Shown here piece after piece: positions 1-64,000 of a stretch of 64,000 nt of DNA (its first letter is position 1; the number at the start of each line of letters is the position of its first letter). The position numbers were made by a program, and so were the translations under genes. The stretch is taken from contig NZ_CP035534.1 in the NCBI RefSeq assembly GCF_009068765.1, forward strand, positions 620,001 through 684,000, read 5' to 3'. Source of the stretch: Sulfurimonas hydrogeniphila (lineage in GTDB: Bacteria; Campylobacterota; Campylobacteria; Campylobacterales; Sulfurimonadaceae). The notes beneath the pieces were generated by a model. It ran no database searches. It was given only the letters and a program-made list of their open reading frames with translations, and had not been told where the DNA came from.

Positions 1-50
1 TTGTTCATTGAGTCCATGAGTGAGTCGTATAAGTAGTGATTTCAATGCAT

Positions 51-854
51 TTAACTCTTTATATGTTCCAGGGCTTGATCGAAACTCTCCATATCAAGTC
101 CGTATTTTTCTATTAACTCTTTTGCAGCTTGAATGCTCTCGTTTGTGATTACACCGTTTATAGGAACAGTGATACGAACTACATGAAGAATCTGTGCAGC
201 TTTTTTATCTTCTTCCTTGGCTGCATCGGGATTTTGACAGTTGCGTATAACATCAACAAGTCCCTCTTCAAATTTCCATTGTGCAAATATTGTAGCACTG
301 ACTTCAGGTGTATCTACACCTACAATCTCTTTTTCGGCAGCTTCAACATCCTGTAACTCCTGCATAACTGCTTTGAACTCTGCTTCTTTTTTGTCCGCTA
401 TAATCTGCTGTGCAATAAGTACTTTTCCGATTTCTACCAAAAAGGCAGCAGGGGATAAAATACCCATAAGCCTGTTTTCTCTTTTTAGACACCAGGCCGT
501 AGTAAGCGCATGCTGTTTTTTTGAGAGTTCAGAGAACATTTCGTTTGTAATGCCGTAGGGTGACAAATCAAGATCAAAGCTTTTTTTCACGATTGAAGCT
601 AATGCAAATCCGCGAACAGTACCCATACCAAAGAGACCGACTGCCTGACTGATAGCATTTATTTCTCTGGAGAAACCGTAAAGCGGTGAATTTGCCGCTT
701 TAAGGATATCGGCTGTCAAAAGAGGGTCTTTTTCTAAAATTTTTGCCATATCATTAAATGTAGAGTTCGGATCTTTGTAAACTTTCTCTATTTGAAGAGC
801 AGATTCCGGAAGTGGCGGGAGTTGCTTGATTTTTTTTAATATATCTTCAGTCAT
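51..854 (-). CDS. HDOD domain protein
   Basis: 267 aa. Almost the whole protein matches the HDOD domain, a catalytically inactive relative of HD phosphohydrolases used as a signalling or scaffold module. The N-terminal part (KQLPPLPESALQIEKV, then DPLLTADILKAANSPLYGF and a SQAVGLFGMGTVRGFAL helix) is the typical HDOD opening. No receiver or GGDEF domain is attached, so it is a stand-alone HDOD protein. A purine-rich AGAGAGAAA precedes the ATG. Such proteins often act in chemotaxis, c-di-GMP or stress signalling, but the partner cannot be read from the sequence. Family assignment is firm; the role is unknown. Confidence 0.8.
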   Translation of the reverse strand: MTEDILKKIKQLPPLPESALQIEKVYKDPNSTFNDMAKILEKDPLLTADILKAANSPLYGFSREINAISQAVGLFGMGTVRGFALASIVKKSFDLDLSPYGITNEMFSELSKKQHALTTAWCLKRENRLMGILSPAAFLVEIGKVLIAQQIIADKKEAEFKAVMQELQDVEAAEKEIVGVDTPEVSATIFAQWKFEEGLVDVIRNCQNPDAAKEEDKKAAQILHVVRITVPINGVITNESIQAAKELIEKYGLDMESFDQALEHIKS

Positions 855-998
855 TTAATTTCTCTCTTGTTAAATATAGTCTTTGTAGTGTAATTATAGT
901 CTCAATAGCTAAATACATACTGAAGTAACCATTTTTCTTGATGCTTGTTTACAAAAAACTGTTATTATTTTTCATAAAAATTTTAGAAGGAAACAGAT

Positions 999-1325
999 AT
1001 GCAAAATGATGCAATGTTGACGCAACTGCGATATGTACCAAATGAAGCTTTGGTGCAGCAACTTAAAAGAATTCAAAAAAATACTCCGGGATATGAAAAA
1101 ATAGAGAAGCATATTTTGGATTTAAATGATCATCTCAAAGTAAATAATGCCTATGTCGCTTTATCCAATACAAAAGATTACTTTAAAATAAAAGTAGAGT
1201 CACCTACTCCTGAGTTAGCACAGGAAGCACATGAAAAGATAGAGCATTTCAGCAGAAAATTCAAGGTAAAAACAGACAAATTACCAAATAAAGAAACATA
1301 TTATATTATAGGGTACGAGCATTAG
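999..1325 (+). CDS. conserved-looking hypothetical protein
   Basis: 108 aa, soluble, highly charged, with no signal peptide or membrane segment. The start is supported by AGAAGGAAACAG just upstream of the ATG. It ends 12 bases before greB, so the two are probably co-transcribed. I do not recognise a domain. The alternating helix-rich pattern (QQLKRIQKNTPGYEKIEKHILDL) and a final strand-like YYIIGYEH suggest a small folded protein rather than a chance frame. Confidence 0.65.
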   Translation: MQNDAMLTQLRYVPNEALVQQLKRIQKNTPGYEKIEKHILDLNDHLKVNNAYVALSNTKDYFKIKVESPTPELAQEAHEKIEHFSRKFKVKTDKLPNKETYYIIGYEH

Positions 1326-1337
1326 GAACAACAGTTG

Positions 1338-1862
1338 ATGAAAGAACCTATGAGTATCGAAGGGTATGATAAACTTACAGAAGAGTTTAAATATCTGCTC
1401 GAAGTTGAAAAACCCAAGGTGGCGCATGAAAAACTTGTAGCTGCCGCACTTGGTGACCGAAGTGAAAATGCTGACTATCAGGCGGCAAAAGAGAAATTGC
1501 GTTTTATTGACAAAAGGCTTTTTTATCTCAACAAAATGATTCAAAACTCACAAATCATTGATCCCTCTTTACATGTACATGAACGTATTTCTTTTGGAAG
1601 TACCGTTACATTGGTTGATCTTGAAACCGATAAAGAAGAGGTGTATACTTTATGCGGTGTGCTTGAGAGCGAACCGGAAAACGGACTGATATCCGTTCAT
1701 TCTCCTATAGCAAAAGCATTGCTTGGCAAAAGTGCAGGCGACGAGGTCAAAGTCAGGTTGCCAAATCAGATAAAAGAGTATGAAATTGAAAAAATAGAGT
1801 ATAAAAATATCTTTTCTCTGAAAAAGAATATTCGCACAAAAAGTGATTTTTCTTTTCATTAA
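1338..1862 (+). CDS. greB: transcription elongation factor GreA/GreB family
   Basis: 174 aa from the ATG at 1338; an in-frame TTG at 1335 is also possible because AGGAAC lies at 1324-1329. Gre factors insert a coiled coil into the RNA polymerase secondary channel and stimulate cleavage of backtracked RNA. The acidic tip motif GDRSENADY is at residues 39-47; the Arg makes it GreB-like (GreA usually has GDLSENAEY). The C-terminal FKBP-like domain is recognisable (SPIAKALLGKSAGDEVKVRLP). The last 20 or so residues are a basic extension beyond the usual 158-160 aa. It follows a hypothetical gene by 12 bases and is followed by purL. Confidence 0.85.
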   Translation: MKEPMSIEGYDKLTEEFKYLLEVEKPKVAHEKLVAAALGDRSENADYQAAKEKLRFIDKRLFYLNKMIQNSQIIDPSLHVHERISFGSTVTLVDLETDKEEVYTLCGVLESEPENGLISVHSPIAKALLGKSAGDEVKVRLPNQIKEYEIEKIEYKNIFSLKKNIRTKSDFSFH

Positions 1863-1924
1863 AACAACTTTTACCATTGCTTGGATATAATTCATTTTTA
1901 AAAACCAATTTTTAGGAAACCCCC

Positions 1925-4141
1925 GTGAGCCAACAATTACAAAACATTGATGAACAGTTAGCCAACCATAAGCTTTCGCAAGAAGACTATATACATATTA
2001 AAGAGATCTTAGGACGTGAACCGAATTTGGTTGAATTAGGTATATTTTCAGCCATGTGGAGTGAACACTGTTCGTATAAGTCTTCCAAAGTCCATTTAAA
2101 AGGGTTTCCTACAAAAGCACCATGGGTTATTCAGGGACCTGGTGAAAATGCCGGTGTTATTGATATTGGTGATGGATATGCGGCAGTTTTTAAGATGGAG
2201 TCACATAATCATCCGAGTTTTATAGAACCCTATCAGGGCGCGGCAACCGGTGTCGGCGGAATTATGCGTGATGTTTTTACAATGGGTGCCCGTCCTGTGG
2301 CAAACTTGAATGCACTGCGTTTTGGCAATATTTTGAACAAAGATGATATTTCCAAGCATCAGCGTTATTTGGTGCGCGGTGTCACTGAGGGAATCGGCGG
2401 TTACGGCAACTGTATGGGTGTTCCGACCATCGGCGGTGAAACCAGTTTTGATGAGTGTTACAACGGAAATATTCTTGTCAATGCTTTTACTCTGGGAATT
2501 GCAAAAAGTGACGAAATATTTTACGGCAAGGCAGAGGGGACAGGAAATCCAGTCCTTTATGTAGGTGCTAAAACAGGTCGTGACGGTCTTGGCGGAGCTG
2601 TTATGAGTTCGGACAGTTTTACCGAAGAGAGCAAATCTTTGCGTCCGACGGTTCAGGTAGGGGATCCTTTTACCGAAAAACTGCTTTTGGAAGCATGTCT
2701 GGAGCTTTTTAAAACGGATCATGTCATCGGAATCCAGGATATGGGAGCTGCCGGACTTACATCTTCTTCTTTTGAGATGGCGGGACGTTCAGGTTCGGGA
2801 ATGATTATGCACCTTGACAAGGTTCCTGCGCGCGAAGAAAATATGACTCCTTATGATTTTATGCTCAGTGAATCGCAAGAGCGTATGCTTTTGTGTGCCA
2901 AAAAAGGTTCAGAACAGGCTATTATCGATATTTTTGAAAAATGGGATCTGGATGCTGCAGTTATAGGCGAGGTAACAGATACCGGAAAAATGGAGCTTTT
3001 TTGGCATGGAGAAAAATGTGCTGAGGTTCCTGTTGACCCTGTTAGTGAAGAAGCTCCGGAACTGAACCGTCCTATGAAAAAACCTGCTTACCTTGATGAT
3101 ATTCACAAAGTAAGTATTGATGATTTTGACAGAGTGTCAAATCAGGAAGCGTTTGAAAAACTGACAAAATCCATGGAAGTAGTTGATAAATCATGGATTT
3201 ATACACAATATGATTCTATGGTACAGACAAATACTGTTAAAAACGGAGGCATGCTTGATGCTTCCGTCATCCGCGTAAAAGAGAATAAAAAAGCTTTGGC
3301 AATGTCAGCTGACTGTAATGTGCGTTATTGTTATATAGATCCGAAAATGGGAGCAGCGGCAGCGGTTGTTGAATCCGGGCGTAATGTTGCCATGAGCGGA
3401 GCAAGACCGTTGGCAATTACCGACTGTCTTAATTACGGAAACCCTGAAAATCTTGAAGTTATGTGGCAATTCGGTGAGGGATGTTTAGGTATTAAAGAAG
3501 CATGTGCAGAGCTGACAACCCCGGTCATTGGCGGAAATGTTTCTCTTTATAATGAAACAAACGGTGTTTCTGTTTTTCCAACGCCTTCTATTGCAACCGT
3601 AGGTGTGAATGATGATGAAAACAATGTGTTAATGTCAAGTTTTCAATCTGAGGGAAATGCGCTTTATCTGATAGGCGAAAGCAAATCAGAATTCGGCGGT
3701 TCTTTATATATGAAAGAGCTTTACGGTACTGTTGCCGGAGTTATACCTGAAATTGACTACAAGAAAGAGCTTGCACTTTGGGATTTGGTTATAGAAGCAA
3801 ACAAAAAGCATTTGCTGGAGTGCGCAAAAGATGCAAGCAGCGGCGGTGTTGCAATAGCATTAGCGAAAATGGCAGCCACAAGCGGACTTGGCTGCGATGT
3901 AGATATGAGTGTTGCTGATGATCGGGATATCTTTGCAGAAAGTATGAGTCGAGCCATTATTGAAGTAAAGTCTGAAAACTGTGAAGCTTTTGAAGCGATG
4001 CTTGATGAATCAATGTCTGTTGAAAAAATTGGAACAGTTGGAGGAGATACTGTACGAATAAATGATGTAAATATGAGTATAAAAAGCCTCAAAGAGAATT
4101 ATTTTACTACTTTTAGAAAAATAGTTGAACAAGATTTATAG
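1925..4141 (+). CDS. purL: phosphoribosylformylglycinamidine synthase subunit PurL
   Basis: 738 aa, the usual length of the small-type PurL that works with separate PurQ and PurS subunits. It converts FGAR, ATP and ammonia to FGAM in purine synthesis. Seen: SEHCSYK at residues 46-52, the ATP/Mg region MESHNHPSF at 91-99 followed by GAATGVGGI, and two AIRS-like halves, the second with [12 protein letters not shown]. The start is a GTG with TAGGAAACCCCC before it. A TATAAT at 1886-1891 inside the greB tail gap could be its promoter. purH, another purine gene, is 1.7 kb downstream but is separated by a convergent pfkA. Confidence 0.95.
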
Positions 4142-4217
4142 TAATAGCAAAATCTTATAAAACTTTAATCCGTTTAGGTATATAATAATCACGAAAATAT
4201 CACAAAGGAAAAGATAA

Positions 4218-4805
4218 ATGAGAAAAAACATAATTACTGCAATAATTGCACTGAGTGTTGCATTTTTTGCAACAGGATGTTCTACAATGCATATGGGCTG
4301 GGTGGCAGTTACGAGTCAACACAAACTTGACGACAAAGCTATGGATGCGTATGATGAAATGTTTACAAAAGTTGCAAAATACGGTGACCCTGCACGTGCA
4401 ATGATGAAAGAGTGGAAGGTTGAAGAAGGTGTGAGCGGTGATGATGTAAAAGAGTCAATAGCTGCACTTACTGAAGAGTATAACATGAGACTTACGGGTT
4501 ATGTTAAAATGTATACAAAAGAGGATGCAAAACCAAATGAAGTGGCAGAAGCAAGAATCTGGTCTTTGTGTAACCTTACGACTGCAAAAATATTCTTGAA
4601 TTATTCACGTTATTATGGTGGTTTTATGCCATGTAGAATTATGTATGTTCGTTATGGTAACGGAGACGCTTTCTTAATCAGTATGGATATGACTCTTGCA
4701 ATTCATGGCGGATACCCGTTACCTCCAAAAATGCTAGAAGCTGCTTTAAAAGTAAAAGACGCAATGGAAGGAATTCCTGCTCGTGCTGCACAAGGTGATT
4801 TCTAG
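4218..4805 (+). CDS. lipoprotein with DUF302-like C-terminus
   Basis: 195 aa. The first 21 residues form a lipoprotein signal (hydrophobic stretch then FATGC, lipid Cys at 21), so the mature protein is membrane-anchored on the periplasmic side. The C-terminal part, with PCRIMYVRYGNGDAFLISM, resembles DUF302 proteins, whose function is not settled. A TATAAT at 4181-4186 and an AAAGGAAAAG before the ATG support independent expression. Its stop codon overlaps that of the convergent pfkA in the palindrome CTAG. Confidence 0.75.
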   Translation: MRKNIITAIIALSVAFFATGCSTMHMGWVAVTSQHKLDDKAMDAYDEMFTKVAKYGDPARAMMKEWKVEEGVSGDDVKESIAALTEEYNMRLTGYVKMYTKEDAKPNEVAEARIWSLCNLTTAKIFLNYSRYYGGFMPCRIMYVRYGNGDAFLISMDMTLAIHGGYPLPPKMLEAALKVKDAMEGIPARAAQGDF

Positions 4806-5779
4806 TCACCTGTTGCTTCTGGAGAGTTTATAAATTTTATAAGCTCTTCATCTAAATGATAGGGTGTATTCACAACCGCATCAATCTCTTTATACCTGAA
4901 CCCCTCTTTTGTATAACAAACAATAGTTTCGTTTTTATTATCCAGCAAAGCATCTATCGCATACGTAATAAATTTATATGCCATAAGTCTGTCTTTTACT
5001 GTCGGATTTCCTCCGCGCTGCAGGTGACCAAGTACATTTACTCTTGATTCAATGCCGATTTTTTCTTCAAACCATCGTGCTATCTCTTCAGAATCCTCAT
5101 TTATCCCCTCTGCTACAATAGCAATAAAATATCTTCGTCCGTTTTGTATCTCTTGTTTGAATTTTTGCTCATACGCGTTTAAATTATAGGTTGTTTCAGG
5201 AATTAAACAAAGCTCAGAACCGGATGTCAAATGAGATACAAGTGCAAGGTAACCGCATTTGTTTCCCATGGTCTCAATAATGAAAGCCCTTTTGAAAGAA
5301 GATGCCGTATCTCTGATGGAGTCTATTGAGAATTTTATCATATTGAGTGCCGTATCTACTCCCAAACAGTAGTCTGTGCCTGAAATATCATTATCAATAG
5401 TAGAGGGAATACCGCAAAACTTTATGTTATGCTCTTTGTAAAACTGATGTAAACCACGAAAAGAACCATCTCCCCCAAGCACAATAAGCATTGTTACATG
5501 TAATGCATCAAGGTTTTGTTTTGCTATGTTTCTATACTTCTTCTGCATAAATCTTTTGCTTCTGGCACTTCCTATTTTAGTGCCTCCACGGTTAATAATG
5601 CCCGAAACATCACAATAACTCGCTTTATGAATATTGTTGTCAATCAGTCCTTCGTATCCGTCATACACGAAGTAGGGCGTTAAATTATTTTGTAAACTGT
5701 ATTCAACAAATCTTTTCAATGCCGGATTCATGCCGGAGACATCTCCGCCAGAACAGAGTATGGCAATATTTTGCTTCAT
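4802..5779 (-). CDS. pfkA: 6-phosphofructokinase (PfkA family)
   Basis: 325 aa from the ATG at 5779, chosen over an upstream ATG (5815) because AAGGAAG lies 5-6 bases before it and the protein then begins MKQNIAILCSGGD, as PfkA normally does. It phosphorylates fructose 6-phosphate. GGDGS at 102-106 has the Gly typical of ATP-dependent enzymes, and PSTIDND at 125-131 carries the catalytic Asp (D129); the residue after Pro is Ser rather than the Lys of pyrophosphate enzymes, again favouring ATP. Many heterotrophic Campylobacterota lack Pfk, so its presence implies a complete glycolytic route, perhaps for stored carbohydrate. Convergent with the lipoprotein, overlapping by four bases. Confidence 0.9.
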   Translation of the reverse strand: MKQNIAILCSGGDVSGMNPALKRFVEYSLQNNLTPYFVYDGYEGLIDNNIHKASYCDVSGIINRGGTKIGSARSKRFMQKKYRNIAKQNLDALHVTMLIVLGGDGSFRGLHQFYKEHNIKFCGIPSTIDNDISGTDYCLGVDTALNMIKFSIDSIRDTASSFKRAFIIETMGNKCGYLALVSHLTSGSELCLIPETTYNLNAYEQKFKQEIQNGRRYFIAIVAEGINEDSEEIARWFEEKIGIESRVNVLGHLQRGGNPTVKDRLMAYKFITYAIDALLDNKNETIVCYTKEGFRYKEIDAVVNTPYHLDEELIKFINSPEATGD

Positions 5780-5869
5780 TATAGCTTCCTTAAATTGTTT
5801 TTTTAAGTTTACCATCTTCTAAACTCTATTTGGATAAAATAGCAGTAATATTTTAAATCAAGGCGTCAA

Positions 5870-7408
5870 ATGAAAAAAAGAGCATTAGTAAGTGTAAGTG
5901 ACAAAAACGGTGTTGTAGATTTTTGTAAATCATTGGTAAAAAATGAGTATGAGATAATTTCTACCGGCGGAACATACAGGTTGTTGAAAGAAAATGGGGT
6001 GGATGCTATTGAAATTGATGAGATAACAAAGTTTCCCGAATGTTTTGAAGGGCGTGTGAAAACTTTAAATCCTTTTGTTCACGGTGGGATTTTGCATCGT
6101 CGTGACAAACAGTCACATTTGGACCAGGCAAAAGAGCTTGGGGTTGAAGCGATTGATCTGGTATGTGTCAACCTTTATCCGTTTAAGGAAACAATAGAAA
6201 AAACGGATGATTTTGATGAAATTATAGAAAATATTGACATTGGCGGTCCGGCAATGGTTCGCTCGGCTGCAAAAAACTTTGATGCTGTTCTAATTGTAAC
6301 AAATGTACAAGATTATGACATCGTTATTGATGCGATTGAGAATGAAAAAAATACAAAAGAGTTTCGCCGCGGTTTTATGATTAAGGCGTATGAACATACT
6401 GCAGCCTATGATTCAATGATTGCAAACTACATGAATGAACGTTTCAACGAAGGTTTCGGCGAAAAACAGTTTATTGTTGGCAATAAAGTAATGAACACTC
6501 GTTATGGTGAAAATCCTCATCAAAAAGGTGCCCTCTATGAATTTGACAAACATTTTTCAAATAATTTTAAGACACTCAAAGGCGAAGCAAGTTTTAACAA
6601 CTTAAATGATTTAAACGGTGCGGTTAAAATTGCAGCTGCCTTTGGGAATGAAAATGCTGTTTGTATCTCAAAACACGGTAATCCCTGTGGCTTTGCAATT
6701 AAAGATACATTACTCGAAGCATATACAGAAGCACTCAAATGTGACCCTGTATCTGCTTTTGGCGGTGTGGTTGCCGTTAATGGCACAGTTGACAAAGCAT
6801 TGGCAGAAAAAATGAATGAAATATTTATTGAAGTGATTATAGCAGGACGTATTACCGAAGAAGCACAGGAAGTATTTGCAGCAAAGAAAAGAATCAAACT
6901 TTTTGAGATGGGTGCGGATAACTTAATACTGGCGAATGATAAAAAAGACTTTAAGCACATTGACGGCGGATTTATTTTCCAGGATGCGGACAAGGTGCAG
7001 GATGATGAAGTGAAAAATGCAAAACTTATGAGTAAAAATGCAGCAACACCTGAAGAGATGAAAGATCTTGAAATTGCCTATAAGGTAGCATCCCTGACAA
7101 AATCAAACTGTGTCGTTTATGTGAAAAATTCCGCAATGGTTGCTGTCGGTATGGGAATGACCAGCCGTGTAGATGCTGCACAGTGTGCGCTTAAAAAAGC
7201 AAAAGATATGGGGCTTGACGTAACAGGCGCAGCCCTTGCCAGCGAAGCATTCTTTCCGTTTCGTGACTCTATAGATGCAGCCGCGGCAGCAGGGGTCAAA
7301 AATATTATAGAACCAGGAGGCTCTATTCGCGACGAAGAAATAATAGCTGCAGCCGATGAATTTGGTATGAGTCTCTACTTTTCAGGTATCCGCCACTTCT
7401 TACATTAA
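5870..7408 (+). CDS. purH: bifunctional AICAR transformylase / IMP cyclohydrolase
   Basis: 512 aa, the normal PurH length. The last two steps of IMP synthesis: formylation of AICAR and ring closure. N-terminal MGS-like cyclohydrolase domain ([13 protein letters not shown], then [15 protein letters not shown]) followed by the transformylase domain with [22 protein letters not shown] and [10 protein letters not shown]. The ribosome-binding site before the ATG is weak. A hairpin lies five bases after the stop codon. Confidence 0.95.
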
Positions 7409-7412
7409 ATCT

Positions 7413-7434
7413 ATCAAGGTTTCTTTACCTTGAT
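7413..7434 (+). terminator. hairpin after purH
   Basis: ATCAAGGT (7413-7420), six-base loop, ACCTTGAT (7427-7434). There is no T-run after it, so it may be a weak or factor-aided terminator or a 3'-end stabiliser. Its right arm overlaps the left arm of the HAIR operator and the -35 box that follow. Confidence 0.4.
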
Positions 7435-7463
7435 TGACATGCACTCAAGTAATATGATATAAT
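7429..7463 (+). promoter_or_regulatory. HspR-type (HAIR) operator on a strong sigma-70 promoter
   Basis: CTTGATT (7429-7435), seven bases, ACTCAAG (7443-7449) is one mismatch from the HspR-associated inverted repeat CTTGAGT-N7-ACTCAAG. It overlaps TTGACA (7434-7439), 18 bases, TATAAT (7458-7463), a perfect pair of boxes reading rightward. The arrangement is that of a repressor-controlled heat-shock promoter. The next rightward gene is cbpA, whose partner gene hspR encodes the cognate repressor, but 1.9 kb containing an IS110-family element lies between. Operator identity is from family knowledge; not tested. Confidence 0.75.
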
Positions 7464-7672
7464 TCCACTAATGAGAATCTATGAATAATTAAATAAGTTA
7501 GAAGCAATCCTATAAAGAATAACTTAAACGGAGTAAAAAAATAAAAAAAACAATAGCCCAGTAACAATAAAACCTCAAAGAACATTTTCAAGAGTATAAA
7601 ACTCTTGGGATTGTTTGATTTTTGAAGCACTTTATTAAAGTCATTATCTAGAATTTGACTCAAGTGTTTCAA
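7445..7672 (-). CDS. doubtful small membrane ORF
   Basis: 75 aa with a TTG start and no clear ribosome-binding site. It would have a polar N-terminus and two hydrophobic segments, but the frame is the complement of A-rich DNA and its end runs through the promoter at 7434-7463. It may be chance, or a remnant beside the IS element. Confidence 0.2.
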   Translation of the reverse strand: MKHLSQILDNDFNKVLQKSNNPKSFILLKMFFEVLLLLGYCFFYFFTPFKLFFIGLLLTYLIIHRFSLVELYHIT

Positions 7673-7813
7673 TGATCAAACACCTAAAAACTGTTTGGTT
7701 GACAATGATAAGGTACTAGGTGCCCCTTGAGGGTATAGGACAATTTATATAATTTCCTATATAGTGTTTATCAAGTTCTATAACAACTTATTGTTAAATA
7801 GTTGAATTAAACT

Positions 7814-9052
7814 TTAGGATAGTGATGCTTGAAATACCCTTTGTGGGTTATAGGCAACATTGTTTTTATATATAGCTAAAATGATATGTGCAAGCTTCCT
7901 TGCAACAATCACAACAGCTTCCTTTTTGGCTCTACCTTGAGAGACCTTGTCAAGAAAAAGCTTGTTGAGTTGCTCATTATGCCTAATGGCAGCAATAGCG
8001 GCTTGATAGAGAGCTTTTTTAGCAAGCTTTGCACCTCTTTTTGCGATTGCACCGTAGGTGAGTTTATTACCTGATTGCTCTAGTGTAGGATAAAGACCTA
8101 AATAACCAATGAAGTGAGAATTATTTTTGAATCGCGCTAAGTCTCCACACTCACTAATAAGAGCAAAGATGGTTTTATCACTCACACCTGGTATGGTTCT
8201 AAGATTATCAATAATATTCATAATCTCTTGCTCTTCATTACTCTCAAGTTGCGGTGTTTGATTAAAAAGCTTTAACATCTCATTCTCAAGCTCTTTAAGC
8301 TCCTCTTGTAGAAGCTTAATCACTCGGATATGAGATTTAATAACATAAGCTCTCTCATCTACACCATTGCCTTGATAAACAGAGTGTTTGGCTAACTCTA
8401 AAAGCTTTGTAGCTTTTTCTTCATTGAAGTTATTGCCTTTGATACCCCGAAAGGTTTTTAGTATTCTCTCTACACTCGCATGATGATAATGCTTTGCAGT
8501 TGGATACTTCTCTAAAAGTGCCAAGCCTGTCACATTAAAGGGATCTCTTATCACTTGTTCCATCTCTGGGAATACCACAGCTAAGAGTGTAGAGATTTGT
8601 CTTTTATGCTTTTTCATCTCTTCAAGTAGATTATTCTTATGTCTATAGAGTGATTTGATACTCTGATAAGTATCTTCACTTACATAGGCTTTAGAGTATC
8701 TGCCTGATTTAATAAGAGCTGCTATCATTAAAGCATCAATGTTGTCATTTTTTACTTTCTTCATGCTGTCCATCTCTCTAAATCTATTTGTTTGATAAGG
8801 ATTGAGTAATAGTACATTAAATCCTTTTTCACTCAGATAAAGATAGAGATTTTCAAAGAAAATTCCAGTGGCTTCCATACCAATGGTAAAGGTTGATACT
8901 TCATCAATGGAGTTTAAAAGTAAAAGTAGCTCATTAAAGCCATTCTCATCATTGCTGAACTTAAGTGACTTCTTTATCACTTTATCATCTTGATTAACCA
9001 CACAGGCAACATGAAAACCTTTTGCTATATCTATACCTACATAATAGTGCAT
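7814..9052 (-). CDS. IS110 family transposase (DEDD recombinase)
   Basis: 412 aa from the ATG at 9052, chosen because AAGGA lies seven bases before it and the protein then starts MHYYVGIDIAKG, the usual opening; the longer frame to 9124 is unlikely. N-terminal RuvC-like DEDD domain: Asp in GIDIAK, Glu in GMEATG, Asp in DNIDALMIA. C-terminal Transposase_20 domain: IPGVSDKTIFALISECGDLARF, then GYLGLYPTLEQSG with the nucleophile-type Ser of this family. The frame is intact, so the element may still be active. IS110 recombinases are guided by a bridge RNA encoded in the element. Confidence 0.9.
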   Translation of the reverse strand: MHYYVGIDIAKGFHVACVVNQDDKVIKKSLKFSNDENGFNELLLLLNSIDEVSTFTIGMEATGIFFENLYLYLSEKGFNVLLLNPYQTNRFREMDSMKKVKNDNIDALMIAALIKSGRYSKAYVSEDTYQSIKSLYRHKNNLLEEMKKHKRQISTLLAVVFPEMEQVIRDPFNVTGLALLEKYPTAKHYHHASVERILKTFRGIKGNNFNEEKATKLLELAKHSVYQGNGVDERAYVIKSHIRVIKLLQEELKELENEMLKLFNQTPQLESNEEQEIMNIIDNLRTIPGVSDKTIFALISECGDLARFKNNSHFIGYLGLYPTLEQSGNKLTYGAIAKRGAKLAKKALYQAAIAAIRHNEQLNKLFLDKVSQGRAKKEAVVIVARKLAHIILAIYKNNVAYNPQRVFQASLS

Positions 9053-9084
9053 CTGTACATCCTTTCGTATGTTTAACTTTTTTC

Positions 9085-9240
9085 TTACAGCCTCGTAACG
9101 ATAGAGGATTGAGATAGAACTCATCCTGGCATCCTATGGGTAAGTTACTCAGGTTAAACGCAGTATGCTTTCTTAGATAGTTGGCATTACACCTCATAAG
9201 GAAAAATGACTGTCATTCAACTCTTTAACTGTAAGTTGTT
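9085..9240 (-). ncRNA. candidate IS110 bridge-RNA region
   Basis: Non-coding side 5' of the transposase, where IS110-group elements encode their bridge RNA. Plus-strand hairpins seen: CCTC/GAGG (9091-9107), GGA-TGAG/CTCA-TCC with one bulge (9106-9126), the palindrome AATGAC-T-GTCATT (9205-9217) and CAACT/AGTTG (9218-9238). The RNA itself, its limits and its guide loops are inference; if the element belongs to the IS1111 group the RNA would instead lie on the 7670-7813 side. Confidence 0.25.
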
Positions 9241-9287
9241 TTAGTATTTGACAAACATAACAACTTTATCAAAAACTAAAAAATAAA

Positions 9288-9325
9288 TATCAAATCACTA
9301 CTCCTTTGGATGTAATGATTTGATA
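9288..9325. repeat. 10-bp inverted repeat before cbpA
   Basis: TATCAAATCA (9288-9297) and TGATTTGATA (9316-9325) are perfectly complementary with an 18-base centre. It ends 23 bases before the cbpA start. It could be a native leader hairpin, an operator, or the insertion target of the IS element. Confidence 0.55.
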
Positions 9326-9348
9326 AATTTATTATACGAGGAATAAAT

Positions 9349-10245
9349 ATGAGCAAATCATTATACGAAACATTGGAAGTATCTCCAAATGCAAGTGAAT
9401 CAGAAATTAAAAAAGCCTACAGAAAGTTAGCCCGTAAATACCATCCGGATGTTAATAAGGATCCAAGTGCGGAAGAAAAATTTAAAGAAATAAATGCAGC
9501 CTATGAAGTGCTGAGCGACAAAGAGAAAAAAGCACAGTATGATCAGTACGGTGATGCGATGTTCGGTGGTCAGAATTTCCATGATTTTTCTCAAAGTCAG
9601 GGTGGAAATGTAGACCTTGATGAAATACTGCGTCAGATGTTTTCCGGTGGCGGCGGATTTGGAGGCTTTAGCGGTGCAGGAGGCGGAACATCCGGCTTCA
9701 GCAGTTCCGGATTTGGCGGAGGGCAACGCTACCAAGAACCAAACCTTGATATAGAAGCAAATGTAACCATCCCGTTTGCCGTAGCAATCTTAGGAGGCTC
9801 TCACTCTGTTTCTGTAAACGGCGAGCGTTTTGACATCAAAATTCCTGCCGGTGTAAAAGACGGTGAGAGAATGCGCGTCAAAGGCAAAGGCCATGCACAA
9901 AACGGCAGAGTCGGAGACCTCTTTTTGCGCATACATGTAGCACCGAGTCCGGAGTATGAGAGAGAGGGAGATGATTTAGTCAAAACTATTGATGTGCCTT
10001 TGTATGCGGCACTTTTTGGTGACAAAATATCTGTACAGACTCTGGAAAAAGAGATTAAACTTAAAATACCGCAAAATACGAAAAACGGACAGCGCTTTCG
10101 TGTCAAAGGTATGGGGGCTATGAATCGTAAAACGAAACAAAGAGGTGATTTGTATCTAAAAGCAAATATTGTATTGCCAAAAGTTGAAGATCTGGATCCT
10201 GAATTAGTAAAAATTATGAAAGAAAAATTACCAAAGACAGTATAA
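9349..10245 (+). CDS. cbpA: DnaJ-type co-chaperone CbpA
   Basis: 298 aa. J-domain at residues 4-70 with HPD at 32-34, then a Gly/Phe-rich linker (about 95-125) and two substrate-binding beta domains. The zinc-finger CxxCxGxG repeats of full DnaJ are absent, so this is a type II (CbpA) co-chaperone that stimulates DnaK. RBS ACGAGGAATAA. hspR follows after 15 bases, the arrangement of the Helicobacter cbpA-hspR operon. Its presumed HspR-controlled promoter lies 1.9 kb upstream beyond an IS element. Confidence 0.9.
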
Positions 10246-10260
10246 AAGGAGGGTATTGCT

Positions 10261-10635
10261 ATGCACCATTATGATGAACCGGTCTATTTAATAAGCATTG
10301 TTGCAAAAATATTAGATATACATCCTCAAACTCTACGACAGTATGAGAGGGAAAACTTAATAAATCCATCTCGTTCTGACGGACGAATACGACTCTACTC
10401 GCAACGGGATATAGATAAAATTAAATTAATTTTGCGATTGACACGTGAACTGGGTGTGAACCTTGCAGGTGTGGATATTATTCTTAATTTGAAAGAAACA
10501 ATAGATGCAATGGAAAAAGAGATAGCAGAACTTCGTCACGAAGTTGAAGTAGTCAAAAATGCACATTCTGTTGCTCCGGAAAAGTCACTTGTCACGAAAA
10601 AGAGTTTATATGAGATGATAGTTTTTAAAGAGTAG
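10261..10635 (+). CDS. hspR: heat-shock repressor HspR (MerR family)
   Basis: 124 aa. N-terminal MerR-type winged helix: YLISIVAKILDIHPQTLRQY followed by SRSDGRIRLYSQRDI, the signature of HspR, then a coiled-coil-like helix (about 80-100). HspR represses chaperone operons by binding HAIR sites and is itself sensed through DnaK in other bacteria. A strong AAGGAGGG ribosome-binding site lies before the ATG. Second gene of the cbpA operon; ends in a hairpin shared with convergent murA. Confidence 0.9.
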   Translation: MHHYDEPVYLISIVAKILDIHPQTLRQYERENLINPSRSDGRIRLYSQRDIDKIKLILRLTRELGVNLAGVDIILNLKETIDAMEKEIAELRHEVEVVKNAHSVAPEKSLVTKKSLYEMIVFKE

Positions 10636-10649
10636 AAGATCTACTCTTT
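10627..10649. terminator. shared hairpin between hspR and murA
   Basis: AAAGAGTAG (10627-10635), five-base loop, CTACTCTTT (10641-10649). Both arms include the last codons and stop of one of the two convergent genes. No long T-run follows, so efficiency is uncertain. Confidence 0.5.
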
Positions 10650-11903
10650 GAGTCTTTGTATATTGGCACCGACCTGGTAAAGTTTTTTCTCAAGTGAGTC
10701 ATATCCACGATCCAGGTGGTAGATGCGGTGTACATGTGTTTCTCCAGTTGCAACAAGTGCAGCGAGAACCAATGCGCTTGATGCACGTAAATCCGTTGCC
10801 ATGACATCAGTCCCACACAGGTTACTTTTTCCACTCACTGTTGCAATATGACCGTTTAATGTTATATCTGCACCCATACGCTGTAATTCACTGACATGCA
10901 TAAATCTGTTTTCAAAAAGTCGTTCTTCTATAATTGAAACACCGTCTGCCTGTGTTGCAAGTGCCAAAAACTGTGCCTGCATGTCTGTTGGAAATGCGGG
11001 ATATTCCTGTGTGACAATTTTAACAGGCTTGATATGCGCGGCAGGGTGAATTGTAATTGTGGTGTCTGTGAGGGTAAAAGTACTGCCCATCTCTTCGAGT
11101 TTGGATAAAACTGCGCCCAAATGTTTCGGTTCAACATTCGTCAATGTGAGTTGCGATTTTGTAATGGCCCCTGCACAAAGGTATGTTCCGGCTTCTATCC
11201 TGTCCGGAATGATAGAAAACTCATTGATATTGAGCAGTTGTCCGTCTGTACCGTGTATTTCGAGTATTGCTGTGCCTATGCCGTTAATTTTCACGCCGCT
11301 GGCATTGAGTACTTCGCATAATTGGACAACTTCAGGTTCTCTGGCTGCATTTGTAATCGTTGTTGCCCCCTTGGCAAGGGCGGCGGCCATAACAATATTT
11401 GCAGTACCTGTAACGGTGACTTTGTCAAAAATTATTTCACATCCGTGCAAGCCATTTGGCGTTCTTGCTTCGATGTATCCTGCTTTAATAGCTATTTTTG
11501 CACCCATCTGTTCCAAGGCTTTAAGATGCAGATCAATTGGACGCTGTCCAATTGCACATCCTCCGGGTAAAGAGACTTCACAATGCCCAAAACGTGCTAA
11601 AATCGGTCCTAAAACCAAAATAGAAGCACGCATGGTTTTTACTATATCATAGGTAGCTTTTGTTTCGTGTAGATCAAATGTATTAACGATAACACTGTCT
11701 TGCGAAAATTCACAGGTTGCACCAAGATTTGACAGGAGTTTTAAAAGCGTTTTTATATCTACAACCTGTGGTAAATTTTTCATATGTACACTGTTTTTGG
11801 CCAGTATGCACATAGCAATAAGAGGTAGAGATGCATTCTTTGCACCTGAGATATTTATAGTACCTTCGAGTGAAGCACTGTTTTTTATTTTTAAATAATC
11901 CAT
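10641..11903 (-). CDS. murA: UDP-N-acetylglucosamine 1-carboxyvinyltransferase
   Basis: 420 aa from the ATG at 11903, giving the normal MurA start [14 protein letters not shown]; the longer open frame to 12011 runs into a MITE-like element and is not real. It transfers enolpyruvate from PEP to UDP-GlcNAc, the first committed step of peptidoglycan synthesis. Seen: GAKNASLP with Lys22 and Asn23, and GGCAIGQRP at 114-122 with the catalytic Cys116 (fosfomycin target). EPT barrel repeats continue to the end. Confidence 0.95.
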
Positions 11904-11950
11904 AGGTCTCTTTGTATTTTCATAAATTTTATAATTGGCATTATATCTAA

Positions 11951-12080
11951 GGGCACCTCTAAAAACCCTGATATATCTCAACATTATAGCAGAAGTGCTA
12001 ATGCAAGGCAAAACTATGCAGGAGCTACGAGTAGCTTCTCTTTTTGGTTTTGAGGTATATCAGGGTTTTTAGAGATGCCC
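11951..12080. mobile_element. 130-bp MITE-like inverted-repeat element
   Basis: 31-base terminal inverted repeats (11951-11981 and 12050-12080) agree at 29 positions and begin GGGCA(C/T)CTCTAAAAACCC on each strand. The 68-base centre has no open frame and contains the palindrome AGCTAC-GA-GTAGCT. Size, repeats and lack of coding capacity fit a non-autonomous element, with ends like those of an IS5-type transposon by general appearance. I see no clear target duplication. It lies 47 bp upstream of murA and 63 bp before the next rightward gene. Confidence 0.7.
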
Positions 12081-12143
12081 TGATTAATATGATTATATAA
12101 ACAGTTTATTTTTGATATACTTAATTTTTTAAAGGATTTACAC

Positions 12144-12575
12144 ATGAGTTCCGCATTAGACAGATTGAAACATTTAACAAATAAAATTTCCAGTTATGAG
12201 ACGGCGAGAAAGCAAAATTTAAAAATATTACAAAAGCTGTTTGGGGAGTTGGATATAGACAAAAAAGTAGCAAAATTTGAAGATTTATTTCATTTTAAAG
12301 CTGTGAACCTTTCGGGTGTATCGCTAAATGAGGAGGATCTTGGTACAATTAAAAAAGGAAAATATTTACAGATTTTAGCAATTCATTATGACAAAAACGC
12401 AATACAAAAAAGTAAAAATATCTCTTTGGCCTATTTTGGAAGAGTTGAGAATGTTGCCACTGAATTAAAAGAGAAGGTAGTGGAATTTGTCATTCGCTAC
12501 AGGTTTGAAAAAAGTTTTATGACACTTGAACATTATCATGATATGCTAAATAGATTCGGGCAGGAGAATGAGTAG
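12144..12575 (+). CDS. hypothetical protein, first gene of rsmD operon
   Basis: 143 aa, soluble, lysine-rich, no signal peptide. I recognise no domain. A GATATACT-like -10 box and AAAGGATTT ribosome-binding site precede it, just right of the MITE-like element. The next gene overlaps its end by eight bases, so the five genes to rsmD are probably one transcript. Confidence 0.6.
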   Translation: MSSALDRLKHLTNKISSYETARKQNLKILQKLFGELDIDKKVAKFEDLFHFKAVNLSGVSLNEEDLGTIKKGKYLQILAIHYDKNAIQKSKNISLAYFGRVENVATELKEKVVEFVIRYRFEKSFMTLEHYHDMLNRFGQENE

Positions 12576-13128
12576 ATTTTATTTTTTTATATGGTTGCAG
12601 TGGGCGGTAAAACTGACATTGTATACAGCGTTGCTGACTTTTTTTATTGCTGCTTTTATAACACTGGTAATATATATAAGCCAGGGAACAGGTACATTAG
12701 ACAATGAAATAACAAGGGCACTTTTGACTATATTTAAATTCTGGTTTATGGTGTCATGGAATTTTGCGCTTTTGATTGTTTTATTTAGAAGTCTGAAATA
12801 TATTTTTAATAAATGCATAAAAGGGTATGTGTTTGTCCTGTTAGGTTGTCCCAAAGAAGAGACGAATGAAGAAACAGGAGAGATTATAGATGAGATTGGA
12901 TATGGTGATTTGTTGAAAGTATGGCGAAAATGGTTTATGCTGATGATATGGACAGTTGCAGGAGAAATGATTGTGGCAGTGATTGTTATGAAGCTTTTTA
13001 GCTCATATGAGAGCGTGTTTACATGGTTTAATATGTATGTGCTGCATATATTTATACTAATTGCCGGTTTTTTTTCTTTCATTGTACTCAGTGTAAAATG
13101 TAAAAAAGTTCAGGTAAAAAAATGTTGA
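12568..13128 (+). CDS. hypothetical inner-membrane protein
   Basis: 186 aa with about four hydrophobic segments (near residues 8-37, 45-70, 118-140 and 150-175) and a cytosol-like acidic loop around 95-112. It overlaps the genes on both sides by seven to eight bases. No family recognised. Confidence 0.6.
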   Translation: MSRFYFFIWLQWAVKLTLYTALLTFFIAAFITLVIYISQGTGTLDNEITRALLTIFKFWFMVSWNFALLIVLFRSLKYIFNKCIKGYVFVLLGCPKEETNEETGEIIDEIGYGDLLKVWRKWFMLMIWTVAGEMIVAVIVMKLFSSYESVFTWFNMYVLHIFILIAGFFSFIVLSVKCKKVQVKKC

Positions 13129-13823
13129 TTTTTACAGATGTTCAGACTACAGGGATTGAAGCAGGCGATGTTGTGTGCTCCGTTGCATTATTAAAAGATG
13201 AAAAGGTATTTTACGAACTTATAAACGAAGGAAAAAAGATACCGCCGTCAGCTTCAAGTATTCATCATATTACAAATGAAATGATCAAAGATAAAAAGCT
13301 TTTTAAAATGACGCAAGTATATGAAATATTACAAAAAAACAATACTTTTGAAAATACTTTAATTGCACATAATGTACAATTCGTTTTGGAAAAATTTGCT
13401 GTTTCGGGTCTGCAATGGCAAGGAGCTGTAATAGATACATTAAAAGTCACAAAACATCTTATCAAAGAGTGCGAACAGTTTTCATTGCAGTTTTTACGCT
13501 ATGAACTCAAGCTGTACAGACAAGAGAATGCGCTTAAACAGCAGTATGGAATTAAAGATGCTTTATGCTCCAATAATGCACTCAATGATGTATTTGTAAC
13601 AAAATTATTGTTTGAATATCTGCTTGAGTATGCAACAGTAGAAAAGATGAAAGAATTAAGTTTTCAAAAAGTGCTTTTAGAAAAATTTCCCTTTGGAAAA
13701 TATATGGGAAAATATATAGAAGAGATAGTCCAACATGATATTAATTATGTGAACTGGATGTTGTGTCTGGAAGATTTGGATGAAGATTTAAAGTACTCGC
13801 TTGAGTATTATTTGAGAGGATAG
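13122..13823 (+). CDS. DnaQ-like exonuclease fold, apparently inactive, with DUF3820 tail
   Basis: 233 aa. The DEDDh fold is clear (FTDVQTTG at 4-11, IHHIT at 47-51, AHNVQF at 82-87, VIDTL at 103-107), and the C-terminus (about 189-214, FPFGKYMGKYIEEI) is a DUF3820 module. Catalytic positions are altered: the ExoI Glu is Gln8, the ExoII Asp is Val88 and the ExoIII His is Asn151; only Asp6 and Asp156 remain. Known active enzymes need all of these, so the domain is probably a binding module rather than a nuclease. In the rsmD operon, overlapping the previous gene. Confidence 0.7.
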   Translation: MLIFTDVQTTGIEAGDVVCSVALLKDEKVFYELINEGKKIPPSASSIHHITNEMIKDKKLFKMTQVYEILQKNNTFENTLIAHNVQFVLEKFAVSGLQWQGAVIDTLKVTKHLIKECEQFSLQFLRYELKLYRQENALKQQYGIKDALCSNNALNDVFVTKLLFEYLLEYATVEKMKELSFQKVLLEKFPFGKYMGKYIEEIVQHDINYVNWMLCLEDLDEDLKYSLEYYLRG

Positions 13824-13827
13824 TTTT

Positions 13828-14202
13828 ATGAAAGTAGCTGTTGAATGCCAGTCTCCGCTTTTGCAAAAGTCATTAGAACTTTTTTTGGCAAAGTATTTAA
13901 GTTCATCAAAAAAAAGTGACATAATCATTCGTGATGAAGAGTGTTTGAATGAGAGCCGATGTTTTTATATTTCAACGAAAGAAGGAGCAGACTTATTGAA
14001 ACCTTTTTCAAAGTCACAGCTTATTTTGGCCTTGGAAAAAAAATATAATGAACTCTATCCTGAGAGTACAAATACTCAGCCTGAAGATGAGAACACAAGT
14101 GAGAGAATGAACTTTGAAGTATTGGAAAAAAGAATTGAGTTGTTAACAAAAGAGTATCAGGAAAATATTCTAAGAGCGGTGAAAGCATTTTATGAAAAGT
14201 AA
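13828..14202 (+). CDS. hypothetical protein in rsmD operon
   Basis: 124 aa, soluble; begins MKVAVECQSPLLQKSLELFL and ends in a charged helix (about 90-122). It starts four bases after the exonuclease-like gene and overlaps rsmD by 11 bases. No domain recognised; the helix could be a coiled coil. Confidence 0.6.
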   Translation: MKVAVECQSPLLQKSLELFLAKYLSSSKKSDIIIRDEECLNESRCFYISTKEGADLLKPFSKSQLILALEKKYNELYPESTNTQPEDENTSERMNFEVLEKRIELLTKEYQENILRAVKAFYEK

Positions 14203-14791
14203 ACAACTGAGCAAGAAGATTATTGCAGGAAAATATAAGGGAAAAAAACTTTTGCTCCCGTCAAAAGTCACTACACGAAGTTCCAAGTCTATAGTTTTGG
14301 AATCTTTTTTTAATACTTTACAGTTTGATATAGTTGATGCAAACTTTGTTGAAGTTTTTTCAGGGAGTGGATCAATAGGTCTTGAAGCACTCAGCCGTGG
14401 TGCAAAAAAAATATACTTTATGGAAAAAGATAAAGAAGCATTAAAAACACTTCAAAAAAATATTTCACAGACAGACCCGTCTGCCTGTGAAGTCTTTGCC
14501 GGAGACAGTTTTGAAAATATTGAGTTAGTTCTCTCAAGACTGAAAAAATCGAATGAAGATGCATTCTTCTACATTGACCCTCCGTTCAGCATCCGTGAGG
14601 GTATGGAAGAGATTTATGAAAAAACTATGAAACTTATAGAAAAACTGCCTGCCTTACATGTAAAGATGATTATTGTAGAACATATGAGCGGTCTGAAGAT
14701 TCCTGAATTCTTAGGCATATACAAGGTGAAAAAATCAAAAAAATTTGGGAATACTACGTTAACATATCTTACAAACAATAATATGGAATAA
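14192..14791 (+). CDS. rsmD: 16S rRNA (guanine966-N2)-methyltransferase
   Basis: 199 aa. RsmD methylates G966 of 16S rRNA in the small subunit. Seen: RSSKSIVLESFFN, the SAM-binding VEVFSGSGSIGLEALSRGA at 53-71 and the catalytic DPPF at 129-132. Last gene of a five-gene overlapping operon. One copy of the iterated palindrome TTACATGTAA lies in the gene (14654-14663) and another just after it. Confidence 0.9.
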   Translation: MKSKQLSKKIIAGKYKGKKLLLPSKVTTRSSKSIVLESFFNTLQFDIVDANFVEVFSGSGSIGLEALSRGAKKIYFMEKDKEALKTLQKNISQTDPSACEVFAGDSFENIELVLSRLKKSNEDAFFYIDPPFSIREGMEEIYEKTMKLIEKLPALHVKMIIVEHMSGLKIPEFLGIYKVKKSKKFGNTTLTYLTNNNME

Positions 14792-14808
14792 AATTTGCTG
14801 GTTTATCT

Positions 14809-14818
14809 TTACATGTAA
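14809..14818. repeat. TTACATGTAA iterated palindrome (family of ten in window)
   Basis: Perfect copies at 5494, 14654, 14809, 34933, 37823, 39040, 40082, 49587, 50366 and 63772 (first base given). Seven are in genes and three in gaps. Six of the seven coding copies are read as TTA-CAT-GTA (Leu-His-Val) whatever the gene. My rough expectation from about 65% AT is below one copy per window. Function unknown. Confidence 0.8.
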
Positions 14819-14827
14819 GGATTGCTA

Positions 14828-15874
14828 ATGAAATTTATTTTACTGTTTATACTTTTTTTCTCTACTCTTTATGCTACAAAGATATCGGATGTGTCAAATA
14901 TTGTAGGAGTAAGAGACAATCAGGTTATAGGCTATTCCCTTGTTGTCGGATTGAAAAAAACCGGAGACGGGACTACCTCAAGGTTTACTCTTCAGTCTAT
15001 CTCCAATATGCTTCGTGCAATGAATATAAACATGGATCCAATTGACATCATGTCCAAAAATGTTGCTGCTGTTGTGGTAACTGCTACTATGAAACCTTTT
15101 GCCAGACAGGGTGATAAAATGGATGTGACCGTTTCTTCTATAGGAGACTCAAAATCTTTAGAAGGGGGAACACTTCTGATGACACCTTTAAAAGGGGTTG
15201 ACGGAAAAATTTATGCTTTGGCACAAGGAGCCATCAGTATAGGCGGACTGAACACAAGAGGTGCAGGAAATGCGTCACACCCTACTACAGGAATTGTTTT
15301 TAACGGAGGGATAATTGAAAGAGAAATCAATATTGATCTGTTTCATCAAAAATATGCAACATTATCTCTTAAAGAATCAGGATTCAGGAATGCTGTTGGA
15401 ATTCAAAAGGCAATTAATGATTATTATCATACACAGTTAGCAATAGCTATGGACTCAAGAAGTATAAAACTGAAATGTCCACAAAATCGTTCTATGATAG
15501 AGTTTTTGGCTGAGGTTCAAGAGATCGACATGGATTATCATCCAAAAGATAAAATCATAATAAATGAAAGAACAGGAACAATTGTTGCTGGAGTAAATAT
15601 AGAACTCAAACCGGTAGTTTTAACACACGGAGATATTACGATAAAGATTGTTGAACAGAAAAAGATTTCAAAGCCTGCAGGTTCAATGAGTGTTGATAAT
15701 AATCTGGTTATCGGTTTAAACGAGAATGAAGTCTATACCAAAGAGGGAACAACAACAGTGGCAAACCTTGTAAGATCTTTGCAAAAACTCGGAGCTTCAC
15801 CAAAAGATATTATATCTATACTTGAAGCGATGAAAAGTGCAGGGAGTATATCTGCAGAATTGAAGGTGATATGA
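14828..15874 (+). CDS. flgI: flagellar P-ring protein FlgI
   Basis: 348 aa from the ATG at 14828 (AAGGA seven bases before it); the in-frame TTG at 14822 is less likely. Signal peptide of about 16 residues, cleaved near TLYA-TKISD. Mature start with NIVGVRDNQVIGYSLVVGL and NMLRAMNI is typical of FlgI, which forms the periplasmic P-ring around the rod. First of a flagellar run; flgJ overlaps its stop by four bases. Confidence 0.95.
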   Translation: MKFILLFILFFSTLYATKISDVSNIVGVRDNQVIGYSLVVGLKKTGDGTTSRFTLQSISNMLRAMNINMDPIDIMSKNVAAVVVTATMKPFARQGDKMDVTVSSIGDSKSLEGGTLLMTPLKGVDGKIYALAQGAISIGGLNTRGAGNASHPTTGIVFNGGIIEREINIDLFHQKYATLSLKESGFRNAVGIQKAINDYYHTQLAIAMDSRSIKLKCPQNRSMIEFLAEVQEIDMDYHPKDKIIINERTGTIVAGVNIELKPVVLTHGDITIKIVEQKKISKPAGSMSVDNNLVIGLNENEVYTKEGTTTVANLVRSLQKLGASPKDIISILEAMKSAGSISAELKVI

Positions 15875-16182
15875 TGAGTTACTCAATGAATGCTGTCAAT
15901 GCCCAGGCACAAATGGCTACAGCGAATAAAGCAATACCCAGGATTGACGAAAAGGCGCAGGATAAGGCTCTGAGAGAACAGACAGATGCTTTTGAAGCCG
16001 TTATAGTAAAAATGCTGATGGATAATGCGATGAAAGATGATAAGAATCTTTTTTCATCACAAAATGATCCGGGAGATAAAATATATAAATCAATGTACAG
16101 AGATGAGCTTTCTAAAGCAAGTGCCGGAAGTTTCGGATTTTCGCAAATGCTTTATGATTATTTATCTCAAAAGAATTCATAA
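15871..16182 (+). CDS. flgJ: FlgJ-like rod-binding protein
   Basis: 103 aa. Matches only the N-terminal rod-binding domain of FlgJ (DAFEAVIVKMLMDNAM, later GDKIYKSMYRDELSK and GSFGFSQMLYDYL); the muramidase half is absent, as is usual in Campylobacterota. It helps rod assembly. Translationally coupled to flgI through ATGA. Confidence 0.85.
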   Translation: MMSYSMNAVNAQAQMATANKAIPRIDEKAQDKALREQTDAFEAVIVKMLMDNAMKDDKNLFSSQNDPGDKIYKSMYRDELSKASAGSFGFSQMLYDYLSQKNS

Positions 16183-16189
16183 AATCAAC

Positions 16190-16216
16190 TTAATAAGTTC
16201 TGGTTATTGCCGATAT
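16190..16216 (+). promoter_or_regulatory. putative sigma-28 (FliA) promoter of flgM
   Basis: GCCGATAT at 16209-16216 matches seven of eight bases of the sigma-28 -10 element (GCCGATAA), with TTAA 15 bases upstream where TAAA is expected. Located in the 76-base gap before flgM, a gene often under FliA control. Confidence 0.55.
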
Positions 16217-16258
16217 AACAATAGCAATAAAACAAACTTATTATATAAAGGATGAATT

Positions 16259-16465
16259 ATGATTTCAAAAGTAAATAATTCAGTGTTGGGGAGTGCCTAT
16301 GTGAACAATACACTTTCAAACACACAAAAAAAAGAGAATACTTCAGTAACTGCTGTGGAAAACAAGAGCAGTAAAGTCGAACAACTCAAAGAGTCTATAG
16401 ACTCAGGACAATACAAAGTAGATTTGTCTGCATTATCTAAAAAAATGGCAGATGAGTTACTTTAG
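16259..16465 (+). CDS. flgM: anti-sigma-28 factor FlgM
   Basis: 68 aa. The C-terminal half (KVEQLKESIDSGQYKVDLSALSKKMADELL) is the FlgM sigma-binding helix pair; the N-terminus is polar and probably disordered. FlgM holds FliA inactive until it is exported through the completed hook. AAAGGATG precedes the ATG. flgN follows after 23 bases. Confidence 0.85.
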   Translation: MISKVNNSVLGSAYVNNTLSNTQKKENTSVTAVENKSSKVEQLKESIDSGQYKVDLSALSKKMADELL

Positions 16466-16488
16466 AAATAAACTAACAGGAGAATGGC

Positions 16489-16917
16489 ATGTTGAGTCAT
16501 CATTTGCAGAGTGCTTTACAGGATTTAAAAGATTTAATTTCAATAACAAAATCAGATATCAAAGATATCCAAAAAGCGCAACATGACCATCAGTTTGAAA
16601 GACTCTCCATAAAAGAAGGAAAACTAAAAAGCTTTGAAGCAAAAAAAGCAATGATAGATTATGAAATTTCTGCGTTAATTACATCCCATCCGGATGTTGA
16701 ACTTCCCCAATTATTAGATGAAACACAGCATCAACTACTGGATGAATTAAAACAAAGCTTATCAGAACTCAGAACAGTGAATAAACAGTATGCAAAGTTA
16801 GTAGTTGTCGTGAGTAATTTATACAATACATTCCTGGAAAGATTAGTACCGACAGAAATGCAGGGGTACAACAAGGTTGCATCCAAAGACTCTACAATAT
16901 TGGAAGTAAGGGTTTAA
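16489..16917 (+). CDS. flgN: FlgN-like flagellar export chaperone
   Basis: 142 aa, almost entirely helical with long heptad-like stretches (about 5-50 and 75-115). Position between flgM and flgK, length and helical nature fit FlgN, the chaperone for FlgK and FlgL. Sequence identity alone is not decisive. AGGAGAATGGC precedes the ATG. Confidence 0.7.
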   Translation: MLSHHLQSALQDLKDLISITKSDIKDIQKAQHDHQFERLSIKEGKLKSFEAKKAMIDYEISALITSHPDVELPQLLDETQHQLLDELKQSLSELRTVNKQYAKLVVVVSNLYNTFLERLVPTEMQGYNKVASKDSTILEVRV

Positions 16918-16918
16918 A

Positions 16919-18799
16919 ATGGCTTCAATTTTTAATACACTCAGCATCGGATACAGCGGATTAAGCGCAGCACAAGTCGGAATAAATACAACAGGAAACA
17001 ATATAGCAAATGCGGAAAATGAAGGATATACCCGTCAAAGAGTGATCACTTCAGCTGCAAATCCTTTGATTACGAGTGCAGGAAATGTTGGAAATGGCGT
17101 TGAAATCCAGGATATCAAAAGAGTATTTGACAATTTTGTGTTTGACAGATACAGCAGTGTTTCTGCAGATAAAGAATACAGTGATTTTGAAAGACAAACA
17201 CTTGAAGAACTCTCAACATATTTTCCTGAAATAGATGGTGTCGGAATTAAAGCGGACCTGGCCGAATACTATAATATGTGGCAGACTTTTGCTGATAATC
17301 CAAATAATGATTCCATAAAAATTGCATTGGCAAAACAGACCGAAACACTGACACAGCATATAACCCAAACACAAAACCAGGTTTTAAATTTACAAATGCA
17401 GGTAAATGACCAGCTTGATGTTAATATTACTGAGGTAAACAGTCTGGCTCAGCAGTTGGCAGATCTTAACAAGTCCATTGATGTTGCTGAAGCGGGTGGA
17501 GGATACACTGCAAATGATTTACGGGATAAAAGAAATGTTATAGAAAGAAGTTTATCCAGATTGATAGGCGCTGAAGTAAATCAAGGACAGTTGGAATCAA
17601 ATATTCAGATAGATTCCAATTCAAATACAAGAACCGGAAGTTATACACTTAGTGTTAACGGTTTTAATCTTGTTGACGGCAGTACATATCATCCGCTCAC
17701 TATTGAAAAAGGGAATAATCCGTATGGATTTTATGAACTCTCCTATGAACGACAGGACGGTACACTTATTCCTATGGAAGAAGAGATAACCAATGGAAAG
17801 ATAGGAGCAATTTTCAATCTGAGAGGTCGGGCTGTTGATACAACAAGTGGTATGCCGACAGATGGTGTATTGCAAAATGTTGTTTCAGATCTTGATGCTT
17901 TTGCCAAGGGCCTCATAGAATCAACAAACAACCTGTATGCAAAAAGTGCCAGATCCCGAATGGAGTCAAATAACATTAATATTAATCCGGCAACTCCTTT
18001 GGTGACTTCCTCTTTAAATATTAATCCCGGTTCTTTTGATGTGACAGTGTATGATATAGATGGCAATGAGGTGGCAAAAAGGACGATAAACATTGATGCT
18101 GCAACTTCTATGTCAGGTATCAGTGGTTCCAACTCAATTGAGGGGCAAATCATCGCAAATAAAGATGACAACAGTGATGCAAATGCCAATAATGATGTTG
18201 ATGATTATATGATCTTTAATTATGCACCAAATGCGAATGGTGATATAAAACTTGAACTCAGCATGAATACAGCTGCCAATTCGCAAGGCTATACATTTGC
18301 CGTTGTTGACAACTTACCTGATAATACATTTGCATCAGGAACAAATTTTGCAGGTGCTATAGGGCTTGGTTCCTTTTTTGAGGGGACTAATGCAAGAGAT
18401 ATTCGTCTCAATACACAATACAGGAATAATCCGACACAATTACATGCTGGCTATTCATCCAATGCAGGTGATAACAGAGTCGCTCTTGATATGGTTCAGC
18501 AACAGTTTGAATCCTATAAATTTCAGGTAGGAAATGAGCAGTATGATACGACAACATACGGGATGTTTGATATTACCAGTACCTATGTAGGCATCTCAAC
18601 AAATTCAGCCATAACAAGGAATGAAACTGTTTCTACGCAATTTAATGCGACAGAGATGGAATATAATTCTATTACAAAAGTAAGTATTGATGAAGAGATG
18701 ACAAATCTCATCAAGTATCAGACTTCTTACGGTGCTGCCGCAAAAGTGATTACTACTGTTGATCAAATGATGCAGACACTTTTAGGCATTAAACAATAG
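16919..18799 (+). CDS. flgK: flagellar hook-associated protein 1
   Basis: 626 aa. N-terminal flagellar helix SIGYSGLSAAQVGINTTGNN, then ANAENEGYTRQRV, the standard FlgK start; C-terminal MTNLIKYQTSYGAAAKVITTVDQMMQTLL gives the paired helix. FlgK forms the junction between hook and filament. It follows flgN by one base. The central part (about 250-520) is variable and surface-exposed. Confidence 0.95.
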   Translation: MASIFNTLSIGYSGLSAAQVGINTTGNNIANAENEGYTRQRVITSAANPLITSAGNVGNGVEIQDIKRVFDNFVFDRYSSVSADKEYSDFERQTLEELSTYFPEIDGVGIKADLAEYYNMWQTFADNPNNDSIKIALAKQTETLTQHITQTQNQVLNLQMQVNDQLDVNITEVNSLAQQLADLNKSIDVAEAGGGYTANDLRDKRNVIERSLSRLIGAEVNQGQLESNIQIDSNSNTRTGSYTLSVNGFNLVDGSTYHPLTIEKGNNPYGFYELSYERQDGTLIPMEEEITNGKIGAIFNLRGRAVDTTSGMPTDGVLQNVVSDLDAFAKGLIESTNNLYAKSARSRMESNNININPATPLVTSSLNINPGSFDVTVYDIDGNEVAKRTINIDAATSMSGISGSNSIEGQIIANKDDNSDANANNDVDDYMIFNYAPNANGDIKLELSMNTAANSQGYTFAVVDNLPDNTFASGTNFAGAIGLGSFFEGTNARDIRLNTQYRNNPTQLHAGYSSNAGDNRVALDMVQQQFESYKFQVGNEQYDTTTYGMFDITSTYVGISTNSAITRNETVSTQFNATEMEYNSITKVSIDEEMTNLIKYQTSYGAAAKVITTVDQMMQTLLGIKQ

Positions 18800-18803
18800 C
18801 TTT

Positions 18804-19601
18804 ATGCCTAAATTCAGTATATTTATACTCATCTTTATTTTCCTGTTTTCGTTTTTCGGATCACAACTATACCATGCCAGCCCCTATGCTTTAGATGCAA
18901 AAGCAATTTTGTTGGCGCCTTCTTTGATGCACCCTTTAGGCACGGACAGGCTGGGAAGGGATATATTGGCTCGCCTTATTGCCGGAGGAGAAGTTTCTCT
19001 TGTTATTGGGGCAGGGAGTGCTTTTGTCGCTTCTTTTATTGGACTGATTCTGGGTTCGATGGCCGGATATTTCAAAGGAAGCGTGGACAGGATTTTTGTC
19101 ATTACAGTCGATCTTTTTTTGACATTTCCGACATTTTTTTTACTGCTTGCATTGGTCAGTTATGTCAATGCCTCTGCTTTGGTCCTGATTGTTATCATAT
19201 CAATTACAGGGTGGATGACAACTGCCAGGCTGATACGCTCTGAGAGTTTTAAAATTACTTCCCAGCCTTATATTAAAATACTCAAGATCGCAAAGGTAAA
19301 TACATTAAAAATTCTTTTAAAATATTATGCCCCTGTTTTGGCTCCGATTTATTTTGTAAGTTTTACTTTCGGCGTGGGCGGTGCTATTTTGGCAGAGTCA
19401 GGATTGAGTTTTTTAGGATTGGGAATTGTCGCACCTCAGATGAGCTGGGGGACAATTTTAAGTGGAGGAAAAGATGTTATTGACATTGCCTGGTGGGTGA
19501 GTTTTTTTCCAGGTTTAATGATTTTTTTAGTCACTTTTTCACTTATTAATATTTCAAACTATTTACAGCAGATTACAAATCAACAAGAGATAAAAACTTA
19601 A
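18804..19601 (+). CDS. ABC transporter permease (OppC/DppC type)
   Basis: 265 aa with an N-terminal membrane segment and about five more. HPLGTDRLGRDILARLIAGG at about 43-62 is the OppC/DppC/NikC lead-in, and the EAA-like loop lies near 160-185. It belongs to peptide or nickel importers, but no partner permease, ATPase or binding protein is next to it: it follows flgK by four bases and precedes an AI-2E protein. Substrate unknown. Confidence 0.8.
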   Translation: MPKFSIFILIFIFLFSFFGSQLYHASPYALDAKAILLAPSLMHPLGTDRLGRDILARLIAGGEVSLVIGAGSAFVASFIGLILGSMAGYFKGSVDRIFVITVDLFLTFPTFFLLLALVSYVNASALVLIVIISITGWMTTARLIRSESFKITSQPYIKILKIAKVNTLKILLKYYAPVLAPIYFVSFTFGVGGAILAESGLSFLGLGIVAPQMSWGTILSGGKDVIDIAWWVSFFPGLMIFLVTFSLINISNYLQQITNQQEIKT

Positions 19602-19612
19602 AGGGAAAACGT

Positions 19613-20656
19613 ATGAAAGAGCATAAAATAGGCTATTATTTTATCGTTATGGCAAGTGTTGTGATTGTCCTGGCAGGCATAAAAAGTGCATCAGTCATTA
19701 TTATTCCGTTTTTACTCTCTTTGTTTATTGCAATTATCCTCTCTCCTTTGTATAATTATTTTAAGTCAAAGTCGATACCGGATATTGTGTCTGTTACTTT
19801 GGTAATAACAGTCTTTATTCTGTTTTTGGCGCTGATTGCAAAACTTGTGGGTAATTCAGTGCATGATTTTAGTGCCAATATTGATACATATGCACAAAAA
19901 CTTGCGCAATATTATCAGCTTATTTCACACTATACCGCTTCTTTCGGTATAGAAATTTCAACTGAGGATATAGCAAACCTGATAAATATGAAACAGGCGA
20001 TGAAATTCGCAACAAGTATTATTCAAAGTATGGGTGCTATGTTTACAAATGGTTTTATCATTATTTTAACAGTGATATTTATGCTGCTTGAATCACAATA
20101 TTTTGTAAAAAAAGTGGAACTGGCTGACGGACATCAAGAGACAATGGCTCATATAGAAAGAATTTTTTCTAAAATAAAAAACTATATGGTACTCAAAGCA
20201 CTCATTTCATTGTTTACCGGTGCCATCATATGGATGAGTCTCTATTTTTTAGGTACAGATTATGCCTTTTTATGGGGAGTATTGGCTTTTATGTTAAACT
20301 TTATCCCAAATATAGGTTCAATAATTGCAGCCATTCCTGCAGTTTTAATTACTTTAGTGCAGCTGGGAGGCATGAGCGCTTTGGTAGTCATGGTGTTGTA
20401 CACTGTGATAAATATAGTCATAGGCTCTATTCTTGAACCTAAAATTATGGGAAAAGGTTTAGGACTGTCCACCCTGATAGTTTTTCTTTCACTCATGTTC
20501 TGGGGATGGCTTTTGGGCATAGTAGGCATGCTTTTGTCAATTCCTTTAACAATAATGGCAAAGATTATTTTTGATGCCAATCAAAATACACAATGGATAG
20601 GCGTCCTGCTTGGAACAGGTGACAATATTGCATTGAATGAAGAAACTAATAAGTAA
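19613..20656 (+). CDS. AI-2E family transporter (PerM/YdiK type)
   Basis: 347 aa with about eight hydrophobic segments, ending in the characteristic LNFIPNIGSIIAAIPAVLITL and EPKIMGKGLGLSTLIVFLSL region. The family was named for autoinducer-2 export but includes Na+/H+ antiporters and other exporters, so the substrate is not predictable. AGGGAAAACGT precedes the ATG. Confidence 0.85.
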   Translation: MKEHKIGYYFIVMASVVIVLAGIKSASVIIIPFLLSLFIAIILSPLYNYFKSKSIPDIVSVTLVITVFILFLALIAKLVGNSVHDFSANIDTYAQKLAQYYQLISHYTASFGIEISTEDIANLINMKQAMKFATSIIQSMGAMFTNGFIIILTVIFMLLESQYFVKKVELADGHQETMAHIERIFSKIKNYMVLKALISLFTGAIIWMSLYFLGTDYAFLWGVLAFMLNFIPNIGSIIAAIPAVLITLVQLGGMSALVVMVLYTVINIVIGSILEPKIMGKGLGLSTLIVFLSLMFWGWLLGIVGMLLSIPLTIMAKIIFDANQNTQWIGVLLGTGDNIALNEETNK

Positions 20657-20717
20657 AATACAAGAGCAATATAGCTATACTACAAAAAAATATATAGATT
20701 ACTCAGTAGGAAAAATT

Positions 20718-21284
20718 TTGATATTAATGATAGATAATTATGACAGTTTTACATACAATATTGTTCAGTATTGCAGGGAACTTGGAGCGGATTTAAAAAT
20801 TATACGCAATGATGAGATGAGTGTGCAAGAGATAGAAAATCTTCATCCGGAAAAAATTATAATTTCTCCCGGACCGGCTTCTCCTGATGAGGCAGGTGTA
20901 ACCTTGGAAGTGATAAATTATTTTCAGGACAAATTGCCGATTCTTGGTATATGCTTAGGGCACCAGAGTATTGCACAGGCTTTTGGTGCAGATATCGTGC
21001 GTGCCAAAAATATGATGCACGGTAAAACATCAAAGATTAAACACTCTACATGTAAACTCTTTGACACTCTGCCGGATGAATTTACGGCAACACGTTATCA
21101 TTCTCTGATAGTCGATAAAAAGAGTATACCGGAGAGTATCGAACCGACAGCCTTCAGTATGGATGATGATGAAATAATGGCACTAAAAATAAAAGATAAA
21201 GATATTTACGGCGTGCAGTTTCATCCTGAATCTATAATGAGCGAATACGGACATGAAATTATTGGAAATTTTCTAAAATTATGA
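20718..21284 (+). CDS. pabA: anthranilate/aminodeoxychorismate synthase glutamine amidotransferase
   Basis: 189 aa from a TTG at 20718, chosen because AGGA sits six bases before it and the protein then begins MILMIDNYDSFTYN; the longer frame from 20637 only overlaps the AI-2E gene. Class I glutaminase triad visible: Cys in GICLGHQS, His and Glu in VQFHPES. It supplies ammonia to TrpE or PabB. Neither partner is in the window, so pabA versus trpG is not decided. Confidence 0.85.
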   Translation: MILMIDNYDSFTYNIVQYCRELGADLKIIRNDEMSVQEIENLHPEKIIISPGPASPDEAGVTLEVINYFQDKLPILGICLGHQSIAQAFGADIVRAKNMMHGKTSKIKHSTCKLFDTLPDEFTATRYHSLIVDKKSIPESIEPTAFSMDDDEIMALKIKDKDIYGVQFHPESIMSEYGHEIIGNFLKL

Positions 21285-22474
21285 AATATCGAATCATCTT
21301 ATTCCTGATACTTGGATTGGATGCATCTATTCTTATTTTTCAAACTACGCAAATTTCCATCTCTCCCTCTGAAGCATCACTTTTGTACGGAGATGCTTCC
21401 TTCTTACAGCAATTAGTGAAACTCTCATTAAAAATATTTGGACAAAATGATTTTGCATTACGGTTTGTGATGATACTTTTACATCTTTTAAGTGCATGGC
21501 TTTTATATGCGATTTCTGCAAAATACTTGGCATTAGAGAGAAACAGGTTATGGTTAGTAACAGTATTTGTACTTTTACCTGGGGTTGTCAGTGCTGCTCT
21601 TGTTGTCAGTCATGCCGGTTTGATTATCTTTGGACTGTTTCTGTACATATATTTGAGTCAAAAACTGAATGATTATTACTTGAATGTTCTGTTGTTTTTG
21701 TATGCACTGCTAGATGCGGGTTTTGTTTATCTGTTTGCAGGACTTGCAATATTTTATTTATTTCAAAAAAATAAAATATTGTTTTTATACAATCTTTTTC
21801 TCGCAGGTTTATCTGTTTATATCTACGGTTTAAATATATCGGGTGTACCAAGTGGTCATTTTTTAGACACAATCGGAGTTTACAGTGCTATTTTTACCCC
21901 TGTTATATTTATATATATTTTTTATACGCTGTATCGTGGTTACCTTAATGACGAGAATGACAAAATATGGTATATAGCATCAACTGCTTTATTGTTTTCT
22001 TTACTCCTGTCATTTAGACAACGTGTCGAACTTGAGTTATTTGCACCTTATCTGATTTTAGCGCTGCCCTTGGCGGCGAAAACTTTTGCACATTCATACA
22101 GGGTGAGACTGACAAACTTCAGGAAAAGATACAGAGCAATATTTGTGTTGGCCTTTGTATTTTTAATTTTTAATACTCTAATTGTAATGTTTAACAAAGA
22201 ACTGTATTTACTTTTAGACAATCCAAAAAAACATTTTGCATATAAAATGCATATTGCCAAAAAACTTGCAACCGAGTTAAAAGCAATGAATATATTGTGT
22301 GTGAAAACCAGCCAGGATATGCAGAAAAGATTAAAATTTTATTTTATTGATAAATGTGATGAAAATGTTTTACAAGAACTAAAACCTCATTCAAATATTA
22401 AGAGCGATGTTACTATACGTTACAAAAATAAAATACTGTATAAGGCTAATGTTACTAAAATAAACAATAAATAA
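21281..22474 (+). CDS. GT-C fold (PMT/ArnT-like) membrane glycosyltransferase-like protein
   Basis: 397 aa with about nine membrane segments. The first periplasmic loop (SPSEASLLYGDASFLQQLVKLSLKIFGQNDFALR) resembles the acidic loop of PMT/ArnT-type GT-C transferases that use polyprenyl-linked sugars. The usual DE pair is not clear, so activity is uncertain. Overlaps pabA by four bases. Confidence 0.6.
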   Translation: MKYRIILFLILGLDASILIFQTTQISISPSEASLLYGDASFLQQLVKLSLKIFGQNDFALRFVMILLHLLSAWLLYAISAKYLALERNRLWLVTVFVLLPGVVSAALVVSHAGLIIFGLFLYIYLSQKLNDYYLNVLLFLYALLDAGFVYLFAGLAIFYLFQKNKILFLYNLFLAGLSVYIYGLNISGVPSGHFLDTIGVYSAIFTPVIFIYIFYTLYRGYLNDENDKIWYIASTALLFSLLLSFRQRVELELFAPYLILALPLAAKTFAHSYRVRLTNFRKRYRAIFVLAFVFLIFNTLIVMFNKELYLLLDNPKKHFAYKMHIAKKLATELKAMNILCVKTSQDMQKRLKFYFIDKCDENVLQELKPHSNIKSDVTIRYKNKILYKANVTKINNK

Positions 22475-22502
22475 ATCTATTTAATGGTTAATATAAACCA
22501 AA

Positions 22503-22545
22503 GATATTTGTTGGATACTTTATGCTAGAATAGTCCACAAATATC
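22503..22545 (+). promoter_or_regulatory. aclBA promoter with flanking dyad
   Basis: Extended -10 TGC-TAGAAT (22523-22531). A perfect 9-bp inverted repeat, GATATTTGT (22503-22511) and ACAAATATC (22537-22545), brackets it with 25 bases between arms. Such a dyad over a core promoter suggests an operator; no known regulator fits from sequence alone. Confidence 0.5.
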
Positions 22546-22561
22546 AAAATAGGGAGTTTCT

Positions 22562-23902
22562 ATGGCTCAAAAAGCGATACGAGAATATGACGCGAAGTCA
22601 ATTTTAGCAAAACATTGGAATAAATACTTTCCAGATTTCACTTATGCATACGAGACGGTTCTGGTAACATCAGGTGCGGAACTGCTTGAAGCTGCAAAAG
22701 AAAAACCATGGTTAAAAGAAAAACCATTAGTTGTAAAACCGGATATGCTGTTTGGTAAACGTGGTAAAAATAACTTAGTGCTTTTTAAAGATCAAAAACC
22801 GGGTGATGTTACTTTAGAAAAAGCTGCAGCATGGATTGACGAAAAAGCGAAAGAAGATGTGGCAGTCTATTTTTCATTTGAGGGAGATACTCCGACAGGT
22901 GAGCCAAAAGTAGACAGATTGACTCACTTTATTGTTGAGCCGTTTACTCCGCATGATCAGTCTGAAGAGTATTATATTTCAGCAACTGTGGTAGGAGATG
23001 AAGATGTTCTCTACATGTCAGCTGAAGGCGGTATGGAAGTTGAAGAGGGATGGGATGAAAAAGTTACCGAAGTTGCATTCCCAATTACTGCTACAGAAGA
23101 AGAGATCGCCGAGAAAATAAAAGCAAATATTCCTGCAGATGTAAAAGAAGAAGATAAAGAAAATTTTGCAAAATTTGCAATCGGTTTCTTTAAAGCGTAT
23201 CGTGAACTAAATTTTGCATACCTTGAAATTAATCCATTTGTTATGCAAGGAACAAAAATTGAGCTTTTAGACATGGTTGCAAAACTGGATGATACTGCCG
23301 GATTTATGATGGTAGAAGAGTGGGGTGATGTTGAGTATCCAACTGCATTTGGTATGGAAGCAAAATCTCCGGAAGTTGAAGCAATCGAGGAAGCAGATGC
23401 AAAAACAGGTGCTTCACTCAAGCTTACATTACTGAAGCCTGAAGCCAGAATATGGACTATGGTTGCCGGTGGTGGTGCTTCAGTTGTATACGCTGATACT
23501 ATTGCTGATTTTGCAGGTATTGAAGATTTAGCGAACTATGGTGAATACTCAGGTGGTCCAACTACAGGGGAAACGAAATTTTATGCTGAAACACTTCTTG
23601 ATTTAATGACAAGAGAAAAAGATCCTCAAGGGCGTGATAAAATCTTAATCATTGGTGGAGCGATTGCAAACTTTACAGATGTTGCAAAAACATTTACAGG
23701 TATTATTCAGGCTTTTGAAAATTACGCCGATAAAATGAAAGATGTAGGTATAAAAATTTATGTCAGACGTGGTGGTCCAAACTATGAAAAAGGTTTAAAA
23801 GACATCAAAGAAGCTGCTGACAGATTAGGTTTAAACATTGAAGTATATGGTCCGGAAACACATGTAACAGACATCGTGCGTATGGCATTAGAAGAGAAGT
23901 AA
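22562..23902 (+). CDS. aclB: ATP citrate lyase, small (beta) subunit
   Basis: 446 aa. ATP-grasp type N-terminal domain (KPDMLFGKRGKNNLVLF, later YLEINPFV) and citrate-binding C-terminal part (YGEYSGGPTTGETKFYAETLLDLMT). Together with AclA it cleaves citrate to acetyl-CoA and oxaloacetate, the hallmark step of the reductive TCA cycle, in the cytoplasm. The order aclB-aclA is that of autotrophic Campylobacterota. RBS AGGGAG. Downstream gap nine bases. Confidence 0.95.
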   Translation: MAQKAIREYDAKSILAKHWNKYFPDFTYAYETVLVTSGAELLEAAKEKPWLKEKPLVVKPDMLFGKRGKNNLVLFKDQKPGDVTLEKAAAWIDEKAKEDVAVYFSFEGDTPTGEPKVDRLTHFIVEPFTPHDQSEEYYISATVVGDEDVLYMSAEGGMEVEEGWDEKVTEVAFPITATEEEIAEKIKANIPADVKEEDKENFAKFAIGFFKAYRELNFAYLEINPFVMQGTKIELLDMVAKLDDTAGFMMVEEWGDVEYPTAFGMEAKSPEVEAIEEADAKTGASLKLTLLKPEARIWTMVAGGGASVVYADTIADFAGIEDLANYGEYSGGPTTGETKFYAETLLDLMTREKDPQGRDKILIIGGAIANFTDVAKTFTGIIQAFENYADKMKDVGIKIYVRRGGPNYEKGLKDIKEAADRLGLNIEVYGPETHVTDIVRMALEEK

Positions 23903-23911
23903 GGAGAAAAG

Positions 23912-25726
23912 ATGGGAAAATTATTTACTAGAGATACACAAGCAATTTTTTGGAATAACAACAAAACTGCTATCCAGAGAATGCTTGACTATGATTACAC
24001 AATCAAAAGAGAAACACCATCTGTTGCGGCAATCGTTGCACCTACGAGTTCAAACAAATTTGAAAAGTTTTTTTGGGGTGCGGATGAGATTATGGTCCCT
24101 ATTTACAAAAGTACAGCAGAAGCAAAAGCTGCTCAGTCGCAAGCTGATGTACTTTTAAACTTTGCATCATTCAGAACGGCTTATGATGTAACAATGGAAG
24201 CCTTAAACCTTGGCGGCTTTAAAACAATCATGATCACAGCTGAGGGAATTCCGGAAAGACTTGCCCGTGGCATGAATGCCTATGCAAGAGAACTCAATGT
24301 AACTGTTATAGGACCTGCAACTGTTGGTGCTATTGTTCCGGGTGCATTTAAAATTGCCAATATCGGTGGTACTATTGAAAATATTATCAACTCAAAATTG
24401 CACCGTGCCGGTTCTTGCGGACTTGTGACACGCTCTGGTGGACTTTTTAACGAACTTTCAAATATTATTGCAATTAATGCTGACGGTATTGCGGAAGGTG
24501 TTGCTATCGGTGGTGACAGATTCGTAGGATCAGTTTTTATTGACAATTTATTGCGTATGCAAGAAAACCCGGATGTAAAATATATGATTTTACTTGGTGA
24601 AGTCGGTGGTACAGAAGAGTATAAAGTAATCGAAGCAGTAAAATCCGGAAAAATTACTAAGCCAATTATTGCATGGTGTATCGGTACTATTGCTAAGTAT
24701 TATGATTCCGGTGTTCAATTCGGGCATGCTGGTGCTTCCGCTAATGCTGAGCGTGAAACTGCTGAAGCTAAAAACAAAGCGATGGCTGAAGCTGGTATAC
24801 ATGTACCGGCTACATTTAACGATTTACCGGCAACTATCATGGAAGTTTATGATGATTTGAAAACAAAAGGCATTATTGGGGAAATTGAAGAACCTGAAAT
24901 CAATGTTATTCCTAAAATGCGTCGTTCTAAAAACTTTATCTGTACTATTTCTGATGACAGAGGGGAAGAGGCTACATATGCAGGCTTTCCTATTTCATCT
25001 GTTGCGACTCCGGATACAGGTAAAGGTATCGGTGATGTTATTTCACTTTTATGGTTTAAAAAACAGTATCCCAAATGGGCGACAGATTTTATAGAAACAG
25101 TTATAAAAACAGTAGCAGACCACGGTCCTGCGGTTTCTGGTGCGCATAATGCAAAAGTAACAGCACGTGCAGGTAAATCAGTTGTTGAATCACTTGTAAC
25201 CGGTTTATTGACAATTGGTCCGAGATTTGGTGGTGCAATTGACGGTGCGGCAAAATATTTTAAATATGCTGATGATAACAATCTTTCTCCAAAAGAGTTT
25301 TTAGCATATATGAAAAGTGAAGGTGTACCAATTCCAGGTATCGGTCACCGTATTAAATCTCTTAAAAATCCGGATCTTCGTGTTACGGGTCTTATGAATT
25401 ACGCAGCAGAACATTTTCCAAGTACTCCACTTCTGGATTATGCAAAAACTGTTGAAGCGTTAACAACATCAAAAAAAGAGAATCTTATCTTAAATGTTGA
25501 TGGTACTATAGGTATTTTAATGGTTGATATGTGGAGAGCACTGGGATACTCTGAAGAAGAAATTAATGAATTTATCGAATCAGGTACTCTTAACTCTTTC
25601 TTTATCGTCGGCCGTTCAATAGGTTTTATCGGGCACGTTCTTGATGAAAAACGTCTTGCTATGCCAATGTACAGACATCCGATGGATGATATTCTTTACG
25701 ATGTAAAAAAAGCAGAAAAAATTTAA
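23912..25726 (+). CDS. aclA: ATP citrate lyase, large (alpha) subunit
   Basis: 604 aa. N-terminal CoA-ligase-like half with the phospho-His region (IAWCIGTIAKYYDSGVQFGHAGA) and C-terminal citrate-synthase-like half (GAHNAKVTARAGKSVVESL, GIGHRIKSLKNPDLRV, YRHPMDDILYDV). Forms the enzyme with AclB. Strong AAGGAGAAAAG ribosome-binding site. Ends in a strong terminator. Confidence 0.95.
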   Translation: MGKLFTRDTQAIFWNNNKTAIQRMLDYDYTIKRETPSVAAIVAPTSSNKFEKFFWGADEIMVPIYKSTAEAKAAQSQADVLLNFASFRTAYDVTMEALNLGGFKTIMITAEGIPERLARGMNAYARELNVTVIGPATVGAIVPGAFKIANIGGTIENIINSKLHRAGSCGLVTRSGGLFNELSNIIAINADGIAEGVAIGGDRFVGSVFIDNLLRMQENPDVKYMILLGEVGGTEEYKVIEAVKSGKITKPIIAWCIGTIAKYYDSGVQFGHAGASANAERETAEAKNKAMAEAGIHVPATFNDLPATIMEVYDDLKTKGIIGEIEEPEINVIPKMRRSKNFICTISDDRGEEATYAGFPISSVATPDTGKGIGDVISLLWFKKQYPKWATDFIETVIKTVADHGPAVSGAHNAKVTARAGKSVVESLVTGLLTIGPRFGGAIDGAAKYFKYADDNNLSPKEFLAYMKSEGVPIPGIGHRIKSLKNPDLRVTGLMNYAAEHFPSTPLLDYAKTVEALTTSKKENLILNVDGTIGILMVDMWRALGYSEEEINEFIESGTLNSFFIVGRSIGFIGHVLDEKRLAMPMYRHPMDDILYDVKKAEKI

Positions 25727-25735
25727 TTATTCTGC

Positions 25736-25765
25736 ATGAGACAAAGAGGTTACTCTTTGTCTCAT
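25736..25765 (+). terminator. terminator of aclBA
   Basis: A 13-bp perfect stem, ATGAGACAAAGAG (25736-25748) and CTCTTTGTCTCAT (25753-25765), loop GTTA, followed by a C/T-rich stretch with T-runs to about 25792. Confidence 0.8.
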
Positions 25766-25811
25766 CTTCATTCCTTTTCCCCTTTTTATTCTATTCTGAT
25801 ATACTACACTC

Positions 25812-26522
25812 ATGAAAAAAGCTTTTACTCTTTTAGAAATTGTTTTTGTGGTGGTTGTAATTGGTATATTGGCAGCAGTTATAATTCCGCATACCAAGAC
25901 CAATCCTTTACAGGAAGCAGCTATACAATTGGTTTCCCATATAAGGTATACGCAGCATTTGGCAATTATTGATGACAAGTTTGATGCGAATGAGCCATAC
26001 TGGTTTAGGCAAAAGTGGCAATTGGCATTTTCCACGGCTGCCGGAACAAACTCTTATATGATATTTTCGGATTCTCCTGCCAAAATTGGTGGAGCGTATG
26101 ATGGTAATCCAAGCGCGAACAATACATATACTGATGTGGAAGTAGCACAAAATCCGCTAAAAAAAGGTAAGTATTTGATTGGTGTTGCAAATAATAATTT
26201 TGACAATTCTGAAACAAAACATCTTTCAAAAGAGTTGGACATAGGCAAGAAATATAGTATTGCTGCTATTACAGTGACAGGAGGAAGCACAGGTTCAGGA
26301 GCAAGAAGAATTTTGTTTGATCATATAGGCAGACCATACAGAGGGAATACAAGTTCAACTTCTATGGTTGCTTTAAATTCTGCTGTTGATAGAATTGCGA
26401 CATCAGCAATTTATATAAAGCTTTGTTTGGATGTTTGTATTAATCCAAAAACGAGTGCGAACAACAGGAATGAGATTGTAATTAAAATAGAACCGGAAAC
26501 CGGGTATGCACACATATTATAG
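25812..26522 (+). CDS. prepilin-like (type IV pilin/pseudopilin) protein
   Basis: 236 aa. Class III signal MKKA-FTLLEIVFVVVVIGILAA: the prepilin-peptidase site has Ala instead of the usual Gly before Phe, with Glu at mature position 5. The hydrophobic helix is followed by a globular domain with Cys residues near the end (KLCLDVCINPK). It resembles minor pseudopilins of type II secretion or transformation systems. It stands alone here. Confidence 0.75.
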   Translation: MKKAFTLLEIVFVVVVIGILAAVIIPHTKTNPLQEAAIQLVSHIRYTQHLAIIDDKFDANEPYWFRQKWQLAFSTAAGTNSYMIFSDSPAKIGGAYDGNPSANNTYTDVEVAQNPLKKGKYLIGVANNNFDNSETKHLSKELDIGKKYSIAAITVTGGSTGSGARRILFDHIGRPYRGNTSSTSMVALNSAVDRIATSAIYIKLCLDVCINPKTSANNRNEIVIKIEPETGYAHIL

Positions 26523-26967
26523 CTATAGACGTGAAAAAAATATTAAGAAACAGTAACTTCAAAAACTTTTTAAAAAACCCACCAAACATTAAGCAGTCTC
26601 TAAGCAATACTCCCCTATAATTCCCATCCACAAACAGAGAGACCTGATTTAAAAGGCCTAGAGAGACTTCAAGTAGAAGCTTTTAAAAATGTTTGAGATC
26701 ATTGAAAACTAAGCAAGTAAGAGACTTTTTAACTTTAGAGTTAAAGAGATAAATTACTTAGAAATAACTAATAAACAACAACCGTCTATTCTATTTTGAA
26801 ATCCATACAGGCTTGCCTGTATGGTTCCCTTAATAGTAATAGATAACTATACAGTCTAGTAATAGAACCTTAAGCAGTTTTATTAAGACTTAAAATAACA
26901 AAGCCAATGATTTAATAATCTTGGGCAAAAGATCAGTAATAAGTTTACTTATCTTTCTGTAATAACA
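26523..26967 (+). promoter_or_regulatory. rrn promoter and 16S leader
   Basis: A-rich tract (26560-26580) then CCTATAAT (-10 box TATAAT at 26616-26621) with a poor -35, as usual in these bacteria. The leader holds the 16S processing arm at 26697-26721, a hairpin CCATACAGGC/GCCTGTATGG (26803-26824) and no gene. Confidence 0.5.
26697..26721 (+). other. left arm of 16S processing stem
   Basis: The 25 bases 26697-26721 pair with 28577-28601 after the 16S gene, with a single G-U pair. This is the long-range stem expected to be cut by RNase III to release pre-16S rRNA. Confidence 0.8.
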
Positions 26968-28487
<1,520 letters not shown>

Positions 28488-28630
28488 TCTAGAGTAAAGA
28501 AGAGTCATTCGTTTGACTACTTCATTCAAAAGAAAATCTCACACGAGAAATAGTTTATTAGTTGTTTCAAAAGTTACTTACTTGCTTAGTTTTCAGTGAT
28601 CTGTGTTCATTTGAATTACGATTATAAAAT

Positions 28631-28706
28631 GGGGAATTAGCTCAGCTGGGAGAGCGCCTGCCTTGCACGCAGGAGGTCAGCGGTTCGATCCCGCTATTCT
28701 CCACCA
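28631..28706 (+). tRNA. tRNA-Ala (anticodon TGC)
   Basis: 76 nt with encoded CCA. Acceptor GGGGAAT pairs with ATTCTCC (one G-T), anticodon stem CCTGC/GCAGG with loop CTTGCAC (anticodon TGC), T-arm GCGGTTCGATCCCGC. It sits in the 16S-23S spacer; no tRNA-Ile follows. Confidence 0.97.
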
Positions 28707-28722
28707 TTTTTGAGAATTTGCA

Positions 28723-28771
28723 CTTGAAAAATCTACTTACGTACAAAAGTACGCTACGCAGATTTTTCAAG
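28723..28771 (+). repeat. long hairpin in 16S-23S spacer
   Basis: CTTGAAAAATCT (28723-28734) pairs with AGATTTTTCAAG (28760-28771), and GTAC-AAAA-GTAC (28741-28752) forms the tip. It lies 16 bases after tRNA-Ala. Could be an RNase processing signal or an inserted small repeat. Confidence 0.6.
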
Positions 28772-28872
28772 CACAACTTCTTCAAAAATCAAACAAGTTT
28801 CTAAATTAAATATAAGTTCTTAAAGTCATAAGAATTTATATTTGGTTTAAAAACCAAACGATCATTAAATTA

Positions 28873-28891
28873 CAATTGTTAAAGTCAACAA
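28873..28891 (+). other. left arm of outer 23S stem
   Basis: The 19 bases 28873-28891 are the perfect complement of 32054-32072, beyond the 23S gene. A second, inner stem pairs 28970-28990 with 31911-31930 (one bulged C). Together they define the pre-23S rRNA. Confidence 0.75.
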
Positions 28892-28997
28892 CTTTAATTA
28901 TAGAGATATAATTAAAAACTAAATAACTACAATAACAGATCATTCATCTTGTTTAATGTATTCATACATTAAATAAGGTAGTGAACGCAACATAGAA

Positions 28998-31888
<2,891 letters not shown>

Positions 31889-31977
31889 CCAAGTTCTTAA
31901 ATGAACACAATTGCTTCACTACCTTATTTAGTGTATATATACTAATAAGAGATATGTTAAGAAGTTATTTAGTATGA

Positions 31978-32047
31978 CGGAAACAAGGTTTTAACCTTGC
32001 CTTTTAGGCTTTTAAGCCAATTAGCCCAGACTGAAGTCTGGGTTCCG
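31978..32047. repeat. REP-like hairpin element, copy 1
   Basis: Bounded by CGGAA (31978-31982) and TTCCG (32043-32047). Inside is CCCAGAC-TGAA-GTCTGGG (32025-32042) directly followed by TTCCG. Two smaller hairpins (CAAGG/CCTTG and GGCTTTTAAGCC) precede it. The same plan recurs at 46752-46812. Confidence 0.6.
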
Positions 32048-32097
32048 AAGAGTTTGTTGACTTTAACAATTGATATTACTCAACTCTTAACTGATAT

Positions 32098-32144
32098 AAG
32101 ATCAGATATAAATACATCAGTCAGATGTCTTTATATCTGATCTT
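32098..32144 (+). other. stem-loop immediately before 5S rRNA
   Basis: A perfect 15-bp stem, 32098-32112 with 32130-32144, with an inner ACATC/GATGT. Its right arm (ATCTGATC, 32135-32142) can instead pair with GATCAGAT (32264-32271) after 5S, which is followed by T-residues; the two foldings exclude each other. Confidence 0.6.
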
Positions 32145-32262
32145 GTCTAGGTGGCTATAGAGAGAGGGAAACGCCTGGCCCCATTCCGAACCCAGAAGCT
32201 AAGCCTCTCATCGCTGATAATACTGCAGGTTTCACTTGTGGGAATGTAGGTCGCTGCCTAGT
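32144..32262 (+). rRNA. rrf: 5S ribosomal RNA
   Basis: About 118 nt. TGTCTAGGTGGC pairs with the 3' GCTGCCTAG; CCCATTCCGAACCCAGAAG is the conserved core. Followed by GATCAGATTTTTT, probably the operon terminator. Confidence 0.93.
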
Positions 32263-32378
32263 TGATCAGATTTTTTCTTACTCTTTAACTATTTTATAAT
32301 CATTGATACTCTTTACATCTAACGACTAATCTTATCCATAGTATTATTTTTATATAATTGTAAAAAAATGGAAAGAGA

Positions 32379-33062
32379 ATGTTATTGGAAAACGGGTGGA
32401 AAAATTTTCTCAATGATGAAATTCATAAAGAATATTTTATCAAACTTCTTAAAAAAGTATCTTTGGAATATAAATCAAAAACTGTATTCCCCAATTTTGA
32501 AAATATATTTAGAGCTTTTAATTTAGTAAAGCCTTCTGAAGTAAAAGTTGTAATTATAGGACAGGATCCATACCATGGAATAAATCAGGCTACCGGTCTT
32601 GCTTTTTCTGTTTGTCCAAAATGTAATATTCCACCTTCGCTAAAAAACATATACAAAGAGTTAGTCGATGATATAGGTTGTAAATATCCGAAAAACGGGG
32701 ATTTGACACAATGGGCAAAAGAGGGAGTTTTGTTGATAAATGCTGTTTTAACTGTTGAACAGGGGAAGGCAAATTCTCATAAAGATTTTGGCTGGCAAAA
32801 GTTTACCGATGCAGTTATCAAAAAACTCTCTGATGAAAAAGAACATTTGGTTTTTATATTATGGGGTGGACCGTCACAAAAAAAAGAGTTTCTCATCGAT
32901 ACAACAAAACATTGTATTATTAAATCTTCTCACCCTTCTCCGCTCTCGGCATACAGAGGTTTTTTTCATTCAAAGCCTTTTTCCAGAGCAAATAAGTATT
33001 TGATCAAACATAAGAAAAAGCCTGTTGAATGGTGTCTCAGTGCAGAACAAACTCTGCTATGA
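32379..33062 (+). CDS. ung: uracil-DNA glycosylase
   Basis: 227 aa, the usual Ung length. Removes uracil from DNA. GQDPYHG at 61-67 carries the catalytic Asp; the Leu-loop motif HPSPLSAYRGF near residue 187 carries the active-site His. GGAAAGAGA precedes the ATG. Its last 26 bases overlap the convergent nuclease gene. Confidence 0.95.
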   Translation: MLLENGWKNFLNDEIHKEYFIKLLKKVSLEYKSKTVFPNFENIFRAFNLVKPSEVKVVIIGQDPYHGINQATGLAFSVCPKCNIPPSLKNIYKELVDDIGCKYPKNGDLTQWAKEGVLLINAVLTVEQGKANSHKDFGWQKFTDAVIKKLSDEKEHLVFILWGGPSQKKEFLIDTTKHCIIKSSHPSPLSAYRGFFHSKPFSRANKYLIKHKKKPVEWCLSAEQTLL

Positions 33063-34041
33063 CAGGCAGATGGTCTGAATAGCCTTTCCCTTTGTGACGT
33101 CTTAATCTGCTCCTGGTTGTCTGCCATCTGTAAATCTCTTTTCCTTTAAACAGATAGGGCTTTTCAAAAGCAGTGATACTATGTGGTTTATAATCAATGC
33201 ATTTTTTATCAAGAAGTGCGGCTGTGACTAAAATACTGTCCATTGCTTCTTTTTTGCCTCTATAGATATAGCTGTATCTTTTTTCTAATTCAGTGTCATA
33301 CCATAAGTTGTAAAAATCATAAGGTGCCAGATGTATATTTAGTGATGAATTCTGATACTTTATAGTACCCAGTATATGATTGATACCTGTTATTCCATCT
33401 GTGTCATTATGTTTTCTTTTTCTTTTAAAAATTTCATACTCTTCATAATCAGAATTAAAATCACCAAGTGCAATTATATTTTTATTTTTTCCCAGTTCTT
33501 CAATTCTTTTTCTGAGTTTTTTTGCAGAGACTATACGCATGCTTTCCGGACCTGCTTTTGATTTCCAATGATTAATTAAGATATACAAATCTTCATTGCC
33601 TATTTTAAATTTCACTTCTAAAATATTTCTATATCTGTAGGAAGATGTGACAGCAATTTCATGTGTATATACAAACGGAATTTTACTCAAAATGGCTACT
33701 TTGATTGTTGTAGATTTTAAATTGGCAATTTTATAGTACTGGTAATAAACTCCTTCTCTTTTTAAAGTATATCGTAGATCTTTGAGTGCCTGAAGAGATT
33801 CTATCTCTTGGAGTCCAATGATATCGGGATTGATATCTTTGATGACTTTTGCAATATTTTTAAGTTTTTTTCTATAATTTTTATCATTCCAATTTGATTT
33901 TGCATAAGGAATATATTCTTTATACTCATGTCCGTTTCGTTGCAAATCAAAAAGATTTTCAACATTATATGTTGCAATTTTCAAAGTTGTTTCTCCATAC
34001 ATTAATGTGATAAGCAGAGTTAAAAGAAAGAATACTCTCAC
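33037..34041 (-). CDS. exported endonuclease/exonuclease/phosphatase-family protein
   Basis: 334 aa with a signal peptide (MRVFFLLTLLITLMYG), so probably periplasmic. EEP-fold motifs: TYNVENLF, GLQEIE, NHWKSK, LGDFNSD and YSDHLPV, the full metal and catalytic set. Likely a DNase or phosphodiesterase; substrate not predictable. Its start overlaps the M3 peptidase stop by four bases, so it is the last gene of the long minus-strand series from narK. Confidence 0.8.
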   Translation of the reverse strand: MRVFFLLTLLITLMYGETTLKIATYNVENLFDLQRNGHEYKEYIPYAKSNWNDKNYRKKLKNIAKVIKDINPDIIGLQEIESLQALKDLRYTLKREGVYYQYYKIANLKSTTIKVAILSKIPFVYTHEIAVTSSYRYRNILEVKFKIGNEDLYILINHWKSKAGPESMRIVSAKKLRKRIEELGKNKNIIALGDFNSDYEEYEIFKRKRKHNDTDGITGINHILGTIKYQNSSLNIHLAPYDFYNLWYDTELEKRYSYIYRGKKEAMDSILVTAALLDKKCIDYKPHSITAFEKPYLFKGKEIYRWQTTRSRLRRHKGKGYSDHLPVIAEFVLH

Positions 34042-35990
34042 TTTATTATACCGTTGAGTCTTAATAGTTGCGTTGTATCGGCATCTCTGCCCATCAGTTC
34101 ATAAAAAAGTTCTTGCATACTTTGTGAACCGCCACGGTGTAAAATGATATTTTGATATTTTTTTGCTGTAGGGGAATTGAAAATATTTTCATCTACTACG
34201 GTGTAAAAAGTATCTGCACTCAGAACTTCGGCCCATTTGTAGCTGTAGTATCCTGCAGCATACCCACCTGAAAATATATGTGAAAATCCGTTTTGGAACT
34301 TGTTGTATTTTGGTGGTTTTATCAGTGCGGTTTTTTCTCGTATGGTGTCAAGCAGATTTTGCACTTCATCTCCCTTGTAAACTTTAGTATGCAGTTTAAA
34401 ATCAAAGAGTGAAAATTCCAATTGTCTGAGCATACCCATTGCAGATAAAAAGTTTTTACTTTTTACGAGTTTATCTATCATTTCATCTGAAATAGTTTCA
34501 TTTGTTTCATAGTGTTTTGCAAACATTTTGAGAACCTGAGGCTCATAAGCAAAATTTTCTAAAAACTGAGACGGAAATTCAACAGCATCCCATTCTACTC
34601 CATTGACACCGCTTACTTCATTTTCATTTACTTCACTCAGGATATGATGCAAAGTATGTCCTGTTTCATGAAAAAGAGTGACAACATCATCATGACGAAG
34701 CAGTGAAGGATTTGTATCATTTGATGGAGGAAAACTGCATACTATAAAGGCTGAGGCCAGCTGTTTTTTGCCTGCTTCATCTATGCAGTGTGTTTGCCAG
34801 TTATGCATCCATGCTCCGCCCCGTTTTGATTCTCTTGCTTCTAAATCAAGATAGATACGGGCTTTGAGTATGTCATTTTCATACACATCATAGGCATAGG
34901 CTTTTTCATGCCACAATTTTTCTTTCACCTGTTTACATGTAACATTAAAAAGCTTATCCACGAAAGTAAACATCCCTGCAATAACATTTTTTTGTTCAAA
35001 ATAAGGGCGATACTCCTCTTCATCTATGTCATATTGCTCTTTTTTTAATATTTCTGCATAGTAAGAGGTATCATGACTCTCCAGTTTGTGTGGAGCGATA
35101 TTTTGAAGTTCCTGCAGTTCATTTTTTGCCTGGGGAATTGAATTTTCAAGTAAATTTTCTAAAAACCCTAAAACACTTTTTGTATCTTCGGCCATTTTTG
35201 TAGCAAGAGAAAGTTCTGCATAGTTTTTGAACCCTAAAAGCTGACTCATCTCCTGTCGCAGTGCCAACAGTTCATCAATTATTTTTGCATTCTGGGGTGC
35301 GCGTGAAACATAGGCACGGTAGAGTTCCTCTCGAATTGCTCTGTTCTTTCCATAGGTCATATAGGCTATGTATGATGGCATTTGCAGTGTCAATTTATAT
35401 TTTACAACGCCATCGTCTTCAAATTTGGCATTTTCTATTTCACTTTTTGGCAAACCTTCTATATCTGCTTCATCAGTAATTATATATTCGTAGGCATTTG
35501 TTGCATCAAGCAGGTTTTGAGAAAAGTTATTGGAAAGTTCACTTTTTTTCAAGTTTATTTCCTGGAGCCTCTGTTTTGTTTTTTTATCTAGATGGGCACC
35601 GCTTAATTCAAAATGTAAAATATTTAATGCTAAAACTCTTTTTTGTTCACTGTTGAGGGATGTTTGTTCTTTTTGCATTATTTCTTTATATGCATTGTAT
35701 ATTTCAATGTTTTGTGAAAGCTGTGTCGAATACTCTGTAATAAGAGGGAGTGCTTCTGTATAGACCTTTTGTGTTTTTTCAGAGTTGTTTACCGCATTGA
35801 GATGAGACAGGGGTGTAAAAAACTGTTCAAGATACTCATCCATCATCTCCAGTGGTTTGACAAAGTTTGCATAGGTTTTTTCTTTTTGCCCAAGTAAGGT
35901 TTCTATCTTTTTGTTATTTTTATTGAGATGTTTTTGCAGTTCTTCTATAAAAGTATCCAAGTCACAATCAAATTGTAAAAATTTTGTCAT
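34038..35990 (-). CDS. M3 family oligopeptidase
   Basis: 650 aa, close to oligopeptidase A (PrlC) in size. Zinc motif LFHETGHTLHHIL (HExxH) with the third ligand region ENEVSGVNGVEWDAVEFPSQ downstream. No signal peptide, so cytoplasmic; degrades short peptides. AAAGGAAAAC before the ATG. It starts 12 bases after the trypsin-like protease gene. A copy of TTACATGTAA lies at 34933. Confidence 0.9.
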   Translation of the reverse strand: MTKFLQFDCDLDTFIEELQKHLNKNNKKIETLLGQKEKTYANFVKPLEMMDEYLEQFFTPLSHLNAVNNSEKTQKVYTEALPLITEYSTQLSQNIEIYNAYKEIMQKEQTSLNSEQKRVLALNILHFELSGAHLDKKTKQRLQEINLKKSELSNNFSQNLLDATNAYEYIITDEADIEGLPKSEIENAKFEDDGVVKYKLTLQMPSYIAYMTYGKNRAIREELYRAYVSRAPQNAKIIDELLALRQEMSQLLGFKNYAELSLATKMAEDTKSVLGFLENLLENSIPQAKNELQELQNIAPHKLESHDTSYYAEILKKEQYDIDEEEYRPYFEQKNVIAGMFTFVDKLFNVTCKQVKEKLWHEKAYAYDVYENDILKARIYLDLEARESKRGGAWMHNWQTHCIDEAGKKQLASAFIVCSFPPSNDTNPSLLRHDDVVTLFHETGHTLHHILSEVNENEVSGVNGVEWDAVEFPSQFLENFAYEPQVLKMFAKHYETNETISDEMIDKLVKSKNFLSAMGMLRQLEFSLFDFKLHTKVYKGDEVQNLLDTIREKTALIKPPKYNKFQNGFSHIFSGGYAAGYYSYKWAEVLSADTFYTVVDENIFNSPTAKKYQNIILHRGGSQSMQELFYELMGRDADTTQLLRLNGIIK

Positions 35991-36002
35991 CTATGTTTTC
36001 CT

Positions 36003-37091
36003 TTAGTCCTCAGTGTCTTTTTTCTGTCGCAGAGCACCGTATTTGTTTATGAGAATATTATCATACTTATTTGCATCTTTGATTAACTTTTCTATTGCAG
36101 TTTTTCCTTCTTCTTTTGTTAAGGAGGAGTCTACAACCAGATAGGAAAGATATACGCTGTTTTCATTGATAGAAAACTGTAAATAGGAGAGTTTGTTGTT
36201 CTCCTGGAGCAAAAAATCATACATCTTTTCAATATTTTCTTTGGGAATACCGCAAAGCTTGGCATCTCCTATAATAATGCCGTTTTCATAATAGTTTATA
36301 TTGATTCTTGCAGTTCCCTTGTCTATTCTCCAGGATGATTGGCTTCTTCTTGCCAGGGTAACATTTATGCCCAGGGACTCCAGTATATCTTCTATGAGTT
36401 TTGTCGGGCCTATAGGTGTGTAGCCTTTTCGTCTGAGTCTGGCTATTTCAAGTTCTGCTCCACATTTTGGGCAGTAGTCATTTTTTATATCTTTTTCTTG
36501 GATAAGATTTTTGCACGAAGGGCATTTAATGACATTTTCTACTCCGAGCTGTTTAAAAGCGGTGAGTGCATCTTGAAGATAATGTACAGGGAGTGCAAAA
36601 CCCAAATTATTTGCATTTTGAATAATGAAAGTATTGACTCCTGTAACTTCCCCTTTGTCATTTAACAGAGGACCTCCGCTGTTTCCCGGGTTAATGGCAG
36701 CATCAATCTGAATATATTCAAGGTCTCCCATAAGTCTGGCTGCACGGGAAACAATTCCCTCTGTCGCTGTATAATTAAGACCGTAAGGGTGCCCAATGGC
36801 TATGGTGGTATCACCGTTTTCTACGTTGGTTTTGGCAAGTTTAAGCGGGTTTTTTGGTTGTTTGAATTCATATTTTATAAATGCCAAATCATAATAGGGG
36901 TCATCATAAATAACTTTTGCAATACTTCGCTCAAAGTGCTCTGCTTTGATTACAACTTCTCTCAGCCCCGAACATACATGCGAATTTGTAATAATAAGAT
37001 TATCTATAATAAAACCTGTTCCGCTGCCATAGGGTGTCATTATCTGTATAATATTTTCAATGTAGGTTTCTAAAAGAGTTTGCGTATTCAT
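36003..37091 (-). CDS. trypsin-like serine protease with zinc ribbon and YbjN-like tail
   Basis: 362 aa in three parts. Residues about 10-185 are a trypsin/DegP-like fold: His in NSHVC, Asp in YYDLAF, Ser in NPGNSGGPL. Residues about 190-215 form a zinc ribbon (CPSCKNLIQ...YCPKCGAE). The rest looks like a YbjN-type domain. There is no signal peptide or PDZ domain, so it is probably cytoplasmic, unlike DegP. Three bases separate it from the 437-aa gene upstream; the PP2C-kinase is two genes up. Function unknown; it may act in a phosphorylation-controlled proteolysis module. Confidence 0.7.
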   Translation of the reverse strand: MNTQTLLETYIENIIQIMTPYGSGTGFIIDNLIITNSHVCSGLREVVIKAEHFERSIAKVIYDDPYYDLAFIKYEFKQPKNPLKLAKTNVENGDTTIAIGHPYGLNYTATEGIVSRAARLMGDLEYIQIDAAINPGNSGGPLLNDKGEVTGVNTFIIQNANNLGFALPVHYLQDALTAFKQLGVENVIKCPSCKNLIQEKDIKNDYCPKCGAELEIARLRRKGYTPIGPTKLIEDILESLGINVTLARRSQSSWRIDKGTARININYYENGIIIGDAKLCGIPKENIEKMYDFLLQENNKLSYLQFSINENSVYLSYLVVDSSLTKEEGKTAIEKLIKDANKYDNILINKYGALRQKKDTED

Positions 37092-37094
37092 TTG

Positions 37095-38408
37095 CTAGGC
37101 CTCATGAAAATCCAGATTTTTTAATGCACTGAAGTAACTGTTTGAAAAATCATTGAGTGAACTGAAATCAAGTTCATCACCAAAAGCGCTCAGCAGTTTA
37201 TACTGATGTCTGTACCTGGAAACTGTTTCGTCAATTTGAGAGATTATCTCACTTTCTAAAAACTGGTTCTTTTGCGTATCATAATATCCTTTGCATCCCA
37301 GCGCATTCATATACTCAGCATAAATGACACAAATATAAATATGGAGTAATTTTCTGGCCGCAGGGTTCAATCCGTAGTTATACAGAGCATACAAGGCTAT
37401 ATAACTGTAAATGGTTGGTATGATCTGAGGATGGCGGTTGTTTTTGTACCATCTGAGCTTTATAAGTGATTCTTCTATAAAGTCAACAAACTCATCATAA
37501 GAACTTTTTTCAATTTGGCTGAATGTGTATTTGGCTTCATAAAAGTTTTGACTGAAGTCATCAAAATCAAGCTTTTCAAGACTTAAAATATATTTTGCAA
37601 GTTCCGCATTTTTTACTTCTGGCAGTGCTTCTTCATCTGCAAAATAATTTTGAAGTTTTTTTGTCATTTTTTGATAGATTTTAGACTTTGGTACCAAAAG
37701 ATAGTCAATTTTAAATAAAAAGTTTAGATATAGAAATGCCTGCATACCTATACTGTCCTCTGCCGGCAATGTCTGTATTTTTGCATTAAGCTCTTCTGTC
37801 CAAATATGTAAATACTTATACTTTACATGTAACTCGGCAGTGTCAAGTTTTTGAATGTGGCCGATGTCCTCTAACTCTTTTTGTTCGAATTCACTAAGCA
37901 TGTGTTCTTTGTCGTAATCTGCATTCAGTGCCAGTTCTCTTAAAGGATAAAAAGCTTTCTTGGGGGTCATAGTAATATTGTCAAGACTGAGTTTTAATTT
38001 AATATGGTCGCCGTCACTGCAGTAATTTACATAGGTAAACTGGTAATTTCTTTCAAGTGCGTAGCGTTTGAGTGCAACATTTGCATTTTTTGCCTTGACC
38101 ATAGTCACTTCGGCGTAGAGTTTTTTGTTTGTTGTGAAGCCGTTGATCTTTGCACTGCCTTGATACAGGATAAACTTCAAAGACTCCTTTTCCCGGGTGA
38201 GTATAATATTTTGATTGGGAAGACCGTTTTTGTAATTCATCAGAGAGTTGAAAAAGAATGTATAGGCATTTAAAATTTCTTTTTTTTCAAAGGCTTCGTA
38301 GGCTTTGTTAAAGAGTTCTTCTTCATTTTCTGCGATATCTGCATGAATACCTCTTCCAAAGCTTTTTGAACAATAGGACTTTGGCCGGAAAAAGTGGAAC
38401 CAGTTCAT
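37095..38408 (-). CDS. unknown 437-aa protein next to PP2C-kinase
   Basis: 437 aa, no signal peptide or membrane segment; helical and TPR-like near 25-60 (EEELFNKAYEAFEKKEILNAYTFFFNSL), then a beta-rich segment, then a long helical C-terminal half. I recognise no domain. AAAAGGAAATTT before the ATG. It lies between the PP2C-kinase (23 bases) and the protease (3 bases), so the three are surely co-expressed; it could be the kinase substrate or an adaptor. Inference only. Confidence 0.65.
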   Translation of the reverse strand: MNWFHFFRPKSYCSKSFGRGIHADIAENEEELFNKAYEAFEKKEILNAYTFFFNSLMNYKNGLPNQNIILTREKESLKFILYQGSAKINGFTTNKKLYAEVTMVKAKNANVALKRYALERNYQFTYVNYCSDGDHIKLKLSLDNITMTPKKAFYPLRELALNADYDKEHMLSEFEQKELEDIGHIQKLDTAELHVKYKYLHIWTEELNAKIQTLPAEDSIGMQAFLYLNFLFKIDYLLVPKSKIYQKMTKKLQNYFADEEALPEVKNAELAKYILSLEKLDFDDFSQNFYEAKYTFSQIEKSSYDEFVDFIEESLIKLRWYKNNRHPQIIPTIYSYIALYALYNYGLNPAARKLLHIYICVIYAEYMNALGCKGYYDTQKNQFLESEIISQIDETVSRYRHQYKLLSAFGDELDFSSLNDFSNSYFSALKNLDFHEA

Positions 38409-38431
38409 AAATTTCCTTTTAGGGATGCCCT

Positions 38432-40072
38432 TTATTTTAATACCAAATAGATAAGTATAAAGTTTATAACTGTCATTATAGTAAAAGCCCTCTTATAAAA
38501 GAGTAAGGGTGATTTTTCAATGAGTGGTGCATTTTTAATAAAGTAGGGTTTTACCTTCTGCGGATGTGTAAGTTCATATTTCATCTCAGAGTAATGCTCA
38601 TACCTTTGGTCTTTTTGAAGTGCAATAGCACGCATGATAACACTGTCAAGCCAATCAGGTATATTTGAATTGTAATAACTCGGTTTTTTGGCTTCTTTGA
38701 ATGTCGGGTTTTGAAAGGGTTCTATCTCGCCGTAAGGGTATTTCCCCGTAAGACTTAAATAGAGTGTCACACCAATGGCAAAAATTTCGCTTGTTTCACT
38801 TATGGACTCGCCTTGAAATCGTTCAGGTGCCAAAAAACTCGGTGTACCGGCGCGGGACTCTTCTGAAAATATCTCTGTAATACTGCCAAAATCAATAACC
38901 TTGTATTCTGTATTATCATCGTCAATTTTGGCAATCATGATATTGTTTGGCTTGATATCACCGTGTACAAGATCATATTTAAGTAAAAACTGAGACATGT
39001 TTAAAAGTGTTTGCGCAAGTTCCACAGCATCATCTATCGTTACATGTAAGTGTGATGCCAGGTAATTATTTAAATCTTCTCCATCAAAGAGCTGCATAAC
39101 ATAGTATCGGGCACTTCTGTTTTTTGGAATGACAGCCTTTGGGAAAAACTTTGCTTTGAGACGTTTGGCATTCCATGCTTCTTTGACAAACAGATCTAAG
39201 ATCTGATTATCTTCTTTGGACTCAACCGGTGCAAACTTTATAACATATTGCTTTGTTTTTTTACTTGCAAGCCAGGTTCTTTCATTTTGTATGAGAGGTT
39301 TTTCAAGTTTATAGCCGTCTATGGTCTGACCTGCTTTGAGTGACCGTGGAATATCCAGTTTTTGCTGTTTGAGTATCTCTATCTCATCAGCATTGAGTAC
39401 TTCCAACACAACTGCTGTTGTATCATCAGGAAGATGGTCTTTTGTATGGTTACTTGCTCGCTTGACAAGAGCAATAGCTCCTTTTGAAATATTGTCTTTT
39501 ATTTCATTTTCAGAAAGTACATTATACAAACCATCGCTGCAAAGAAGAATTTTATCATTTTTCTGAATAATATTTTCAAAATAGTAGGGTTCTACATCCT
39601 CACTGATACCAATAGCCTGCGTCAGGACATTTTCATATCCTTCTTCTTGCATGGCATGGTCAGATGAGAGCTGTGTCAGTGAAGCATCTCTGAGGAGATA
39701 TACTCTGCTGTCTCCGACATTTACGCCGTATAAACGGTTTCCTTCTATAACAACGAGAGCAAGGGTTGTGATAAGTTCACTGCGTTCATAATTGAGTTGT
39801 GATTCTTTATAAAGAATTGTATTTATGGAATTGATAAATGTTTTTATAGATTTTTCGATTGACCATGACTTTGGGCGAATCTTAAAGTTGTTTATAAGAT
39901 AGGAGGTCACTCTTTTTGCTGCTTGGGCACCTTCTTCGGCACTGCTGACACCATCACAGACTATGGCAACACTCAGGTTGCCGATAGTTGCCATATCATA
40001 AAAATCATCTCCGGTCAGTTCTTTGGTCTTTGCAAGTGAGAACCCGGAAGTTTTAATATTACCTTTTGCCAT
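38432..40072 (-). CDS. bifunctional PP2C phosphatase / Ser-Thr protein kinase
   Basis: 546 aa. Residues about 10-235 are a PP2C phosphatase (CDGVSSAEEGAQAA, GVNVGDSRVYLL, LLCSDGLYN, PDDTTAVVLEV). Residues about 255-520 are a Hanks-type kinase with VIKFA Lys, HGDIKPNN catalytic loop, DFGS and APE. A single membrane segment ends the protein, so it is tail-anchored in the inner membrane. Fused PP2C-kinases next to narK and nitrite/nitrate reductase genes are known in marine gammaproteobacteria; here focA, nirA and narK lie upstream on the same strand. RBS AAAGGGG. Confidence 0.85.
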   Translation of the reverse strand: MAKGNIKTSGFSLAKTKELTGDDFYDMATIGNLSVAIVCDGVSSAEEGAQAAKRVTSYLINNFKIRPKSWSIEKSIKTFINSINTILYKESQLNYERSELITTLALVVIEGNRLYGVNVGDSRVYLLRDASLTQLSSDHAMQEEGYENVLTQAIGISEDVEPYYFENIIQKNDKILLCSDGLYNVLSENEIKDNISKGAIALVKRASNHTKDHLPDDTTAVVLEVLNADEIEILKQQKLDIPRSLKAGQTIDGYKLEKPLIQNERTWLASKKTKQYVIKFAPVESKEDNQILDLFVKEAWNAKRLKAKFFPKAVIPKNRSARYYVMQLFDGEDLNNYLASHLHVTIDDAVELAQTLLNMSQFLLKYDLVHGDIKPNNIMIAKIDDDNTEYKVIDFGSITEIFSEESRAGTPSFLAPERFQGESISETSEIFAIGVTLYLSLTGKYPYGEIEPFQNPTFKEAKKPSYYNSNIPDWLDSVIMRAIALQKDQRYEHYSEMKYELTHPQKVKPYFIKNAPLIEKSPLLFYKRAFTIMTVINFILIYLVLK

Positions 40073-40130
40073 ATTGCCCCTTTACATGTAAAGTAGATTA
40101 TAGCAAAACGGTATTTATTTTAAAGAGTTT

Positions 40131-40922
40131 TTATGCCTGATTTTTTCTATGTGTGTAATATAAAGCCATACCTGTACAAATCGCTCCGCCAACAATATTT
40201 CCCAAAGTTACCGGAATTTCATTCCACAGCCACCACTGTGACACACTTACATTTGCACCAAGCATTATGCCTGCAGGAATAACAAACATATTTACAACGG
40301 CGTGTTCAAACCCCTGTCCAAAGAAAGTAAGAATCGGGAGCCACATAGCTGCAATTTTTCCTATTGTTGTTGTAGCTGTCAATGCCATAACGACACCCAA
40401 AGATACCATCCAGTTACAAAAAACAGCTTTTAAAAAGACGGTATAGATACCGTCTGCACCTATTTTTTCATATCCGATTGTTTTTGCTTCTGCAATATGC
40501 TTAATCATGTCTATGACAGGAGATGATTCCACATGTCCGAATTTTGTAGCAACCAGGCTGTAAAGAGCTGCAAAAAGCAGGCTGCCCAGTAGATTTCCTG
40601 TAAAGACCCAGAACCAGTTTACAGAGAGTTTTGCGAACCCGATTTTTTTGTCAAACAAAGATGTCGTCAATAAAGCAAAACTTCCGGTTACAAGCTCCAA
40701 TCCCAGCAAAACAATCATAACAAAACCGACAGGGAAAATAAGCGCTCCGACAATAGGCAGATGTGTCTGAGTAGAAGCAACAATAGCCAGGGTTGTAGCA
40801 ACCCCAAGAAGAGCACCCGCAAGGGAACCGCGTATCAATAAATCTTTTACACCCAATCCTGATTTGTATACTCCGGCTGTTACCATTCCATCTACAACTA
40901 TCTCTGGTTTTACATAACTCAT
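40131..40922 (-). CDS. focA: formate/nitrite transporter family protein (NirC/FocA type)
   Basis: 263 aa, six-helix FNT channel. Seen: GLELVTGSFALL, NWMVSLGVVMA and the central-pore His region GFEHAVVNMF. FNT proteins pass formate, nitrite or hydrosulfide; the neighbouring nirA and narK make nitrite the likely substrate (NirC role). Inner membrane. Inverted repeat TGATTA-N5-TAATCA lies 65 bases upstream at the end of nirA. Confidence 0.85.
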   Translation of the reverse strand: MSYVKPEIVVDGMVTAGVYKSGLGVKDLLIRGSLAGALLGVATTLAIVASTQTHLPIVGALIFPVGFVMIVLLGLELVTGSFALLTTSLFDKKIGFAKLSVNWFWVFTGNLLGSLLFAALYSLVATKFGHVESSPVIDMIKHIAEAKTIGYEKIGADGIYTVFLKAVFCNWMVSLGVVMALTATTTIGKIAAMWLPILTFFGQGFEHAVVNMFVIPAGIMLGANVSVSQWWLWNEIPVTLGNIVGGAICTGMALYYTHRKNQA

Positions 40923-40984
40923 ATGAATTCCTTATAATTTTATTTAATAAGTATAGCTTAAATTTGTATACTTAATAGGTTTAT

Positions 40985-41005
40985 AATGATTAATTTTTAA
41001 TCATT
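40985..41005. promoter_or_regulatory. inverted repeat AATGATTA-N5-TAATCATT
   Basis: Perfect 8-bp arms with five bases between, overlapping the nirA stop codon and lying before focA. The core TGATTA-N5-TAATCA is the same as at 44291-44307 in the narK/NO-reductase gap, suggesting one regulator, though here it could also fold as an RNA hairpin. Confidence 0.4.
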
Positions 41006-42931
41006 GTCAGCCAAGTTGATTAATGGAAGCAGTTCAGAAAAAACAACGGCTCTTTTTGCTTCAACATCCAGCATCTTAAAAACAAGTTCATTGATGTTCT
41101 TATCAATATCGGAAACTATTTTATTGAGAGGTATCAGTTTTTCTCTTGGATTTTCATTTGTAAATCTGTTGTATGCCGTATACGGTTCTTGTTTGGAGAG
41201 AGCAAAATAGAGCTTACGGCCAAGTTCAAAAAGTTCAAACTCTTCAATATGTCCTGTTTTTGGAATTTTATTGATATTTAAATCAATAGCAATGTTTTTT
41301 AATCGTAAATAAGCTTGGAGTTGCATATAAAAACCGATATATGCATGAGAATACTGTGCTAAAATTCTGTCATGAAATGCTTCAAATGATTCGTTTTTTA
41401 AACGCAGTTTTTTATATTCTAACACAAGAGTCTCAACAAAGTATTTAGAAAATTTCAGTGGAGCAGATTTGATAACGGTATACCCGTTTTTTCCCTCACT
41501 GACGATTTTTCCGCCTATGGTTATGTGGACACCGTCCTCGGTTTGTCCTTTCACTTTTGCTTTACAGCCTTCAAAACCGATGTCTCCTATCTCATGTGTT
41601 CCGCAGCCTTTGACACAGGCAGACCAGTACATTCGTACTCTCCCTGATTCAAGAGGAACAGCCTTACTTAAATATGCAGCCATTTCTATAGCATCCTCTT
41701 TGTTTTCAATAACGCCAAATGCACAGTGTTTGGTTCCTGCACAGGCGACAAGGTTGTTAAAGTAAGGCGTGTTTATATTTTTATATTTTATAAAAAAGGG
41801 ATCTTCTAAAAGTGCAGCCGTGTCTTTGACACCTAGAATGTAGATATTTTGTTCAACACTGAATCTGATTTCGTTATTGCCGTGATTTTGGCTTAACTCG
41901 GATACTTTTATCAGATCGCTACCTGTAAATATTCCCGAAGGTACAATAATCTGTACTCCAAATGAACCGTCTCGAAGTTGGATTTTTCCGTGTTCTGAGT
42001 CTACAGGATCTATTTGTGTCATTGTGTCACCGGCGGTGGCAAAATTTACGCCTGCAACATCACGAATGGCTGCAGAAATTTCAGCCATGCCGACAGCCTC
42101 AATGAGAAAGTGCAGTCTGTTTTTGTTTCTGTTGTCACGGAAACCATACTTTTGAAAGATTGCTATAAGTGCACCGTAGGCCTGTAAAACTTCTTCTTCG
42201 TTTGCCAAAAATATGTCTGCATTTTTTGCAATCATACCGACTCTGCCACCAAGAAACATATTGTAACCGTATACTCCGTCTTTTTGTGCAAGTACGAGAG
42301 AACAGTCATGTCCAAAAACATTACATCTGTTTGCGAGAGAGCCTGAAATCCCGGTATTGAATTTTCTTGGCAGTGTTGAGATCCAATCCGGATTTTTTAA
42401 AAATGTTTTTTCGATTTTTTTAAGTAAATCATACGAAGGAAGCACATTGTCAAAACCGTCTTTGTCAAATGGGTCTGTGACGATATTTCTAAAGTTGTCC
42501 ACACCTGTCTGGTAGGAGGTGAGTCCGACTTCTTCAAGTCCGTTTAAAACAGCAGGCATATCTTCGATATTTAAAAAACGGAGTTCAATTTGTGCTCTGG
42601 TTGTGATATCAATATAATCCTGACCGAAATTTTTTGCAATTTCTCCGATTTTTTTTGCCTGAATTGCGTTGAGGTGTCCCCCTGCAACTCTGACTCTCAT
42701 CATAAACTGCTTCGGCGTGAGACCGTCTTTGTCAAAGATTCCAAAACATTTCAAAAAATATTTTTTGTCTTCATCCTCAATTGCATCATATCCCTCTCGT
42801 GCATACTCTGTTATCTTTTCAAAAGCCTCCATAGGATTTTTAAGGTTTTTGACTGTTTCGATTTTATTAACTTTTTTACTTCTAGCTTCATATGCTTTTT
42901 CTAATACTTGTAATTGCAAAATATTCTCCAT
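40997..42931 (-). CDS. nirA: ferredoxin-type nitrite (or sulfite) reductase
   Basis: 644 aa from the ATG at 42931, nine bases after the narK stop; the longer frame lies inside narK. Two nitrite/sulfite reductase half-domains. The siroheme/4Fe-4S cysteines are present: CAGTKHC then ACVKGCG. Six-electron reduction of nitrite to ammonium in the cytoplasm, with ferredoxin as likely donor because no flavin domain is attached. Sulfite reductase is the alternative, but narK, focA and nasA around it favour nitrite. C-terminus extends about 60 residues past the usual end. Confidence 0.85.
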   Translation of the reverse strand: MENILQLQVLEKAYEARSKKVNKIETVKNLKNPMEAFEKITEYAREGYDAIEDEDKKYFLKCFGIFDKDGLTPKQFMMRVRVAGGHLNAIQAKKIGEIAKNFGQDYIDITTRAQIELRFLNIEDMPAVLNGLEEVGLTSYQTGVDNFRNIVTDPFDKDGFDNVLPSYDLLKKIEKTFLKNPDWISTLPRKFNTGISGSLANRCNVFGHDCSLVLAQKDGVYGYNMFLGGRVGMIAKNADIFLANEEEVLQAYGALIAIFQKYGFRDNRNKNRLHFLIEAVGMAEISAAIRDVAGVNFATAGDTMTQIDPVDSEHGKIQLRDGSFGVQIIVPSGIFTGSDLIKVSELSQNHGNNEIRFSVEQNIYILGVKDTAALLEDPFFIKYKNINTPYFNNLVACAGTKHCAFGVIENKEDAIEMAAYLSKAVPLESGRVRMYWSACVKGCGTHEIGDIGFEGCKAKVKGQTEDGVHITIGGKIVSEGKNGYTVIKSAPLKFSKYFVETLVLEYKKLRLKNESFEAFHDRILAQYSHAYIGFYMQLQAYLRLKNIAIDLNINKIPKTGHIEEFELFELGRKLYFALSKQEPYTAYNRFTNENPREKLIPLNKIVSDIDKNINELVFKMLDVEAKRAVVFSELLPLINLADND

Positions 42932-42939
42932 TTTCTCAT

Positions 42940-44220
42940 TTATATTCTTCCTCCGGCTGCAACGCCCCAGGTTGTTCTCCATCGTGTTTTTACCAAACTT
43001 ATTCCCATGATAGCTACAAGTACAACACCGGCAAATATCATAAAACCAGCCGAATAGCCGTCAAAGGCACCTTTTGACCATCCAAGCGTTTTAATAAGGG
43101 CTGTACCCCCGAGTCCGCCGGCTGCACCGATAATCCCTGTCATGATTCCAATATCTTTGCCAAATCGCTGAGGCACAAGTTGAAAAACTGCCCCGTTCGC
43201 CATGCCAAGGTTTGCCATTATTGCAAAGAGTACTGCAATTGCAACCCAAAACGGCAGAGTGACAGTTGCATTTACAATTGCCAATGCGGCTACAATACCA
43301 AAAAAGATATAAAGTGATTTGACACCACCCATTTTATCTGCAACAGCACCCCCGACAGGTCTCAAGACTGCACCGGCAAAAATTGTAAGCGCTCCAAAAT
43401 AACCGGCAATGACTTTAACATTGGGTTCATTAAATACACTGAGTCCAAAACTACTCATATCGGCTTGATAGGTGTTCATAAGATAAACTTTCATATATCC
43501 TGCAAATCCGACAAATCCTCCAAAGCTTACTGCATAAAAGAGGTTAAACCACCAAGTGTCTCTGTCACGTAAGAGTTTGGCATAATCTTTGAGTTTTTTA
43601 GGACGGGGCGTGTAAACCTCTTTTGGTGCATCTTTTGCCAAAAAGATGTATGTTACAAAGATTAAGGTTGATAATGCTCCACCAACTAAAAAGACTGCCT
43701 GCCACCCCCAAAGTTCTGCTATTTTTGGAGCAAACATAAAGTCAACAACAACACCAATATTGCCGGCACCTGCAATTCCCAAAACGACTCCCTGCAGTTT
43801 TGGCGGATACCACTGTCCTGCCTGTGGCAATGCAACCGCAAAAGAAGCACCTGCAAATCCGAGACCGACAGCTACAATCAGGAGTTCATTATAGGTAATG
43901 GTCTCTCCTCTGAAATAGGCGTAAAACAGCACAGATATAACAACTGCCTGACTCATAAGCGCTGTTTTTTTCGCACCGAATTTATCAACACCGAATCCAA
44001 GTACAATACGAAGCAGTGCTCCTGCCAAAATCGGAATAGAAAGCAGTGTGGCTTTTTGTGAGGCACTCATTATAAATCCGTGCATTGCCAATGATTCACT
44101 GATTTCTGTTGCCAATGGGCCTAGCATGGTCCAGACCATAAAGCTAAAATCAAAATAAAGAAAAGCTGCAAAAAGTGTTTTTGCATCGCCTTGACCTTTG
44201 AGGGCTTTAAAACTTGCCAT
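42940..44220 (-). CDS. narK: nitrate/nitrite transporter (NNP family MFS)
   Basis: 426 aa from ATG 44220 (GGAGA ten bases before); the ATG at 44229 is too close to that site. About twelve membrane helices. The two NNP signature loops are visible: GIAGAGNIGVVVD and GIIGAAGGLGGTAL. Imports nitrate or exchanges nitrate and nitrite. First gene of the minus-strand series; divergent from the NO-reductase-like genes with a 214-base regulatory gap. Confidence 0.9.
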   Translation of the reverse strand: MASFKALKGQGDAKTLFAAFLYFDFSFMVWTMLGPLATEISESLAMHGFIMSASQKATLLSIPILAGALLRIVLGFGVDKFGAKKTALMSQAVVISVLFYAYFRGETITYNELLIVAVGLGFAGASFAVALPQAGQWYPPKLQGVVLGIAGAGNIGVVVDFMFAPKIAELWGWQAVFLVGGALSTLIFVTYIFLAKDAPKEVYTPRPKKLKDYAKLLRDRDTWWFNLFYAVSFGGFVGFAGYMKVYLMNTYQADMSSFGLSVFNEPNVKVIAGYFGALTIFAGAVLRPVGGAVADKMGGVKSLYIFFGIVAALAIVNATVTLPFWVAIAVLFAIMANLGMANGAVFQLVPQRFGKDIGIMTGIIGAAGGLGGTALIKTLGWSKGAFDGYSAGFMIFAGVVLVAIMGISLVKTRWRTTWGVAAGGRI

Positions 44221-44288
44221 ATTATACATTCTCCAATGAAATTTAATAGTGTAATTATAGTGAAAAATATTTCCGATTTAAAAATATT

Positions 44289-44309
44289 ATTGATTAAAAA
44301 GTAATCAAT
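44289..44309. promoter_or_regulatory. inverted repeat ATTGATTA-N5-TAATCAAT
   Basis: Perfect 8-bp arms with AAAAG between, in the gap between divergent narK and the NO reductase genes. Shares its TGATTA-N5-TAATCA core with the site at 40987-41003. Confidence 0.5.
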
Positions 44310-44365
44310 TTAGAATTTTCAAAAGATTAGAAATTATACAATTTTCATATTAAAGAGTGATTTTC

Positions 44366-44405
44366 TTGATATATATCAATTTTATCAATTCTCGTTTTTT
44401 ATACA
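44366..44405 (+). promoter_or_regulatory. FNR/CRP-type box and -10 of NO reductase operon
   Basis: TTGAT-ATAT-ATCAA (44366-44379) is a perfect FNR-consensus dyad. A -10-like TATACA lies at 44400-44405, so the box centre falls about 40-41 bases before the expected start, the class II activator position. Regulator inferred to be a CRP/FNR-family protein sensing oxygen or NO. Confidence 0.65.
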
Positions 44406-44434
44406 ATTTGTGAAAATTTAAGGAGAGCATTATC

Positions 44435-45049
44435 ATGACATTTACAAATTCGGCTGAATTGTTGTCTTTTCACTGGGTTGCTTACTCTATATATGCTGCA
44501 ATGATTATTTCTGTTGTTGCATGGTTTGGGTATAACCTGACAAAAAAAGATGCCAAGTCAGTTTTTCGTATTCCATTTTACTGGTATATGGCATTTTTGG
44601 TTGCAGGCGGTGTGGGACACCATATTTTTACATACAATACAATTCCGTGGGTGTCACAGGATATTGACAGACATAACATCAAACCGGATGCAAAGTATGA
44701 ATTTGAGATTAAAAATCATAAGTGGCTGGGTTTGCCAAAACAGATAGTTATACAGTGTGGACAAACGGTTGAGTTTGATGTACACAGCAGAGATCTGGTG
44801 TATGGGTTTGGACTCTTTCGTCAAGACGGTTCCATGGTGATGCAGATGCAGGTCAATCCCGGCACGGATGTCAACGGTATCCTGGACTCCAATGATATTT
44901 TATGGACATTTAATCATAACGGTGTTTTTGATTTAACATCCACTGAATATTCCGGACCCAGACAGTACAGCGAAGACGGTAAAGATTTAATGCTGGTGAA
45001 AGATTTCGTTAAAGTCGTAGGCTGTAAAGATAATGGAGGCATTCAATGA
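44435..45049 (+). CDS. CuA-less subunit II of gNOR-like nitric oxide reductase
   Basis: 204 aa. Two N-terminal membrane segments (about 12-34 and 48-66), then a cupredoxin-fold domain outside. It aligns with cytochrome oxidase subunit II (TFNHNGVFDLTSTEYSGPRQY), but the CuA ligands are gone: the motif Cys positions are Ser169 and Ser173 and the His is Gln177. Absence of CuA is expected for the divergent NOR types rather than oxidases. TAAGGAGAGC before the ATG; next gene overlaps by four bases. Confidence 0.75.
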   Translation: MTFTNSAELLSFHWVAYSIYAAMIISVVAWFGYNLTKKDAKSVFRIPFYWYMAFLVAGGVGHHIFTYNTIPWVSQDIDRHNIKPDAKYEFEIKNHKWLGLPKQIVIQCGQTVEFDVHSRDLVYGFGLFRQDGSMVMQMQVNPGTDVNGILDSNDILWTFNHNGVFDLTSTEYSGPRQYSEDGKDLMLVKDFVKVVGCKDNGGIQ

Positions 45050-46734
45050 GTTATATAAATACATTAATAAATGGTACAAATTTTGACCATAAAGGCTTAA
45101 ATGCTTTGCAAAAGGTAACACTCAGACCGGTTGTTATGGCATTTTTATTTTACGGACTGGTCGCTTTGGAGGGTATGATTATGAGAATGGTTGAGGTCGG
45201 GCATGTGCCGCTCAATCCTCTGCCTGAGCAGTTTTTTCATCCGGAACATTTCTTTTCCATCATGACGGTACACCCGATTGTCGGTATATTCGGTTCGACC
45301 TATCAGCTGGTCTTTGGTGCTTTTACCTTTTTGGTGCCATATCTTACGAAAAAACCGCTCTACAGTGTAAAACTTGCCAACTGGACCTGGATATTGATTA
45401 CTTTAGGGACTGCTTTGGCATGGATAGCCGCATTTGTATGGCAGTATGCACCGTTATATACATTGTACTGGCCGCTTCCTGCCGATACACACCAGTTTAA
45501 TGTTATTGGCGGTATTGTCTTTATTCTGGGTGTAGCATTAATTATGGTTGGAACTTTAGGCTTTATCTACAATATATATGCAACAATTTTTGCGCGGGTA
45601 GGTATTCATAAAAACAAGACAACAAAAGAACTTTTAATCTCAGGATTTGGTATAGACGGATTTTTAAATCTTATCAACAAGCTGAGAGGAAAACAGCCTT
45701 ATACAAAAGAGCCGGCTTTGGCACTTCCTGTTGTGGCAATCTTCCGTGGTACGGTAGATACTTTCTTGGATGCACTGGTGATTTTGGGTGCAGGTATTTT
45801 AATCCTGGTTTATTTGGTTTTTGATGCAAGCGGACATGCACTTGATGTCACGGCGATTGATGCCCTTTTGTACAAGAACTTTTTTTGGTGGGGGCTTGAT
45901 TTGGTTGCGGATGGTCTGGTTCTGATTTATGTGGCAGGTTCGTGGTATTTGCTTGCCACATTAATCACCGGACAAAAGCTTTTTATGGAAAATGTTGCCC
46001 GTGCGGCGTTAATGCTTGAGCTTTTGGTTTCCTGGATGGTCTGGTCGCATCACCTTCTTGGTGATCAGGGACAACCTGAAATGATGAAACTTATCTCCGG
46101 TGAGATGGTGACTGCCTTTGAACTACTGACCCAGGGACTTGCACTCTTTATTACCCTTGTGACACTTTGGAAGGCCCGTCCTCTGAAAATGACTATGGAA
46201 CTAAAATACCTTCTCGGCGGACTTGTAGGGTTTGGTCTGGCTGTGCCTGCTGCAATTATCCAGGCAGATATGGGGATGAACAGAGTGTTGCACAATACGC
46301 AGTGGATTATCGGTGCGCATGTGCATATTGCTTTGATTGTCGGATTGTATATGACACTCTATTCGGCGCTGTATGTTTTATGGCCATTGGTAACAAACAA
46401 CACAAAACTCTATTCTCACAAACTGGCAAATACACATTTTTGGCTGCATCTTATTGGCGGTATCGGTATGGGCGCATTTATGGGAATGGCAGGACTTGAC
46501 GGGATGCTCCGTCGTCACCTTTATGTGGATGGGCAGTTTAATCCAGACATGATATTTGCCGCTATTTTTGGAACGATGCTGCTTGTCGCCTGGGCAGTAT
46601 TCTTATACAATATTATTATGAGTGTGGGTATCAAAGGCTTAATCGGTATATTTTTGCCTGCAAAAGATGCAACGGCTTCTTATGGGATAGAAGAAGAGTT
46701 GGAACCGGCAGATGATCCGGCATTTGCGCAGTAA
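45046..46734 (+). CDS. gNOR-like heme-copper nitric oxide reductase, catalytic subunit
   Basis: 562 aa, about 13-14 membrane helices. Heme ligands: His76 (MTVHP) and the pair His425/His427 (GAHVHI). Metal-centre His335-His336 (WSHHLLG) are kept. The third metal ligand, in WWGLDLVADG (281-290), is Asp285 where oxidases and cNOR have His, and the NOR Glu is Asp289. Loss of one His with Asp in its place, with a CuA-less partner, fits the gNOR group as I recall it. Probable role: reduction of NO to N2O, using quinol or another donor. Confidence 0.7.
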   Translation: MSYINTLINGTNFDHKGLNALQKVTLRPVVMAFLFYGLVALEGMIMRMVEVGHVPLNPLPEQFFHPEHFFSIMTVHPIVGIFGSTYQLVFGAFTFLVPYLTKKPLYSVKLANWTWILITLGTALAWIAAFVWQYAPLYTLYWPLPADTHQFNVIGGIVFILGVALIMVGTLGFIYNIYATIFARVGIHKNKTTKELLISGFGIDGFLNLINKLRGKQPYTKEPALALPVVAIFRGTVDTFLDALVILGAGILILVYLVFDASGHALDVTAIDALLYKNFFWWGLDLVADGLVLIYVAGSWYLLATLITGQKLFMENVARAALMLELLVSWMVWSHHLLGDQGQPEMMKLISGEMVTAFELLTQGLALFITLVTLWKARPLKMTMELKYLLGGLVGFGLAVPAAIIQADMGMNRVLHNTQWIIGAHVHIALIVGLYMTLYSALYVLWPLVTNNTKLYSHKLANTHFWLHLIGGIGMGAFMGMAGLDGMLRRHLYVDGQFNPDMIFAAIFGTMLLVAWAVFLYNIIMSVGIKGLIGIFLPAKDATASYGIEEELEPADDPAFAQ

Positions 46735-46751
46735 AAGTTTCATATTTTTTT

Positions 46752-46812
46752 CGGAATTCAGACAGGGCTTAGTCTTTACAGATACAAAGCCCGTATTAAA
46801 GTACGGGTTCCG
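46752..46812. repeat. REP-like hairpin element, copy 2
   Basis: Bounded by CGGAA (46752-46756) and TTCCG (46808-46812). CCCGTA (46790-46795) pairs with TACGGG (46802-46807), closed by a TAAA loop, and runs straight into TTCCGAAC. Same plan as 31978-32047 with compensatory stem changes. In the 166-base gap after the NO reductase. Confidence 0.6.
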
Positions 46813-46900
46813 AACAGATTGCAAACATAATAGTCATGTTTGGAAAGTTTTAAGATTTAGAATTTATTCAGTAAGAGATTAAAATAATAGGAAAAAACAG

Positions 46901-47506
46901 TTGATAAACTTAGACCGAGTTGCACGTGAAATCAAGACTATAGGACTGTACGATTTGGTTTTGCAGGATGTGCAAAGAATTGCCGGGAAAAACAGAGTAG
47001 ATGAAGAAGAAATTCTTCAGACATTAGAGAAAAATCCGGAAATTCTGCAAGATTACATGCAGACAAATGTCGAATACAATTTGAGCAATATCCATCTCAA
47101 AGATATCAATGTGCAAAATCTCAAAGATGAATGCAAACAAGAAGCGCAAACCTTTAATGAAAATCTGGCAAAATTGCGTGTCTTGGAAAAATATACACTT
47201 GATTTTGAACAGAGTGCCACGCTTGTCATCATTTTTTCCATTGAGTTTTTTGTTCTTTTTTCTGTGCAGTATTTTATAGTATTGCTAAATCTCAAAGCGT
47301 GGCAATGGTGGATATATACACTCTTTGCCTCCTCTGTTGCTTTTGCCTACTGGTATGGTAAAAAGCAGAGCAGACTGTATGCAAAAAACAAACAGCGTTA
47401 CGAAATGCTTTATCTGCAGACATTACAACTCTTGGAAGCACTGGAAGAAAAAGAGTGTATCAAAAAAGAGGACTTATTGATTCATGAGTGTGAAGAACAT
47501 GTCTAA
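46901..47506 (+). CDS. hypothetical membrane protein, NO reductase/NasA region
   Basis: 201 aa from a TTG start with AGGAAAAAACAG before it. A long charged, helical N-terminus (about 1-105), two adjacent membrane segments (about 106-128 and 131-150) and a coiled-coil-like tail. No family recognised. Overlaps the next gene by 23 bases; same transcript direction as the NO reductase and NasA genes. Confidence 0.6.
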   Translation: MINLDRVAREIKTIGLYDLVLQDVQRIAGKNRVDEEEILQTLEKNPEILQDYMQTNVEYNLSNIHLKDINVQNLKDECKQEAQTFNENLAKLRVLEKYTLDFEQSATLVIIFSIEFFVLFSVQYFIVLLNLKAWQWWIYTLFASSVAFAYWYGKKQSRLYAKNKQRYEMLYLQTLQLLEALEEKECIKKEDLLIHECEEHV

Positions 47507-47987
47507 AACAATCAGTGTTGATTATATTTGGAACAAAGAACTGGCGCTGCAGACAAGCAAGCTTTTTTATGATTATGATATGCGTCATTCTGCCAAAAGA
47601 TATATAGGCTGGTTTTTTGTCGCTTTGGTGCAGTTTGGTATTGTCGGTGCTTTGAAGCATGAAAGTTACGGTATTTTGTATCTTTCAACCTTTTTGGTCT
47701 TTTACTGGTATTTTGGAAGATGGTTTCTGCGAAAAAGAATGTTGTTAAATTTTTACAAAAAAAATATGCCTCAAGATACACAAGTGCATTTTATTATTGA
47801 TACAGAAGGCTTGCATAAAGATAAAAAGCGTATTCCCTGGGAAGAAATTACAAGGATAATAGAACTTGAAAACGGGATTTTGGTGCAAAGCCTGCATGAT
47901 ACACTTTTTTTTCAAAATTCTGCCTTTGGATCTGTTGATGAACGCAAAGAGTTTTTGGCGCTGGCCAAAGACAAAGGAAAACGCTAA
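47484..47987 (+). CDS. YcxB-like membrane protein
   Basis: 167 aa (ATG 47484; ATG 47499 is an alternative). Two membrane segments (about 40-60 and 62-85), then a soluble end with FIIDTEGLHKDKKRIPWEEITRIIE and FFQNSAFGSVDERKEFL, which resembles the YcxB C-terminal domain. Function of that family is unknown. Its stop overlaps the next ATG (TAATG). Confidence 0.6.
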   Translation: MSVKNMSKTISVDYIWNKELALQTSKLFYDYDMRHSAKRYIGWFFVALVQFGIVGALKHESYGILYLSTFLVFYWYFGRWFLRKRMLLNFYKKNMPQDTQVHFIIDTEGLHKDKKRIPWEEITRIIELENGILVQSLHDTLFFQNSAFGSVDERKEFLALAKDKGKR

Positions 47988-48085
47988 TGCACTATTTTTT
48001 TATTGGAGCAGTAAGCCTTTTTGTCATAGGATTGCTTATTGTCGGGGCAGTTATGGACAAAGAGGATATGGAAGGTGATGATTAA
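47987..48085 (+). CDS. 32-aa single-span membrane protein
   Basis: ATG at 47987 shares a base with the preceding TAA stop, so it is translationally coupled. The product is a short hydrophobic helix (FFIGAVSLFVIGLLIVGAV) with an acidic tail (MDKEDMEGDD). It resembles CcoQ/CcoS-like or other small subunits of respiratory complexes in form only. Placed 76 bases before the ferredoxin/anchor gene. Confidence 0.6.
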   Translation: MHYFFIGAVSLFVIGLLIVGAVMDKEDMEGDD

Positions 48086-48161
48086 AAATTAAACAAAGAA
48101 TTATAAAAATATTCATTTGTATAGAGTATAATTTCATCACTATTATATGGAGATACCTTAC

Positions 48162-49727
48162 ATGCAGACACCTTTAGAAAATTTTATAGAGTATAAAGCC
48201 GATACAGGGATGCAATGTGGGAATTACTCTATAGATATACCGCCGTTAAAAGAGGGGGAACAGTACCGTTTTCATTTTGATGCTGTTGCCTGTGTCGGGT
48301 GTCGGTGCTGTGAAGTTGCCTGTAACGAACAAAACAACAATCCTGCCGATATAAAATGGCGTCGTGTCGGGGAGATGGAAGGCGGAGATTTTCCGGCTTT
48401 TACCCAGATGCTCAATTCTATGAGTTGCAATCACTGTATAGATCCTGAATGTCTCACAGGCTGTCCGACGGAATCATATATAAAGATAGCCGAAACAGGC
48501 ATAGTCGTGCATGATGACGATACCTGTATCGGCTGTCAGTACTGCACATGGAACTGCCCGTACGGTGTTCCTGTTTTTCATGAAGAGAGAAATATTGTTA
48601 CAAAATGTCATATGTGTCATGAACGGCTTGATGTCGGAGAGTCTCCTGCCTGTGTGCAGGCCTGTCCTGCAGGAGCTATTGAGATTGAGGTTGTCAATGT
48701 CAAAGAGTGGCTGGAACGTGACATAGACGAACAGGCAAACATGCCGTTTTTGCCGGATGCACGCATAACAAATTCTACAACGCGCTACACGCTTCCCGAG
48801 AATCTGCCGGATGATATGAAAGAGATGGATGAACACATCTTAAAACCTGCACATAAAGAACTGCCTCTTGTTTTTATGACAGTTTTGACGCAAATTTCAC
48901 TCGGTGGGTTTTTGGCGCTCTTTTTAGGAGACTTTATGAGTCTGTTCGGATTTGAGAGTACCAACTGGATTATGGCACTGCTTGTGATGCTTCCCGCGGC
49001 AATCGGGCTGCCTCTCTCAGCCTTGCACCTTGGGCGTCCGTTTTTGGCGATGACAGCCATGAAAAATATAAAAACCTCGTGGCTCTCCCGCGAGGCTTTG
49101 GCTTTGGGTGTTTTTACAGGGCTTATGAGTGCCGTAGTGGCAACATACTTTTTCGATATCTCCAATATATTGCGTTTGTTCCTTGAAGCACTGACTTTAG
49201 CTGTGGGAATCTATGGAATTTATGCACAAAGTATGATTTACCGTATTCGTGCCCGTCCTTCCTGGAACAGGATTACAACGAATTTCAAGTTCTTCGGTGT
49301 GGCATATATCGGAATCTTTTTGGTTGCATTTATCAGCTCTGTATCAAGCGTGCATGAAGCGATTATTCCTTTGACAACCTTGGGTATGCTCGGTGCTTTG
49401 GCACAGCTTTTTTTCTCTTATGAAGATATAAGAACACTTGATGTCAAAGAGAATGCATACCAACTGCAACGGACAAAAAGACTTTTAAATGAAAATTTTC
49501 ATAAGCTCAAAATGATTCGTTTCGCCACGTTGATACTCGGTGGTGTGGTACTGCCGCTGTTTACTTTGGTCTTTGTAAGCGCTTCGTTACATGTAACGGC
49601 TTCTGTGATGCTTTTTTTGGCAATCATTATTGCCTTTGTGAGTGAAATAAGTGATAGATTTTTATTTTATACCACGGTTGTTCCTCTTGGAATGGCAGGT
49701 GGATTTTTTGTAGGGAAACAACGATGA
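48162..49727 (+). CDS. fused 4x[4Fe-4S] ferredoxin and DmsC-type quinol-binding anchor
   Basis: 521 aa from the ATG at 48162 (GGAG nine bases before; ATG 48147 is the alternative). Residues about 40-195 bind four 4Fe-4S clusters: CVGCRCCEVAC, CNHCIDPECLTGC, CIGCQYCTWNC and CHMCHERLDVGESPACVQAC. From about 230 there are eight or so membrane helices like DmsC. In DMSO reductases these are separate DmsB and DmsC proteins; here they are one. It should pass electrons from menaquinol to the partner molybdoenzyme, whose gene overlaps by four bases. Confidence 0.85.
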   Translation: MQTPLENFIEYKADTGMQCGNYSIDIPPLKEGEQYRFHFDAVACVGCRCCEVACNEQNNNPADIKWRRVGEMEGGDFPAFTQMLNSMSCNHCIDPECLTGCPTESYIKIAETGIVVHDDDTCIGCQYCTWNCPYGVPVFHEERNIVTKCHMCHERLDVGESPACVQACPAGAIEIEVVNVKEWLERDIDEQANMPFLPDARITNSTTRYTLPENLPDDMKEMDEHILKPAHKELPLVFMTVLTQISLGGFLALFLGDFMSLFGFESTNWIMALLVMLPAAIGLPLSALHLGRPFLAMTAMKNIKTSWLSREALALGVFTGLMSAVVATYFFDISNILRLFLEALTLAVGIYGIYAQSMIYRIRARPSWNRITTNFKFFGVAYIGIFLVAFISSVSSVHEAIIPLTTLGMLGALAQLFFSYEDIRTLDVKENAYQLQRTKRLLNENFHKLKMIRFATLILGGVVLPLFTLVFVSASLHVTASVMLFLAIIIAFVSEISDRFLFYTTVVPLGMAGGFFVGKQR

Positions 49728-52015
49728 TAAGTAAATTAAAAGATTTTTTAGGGTTTGATATAAAAGAAGAGAAATACAAACTCTCACATGATGAAACATT
49801 CGGCATGATAGCCGATGCAAAAAAACCCGATAAATGGGTCTTTTCAACCTGTGGATACTGCGGGGTCGGCTGTGGACTTTACATCGGTGTCAAAGACGGT
49901 AAAGCTGTTTACACAAAAGGCAATCCAAAACATTTTGTCAATCAGGGAACACTCTGTCCAAAAGGTTTGAGTGAACATCAAATGCTTAACTCTCCCCATA
50001 GAATTCAAACCCCGTTGATAAAACAAAACGGTGAGCTGAAACCTGCAACTTGGGATGAAGCCTTCACGAAAGTAAGCAGTGAATTTAAGAGAATTCAAAA
50101 AGAACACGGAAACAAAGCCGTTGCTGTCATTGGCACAGGGCAGTTTTTGACAGAAGAATTTTACACTTTGGGTAAATTTGTCCAGCTTGGTCTTCGCACA
50201 AATAATTATGACGGCAATACAACCTTGTGTATGGCATCTGCTGTTATGGGTTACAAACAGTCTCTTGGCAGTGACGGTCCGACAAGCTCATATGAAGATT
50301 TTGCACTTGCCGATACTATTTTTTTGGTGGGAGCCAATATTGCGGACAATCATCCGATACTTACCTTACATGTAAACAAAAACCCAAAAAAGAAAGTCAT
50401 CGTTATAGACCCCAGGGCCTCGAAAACATCCCAAATGGCAGATGTGTATGTGCCTGTAAAACCGCGTACAGATCTGGCGCTTTACAACGGTCTGGCTTAC
50501 ATTGTGATGGAGCAGGGATGGGAAGATGAAGGTTATATAAAAGCAAATACAAACGGATACAAAGAGCTGAAAAAACATTTGCAGGATTATCCGCCCCAGG
50601 AGGTGGCAAACATTACAGGCATTGATGTCAAAACCCTGTATGAACTCGCACGTGAATTTGTCTCAAGTAAAAGTGTTATCACCGGTTGGACAATGGGTGT
50701 GAACCAGTCTTTTATGGGAACAGATACTGTCAGTGCCATCATCAATCTGCATCTTTTGACAGGGCATATCGGTCGAGAGGGAACGGGGCCTTTTAGTATA
50801 ACAGGGCAGTGTAATGCGATGGGAACACGTGAGACAGGGTTCACTTCATCTCTTCCGGGATACAGAAACTTTGGGGATGAAAAGGCTTTAAAAGAATATG
50901 CGGAAATTGTCAATGTTCCTCAGGAAATTATTCCGCGTGAACGTGGCTATAAATATGCCGAAATTATTGATGCCATAGACAGAGGTGAGATAAAAGCGCT
51001 TTGGATAACGGCGACAAATCCGCTGGTTAGTTTTGTCAATCAGGACAAACTGCGAAAAACACTGAAAAAACTTGATTTGCTGGTCGTGCAGGATGCTTTT
51101 TTAGGCGATACGGCACAAATAGCAGATGTTGTTTTCGCTGCTGCGACCTGGGGTGAGAAAGAAGGTGTTTATACGAATTCTGAACGTCGCTGTAACAAGG
51201 CGAACAAAGCAGTAGAACCCATAGGTGAGGCAAAAAGTGATTTTGATATCATTCTTGAATTTTCAAAATATTTTGAAGGTGTGAATGAAATGCTTTTTCC
51301 AAACTGGAGCCAGCCTCGTGATGCTTTTGAGGAGTGGAAAAAAGTCTCAAAAGGACAGTTGTGTGACTACAGCGGTATGAGTTATGAGCTTATAGAAGAG
51401 TTGGGCGGGATTCAATGGCCATGTAACGAACAGTTCCCAAAAGGGAGTAAAAGACTCTACACCAAAGATATTCCTTTTAGAACATCCGATAAAAAAGCGA
51501 AACTTGTATGTGTGCAATGGCATCCGATGGCAGAGCCTGTAAGCCCTGAGTTTCCTGTTATTTTAAACACTGGAAGGACGGTTGAACAGTGGCATACACG
51601 AACAAAGACAAGGGATATAGCAATTCTTGACAATTTGGCTCCTGAAGCCTGGGTGGACATAAATCCAAAAGATGCGGTCAAACTCAAAGTAAAAAGCGGT
51701 GACAGAATGAGTCTTTCATCTCCAAGGGGGCGCATTGATGATGTTATTGTACGGGTGACATCAAGTGTACGCGAAGGCACGGTATTTGTCCCGTTCCATT
51801 TTAATGAACAGCTTGTCAATACGTTGACCAATGAGAGTTTTTGTCCAAAGTCAGGGGAACCTAATTTCAAACAAACGGCAATACAGCTTCACTCAGAAGA
51901 GGTACCGGAGGGTCTGATACTTGAAGAGGAACAATCAAGCGGAGCGATTGCACATCACAAGGTCGTTTATGAAGGGGTTGCCTATAAAGAAAAAGAGGTG
52001 CATTTGCAACAATAG
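49724..52015 (+). CDS. nasA: NasA-like cytoplasmic molybdopterin nitrate reductase
   Basis: 763 aa. N-terminal 4Fe-4S site C43, C46, C50 and C78. The Mo-ligand Cys is C169 in NTTLCMASA, as in NasA and NapA. Molybdopterin-binding C-terminal domain from about 640 (SGDRMSLSSPRGRIDD). No Tat signal, so it works in the cytoplasm. NapA is exported, so this is closer to assimilatory NasA, but its coupled quinol-type anchor is unusual for NasA. Reduces nitrate to nitrite most likely; another oxyanion cannot be excluded. Overlaps the anchor gene by four bases. Confidence 0.8.
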   Translation: MISKLKDFLGFDIKEEKYKLSHDETFGMIADAKKPDKWVFSTCGYCGVGCGLYIGVKDGKAVYTKGNPKHFVNQGTLCPKGLSEHQMLNSPHRIQTPLIKQNGELKPATWDEAFTKVSSEFKRIQKEHGNKAVAVIGTGQFLTEEFYTLGKFVQLGLRTNNYDGNTTLCMASAVMGYKQSLGSDGPTSSYEDFALADTIFLVGANIADNHPILTLHVNKNPKKKVIVIDPRASKTSQMADVYVPVKPRTDLALYNGLAYIVMEQGWEDEGYIKANTNGYKELKKHLQDYPPQEVANITGIDVKTLYELAREFVSSKSVITGWTMGVNQSFMGTDTVSAIINLHLLTGHIGREGTGPFSITGQCNAMGTRETGFTSSLPGYRNFGDEKALKEYAEIVNVPQEIIPRERGYKYAEIIDAIDRGEIKALWITATNPLVSFVNQDKLRKTLKKLDLLVVQDAFLGDTAQIADVVFAAATWGEKEGVYTNSERRCNKANKAVEPIGEAKSDFDIILEFSKYFEGVNEMLFPNWSQPRDAFEEWKKVSKGQLCDYSGMSYELIEELGGIQWPCNEQFPKGSKRLYTKDIPFRTSDKKAKLVCVQWHPMAEPVSPEFPVILNTGRTVEQWHTRTKTRDIAILDNLAPEAWVDINPKDAVKLKVKSGDRMSLSSPRGRIDDVIVRVTSSVREGTVFVPFHFNEQLVNTLTNESFCPKSGEPNFKQTAIQLHSEEVPEGLILEEEQSSGAIAHHKVVYEGVAYKEKEVHLQQ

Positions 52016-52084
52016 AAGTTATGTTATAATTATTTACGGGTCCTTTCAAATCCCGTTAAGTTAAACAGTCCAAAAACTTCAAAA

Positions 52085-52693
52085 ATGGCGGTCATAATTA
52101 TGCAGGAATGTGAACTGTATCAATACACTCTTTTTACAGGCAGTATACTTTTGCTTGCAAGTCTGTTTTTTAATATCAAATACAGAAAAAAGATAAAAAA
52201 ACGCTTGGAAGATGAAAACAGACTCATAAAAAATGCCTACTATCATCCTGTCACCTCTCTCCCAAATAAAGAAAATGTTAAAATAGTAATTTCTGAACAG
52301 ATACAAAGAGCTTTGCGACATAATAAATCTTTTTTGGTTATGGTAATAAAAATAAAAAATTTTCATGAAGTTCAGCTGCATTCCAAAGTGCTGGCAGAGG
52401 AATTTATGCTTGAAGCAAGTAACAGACTGCTGCAAAGTACACGGAGTGAGGATATAATCGGACATATCAGTGATGACTCTTTTATCATTGTTTTTAATGA
52501 ATATTTACAAGAAGAAAATTACAGGAGAGTATGTCAAAGAGTAGAAGAATCATTTGCACAGGCTCCCGAACTCAATACAAAATATACTATAGATTTTAAG
52601 GTTTCCATAGGTACATCTGTGTATCCGGATGGGGCTGTAAATCCGGATGCCTTAATGGAAAAAGCGAGAAAGGCTGCAATTGATAGAGATTGA
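52085..52693 (+). CDS. membrane protein with degenerate GGDEF domain
   Basis: 202 aa (ATG 52085; ATG 52100 possible). One N-terminal membrane helix (about 14-30), a short linker helix, then a GGDEF fold from about 50. The active-site GGDEF is replaced by SDDSF, and the metal-binding Asp of the first strand is missing (MVIKIKNFHEV), so cyclase activity is unlikely. It may bind c-di-GMP or a partner. A hairpin ACGGG/CCCGT lies in the 69-base gap before it. Confidence 0.7.
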   Translation: MAVIIMQECELYQYTLFTGSILLLASLFFNIKYRKKIKKRLEDENRLIKNAYYHPVTSLPNKENVKIVISEQIQRALRHNKSFLVMVIKIKNFHEVQLHSKVLAEEFMLEASNRLLQSTRSEDIIGHISDDSFIIVFNEYLQEENYRRVCQRVEESFAQAPELNTKYTIDFKVSIGTSVYPDGAVNPDALMEKARKAAIDRD

Positions 52694-52747
52694 ATAGTTC
52701 AAAGCAAAACAAAAGCCAATTTTAAGTATAATTCACGGATTTTATAA

Positions 52748-53470
<723 letters not shown>

Positions 53471-53489
53471 ACTAAAGGAAAAACAGAGA

Positions 53490-53711
53490 ATGAAAGTTGA
53501 AGAATTAACAGCGAAAGTTTTAGATGAAAATCCAAGTATGGATAGATATCAACTGGCAATTGCAGTTGCAAAAAGATGTGATGAACTGGAAAACGGTGCT
53601 CCAAGCAAATTAAATGTCAATACAAGCAGTATCAAGTCAACTGATTTGGCGCTTATGGAAATAGCTGAAGGACTTATTAGAGTCAAAGGCTTTAGCGACA
53701 AAGAGAAATAA
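53490..53711 (+). CDS. rpoZ: RNA polymerase omega subunit
   Basis: 73 aa, short for omega but usual in Campylobacterota. MDRYQLAIAVAKRCDELENG and KSTDLALMEIAEGLI match the omega core. Followed after four bases by spoT, the standard pairing. AAAGGAAAAACAG before the ATG. Confidence 0.9.
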   Translation: MKVEELTAKVLDENPSMDRYQLAIAVAKRCDELENGAPSKLNVNTSSIKSTDLALMEIAEGLIRVKGFSDKEK

Positions 53712-53715
53712 GTTT

Positions 53716-55869
53716 TTGCCTTTGAGTCAAATGGATATAGAACAGATTAAACACATCAATGATGTTGAATCTGCAATTGCTTATCTTTTTTCTCAAATAC
53801 CCCAAAGTGAACCACTTGAAAAAGCATTAGACTTTTCTATAAAAGCACACGAAGGGCAGTATAGAAAAAGTGGTGAAGCTTACATAATCCATCCCATTTT
53901 AGTAGCCTCCATTGTTGTTTCTATAACAAATGACGAGTCGATGGCTATTGCCGCCTTATTGCATGATGTTGTTGAAGACACTCCTGTTACTATTGAACAG
54001 ATAGAAGATTTGTTTGGTAAGGATGTTGCCCATTTGGTGGAGGGACTTACAAAAATAGATACGATTAGAGATCATGAACTCATTCCCTCCAATTCTGATG
54101 AAAAGCTTGTTGTATCGGCACTCTCTTTTAGAAAAATGCTTATTGCCAGTATTCATGATGTACGGGTGCTTGTTGTCAAACTGTGTGACAGACTGCACAA
54201 TATGCTCACCCTTGATGCCTTGCCTGCTCACAAGCAAAAACGAATTGCCGAAGAGACATTGGTTGTGTATGCCCCTATTGCACACAGATTGGGGATTTCA
54301 TTTTTAAAAAATATACTTGAAGACTTAAGTTTCGGCTATTTGTTTCCCAAGGAAAAGCAGGAAATAGAAAATTATCTTCAGACAAACTATCATGCAATTG
54401 AGATGAAACTTGATGCAATCAAAGAATCAATAATGAAGATTCTTGTGAAAAATGGCTTTTGTGAAGATGATTTTGAGATTTTGTCCAGAATAAAACATAA
54501 ATATTCTATTTATCTGAAGATGCAGAGAAAAGGTGTGAGTATTGATGAGGTGCTGGATCTTTTGGCTGTTCGGATTCTTACAAAAGACCCTGTAAAGTGT
54601 TATATGATTTTGGGGCTTATTCATCTTAATTTTCGTCCGCTTGCCTCACGTTTTAAAGATTATATTGCTGTTGCAAAAGACAATGGATACCAGACCATTC
54701 ACACAACTGTTTTTCATGATGCTGCAATTTTTGAAGTACAGATTCGAACCTATGATATGCATAAAACTGCTGAACTCGGAGTTGCCGCACACTGGAAATA
54801 TAAAAGCGGCGGCAACAATATCAAGCTGGACTGGTTAGACAGTCTGCAGTACCAAAATGAGTCTGTAGAGGATTTTTATGCATTGATAAAAAATGATTTG
54901 TATTCTGAAGACATTTCGGTTTTTTCTCCGTCCGGTGATGCTTTTACCCTTCCCCGCGGAGCAGTGGCACTTGATTTTGCTTACGCTGTACACTCGGAAG
55001 TCGGAAACAAAGCTGTGAGCGCTTTAATCAACAAAACAAAAGCCTCTTTAATGAGCGAACTCAATAATGGTGATATAGTAAAAATTATTACCGGAGATGA
55101 AATTGTTACAAGATGTTCCTGGATTGATGCAGTCAAAACATCAAAAGCCAAAACAAATATGAAACTAAACTGCAATGCAAGAATACGCGATCTTAATGCA
55201 AAAGTGGCTGTGAGTATTGTTGCAACTGCAATGAAGCTGAATTTCGCGAGAGTGCAGGAATGGTTTTTGAAACATCATTGTGACAGTGTGACCTCTATTC
55301 CTAACGACATAGAACATTTTAAGAATGTTATTCATAAATATATAGTAGAAATCAGTAAAAACAACAGATTTAAAAAGTTTATTTCCCGACACAGATTCAA
55401 ACTCAAAGGGTATGAAATTGCAGGTATTGAGATATTCTCTACAACAAACATTACCGATATAGTGTTTGATTACTGCTGTCATCCTAAACACGGGGATGAA
55501 ATTATGGGATTTTTGGATAAAACAAAGGTGCATGTCCATCACAAACTGTGCAACAATGCTACAAAAATGCTCGATGCACATGATCCGATGGTCTTTGTCC
55601 GCTGGAAGCAGGAAAAAATTTACCGATACAAACTGATTGCCTCTTTGCATAATGAAAAAGGTGCTTTGGCTGAGTTTTTAAGTTTCCTGGTTAAATTGGA
55701 TGTGGATATCAATGCAATTGAGCTGGGCAAAGAGAGTGCTGATTATATTAAGTACTGTGAGCTTGTTTTTGAGGCAAAAGAAGCTGATATTAATTCACTT
55801 CGTGCTAAAATAGAGTCTAAAATAAAAGTTGTCAATTTGGTGAGAACTGATGATGCTTATAAAAATTAA
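53716..55869 (+). CDS. spoT: bifunctional (p)ppGpp synthetase/hydrolase
   Basis: 717 aa from TTG 53716; ATG 53731 is possible. HD hydrolase domain intact (AYIIHPILVAS, AALLHDVVEDTP), synthetase domain intact (RIKHKYSIYLKMQRKG, FKDYIAVAKDNGYQTIHTTVF), then TGS (ISVFSPSGDAFTLPRGAVALDFAY) and a C-terminal ACT-like domain. The only such enzyme in most Campylobacterota, controlling the stringent response. Gene order rpoZ-spoT-tyrS is conserved in the phylum. Confidence 0.93.
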   Translation: MPLSQMDIEQIKHINDVESAIAYLFSQIPQSEPLEKALDFSIKAHEGQYRKSGEAYIIHPILVASIVVSITNDESMAIAALLHDVVEDTPVTIEQIEDLFGKDVAHLVEGLTKIDTIRDHELIPSNSDEKLVVSALSFRKMLIASIHDVRVLVVKLCDRLHNMLTLDALPAHKQKRIAEETLVVYAPIAHRLGISFLKNILEDLSFGYLFPKEKQEIENYLQTNYHAIEMKLDAIKESIMKILVKNGFCEDDFEILSRIKHKYSIYLKMQRKGVSIDEVLDLLAVRILTKDPVKCYMILGLIHLNFRPLASRFKDYIAVAKDNGYQTIHTTVFHDAAIFEVQIRTYDMHKTAELGVAAHWKYKSGGNNIKLDWLDSLQYQNESVEDFYALIKNDLYSEDISVFSPSGDAFTLPRGAVALDFAYAVHSEVGNKAVSALINKTKASLMSELNNGDIVKIITGDEIVTRCSWIDAVKTSKAKTNMKLNCNARIRDLNAKVAVSIVATAMKLNFARVQEWFLKHHCDSVTSIPNDIEHFKNVIHKYIVEISKNNRFKKFISRHRFKLKGYEIAGIEIFSTTNITDIVFDYCCHPKHGDEIMGFLDKTKVHVHHKLCNNATKMLDAHDPMVFVRWKQEKIYRYKLIASLHNEKGALAEFLSFLVKLDVDINAIELGKESADYIKYCELVFEAKEADINSLRAKIESKIKVVNLVRTDDAYKN

Positions 55870-55888
55870 ATAAATATAGAGAGAAAAA

Positions 55889-57088
55889 ATGATAGATGAA
55901 GCTTTAAGAGAGATAAACAGAGGTTGTGCAGAGATTATTGACAACGAAAGAATAGAAAAACTTTTAAAAGCTTATTTTCAAGAGGGAAAGACATATACGG
56001 TAAAAGCCGGTTTTGACCCGACTGCACCGGATTTGCATCTTGGACATACTGTTCTTTTGCAAAAACTTGCAACCTTTCAGAAATATGGTGCAAGAGTACA
56101 GTTTCTTATAGGAAGTTTTACGGCAACAATTGGTGATCCGACAGGGAAAAATGCCACACGAAAAGTATTGTCAAAAGAAGATATAATCAAAAATATTGAA
56201 AGTTATACGACACAGGCTTTTAAAATTTTAGATGAGAATAAAACAGACATAGTCTACAATGATGACTGGCTGGGAAAAATGAGTGCAGCTGATTTAATAG
56301 CGCTTGCCTCAAATTTAACAGTGGCACGTATGCTGGAGCGTGATGATTTTTCAAAAAGATTTAAAACAAATGTCGCAATTGCCACAAGTGAGTTTATGTA
56401 TCCGTTGTTGCAGGGTTATGACAGTGTACACTTGAAATCTGATATAGAAATAGGCGGAACAGATCAAAAATTTAACCTTTTAATGGGAAGACAGCTGCAA
56501 AAAGTATATAATATTAAGAAGCAGCAGGCTGTTTTAATGATGCCTATTCTCGAAGGTCTTGACGGTGTCCAGAAAATGAGTAAGTCTCTGGGAAATTATA
56601 TTGGTGTTTCAGATGAACCAAATGATATGTTTGGTAAAGTTTTAAGTATATCCGATGAGCTGATGTGGAGATATTTTGAGCTTTTGAGCGATAAAAGTCT
56701 TGATGAGATTGCAGCACTTGAGAGAGCAGTAAAAGAAGGAAAATTACATCCGAAAAAAGTAAAAGAAGACTTGGCACTGGAAATCACAACGCGTTTTCAT
56801 GATAAAAAAGCAGCACAAAATGCAAAAGAAGAGTTTGACAAGGTCCATTCAAAAAGCCAAATTCCAAGTGATATTTCAGAGTTTAGCTGTGAGGGACCGA
56901 TTTGGATTGCAAAAGCTTTGGTTGACTGCAAGATGGAGCCCTCAACATCCCAGGCCAGAAGAGATATCAAGCAGGGTGGTGTTAAAATAGACCAGAAAAA
57001 AGTATCTGATGAAAAGTTGGAATTGTCATCAGGAGAGTACCTGTTACAGGTTGGAAAAAGAAAATTTGCAAAGTTAAAGGTTAAATAA
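55889..57088 (+). CDS. tyrS: tyrosyl-tRNA synthetase
   Basis: 399 aa. HLGH at 50-53 (HIGH signature), KMSKS near 230, and a C-terminal S4 RNA-binding domain (TSQARRDIKQGGVKIDQKKV). GAGAGAAAAA before the ATG. One base separates it from the next gene. Confidence 0.95.
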   Translation: MIDEALREINRGCAEIIDNERIEKLLKAYFQEGKTYTVKAGFDPTAPDLHLGHTVLLQKLATFQKYGARVQFLIGSFTATIGDPTGKNATRKVLSKEDIIKNIESYTTQAFKILDENKTDIVYNDDWLGKMSAADLIALASNLTVARMLERDDFSKRFKTNVAIATSEFMYPLLQGYDSVHLKSDIEIGGTDQKFNLLMGRQLQKVYNIKKQQAVLMMPILEGLDGVQKMSKSLGNYIGVSDEPNDMFGKVLSISDELMWRYFELLSDKSLDEIAALERAVKEGKLHPKKVKEDLALEITTRFHDKKAAQNAKEEFDKVHSKSQIPSDISEFSCEGPIWIAKALVDCKMEPSTSQARRDIKQGGVKIDQKKVSDEKLELSSGEYLLQVGKRKFAKLKVK

Positions 57089-57089
57089 A

Positions 57090-58181
57090 ATGAGTTTCAA
57101 GTCTTTAAAAATTGGTAAATATGAGATTGAAAAACCAATAGTACAAGGTGGTATGGGCGTTGGGATCAGTTGGGATCAGTTAGCTGGTACTGTTTCAAAA
57201 GAAGGCGGACTTGGAGTTATCAGTTCTGTCGGAACAGGTTACTACAAAGATAAAGAGTTTGCAAAAAAACTGGTAGCAGACAGGCCTTTGAGCGAAGCAA
57301 ACTTTTACTCAAAAGAGGGCTTTACCGAAATAATAAAAAATGCCAGAAAAATCTGTGGCGACAAGCCTTTGGCCGCAAATGTTTTGTATGCTATCAATGA
57401 CTACGGACGTGTTGTTCGCGATGCCTGCGAAGCCGGTATCAATATTGTAATAACAGGTGCAGGGCTGCCGACAAATATGCCGGAGTTCACAGAAGGATAT
57501 CCTGATGTAGCGCTTGTACCTATTGTATCCTCTGCAAAAGCTTTGAAAATTATTTGTAAAAGATGGCAGAAGCGCTATAACCGTCTTCCTGACGCAGTTA
57601 TTCTTGAAGGTCCCAAAAGCGGTGGGCATCAGGGCTTTACATACGAACAGTGTTCAATGCCTGAATATCAGTTGGAAAACCTTGTAAAACCTGTTGTAGA
57701 AGAAGCAGAACAATGGGGCGGCATGCCGGTAATTGCTGCAGGTGGTGTTTGGGACAAAAACGATATAGAAGCCATGATGGAACTCGGTGCGAGCGGTGTT
57801 CAAATGGGAACACGTTTTATCGGTACTTATGAGTGTGATGCGCATGCAAACTTTAAAAAAGTCCTTCTTGATGCAAAAGAGGGTGATATTAAACTGATGA
57901 GTTCTCCTGTGGGATACCCTGCACAGGGAGTTGTGACAAATCTCACTCATATGGTAGAAAAAAGAGAAGGTCCTGCAATTAAGTGTATTTCAAACTGTGT
58001 TGCACCGTGTAACCGGGGAGAAGAGGCTAAAATTGTCGGTTTTTGTATTGCAGACAGATTAAGTGATGCTTATGAGGGCAACCTGGAAACAGGACTCTTT
58101 TTCTCTGGAACCAATGGCTATAAACTAAATGAAATTATTACAGTAAAAGAACTTATTGACAAGCTTATGCATGGTGAATAA
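57090..58181 (+). CDS. nitronate monooxygenase / FabK-like flavoprotein
   Basis: 363 aa TIM-barrel flavoprotein. Seen: PIVQGGMGVGISWDQLAG, ITGAGLPTNMPEF, LEGPKSGGHQGF (His of the NMO family), IAAGGVWDKNDIEAMMELGASGVQMGTRFI. It either oxidises alkyl nitronates or belongs to the FabK enoyl-ACP reductase branch; sequence alone does not decide. Conserved downstream of tyrS. Confidence 0.85.
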   Translation: MSFKSLKIGKYEIEKPIVQGGMGVGISWDQLAGTVSKEGGLGVISSVGTGYYKDKEFAKKLVADRPLSEANFYSKEGFTEIIKNARKICGDKPLAANVLYAINDYGRVVRDACEAGINIVITGAGLPTNMPEFTEGYPDVALVPIVSSAKALKIICKRWQKRYNRLPDAVILEGPKSGGHQGFTYEQCSMPEYQLENLVKPVVEEAEQWGGMPVIAAGGVWDKNDIEAMMELGASGVQMGTRFIGTYECDAHANFKKVLLDAKEGDIKLMSSPVGYPAQGVVTNLTHMVEKREGPAIKCISNCVAPCNRGEEAKIVGFCIADRLSDAYEGNLETGLFFSGTNGYKLNEIITVKELIDKLMHGE

Positions 58182-58187
58182 TACTGT

Positions 58188-58523
58188 ATGGTAAAAGTTT
58201 TTGCTCTCATACTTTTTTTTATTACTGTTTTACATGCTGTCAATGATCAGGAGATTTTAAAAAGGGCAGATTCTTTTTTAAAATCTTCGAGTAAAAGCAA
58301 TCAGTTTCGTGCATATAATGATTATAAAAATCTGTATTTAAGAGCATTGTTGAACGGAGATAAAAAACTTAAACACTCCGCTCTAAAAGGGATAATCTCC
58401 AGTGGACATAAATTACATATTGATGTAAAAAGATATGAACAGGAGTATAAACACCTCTCCCCTGCGTCCAGAAAAAATTACAAAGCAAAAAAAACATTAA
58501 AGTCACATCTTCACATAAATTAA
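58188..58523 (+). CDS. amiC: AmiC amidase, N-terminal piece (frameshifted)
   Basis: 111 aa: signal peptide (MVKVFALILFFITVLHA) then the helical N-terminal region seen in Campylobacterota amidases (SSSKSNQFRAYNDYKNLYLRALL). Reading goes out of frame at the A8 run 58487-58494 and stops at 58521-58523. A -1 shift there leads straight into the next frame, which continues the AMIN domain without a gap. Confidence 0.75.
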   Translation: MVKVFALILFFITVLHAVNDQEILKRADSFLKSSSKSNQFRAYNDYKNLYLRALLNGDKKLKHSALKGIISSGHKLHIDVKRYEQEYKHLSPASRKNYKAKKTLKSHLHIN

Positions 58524-58588
58524 AATCAGTTCGCTTTTATAATAAAAGACTGGTATTACAGTTTGATAAAAATCTTCAAAAGAAACAG

Positions 58589-59572
58589 GTGAACTATTTT
58601 ACGCTCAATGATAAAAAAAAGAGCATCTATAAATATGTTTTTGATATACATGCTTCCATGTTGAAGAAGTCAAATACTCTCAAACAAGAGGGGGTTGATA
58701 AAATTAAACTGGCACAGTACAATCCAAATACATTGCGGTTGGTTATTCAAAACAAAACTCCTTTAAAAATCCGTTTTTTCAAAAAAGGCAAAGAGCTTTC
58801 TATAAAAATTATCAACAAGTCAGTAAAAACAAAGAGTGTTGCAGTATTTAACAAATACAGGAAAAAGTCACCCAAAAGACTCGACAGAAATAAAATCATA
58901 GTCATAGATGCAGGGCATGGCGGAAAAGACCCGGGAGCCATAGGATACAGAAAATACAGAGAAAAAATTGTGGTCTTAAGTATAGCAAGAGAGTTAAAGC
59001 GTATACTTCGTGCAAGAGGTTTTACAGTGTACATGACACGCGACAGTGATCGCTTTATAAAATTAAGAAACAGAACAAAATATGCAAACAGAAAAAATGC
59101 AGATATTTTTATCAGTATCCATGCCAATGCAGTTGGACGCAAAGATGCCAAAAAAGTTTGTGGACTGGAATGCTATTTTCTTTCAACATCCCGTTCAAGC
59201 AGGGCAAAAAAAGTGGCAGAAATGGAAAATTCGGCAGATTTGGATGAGATGGACTATTACGGAAAGCAAAGCTTTTTAAATACCATAAATTCACACAATA
59301 TTGTTGCATCGAACAAGCTGGCAATTGATCTGCAAAGAGGGGCGTTAGCAACACTCAAAAGCAGATATAAGAATGTGAAAGATGCAGGGGTCAGAGAAGG
59401 ACCGTTTTGGGTGCTTGTAGGGGCACAAATGCCTTCTGTTCTGGTAGAAGTCGGATTTATAACACATCCGACAGAAGCCAGACGGCTTGTAAGCAGAAGT
59501 TACCAAAAAACAATGGCACAGGGGCTTGCCAATGGAGTGGAACGCTATTTTATAAACTCTCAAAAAAGATAA
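58589..59572 (+). CDS. amiC: AmiC N-acetylmuramoyl-L-alanine amidase, catalytic piece (frameshifted)
   Basis: 327 aa as an open frame from a GTG, but that GTG has no ribosome-binding site and the frame is open and coding-like well upstream (KLKSVRFYNKRLVLQFDKNL), so it is the rest of the gene begun at 58188. It contains the AMIN end and an Amidase_3 domain: DAGHGGKDPG zinc site, SIHANA, VEVGFITHP. A periplasmic zinc amidase that separates daughter-cell peptidoglycan. Full product would be about 460 aa. Confidence 0.85.
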   Translation: MNYFTLNDKKKSIYKYVFDIHASMLKKSNTLKQEGVDKIKLAQYNPNTLRLVIQNKTPLKIRFFKKGKELSIKIINKSVKTKSVAVFNKYRKKSPKRLDRNKIIVIDAGHGGKDPGAIGYRKYREKIVVLSIARELKRILRARGFTVYMTRDSDRFIKLRNRTKYANRKNADIFISIHANAVGRKDAKKVCGLECYFLSTSRSSRAKKVAEMENSADLDEMDYYGKQSFLNTINSHNIVASNKLAIDLQRGALATLKSRYKNVKDAGVREGPFWVLVGAQMPSVLVEVGFITHPTEARRLVSRSYQKTMAQGLANGVERYFINSQKR

Positions 59573-59586
59573 AGCAGCCTTGAGGC

Positions 59587-60666
59587 TTAGTCCTCTTTTT
59601 TATATTCCAAATCCCCGGCAACAGCTTCTTTGTCGTTGATGACTTTTTCAATCTGCTGTTTGACTTTGTCATAACGGAACTGCTCTTTGAATCCCATAAT
59701 TCTTCCTCCGGCAGCATTTGGGTGCCCTCCGCCGTTTGCCCACTCTTTGGATATCTGTGCAACACTTACCTTGTCGCTTGCACGCAGACTCATTGTTCCC
59801 CGATAGCTGACATCCACAATGAAATCATATTCAGGGTAGGCTGTTAAAAATCCGTTGCCGACTATGGAGGTGTTTCCTATTCCATAACTCAGGTAGCCTC
59901 TGTATCCCTTGTAATAGATTGTTTTTTCACTTCTGGCTTTGCCCATAAGTTCAACGACATACCGTGTGGCAAGATTGTCGAGTGTATCATCTTTGTCGCG
60001 TCTGAAAAAATTCTTTTTTAAAGAGTGGATTTTTTCATCAAGTAAAATAGGGGCATCAGGTTCATGAATGAATTTTGCCGCTTCATGCAACAGTGTGAGT
60101 TTGTAGTTTGAATCTTCATCGGGAAACATAATTCGGTTGAGCTCTTTTGTTTCTGTCACAAGACGCATACAGACTTTCCCGTATTCAAAATTGTCATGTT
60201 CTTCCTGTTTCCATAAATCTACTGCATTAACAACATCAACATACTTCTCCATCCATGCAGGTTCGTTGAGCTCAAAGTGTTCTTTTGCATAGTCATAGGT
60301 GATTTTTGTAGCGCAGCGGCTGGTATCAAGATAGTACCATTCATGTTTTTTTGCACTCTCTTCCCCGCTTCCATGGTGATCAAGAAGTTGTAATTTGACA
60401 TCAAATGCACCGTCATTCATTTTTTTTACTTCATGGCTGAGCCAACGGGATTCATCCGCTGTAAGATTCAGGTCCGTAATAAGAATGTAAGCTTTTTCTT
60501 TTGCTTTTCTGATGTTTTCCAGCATAAGGTCGAGCTTTTGTTTCACTTCTGCTCCGTAATTGGAGTTGTAGTTAAATCTTTTGTACGGTGTGTACTGCAT
60601 GACCAGCTGGCAGCTGTAGCCATCCAAATCAATGTGTGAAAGATGATGAATAGTTCTGTTTTTCAT
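59587..60666 (-). CDS. DHH/DHHA1 family phosphoesterase
   Basis: 359 aa. DHH motifs: HIDLDGYSC, LITDLN, LLDHHGSG; DHHA1 motif GGGHPNAAGGR near residue 315. Related to NrnA/NrnB nano-RNases and pAp phosphatases. Substrate not certain. Ten bases follow flhA, so it is in the rrf2-flhA transcript; convergent with amiC. Confidence 0.85.
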   Translation of the reverse strand: MKNRTIHHLSHIDLDGYSCQLVMQYTPYKRFNYNSNYGAEVKQKLDLMLENIRKAKEKAYILITDLNLTADESRWLSHEVKKMNDGAFDVKLQLLDHHGSGEESAKKHEWYYLDTSRCATKITYDYAKEHFELNEPAWMEKYVDVVNAVDLWKQEEHDNFEYGKVCMRLVTETKELNRIMFPDEDSNYKLTLLHEAAKFIHEPDAPILLDEKIHSLKKNFFRRDKDDTLDNLATRYVVELMGKARSEKTIYYKGYRGYLSYGIGNTSIVGNGFLTAYPEYDFIVDVSYRGTMSLRASDKVSVAQISKEWANGGGHPNAAGGRIMGFKEQFRYDKVKQQIEKVINDKEAVAGDLEYKKED

Positions 60667-60676
60667 TTGTACCCTT

Positions 60677-62863
60677 TTAGTTATTTGTTTCTTGTGTTTG
60701 AATTGAAATAGAGCCCATCACTTCAAATGTAGCACTCGAATCAATTTCTGCATGAGAGAGTGTTACAACATCAAGAGAAAATCTCTCAAATATTTCTGCA
60801 ACACTGCGACGGATTTGTGGATCGACGATAATAATAACAGGGGAAATCCCTTTTTGCAGTAAGTCTGCAGCCTTTGTGCTTGTTGCCTGAATCAGGGCAT
60901 TTATTTCTCCTACATTGAGCATGAGGTTTCTCACACCGTCTTGTTCTTGTGATTTTTGCAGTAACAACTGCTCAGTCTGTGTATCAAATGTCAAAAGGCG
61001 TATCACCCCGTCATCCCCTGCATACATTTGGGTAATGACGCGAGAAAGTCTGGCTCTTACCTGTTCTGTTATAAGGTCAACATTTTTTGTGTATTCGGCA
61101 ATATCTGCAATTGTCTCTAAAATAGTAAGCATATCTTTGAGCGGAATTTTTTCATGCAACAGTGCTTTGAGAACTCTTTGAATAAGACCGATAGAAGCCA
61201 CTTTTAAAACGTCATCAATGATTACAGGATAATCATCTTTTATTTTATCAATAAGTGACTGCACTTCTTGACGGGTTAAAAGCTCTTCGGCATTGCGTTT
61301 GATGAGTTCGCTCATATGTGTGGAGATGACTGTAGCAGGATCAACAACGGTGTATCCGTTGATAATGGCATCTTCTTTTTGTTCCGGTGCTATCCACAGG
61401 GCGTCGAGTCCAAAAGCAGGTTCTTTTGTCGGTTCTCCCTGAATCTCTCCTGTAGCCATACCACTGTCCATCGCAAGAAATTTATCAGGCATGATCTCAC
61501 CCTCACCAATGGCAATGCCTTTAAGCAGTACCTGATATTGGTTAGGTTTGAGATGTAAGTTGTCACGTATTCTGACCTGCGGCATTAAAAATCCATAGTC
61601 ACTTGCTATTTTTCTTCGCATGGAACGGATACGTTCAAGCAAATCACCACCCTGGGAACTGTCGGCCAGTTTTATAAGTTGATATCCCAAAGTCAGTTCA
61701 AGCATTTCTACTTTGAGTATGTCATCAAGCGCATTTTCCTCTTCTTTTGCAATTTCTTCGTTCGTTTTTTTCGGTTTGATTCTCTCTTTCTCTTTTTCTG
61801 TCTCTTCTTTTGTCTTGACACCAAGGAGATTCTCAACATCCAAAATGGAAAGTTCCCCTTTTTCATATTTGTAGATAGACCACCCAAGCAGGGCGAATAT
61901 TATTCCGACAAATCCCATAGAAGCAGTAGGCAGGCCAGGAACAAGAGCAAACAGGAGCATGATAAAGCCGACTATCATCATAATCTTTGCATTTCCGATC
62001 ATCTGTGAAATAGTGCCTTCGGCAAAATTGTCACCGTCACTTGAGGAACGGGTAATGATAATACCGGTTGCAGTTGAGGTAATGAGTGCCGGAATCTGGC
62101 TGACAAGACCATCCCCGATTGTAAGGAGTGTGAAGGTAGAAGCGCTGTCTGCAACGCTCATATCGTACTGAAAAACACCGATGAGAAAACCGCCGATGAT
62201 ATTTATAAGAGTAATAATAATACCTGCAACAGCATCGCCTTTGACAAATTTTGAAGAACCGTCCATCGCCCCGTAAAAATTGGCATCCTGAAGAATTTCT
62301 GCACGGCGTTGTTTTGCTTCGGCATCATCAATGAGTCCTGCATTTAAATCCGCATCAACCGCCATCTGTTTTCCGGGCATAGAGTCAAGTACAAAACGTG
62401 CTGCAACTTCTGCAACCCTTGTGGAACCTTTTGTAATAACCATAAAGTTTATAAGAACCAAAATGGAAAAAACGATAATTCCGATAACATAGTTTCCCCC
62501 GACAACAAAATCACCAAAACTTGTAATAACATCACTGACCTGTTCCGGTCCCTCATAACCGTGACTTAAAATCATTCTGGTTGTCGCAATGTTGAGTGAA
62601 AGCCTAAAAAGGGTGAGAATCAGTATAAGTGTCGGGAAGGTAGTCAAGTCTGTCGGTTTTGGTACATATAATGAAATAAGCAAGATTAAAACAGACAAGG
62701 CAATTGAAATTGTCAGCAAAACATCCAATATCGAAGAAGGCAGAGGAACAATGATAATGGCGAGTATTGCCATTACAAAAAAGACAACACCAAGATCACG
62801 TTTGCCTAGTAAAAAGTTAAGGGAGGTTCCGATTTTTTGTTTTGTTGTCAATTTTCTTGCCAA
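60677..62863 (-). CDS. flhA: flagellar export protein FlhA
   Basis: 728 aa from a TTG with GGTGAG nine bases upstream. Eight membrane helices in the first 330 residues, with the FHIPEP-family stretch ([51 protein letters not shown] given in parts), then the cytoplasmic export-gate domain. Inner-membrane core of the flagellar type III export machine. The rpsO-flhA neighbourhood is conserved in Campylobacterota. Confidence 0.95.
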
Positions 62864-62883
62864 GTGTCAGTGTCTCACCAAAT

Positions 62884-63288
62884 TTAGTCGTCGAGTAAGT
62901 CTGCCAAAGTCAAGTTTGCCAAAAACAAATCTATTTTCCCCTGGAGTTTGTGTAAAAAAGGCCATATTGTACATGTACTGGCTTTTTCGGAAGGACAGTC
63001 TTCCAAAGAGGGAGCACACTCAAAAACAGTAGGTGCTTTGCCTTCTACGCAGGACGCGACACTAAGCATATTGATATCTTTGGGATCTTTGTTGAGTGCA
63101 AAACCACCATTGACACCTTTGTATGAGTTTAAAATCTGCGCTTTTGCCATAGACTGAAGAATTTTTGCCAAAAAACTTTTGGAGATAGAAAGCTCTTTGG
63201 AAAGAGTATCACTGTCCATTGGCGCTTCTGCTTTGCAAAGCAGTATAAGTGATAAGATGGCATATTCGCTGGCACGGGTTATAAGCAT
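62884..63288 (-). CDS. Rrf2 family regulator with three cysteines
   Basis: 134 aa. N-terminal winged helix (MLITRASEYAILSLILL, KELSISKSFLAKILQSM, GVNGGFAL). C91, C98 and C106 are spaced like the Fe-S ligands of IscR and NsrR, so it may sense NO, oxygen or Fe-S status. Twenty bases upstream of flhA on the same strand. Confidence 0.8.
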   Translation of the reverse strand: MLITRASEYAILSLILLCKAEAPMDSDTLSKELSISKSFLAKILQSMAKAQILNSYKGVNGGFALNKDPKDINMLSVASCVEGKAPTVFECAPSLEDCPSEKASTCTIWPFLHKLQGKIDLFLANLTLADLLDD

Positions 63289-63378
63289 GTATTTACTTTC
63301 ATTGTTTAAACTTTTAAAATGATATTATATCCAAAATTACTGCTGAAATAAACAAAAATAAAATTTAAAGAAAAGTTT

Positions 63379-63387
63379 TGCTATAAT
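63379..63387 (+). promoter_or_regulatory. rpsO promoter (extended -10)
   Basis: TGC-TATAAT (63379-63387), an extended -10 box, 64 bases before rpsO. No clear -35 is seen. Confidence 0.5.
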
Positions 63388-63450
63388 CACGCTTCAATTC
63401 TTCTGCATTGTGCATTTGAGTTAGATTATTATACCTATCAGGAGGCTATT

Positions 63451-63726
63451 ATGGCTTTAGATTCGGCTAAAAAACAAGAAATAGTTGCGAAATACGGTCG
63501 CAGTGAAAATGACACTGGTTCAAGTGAAGTTCAAATTGCACTTTTAACTGAAAGAATTAAAGAGTTAACAGAACACTTAAAAGTTTTCAAAAAAGATCAC
63601 GCATCTCGTTTGGGATTACTGAAATTAGTTGGTCAGCGTCGTCGTTTGATGAAATACTTCAAAAGAAAAGACAAAGACGCCTATATGAAACTCATCGAAG
63701 ATTTAGGCATCCGTGACAATATCTAA
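63451..63726 (+). CDS. rpsO: 30S ribosomal protein S15
   Basis: 91 aa. [32 protein letters not shown]-type region ([22 protein letters not shown] split) and the basic end are diagnostic. Binds 16S rRNA in the platform. Strong AGGAGG ribosome-binding site. Confidence 0.97.
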
Positions 63727-63746
63727 GTTTTAAACTTTTTCTTTAA

Positions 63747-63766
63747 AAGTCCCTTTTAAGGGACTT
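63747..63766 (+). terminator. terminator of rpsO
   Basis: AAGTCCCTT (63747-63755), TT, AAGGGACTT (63758-63766), followed by CTTCCTT. Inverted repeat is perfect; the T-run is short. Confidence 0.65.
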
Positions 63767-63789
63767 CTTCCTTACATGTAAACTAATTT

Positions 63790-64000
63790 TTATAAAAAAA
63801 TCTCAATCGCCCTTTGTAAATCATCTTTTGTATCTATACCAAAACCCGTACTCGCCACTTTGACCATAGCTATATTTTTTCCATGGTATATTGCACGAAG
63901 CTGCTCTAGTTTTTCTATGTCTTCAACAGGGGCATCAGGGAGTGAACAAAACTCTTTTAAGCTTTTTTTAGAAAAACCGTAAATACCGATATGTCCGAAA
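63790..64000 (-). CDS. kdsB: CMP-KDO synthetase, C-terminal part
   Basis: The last 70 codons are in the window; the start lies beyond the right edge. GHIGIYGF, LPDAPVEDIEKLEQLRAIYHG and GFGIDTKDDLQRA match KdsB, which activates KDO for lipopolysaccharide. A TTACATGTAA palindrome lies eight bases after its stop. Confidence 0.9.
   Translation of the reverse strand, partial: FGHIGIYGFSKKSLKEFCSLPDAPVEDIEKLEQLRAIYHGKNIAMVKVASTGFGIDTKDDLQRAIEIFL

Follow-up and report, generated by a model that had tools for sequence, protein, structure and literature searches.

The window, a stretch of 64,000 nucleotides from Sulfurimonas hydrogeniphila (contig NZ_CP035534.1, positions 620,001 to 684,000), encodes a two-subunit enzyme of the haem-copper superfamily (Table 1). 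Judged by its sequence, and compared with the published gNOR by description, the enzyme is best filed as a gNOR, a known family already named from Sulfurimonas. It is very likely a membrane-bound NO reductase, probably fed by quinol, and would act as an extra NO reductase beside a cNOR and work together with a dedicated small protein. The preliminary description held that the pair fits the gNOR group, and this is supported by the active-site aspartate, the cupredoxin subunit II without CuA ligands, and the relatives in Sulfurimonas and Sulfurovum. Records titled with these two genera, among the closest 80 of 330 relatives, carry gNORs with 82-99% identity. A gNOR with an active-site Asp is also listed for Sulfurimonas, Sulfurovum and Persephonella in Table A4 of PMC8756737, in the part of that paper available to us.

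While gNOR itself is of a known kind, we add here the partner gene, the match of Glu359, the regulatory box and the presence of a cNOR in the same host. The claim that little biochemistry exists for gNOR agrees with PMC11388526, whose accessible text places it outside the four characterised families and gives it, like two other NO reductase families, no more than the status "proposed". In the accessible parts of the gNOR literature we found no mention of the downstream gene, the FNR/DNR-type box or the Glu359 match; Murali 2024 and Sievert 2008 lay outside the scope of this survey, so these features are perhaps already known.

Table 1. The gNOR locus and its surroundings (positions in the window)
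Feature	Position	Strand	Remarks
NirA-like ferredoxin-nitrite reductase	40997..42982	-	context; PRK09566 315.1 bits, below the cut-off of 594
NarK-like nitrate/nitrite MFS transporter	42940..44229	-	divergent neighbour, context; TIGR00886 232.3 bits, below the cut-off of 311.7
FNR/DNR-type box TTGATATATATCAA	44366..44379		exact palindrome, 55 bp upstream of the subunit II start
gNOR subunit II	44435..45049	+	204 aa; two long N-terminal helices (model; taken as membrane helices) and a cupredoxin domain without CuA ligands
gNOR subunit I, catalytic	45046..46734	+	562 aa; haem-copper superfamily; roles by homology
gNOR-associated protein	46901..47506	+	201 aa; TTG start; predicted membrane segment at about residues 102-134
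167-aa protein	47484..47987	+	23-nt overlap with the previous gene; weak YcxB-like C-terminus
4Fe-4S/DmsC fusion and NasC/Fdh-like molybdopterin enzyme	48147..52015	+	context

The two subunit frames overlap by 4 nt in the ORF list of the window. Subunit I matches Pfam COX1 with 172.5 bits (cut-off 34.8), and no NCBIfam model exceeds its cut-off, the best being CtaD_CoxA (86 bits against a required 670.75). For subunit II, neither Pfam nor NCBIfam yields a match at E 0.001.

The active site of subunit I sets the enzyme apart. We aligned eight gNOR sequences with 23 references (seq­uences of 7 A-family, 5 B-family type, 3 C-family, 4 cNOR type and 4 qNOR type enzymes) using MAFFT. Asp285 stands opposite the helix-VI histidine of the binuclear centre in all 23 reference rows, as had been proposed from the sequence. 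The hhalign alignments, read by eye, pair Asp285 with this His in both cNOR and B-family oxidases, and pair Asp289 with the Glu of cNOR, bearing out its earlier placement at the NOR glutamate position, and with the Tyr of B-family oxidases. In a gapped phmmer alignment to the Aquifex oxidase 7deg, the motif is displaced by one residue, and the Asp285-His pairing is not seen. We nevertheless favour the ungapped pairing because MAFFT and both hhalign comparisons agree on it and because Trp281, four residues before Asp285, is conserved (Trp in 21 of the 23 references, Ser in two). At the position of Asp289, 11 of 12 A/B-family rows have Tyr and the Thermus plasmid row has Gln. Helix VI of gNOR carries neither the His-x3-Tyr of these oxidases nor the His-x3-Glu of cNOR, but Asp-x3-Asp in 119/119 loci.

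The remaining ligands are retained. His335, His336, His425 and His427 had been named correctly, and His76 in helix II is a further haem/metal histidine. In the alignment, His76, His335, His336 and His425 are His in 31/31 rows and His427 in 30/31, with Lys in the Thermus plasmid row. Together with Asp285, Asp289 and Glu359, these five histidines are invariant in all 119 gNOR loci, which correspond to 99 distinct sequences (19 sets are identical, mostly from genomes present in two collections). Such conservation counts are biased upward, as the best 80 of 330 relatives were kept, all with Campylobacterota-group titles, although a search of the phylum added more distant ones. In one locus (L155), an in-frame stop interrupts the gene at residue 363, owing perhaps to a sequence error or to the copy being broken.

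A second acidic residue links gNOR to the known NO reductases. Glu359 stands opposite the Glu of the "FSALE"-type motif in 8/8 cNOR and qNOR rows, and the hhalign comparison with the host's own NorB gives the same pairing. In the 15 A-, B- and C-family rows, this column holds Ile, Leu, Val or Ala, never Glu. The Glu of this motif matters for cNOR catalysis. On these alignments, gNOR has an acid at both NorB glutamate positions, Asp289 at the first and Glu359 at the second. The predicted structure of subunit I has the superfamily fold (mean pLDDT 75.2), and is poorly determined at residues 286-288 and 409-425, in the active site. In VIA-align, the NO reductases of Roseobacter (4xyd, Z 30.1) and Pseudomonas (3o0r, Z 29.1) are interspersed with oxidases of similar Z, and the two kinds of enzyme are therefore not told apart by fold.

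Subunit II keeps the cupredoxin fold and has lost the CuA ligands, a suggestion of the preliminary description that is borne out by Foldseek, the reference alignment and conservation. Its model (mean pLDDT 81.9) joins two long N-terminal helices to a beta domain. The best Foldseek matches are CuA domains of the Thermus ba3 oxidase (top E 2.4e-07; TM 0.55 by target, 0.38 by query); laccases are matched too, as is usual for cupredoxins. Aligned with eight reference subunits II, the Cys-x3-Cys of CuA is replaced by Ser169-x3-Ser173. Ser169 is found in 115 of 118 homologues and Ser173 in 108, the other 10 having Ala, while Tyr123 replaces the first CuA ligand His in all 118. None of the 118 gNOR homologues has Cys-x3-Cys, a motif also absent from the reference quinol oxidase and from one other A-family row. 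Because the CuA ligands are missing and no cytochrome c gene lies beside gNOR, we infer that quinol is the electron donor. The accessible text of PMC8906906 likewise names gNOR as quinone-oxidising and non-electrogenic.

Directly downstream of gNOR lies the gene of a 201-aa protein, a candidate third component of the enzyme as judged from gene linkage. The protein has one clear hydrophobic stretch by Kyte-Doolittle, without a Pfam match over the cut-off or any NCBIfam match. Of 70 loci whose right flank is 0.9 kb or longer, 69 have this gene after gNOR, the exception being L066. Within the family, homologues occur in 20/21 genomes with gNOR and in 0/40 without. A profile search of the phylum found them in 18/20 genomes with gNOR and in 0/180 without (Fisher 1e-23, kinship ignored), and by coordinates they lie within about 250 bp of gNOR in 18/18 of these genomes. 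The profile was built partly from genomes that were later searched, 16 candidates were scored in genomes with more than 16, and the gNOR and partner searches of the phylum are treated as one draw of 200 genomes, in which the listed genomes agree. All partner-gene counts cover Campylobacterota. In the group of gNORs with 66-68% identity, its homologues are 19-27% identical to the window protein, and none was detected in the most divergent gNOR subclade (about 60% identity; G008, G108, G178). A 167-aa protein is encoded next in line in 57 of the 62 loci that have a flank of 1.5 kb or more. It matches PF14317 with 20.3 bits, below the cut-off of 23.3, and shows no strong hydrophobic stretch by Kyte-Doolittle.

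The promoter region of gNOR contains an FNR/DNR-type box. The exact box is present in 53 of 91 distinct 160-bp gNOR upstream regions, versus 16 of 490 upstream regions of background ORFs, an uncurated set of other open frames of at least 200 aa in 80 named loci. Allowing TTGAC/GTCAA halves, the counts rise to 67/91 and 24/490. This leaves 38 of the 91 gNOR upstream regions without the strict form and 24 without either. The box lies at a median of 61 bp before the match start, and 0.1% of first-order Markov shuffles contain an exact copy. Across the window, boxes with at most one mismatch are not enriched (four found, 7.34 expected); the evidence for the box lies in its position and conservation.

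The host genome holds the pattern 19 times, versus two for a reversed control. Fifteen of these boxes fall within open frames as called here, four of them about 80 nt or less from the frame start. Of the other four, one lies before gNOR and the rest before napA, uvrB and a 108-aa ORF just ahead of norC. Gene starts near a box include, besides napA, uvrB and the 108-aa ORF, those of a hemerythrin-like gene and of a weakly porin-like gene. Around nosZ only boxes with one mismatch were found, no exact one. The exact boxes before napA and the ORF ahead of norC suggest a link of gNOR to nitrate respiration. Three CRP/FNR-type regulators of the host score over the Pfam cut-off, one of them encoded about 1 kb before nosZ. 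Having such proteins says little, since the same model matches all 14 control genomes.

The host, whose genome is a single contig of 2.34 Mb, possesses three COX1-family genes. Besides gNOR, these are a cbb3-oxidase CcoN (683.6 bits, cut-off 583.15) and a cNOR-type NorB, whose gene (C1:756892) adjoins NirS and a cytochrome c gene. No NCBIfam model matches this NorB; it is named from its His-x3-Glu motif, its place in the tree and the neighbouring cytochrome c gene. NosZ (870.1 bits, cut-off 625) and NapA (1392.3 bits, cut-off 904) are also present, and those denitrification genes that were located lie away from the gNOR locus. With Nap, NirS, cNOR and NosZ in place, gNOR would be an addition to a gene set for nitrate to N2. 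We rejected the idea that gNOR is the only NO reductase of its host, given the NorB next to NirS in the same genome.

The preliminary description placed the pair with nitrate-reduction genes, which stands insofar as the neighbours resemble NarK, NirA and NasC and look assimilatory. Further neighbours in the window are a FocA-like gene and a PP2C-kinase fusion. The molybdopterin enzyme scores best as Fdh-alpha (582.6 bits, cut-off 666.25), then as NasC (521.7 bits, cut-off 1100); as none of the neighbours reaches its NCBIfam cut-off, a label of nitrate assimilation is tentative. The link with nitrate genes is also weaker than that description suggested. Of the 80 loci, 28 have 5 kb or more of flank in both directions; by the markers used, eight of these are of the nitrate-assimilation type, seven of the nir/nor type, 13 of neither and none of both. 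A conserved nitrate-gene neighbourhood was rejected on this count of 8/28.

gNOR was found in 21 of 61 genomes of the family and in 20 of 200 genomes of the phylum, the host included. Among GTDB species genomes, 330 of 341 pattern matches encode a relative. None of the 310 stretches of viral contigs that matched a pattern does, and the seven plasmid records are annotated as oxidases, with less than 30% identity. Comparing family genomes with and without gNOR, and ignoring kinship, NirS occurs in 16/21 versus 9/40, a close cNOR (at least 67% identity) in 17/21 versus 9/40, any NorB match in 17/21 versus 16/40, and a NasA-like enzyme (over 600 bits) in 17/21 versus 14/40. Four of the 21 family genomes with gNOR have neither NirS nor a NorB match; two of these are 81-82% complete.

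These distributions leave some room for another function. gNOR could be a non-respiratory enzyme tied to nitrate assimilation, which detoxifies the NO leaked by neighbouring nitrite and nitrate reductases. Its position here between NarK/NirA/FocA-like and NasC/Fdh-like genes, the co-occurrence with NasA-like genes and the four genomes lacking both NirS and a NorB match would fit such a role. We nonetheless regard it as unlikely, since the assimilation neighbourhood is confined to 8 of the 28 wide-flank loci, while seven lie by nir/nor genes, and since the upstream box is common to napA and the ORF ahead of norC.

The phylogenetic analysis placed gNOR apart from all reference families. A placement within ordinary oxidases, which had been named as a check on the first reading, was not seen: gNOR forms a separate clade (support 100/100) outside the A/B/C-family and the cNOR and qNOR rows. 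This clade sits on a long branch and is joined with the A and B families at 98/97, while C-family, cNOR and qNOR rows fall outside this group. Among A, B and gNOR there is no supported branching order, and the program warns of long branches meeting. The branch of the Thermus row (L197) is very long, and the cNOR rows are not on one side of a branch. The tree holds 31 of 32 rows, as an Azospirillum fragment (L199), with a reading frame lacking the motif, was dropped; the unannotated L194 was translated between stops, and for L198 the BLAST range alone was used. Some cNOR and qNOR names were assigned here by motif and neighbours (L191, L205 and L207, annotated as cbb3-type oxidase, and the unannotated L194). 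Profile comparison paints a similar picture. The strongest hhalign match of gNOR is to the B family (99.7%, E 2.9e-25), followed by cNOR (65.7% probability, E 5.8e-5) and qNOR (0.3%).

This grouping would be in line with an enzyme on the B-family side of the superfamily that reduces oxygen, or both NO and O2. Moreover, the sNOR, also of B type, has been argued to be a possible high-affinity oxidase (PMC6967387, in its accessible part). We find such a role quite improbable for gNOR. The helix-VI Tyr of 11/12 A/B-family rows is missing and the His ligand is replaced, and the host already has a cbb3 oxidase. Furthermore, gNOR has acids at the two NorB glutamate positions, whereas sNOR is said, in the same part of PMC6967387, to be without the conserved NorB glutamates. 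Even less credible is that this haem-copper protein has decayed into an NO sensor or a relic without catalytic activity, the missing His being a sign of decay. One metal ligand and the CuA ligands have changed and one of 119 copies has an in-frame stop, but the changed residues show no variation across the 99 distinct sequences, the other ligands are kept, and the operon partners and promoter box recur.

NO reduction by gNOR is favoured by the invariant ligands, the Glu359 match, the loss of CuA, the box, the co-occurrence with NirS and the gNOR literature. Several observations weaken it. The host already has a cNOR, and the need for a second NO reductase is not obvious. In four of the 21 family genomes with gNOR, NirS and a NorB match are both missing, and the co-occurrence counts ignore shared ancestry, with the link to cNOR becoming weaker when any NorB match is counted. 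The structural model is weak at the active site, and by sequence the enzyme groups with oxidases, not with cNOR or qNOR. Finally, 15 of the 19 boxes lie inside frames, and the small protein is undetected in the most divergent subclade.

As an NO reductase, the enzyme would catalyse 2 NO + 2 e- + 2 H+ -> N2O + H2O. Electrons would pass from quinol to a low-spin haem (His76/His427) and on to a binuclear centre, in which His425 binds a high-spin haem and His335, His336 and Asp285 hold a non-haem metal. Two histidines and one carboxylate are a typical ligand set of non-haem iron, and for this reason the metal is most likely iron. Asp289 and Glu359, at the glutamate sites of cNOR and qNOR, may supply protons and charge. 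The small protein could be a third subunit or an assembly factor, and a CRP/FNR-type regulator probably induces gNOR together with nitrate respiration. A broader scenario is conceivable, although the balance lies somewhat against it. The gNOR of Campylobacterota may be a multi-part enzyme, its 201-aa third component occurring only with gNOR; its two-His/one-Asp iron site may have evolved from the oxidase side independently of cNOR, with acids regained at the two NorB glutamate positions.

Although only "proposed" in the accessible text of PMC11388526, gNOR is present in 21/61 of the sampled family genomes. Our literature search found no paper joining gNOR with aspartate and heme-copper. The ligand swap at its metal site offers a way to probe what decides between NO and O2 chemistry in the superfamily. 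The partner gene is a possible reason why expression of the two known subunits alone might fail. The shared promoter box provides a testable regulatory link in Campylobacterota, a phylum reviewed as having no FNR orthologues (PMC6682613, in its available part).

Compared with known systems, gNOR combines features of several families. cNOR (NorBC) has the same superfamily fold and an acid at the same two positions; unlike gNOR, it keeps the helix-VI His and has a cytochrome c partner, with the NorC gene alongside, where the partner of gNOR is a cupredoxin. qNOR shares the acid at both positions and a probable quinol donor, but in its rows the His is retained and the protein is one long chain, whereas the window enzyme is split over two ORFs. 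The B-family oxygen reductases of ba3 type give the strongest profile match, and subunit II is nearest to the ba3 CuA domain. Their five rows nevertheless carry His-x3-Tyr (Gln in the Thermus plasmid copy) and the Cys-x3-Cys motif of CuA, in contrast to the Asp-x3-Asp of gNOR, which has no such CuA motif. The closest likeness is to the gNOR (norGH) of Sulfurimonas, Sulfurovum, Persephonella and Ca. Methylomirabilis, which has the same active-site Asp, two main subunits and a cupredoxin subunit II.

The two small genes that lie downstream of gNOR, the two-subunit haem-copper enzyme for which NO reduction is inferred, are nearly constant among gNOR loci. Among the genomes searched, i.e. the family and phylum sets, the first of them was restricted to gNOR genomes, and no family model gives it a name. 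For the phosphatase-kinase fusion, matches were found in 17 of the 80 closest gNOR loci, and the 4Fe-4S/DmsC-like and NasC/Fdh-like pair scored under every NCBIfam cut-off shown. In one gNOR locus (L155, from G150:C60), the subunit I copy shows an in-frame stop at the position of residue 363.

Features in the window, the host genome (G000) and the Thermus reference locus (L197)
Feature	Location	Surroundings
IS110-type transposase	window 7814-9124	adjoins DnaJ-like gene
PP2C phosphatase-protein kinase fusion	window 38432-40072	close to NarK/NirA-like genes
Small gene pair	window 46901-47987	downstream of gNOR
First small gene	window 46901-47506	
DmsC-like anchor fused with 4Fe-4S protein, with NasC/Fdh-like Mo enzyme	window 48147-52015	
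Three CRP/FNR-type regulators	C1:740930, C1:171022, C1:2103423	
ORF of 108 aa	L108:15009-15335 (host, around norC)	flanked by FNR-type box and norC
Annotated ba3 oxidase subunit I	L197:1339-3024	Thermus thermophilus pTF24b (AP031329.1)

Besides its three CRP/FNR-type regulators, the host genome has FNR-type boxes at gNOR, napA and the norC region, where the 108-aa ORF is without a Pfam match. For the Campylobacterota, FNR orthologues are given as absent in a review (PMC6682613).

In the annotated ba3 oxidase of the Thermus plasmid, helix VI of subunit I carries His-x3-Gln. Because helix X reads HFK, the low-spin haem His appears, as judged from the sequence, to be replaced by Lys, and this protein sits on a long branch in the subunit I tree.
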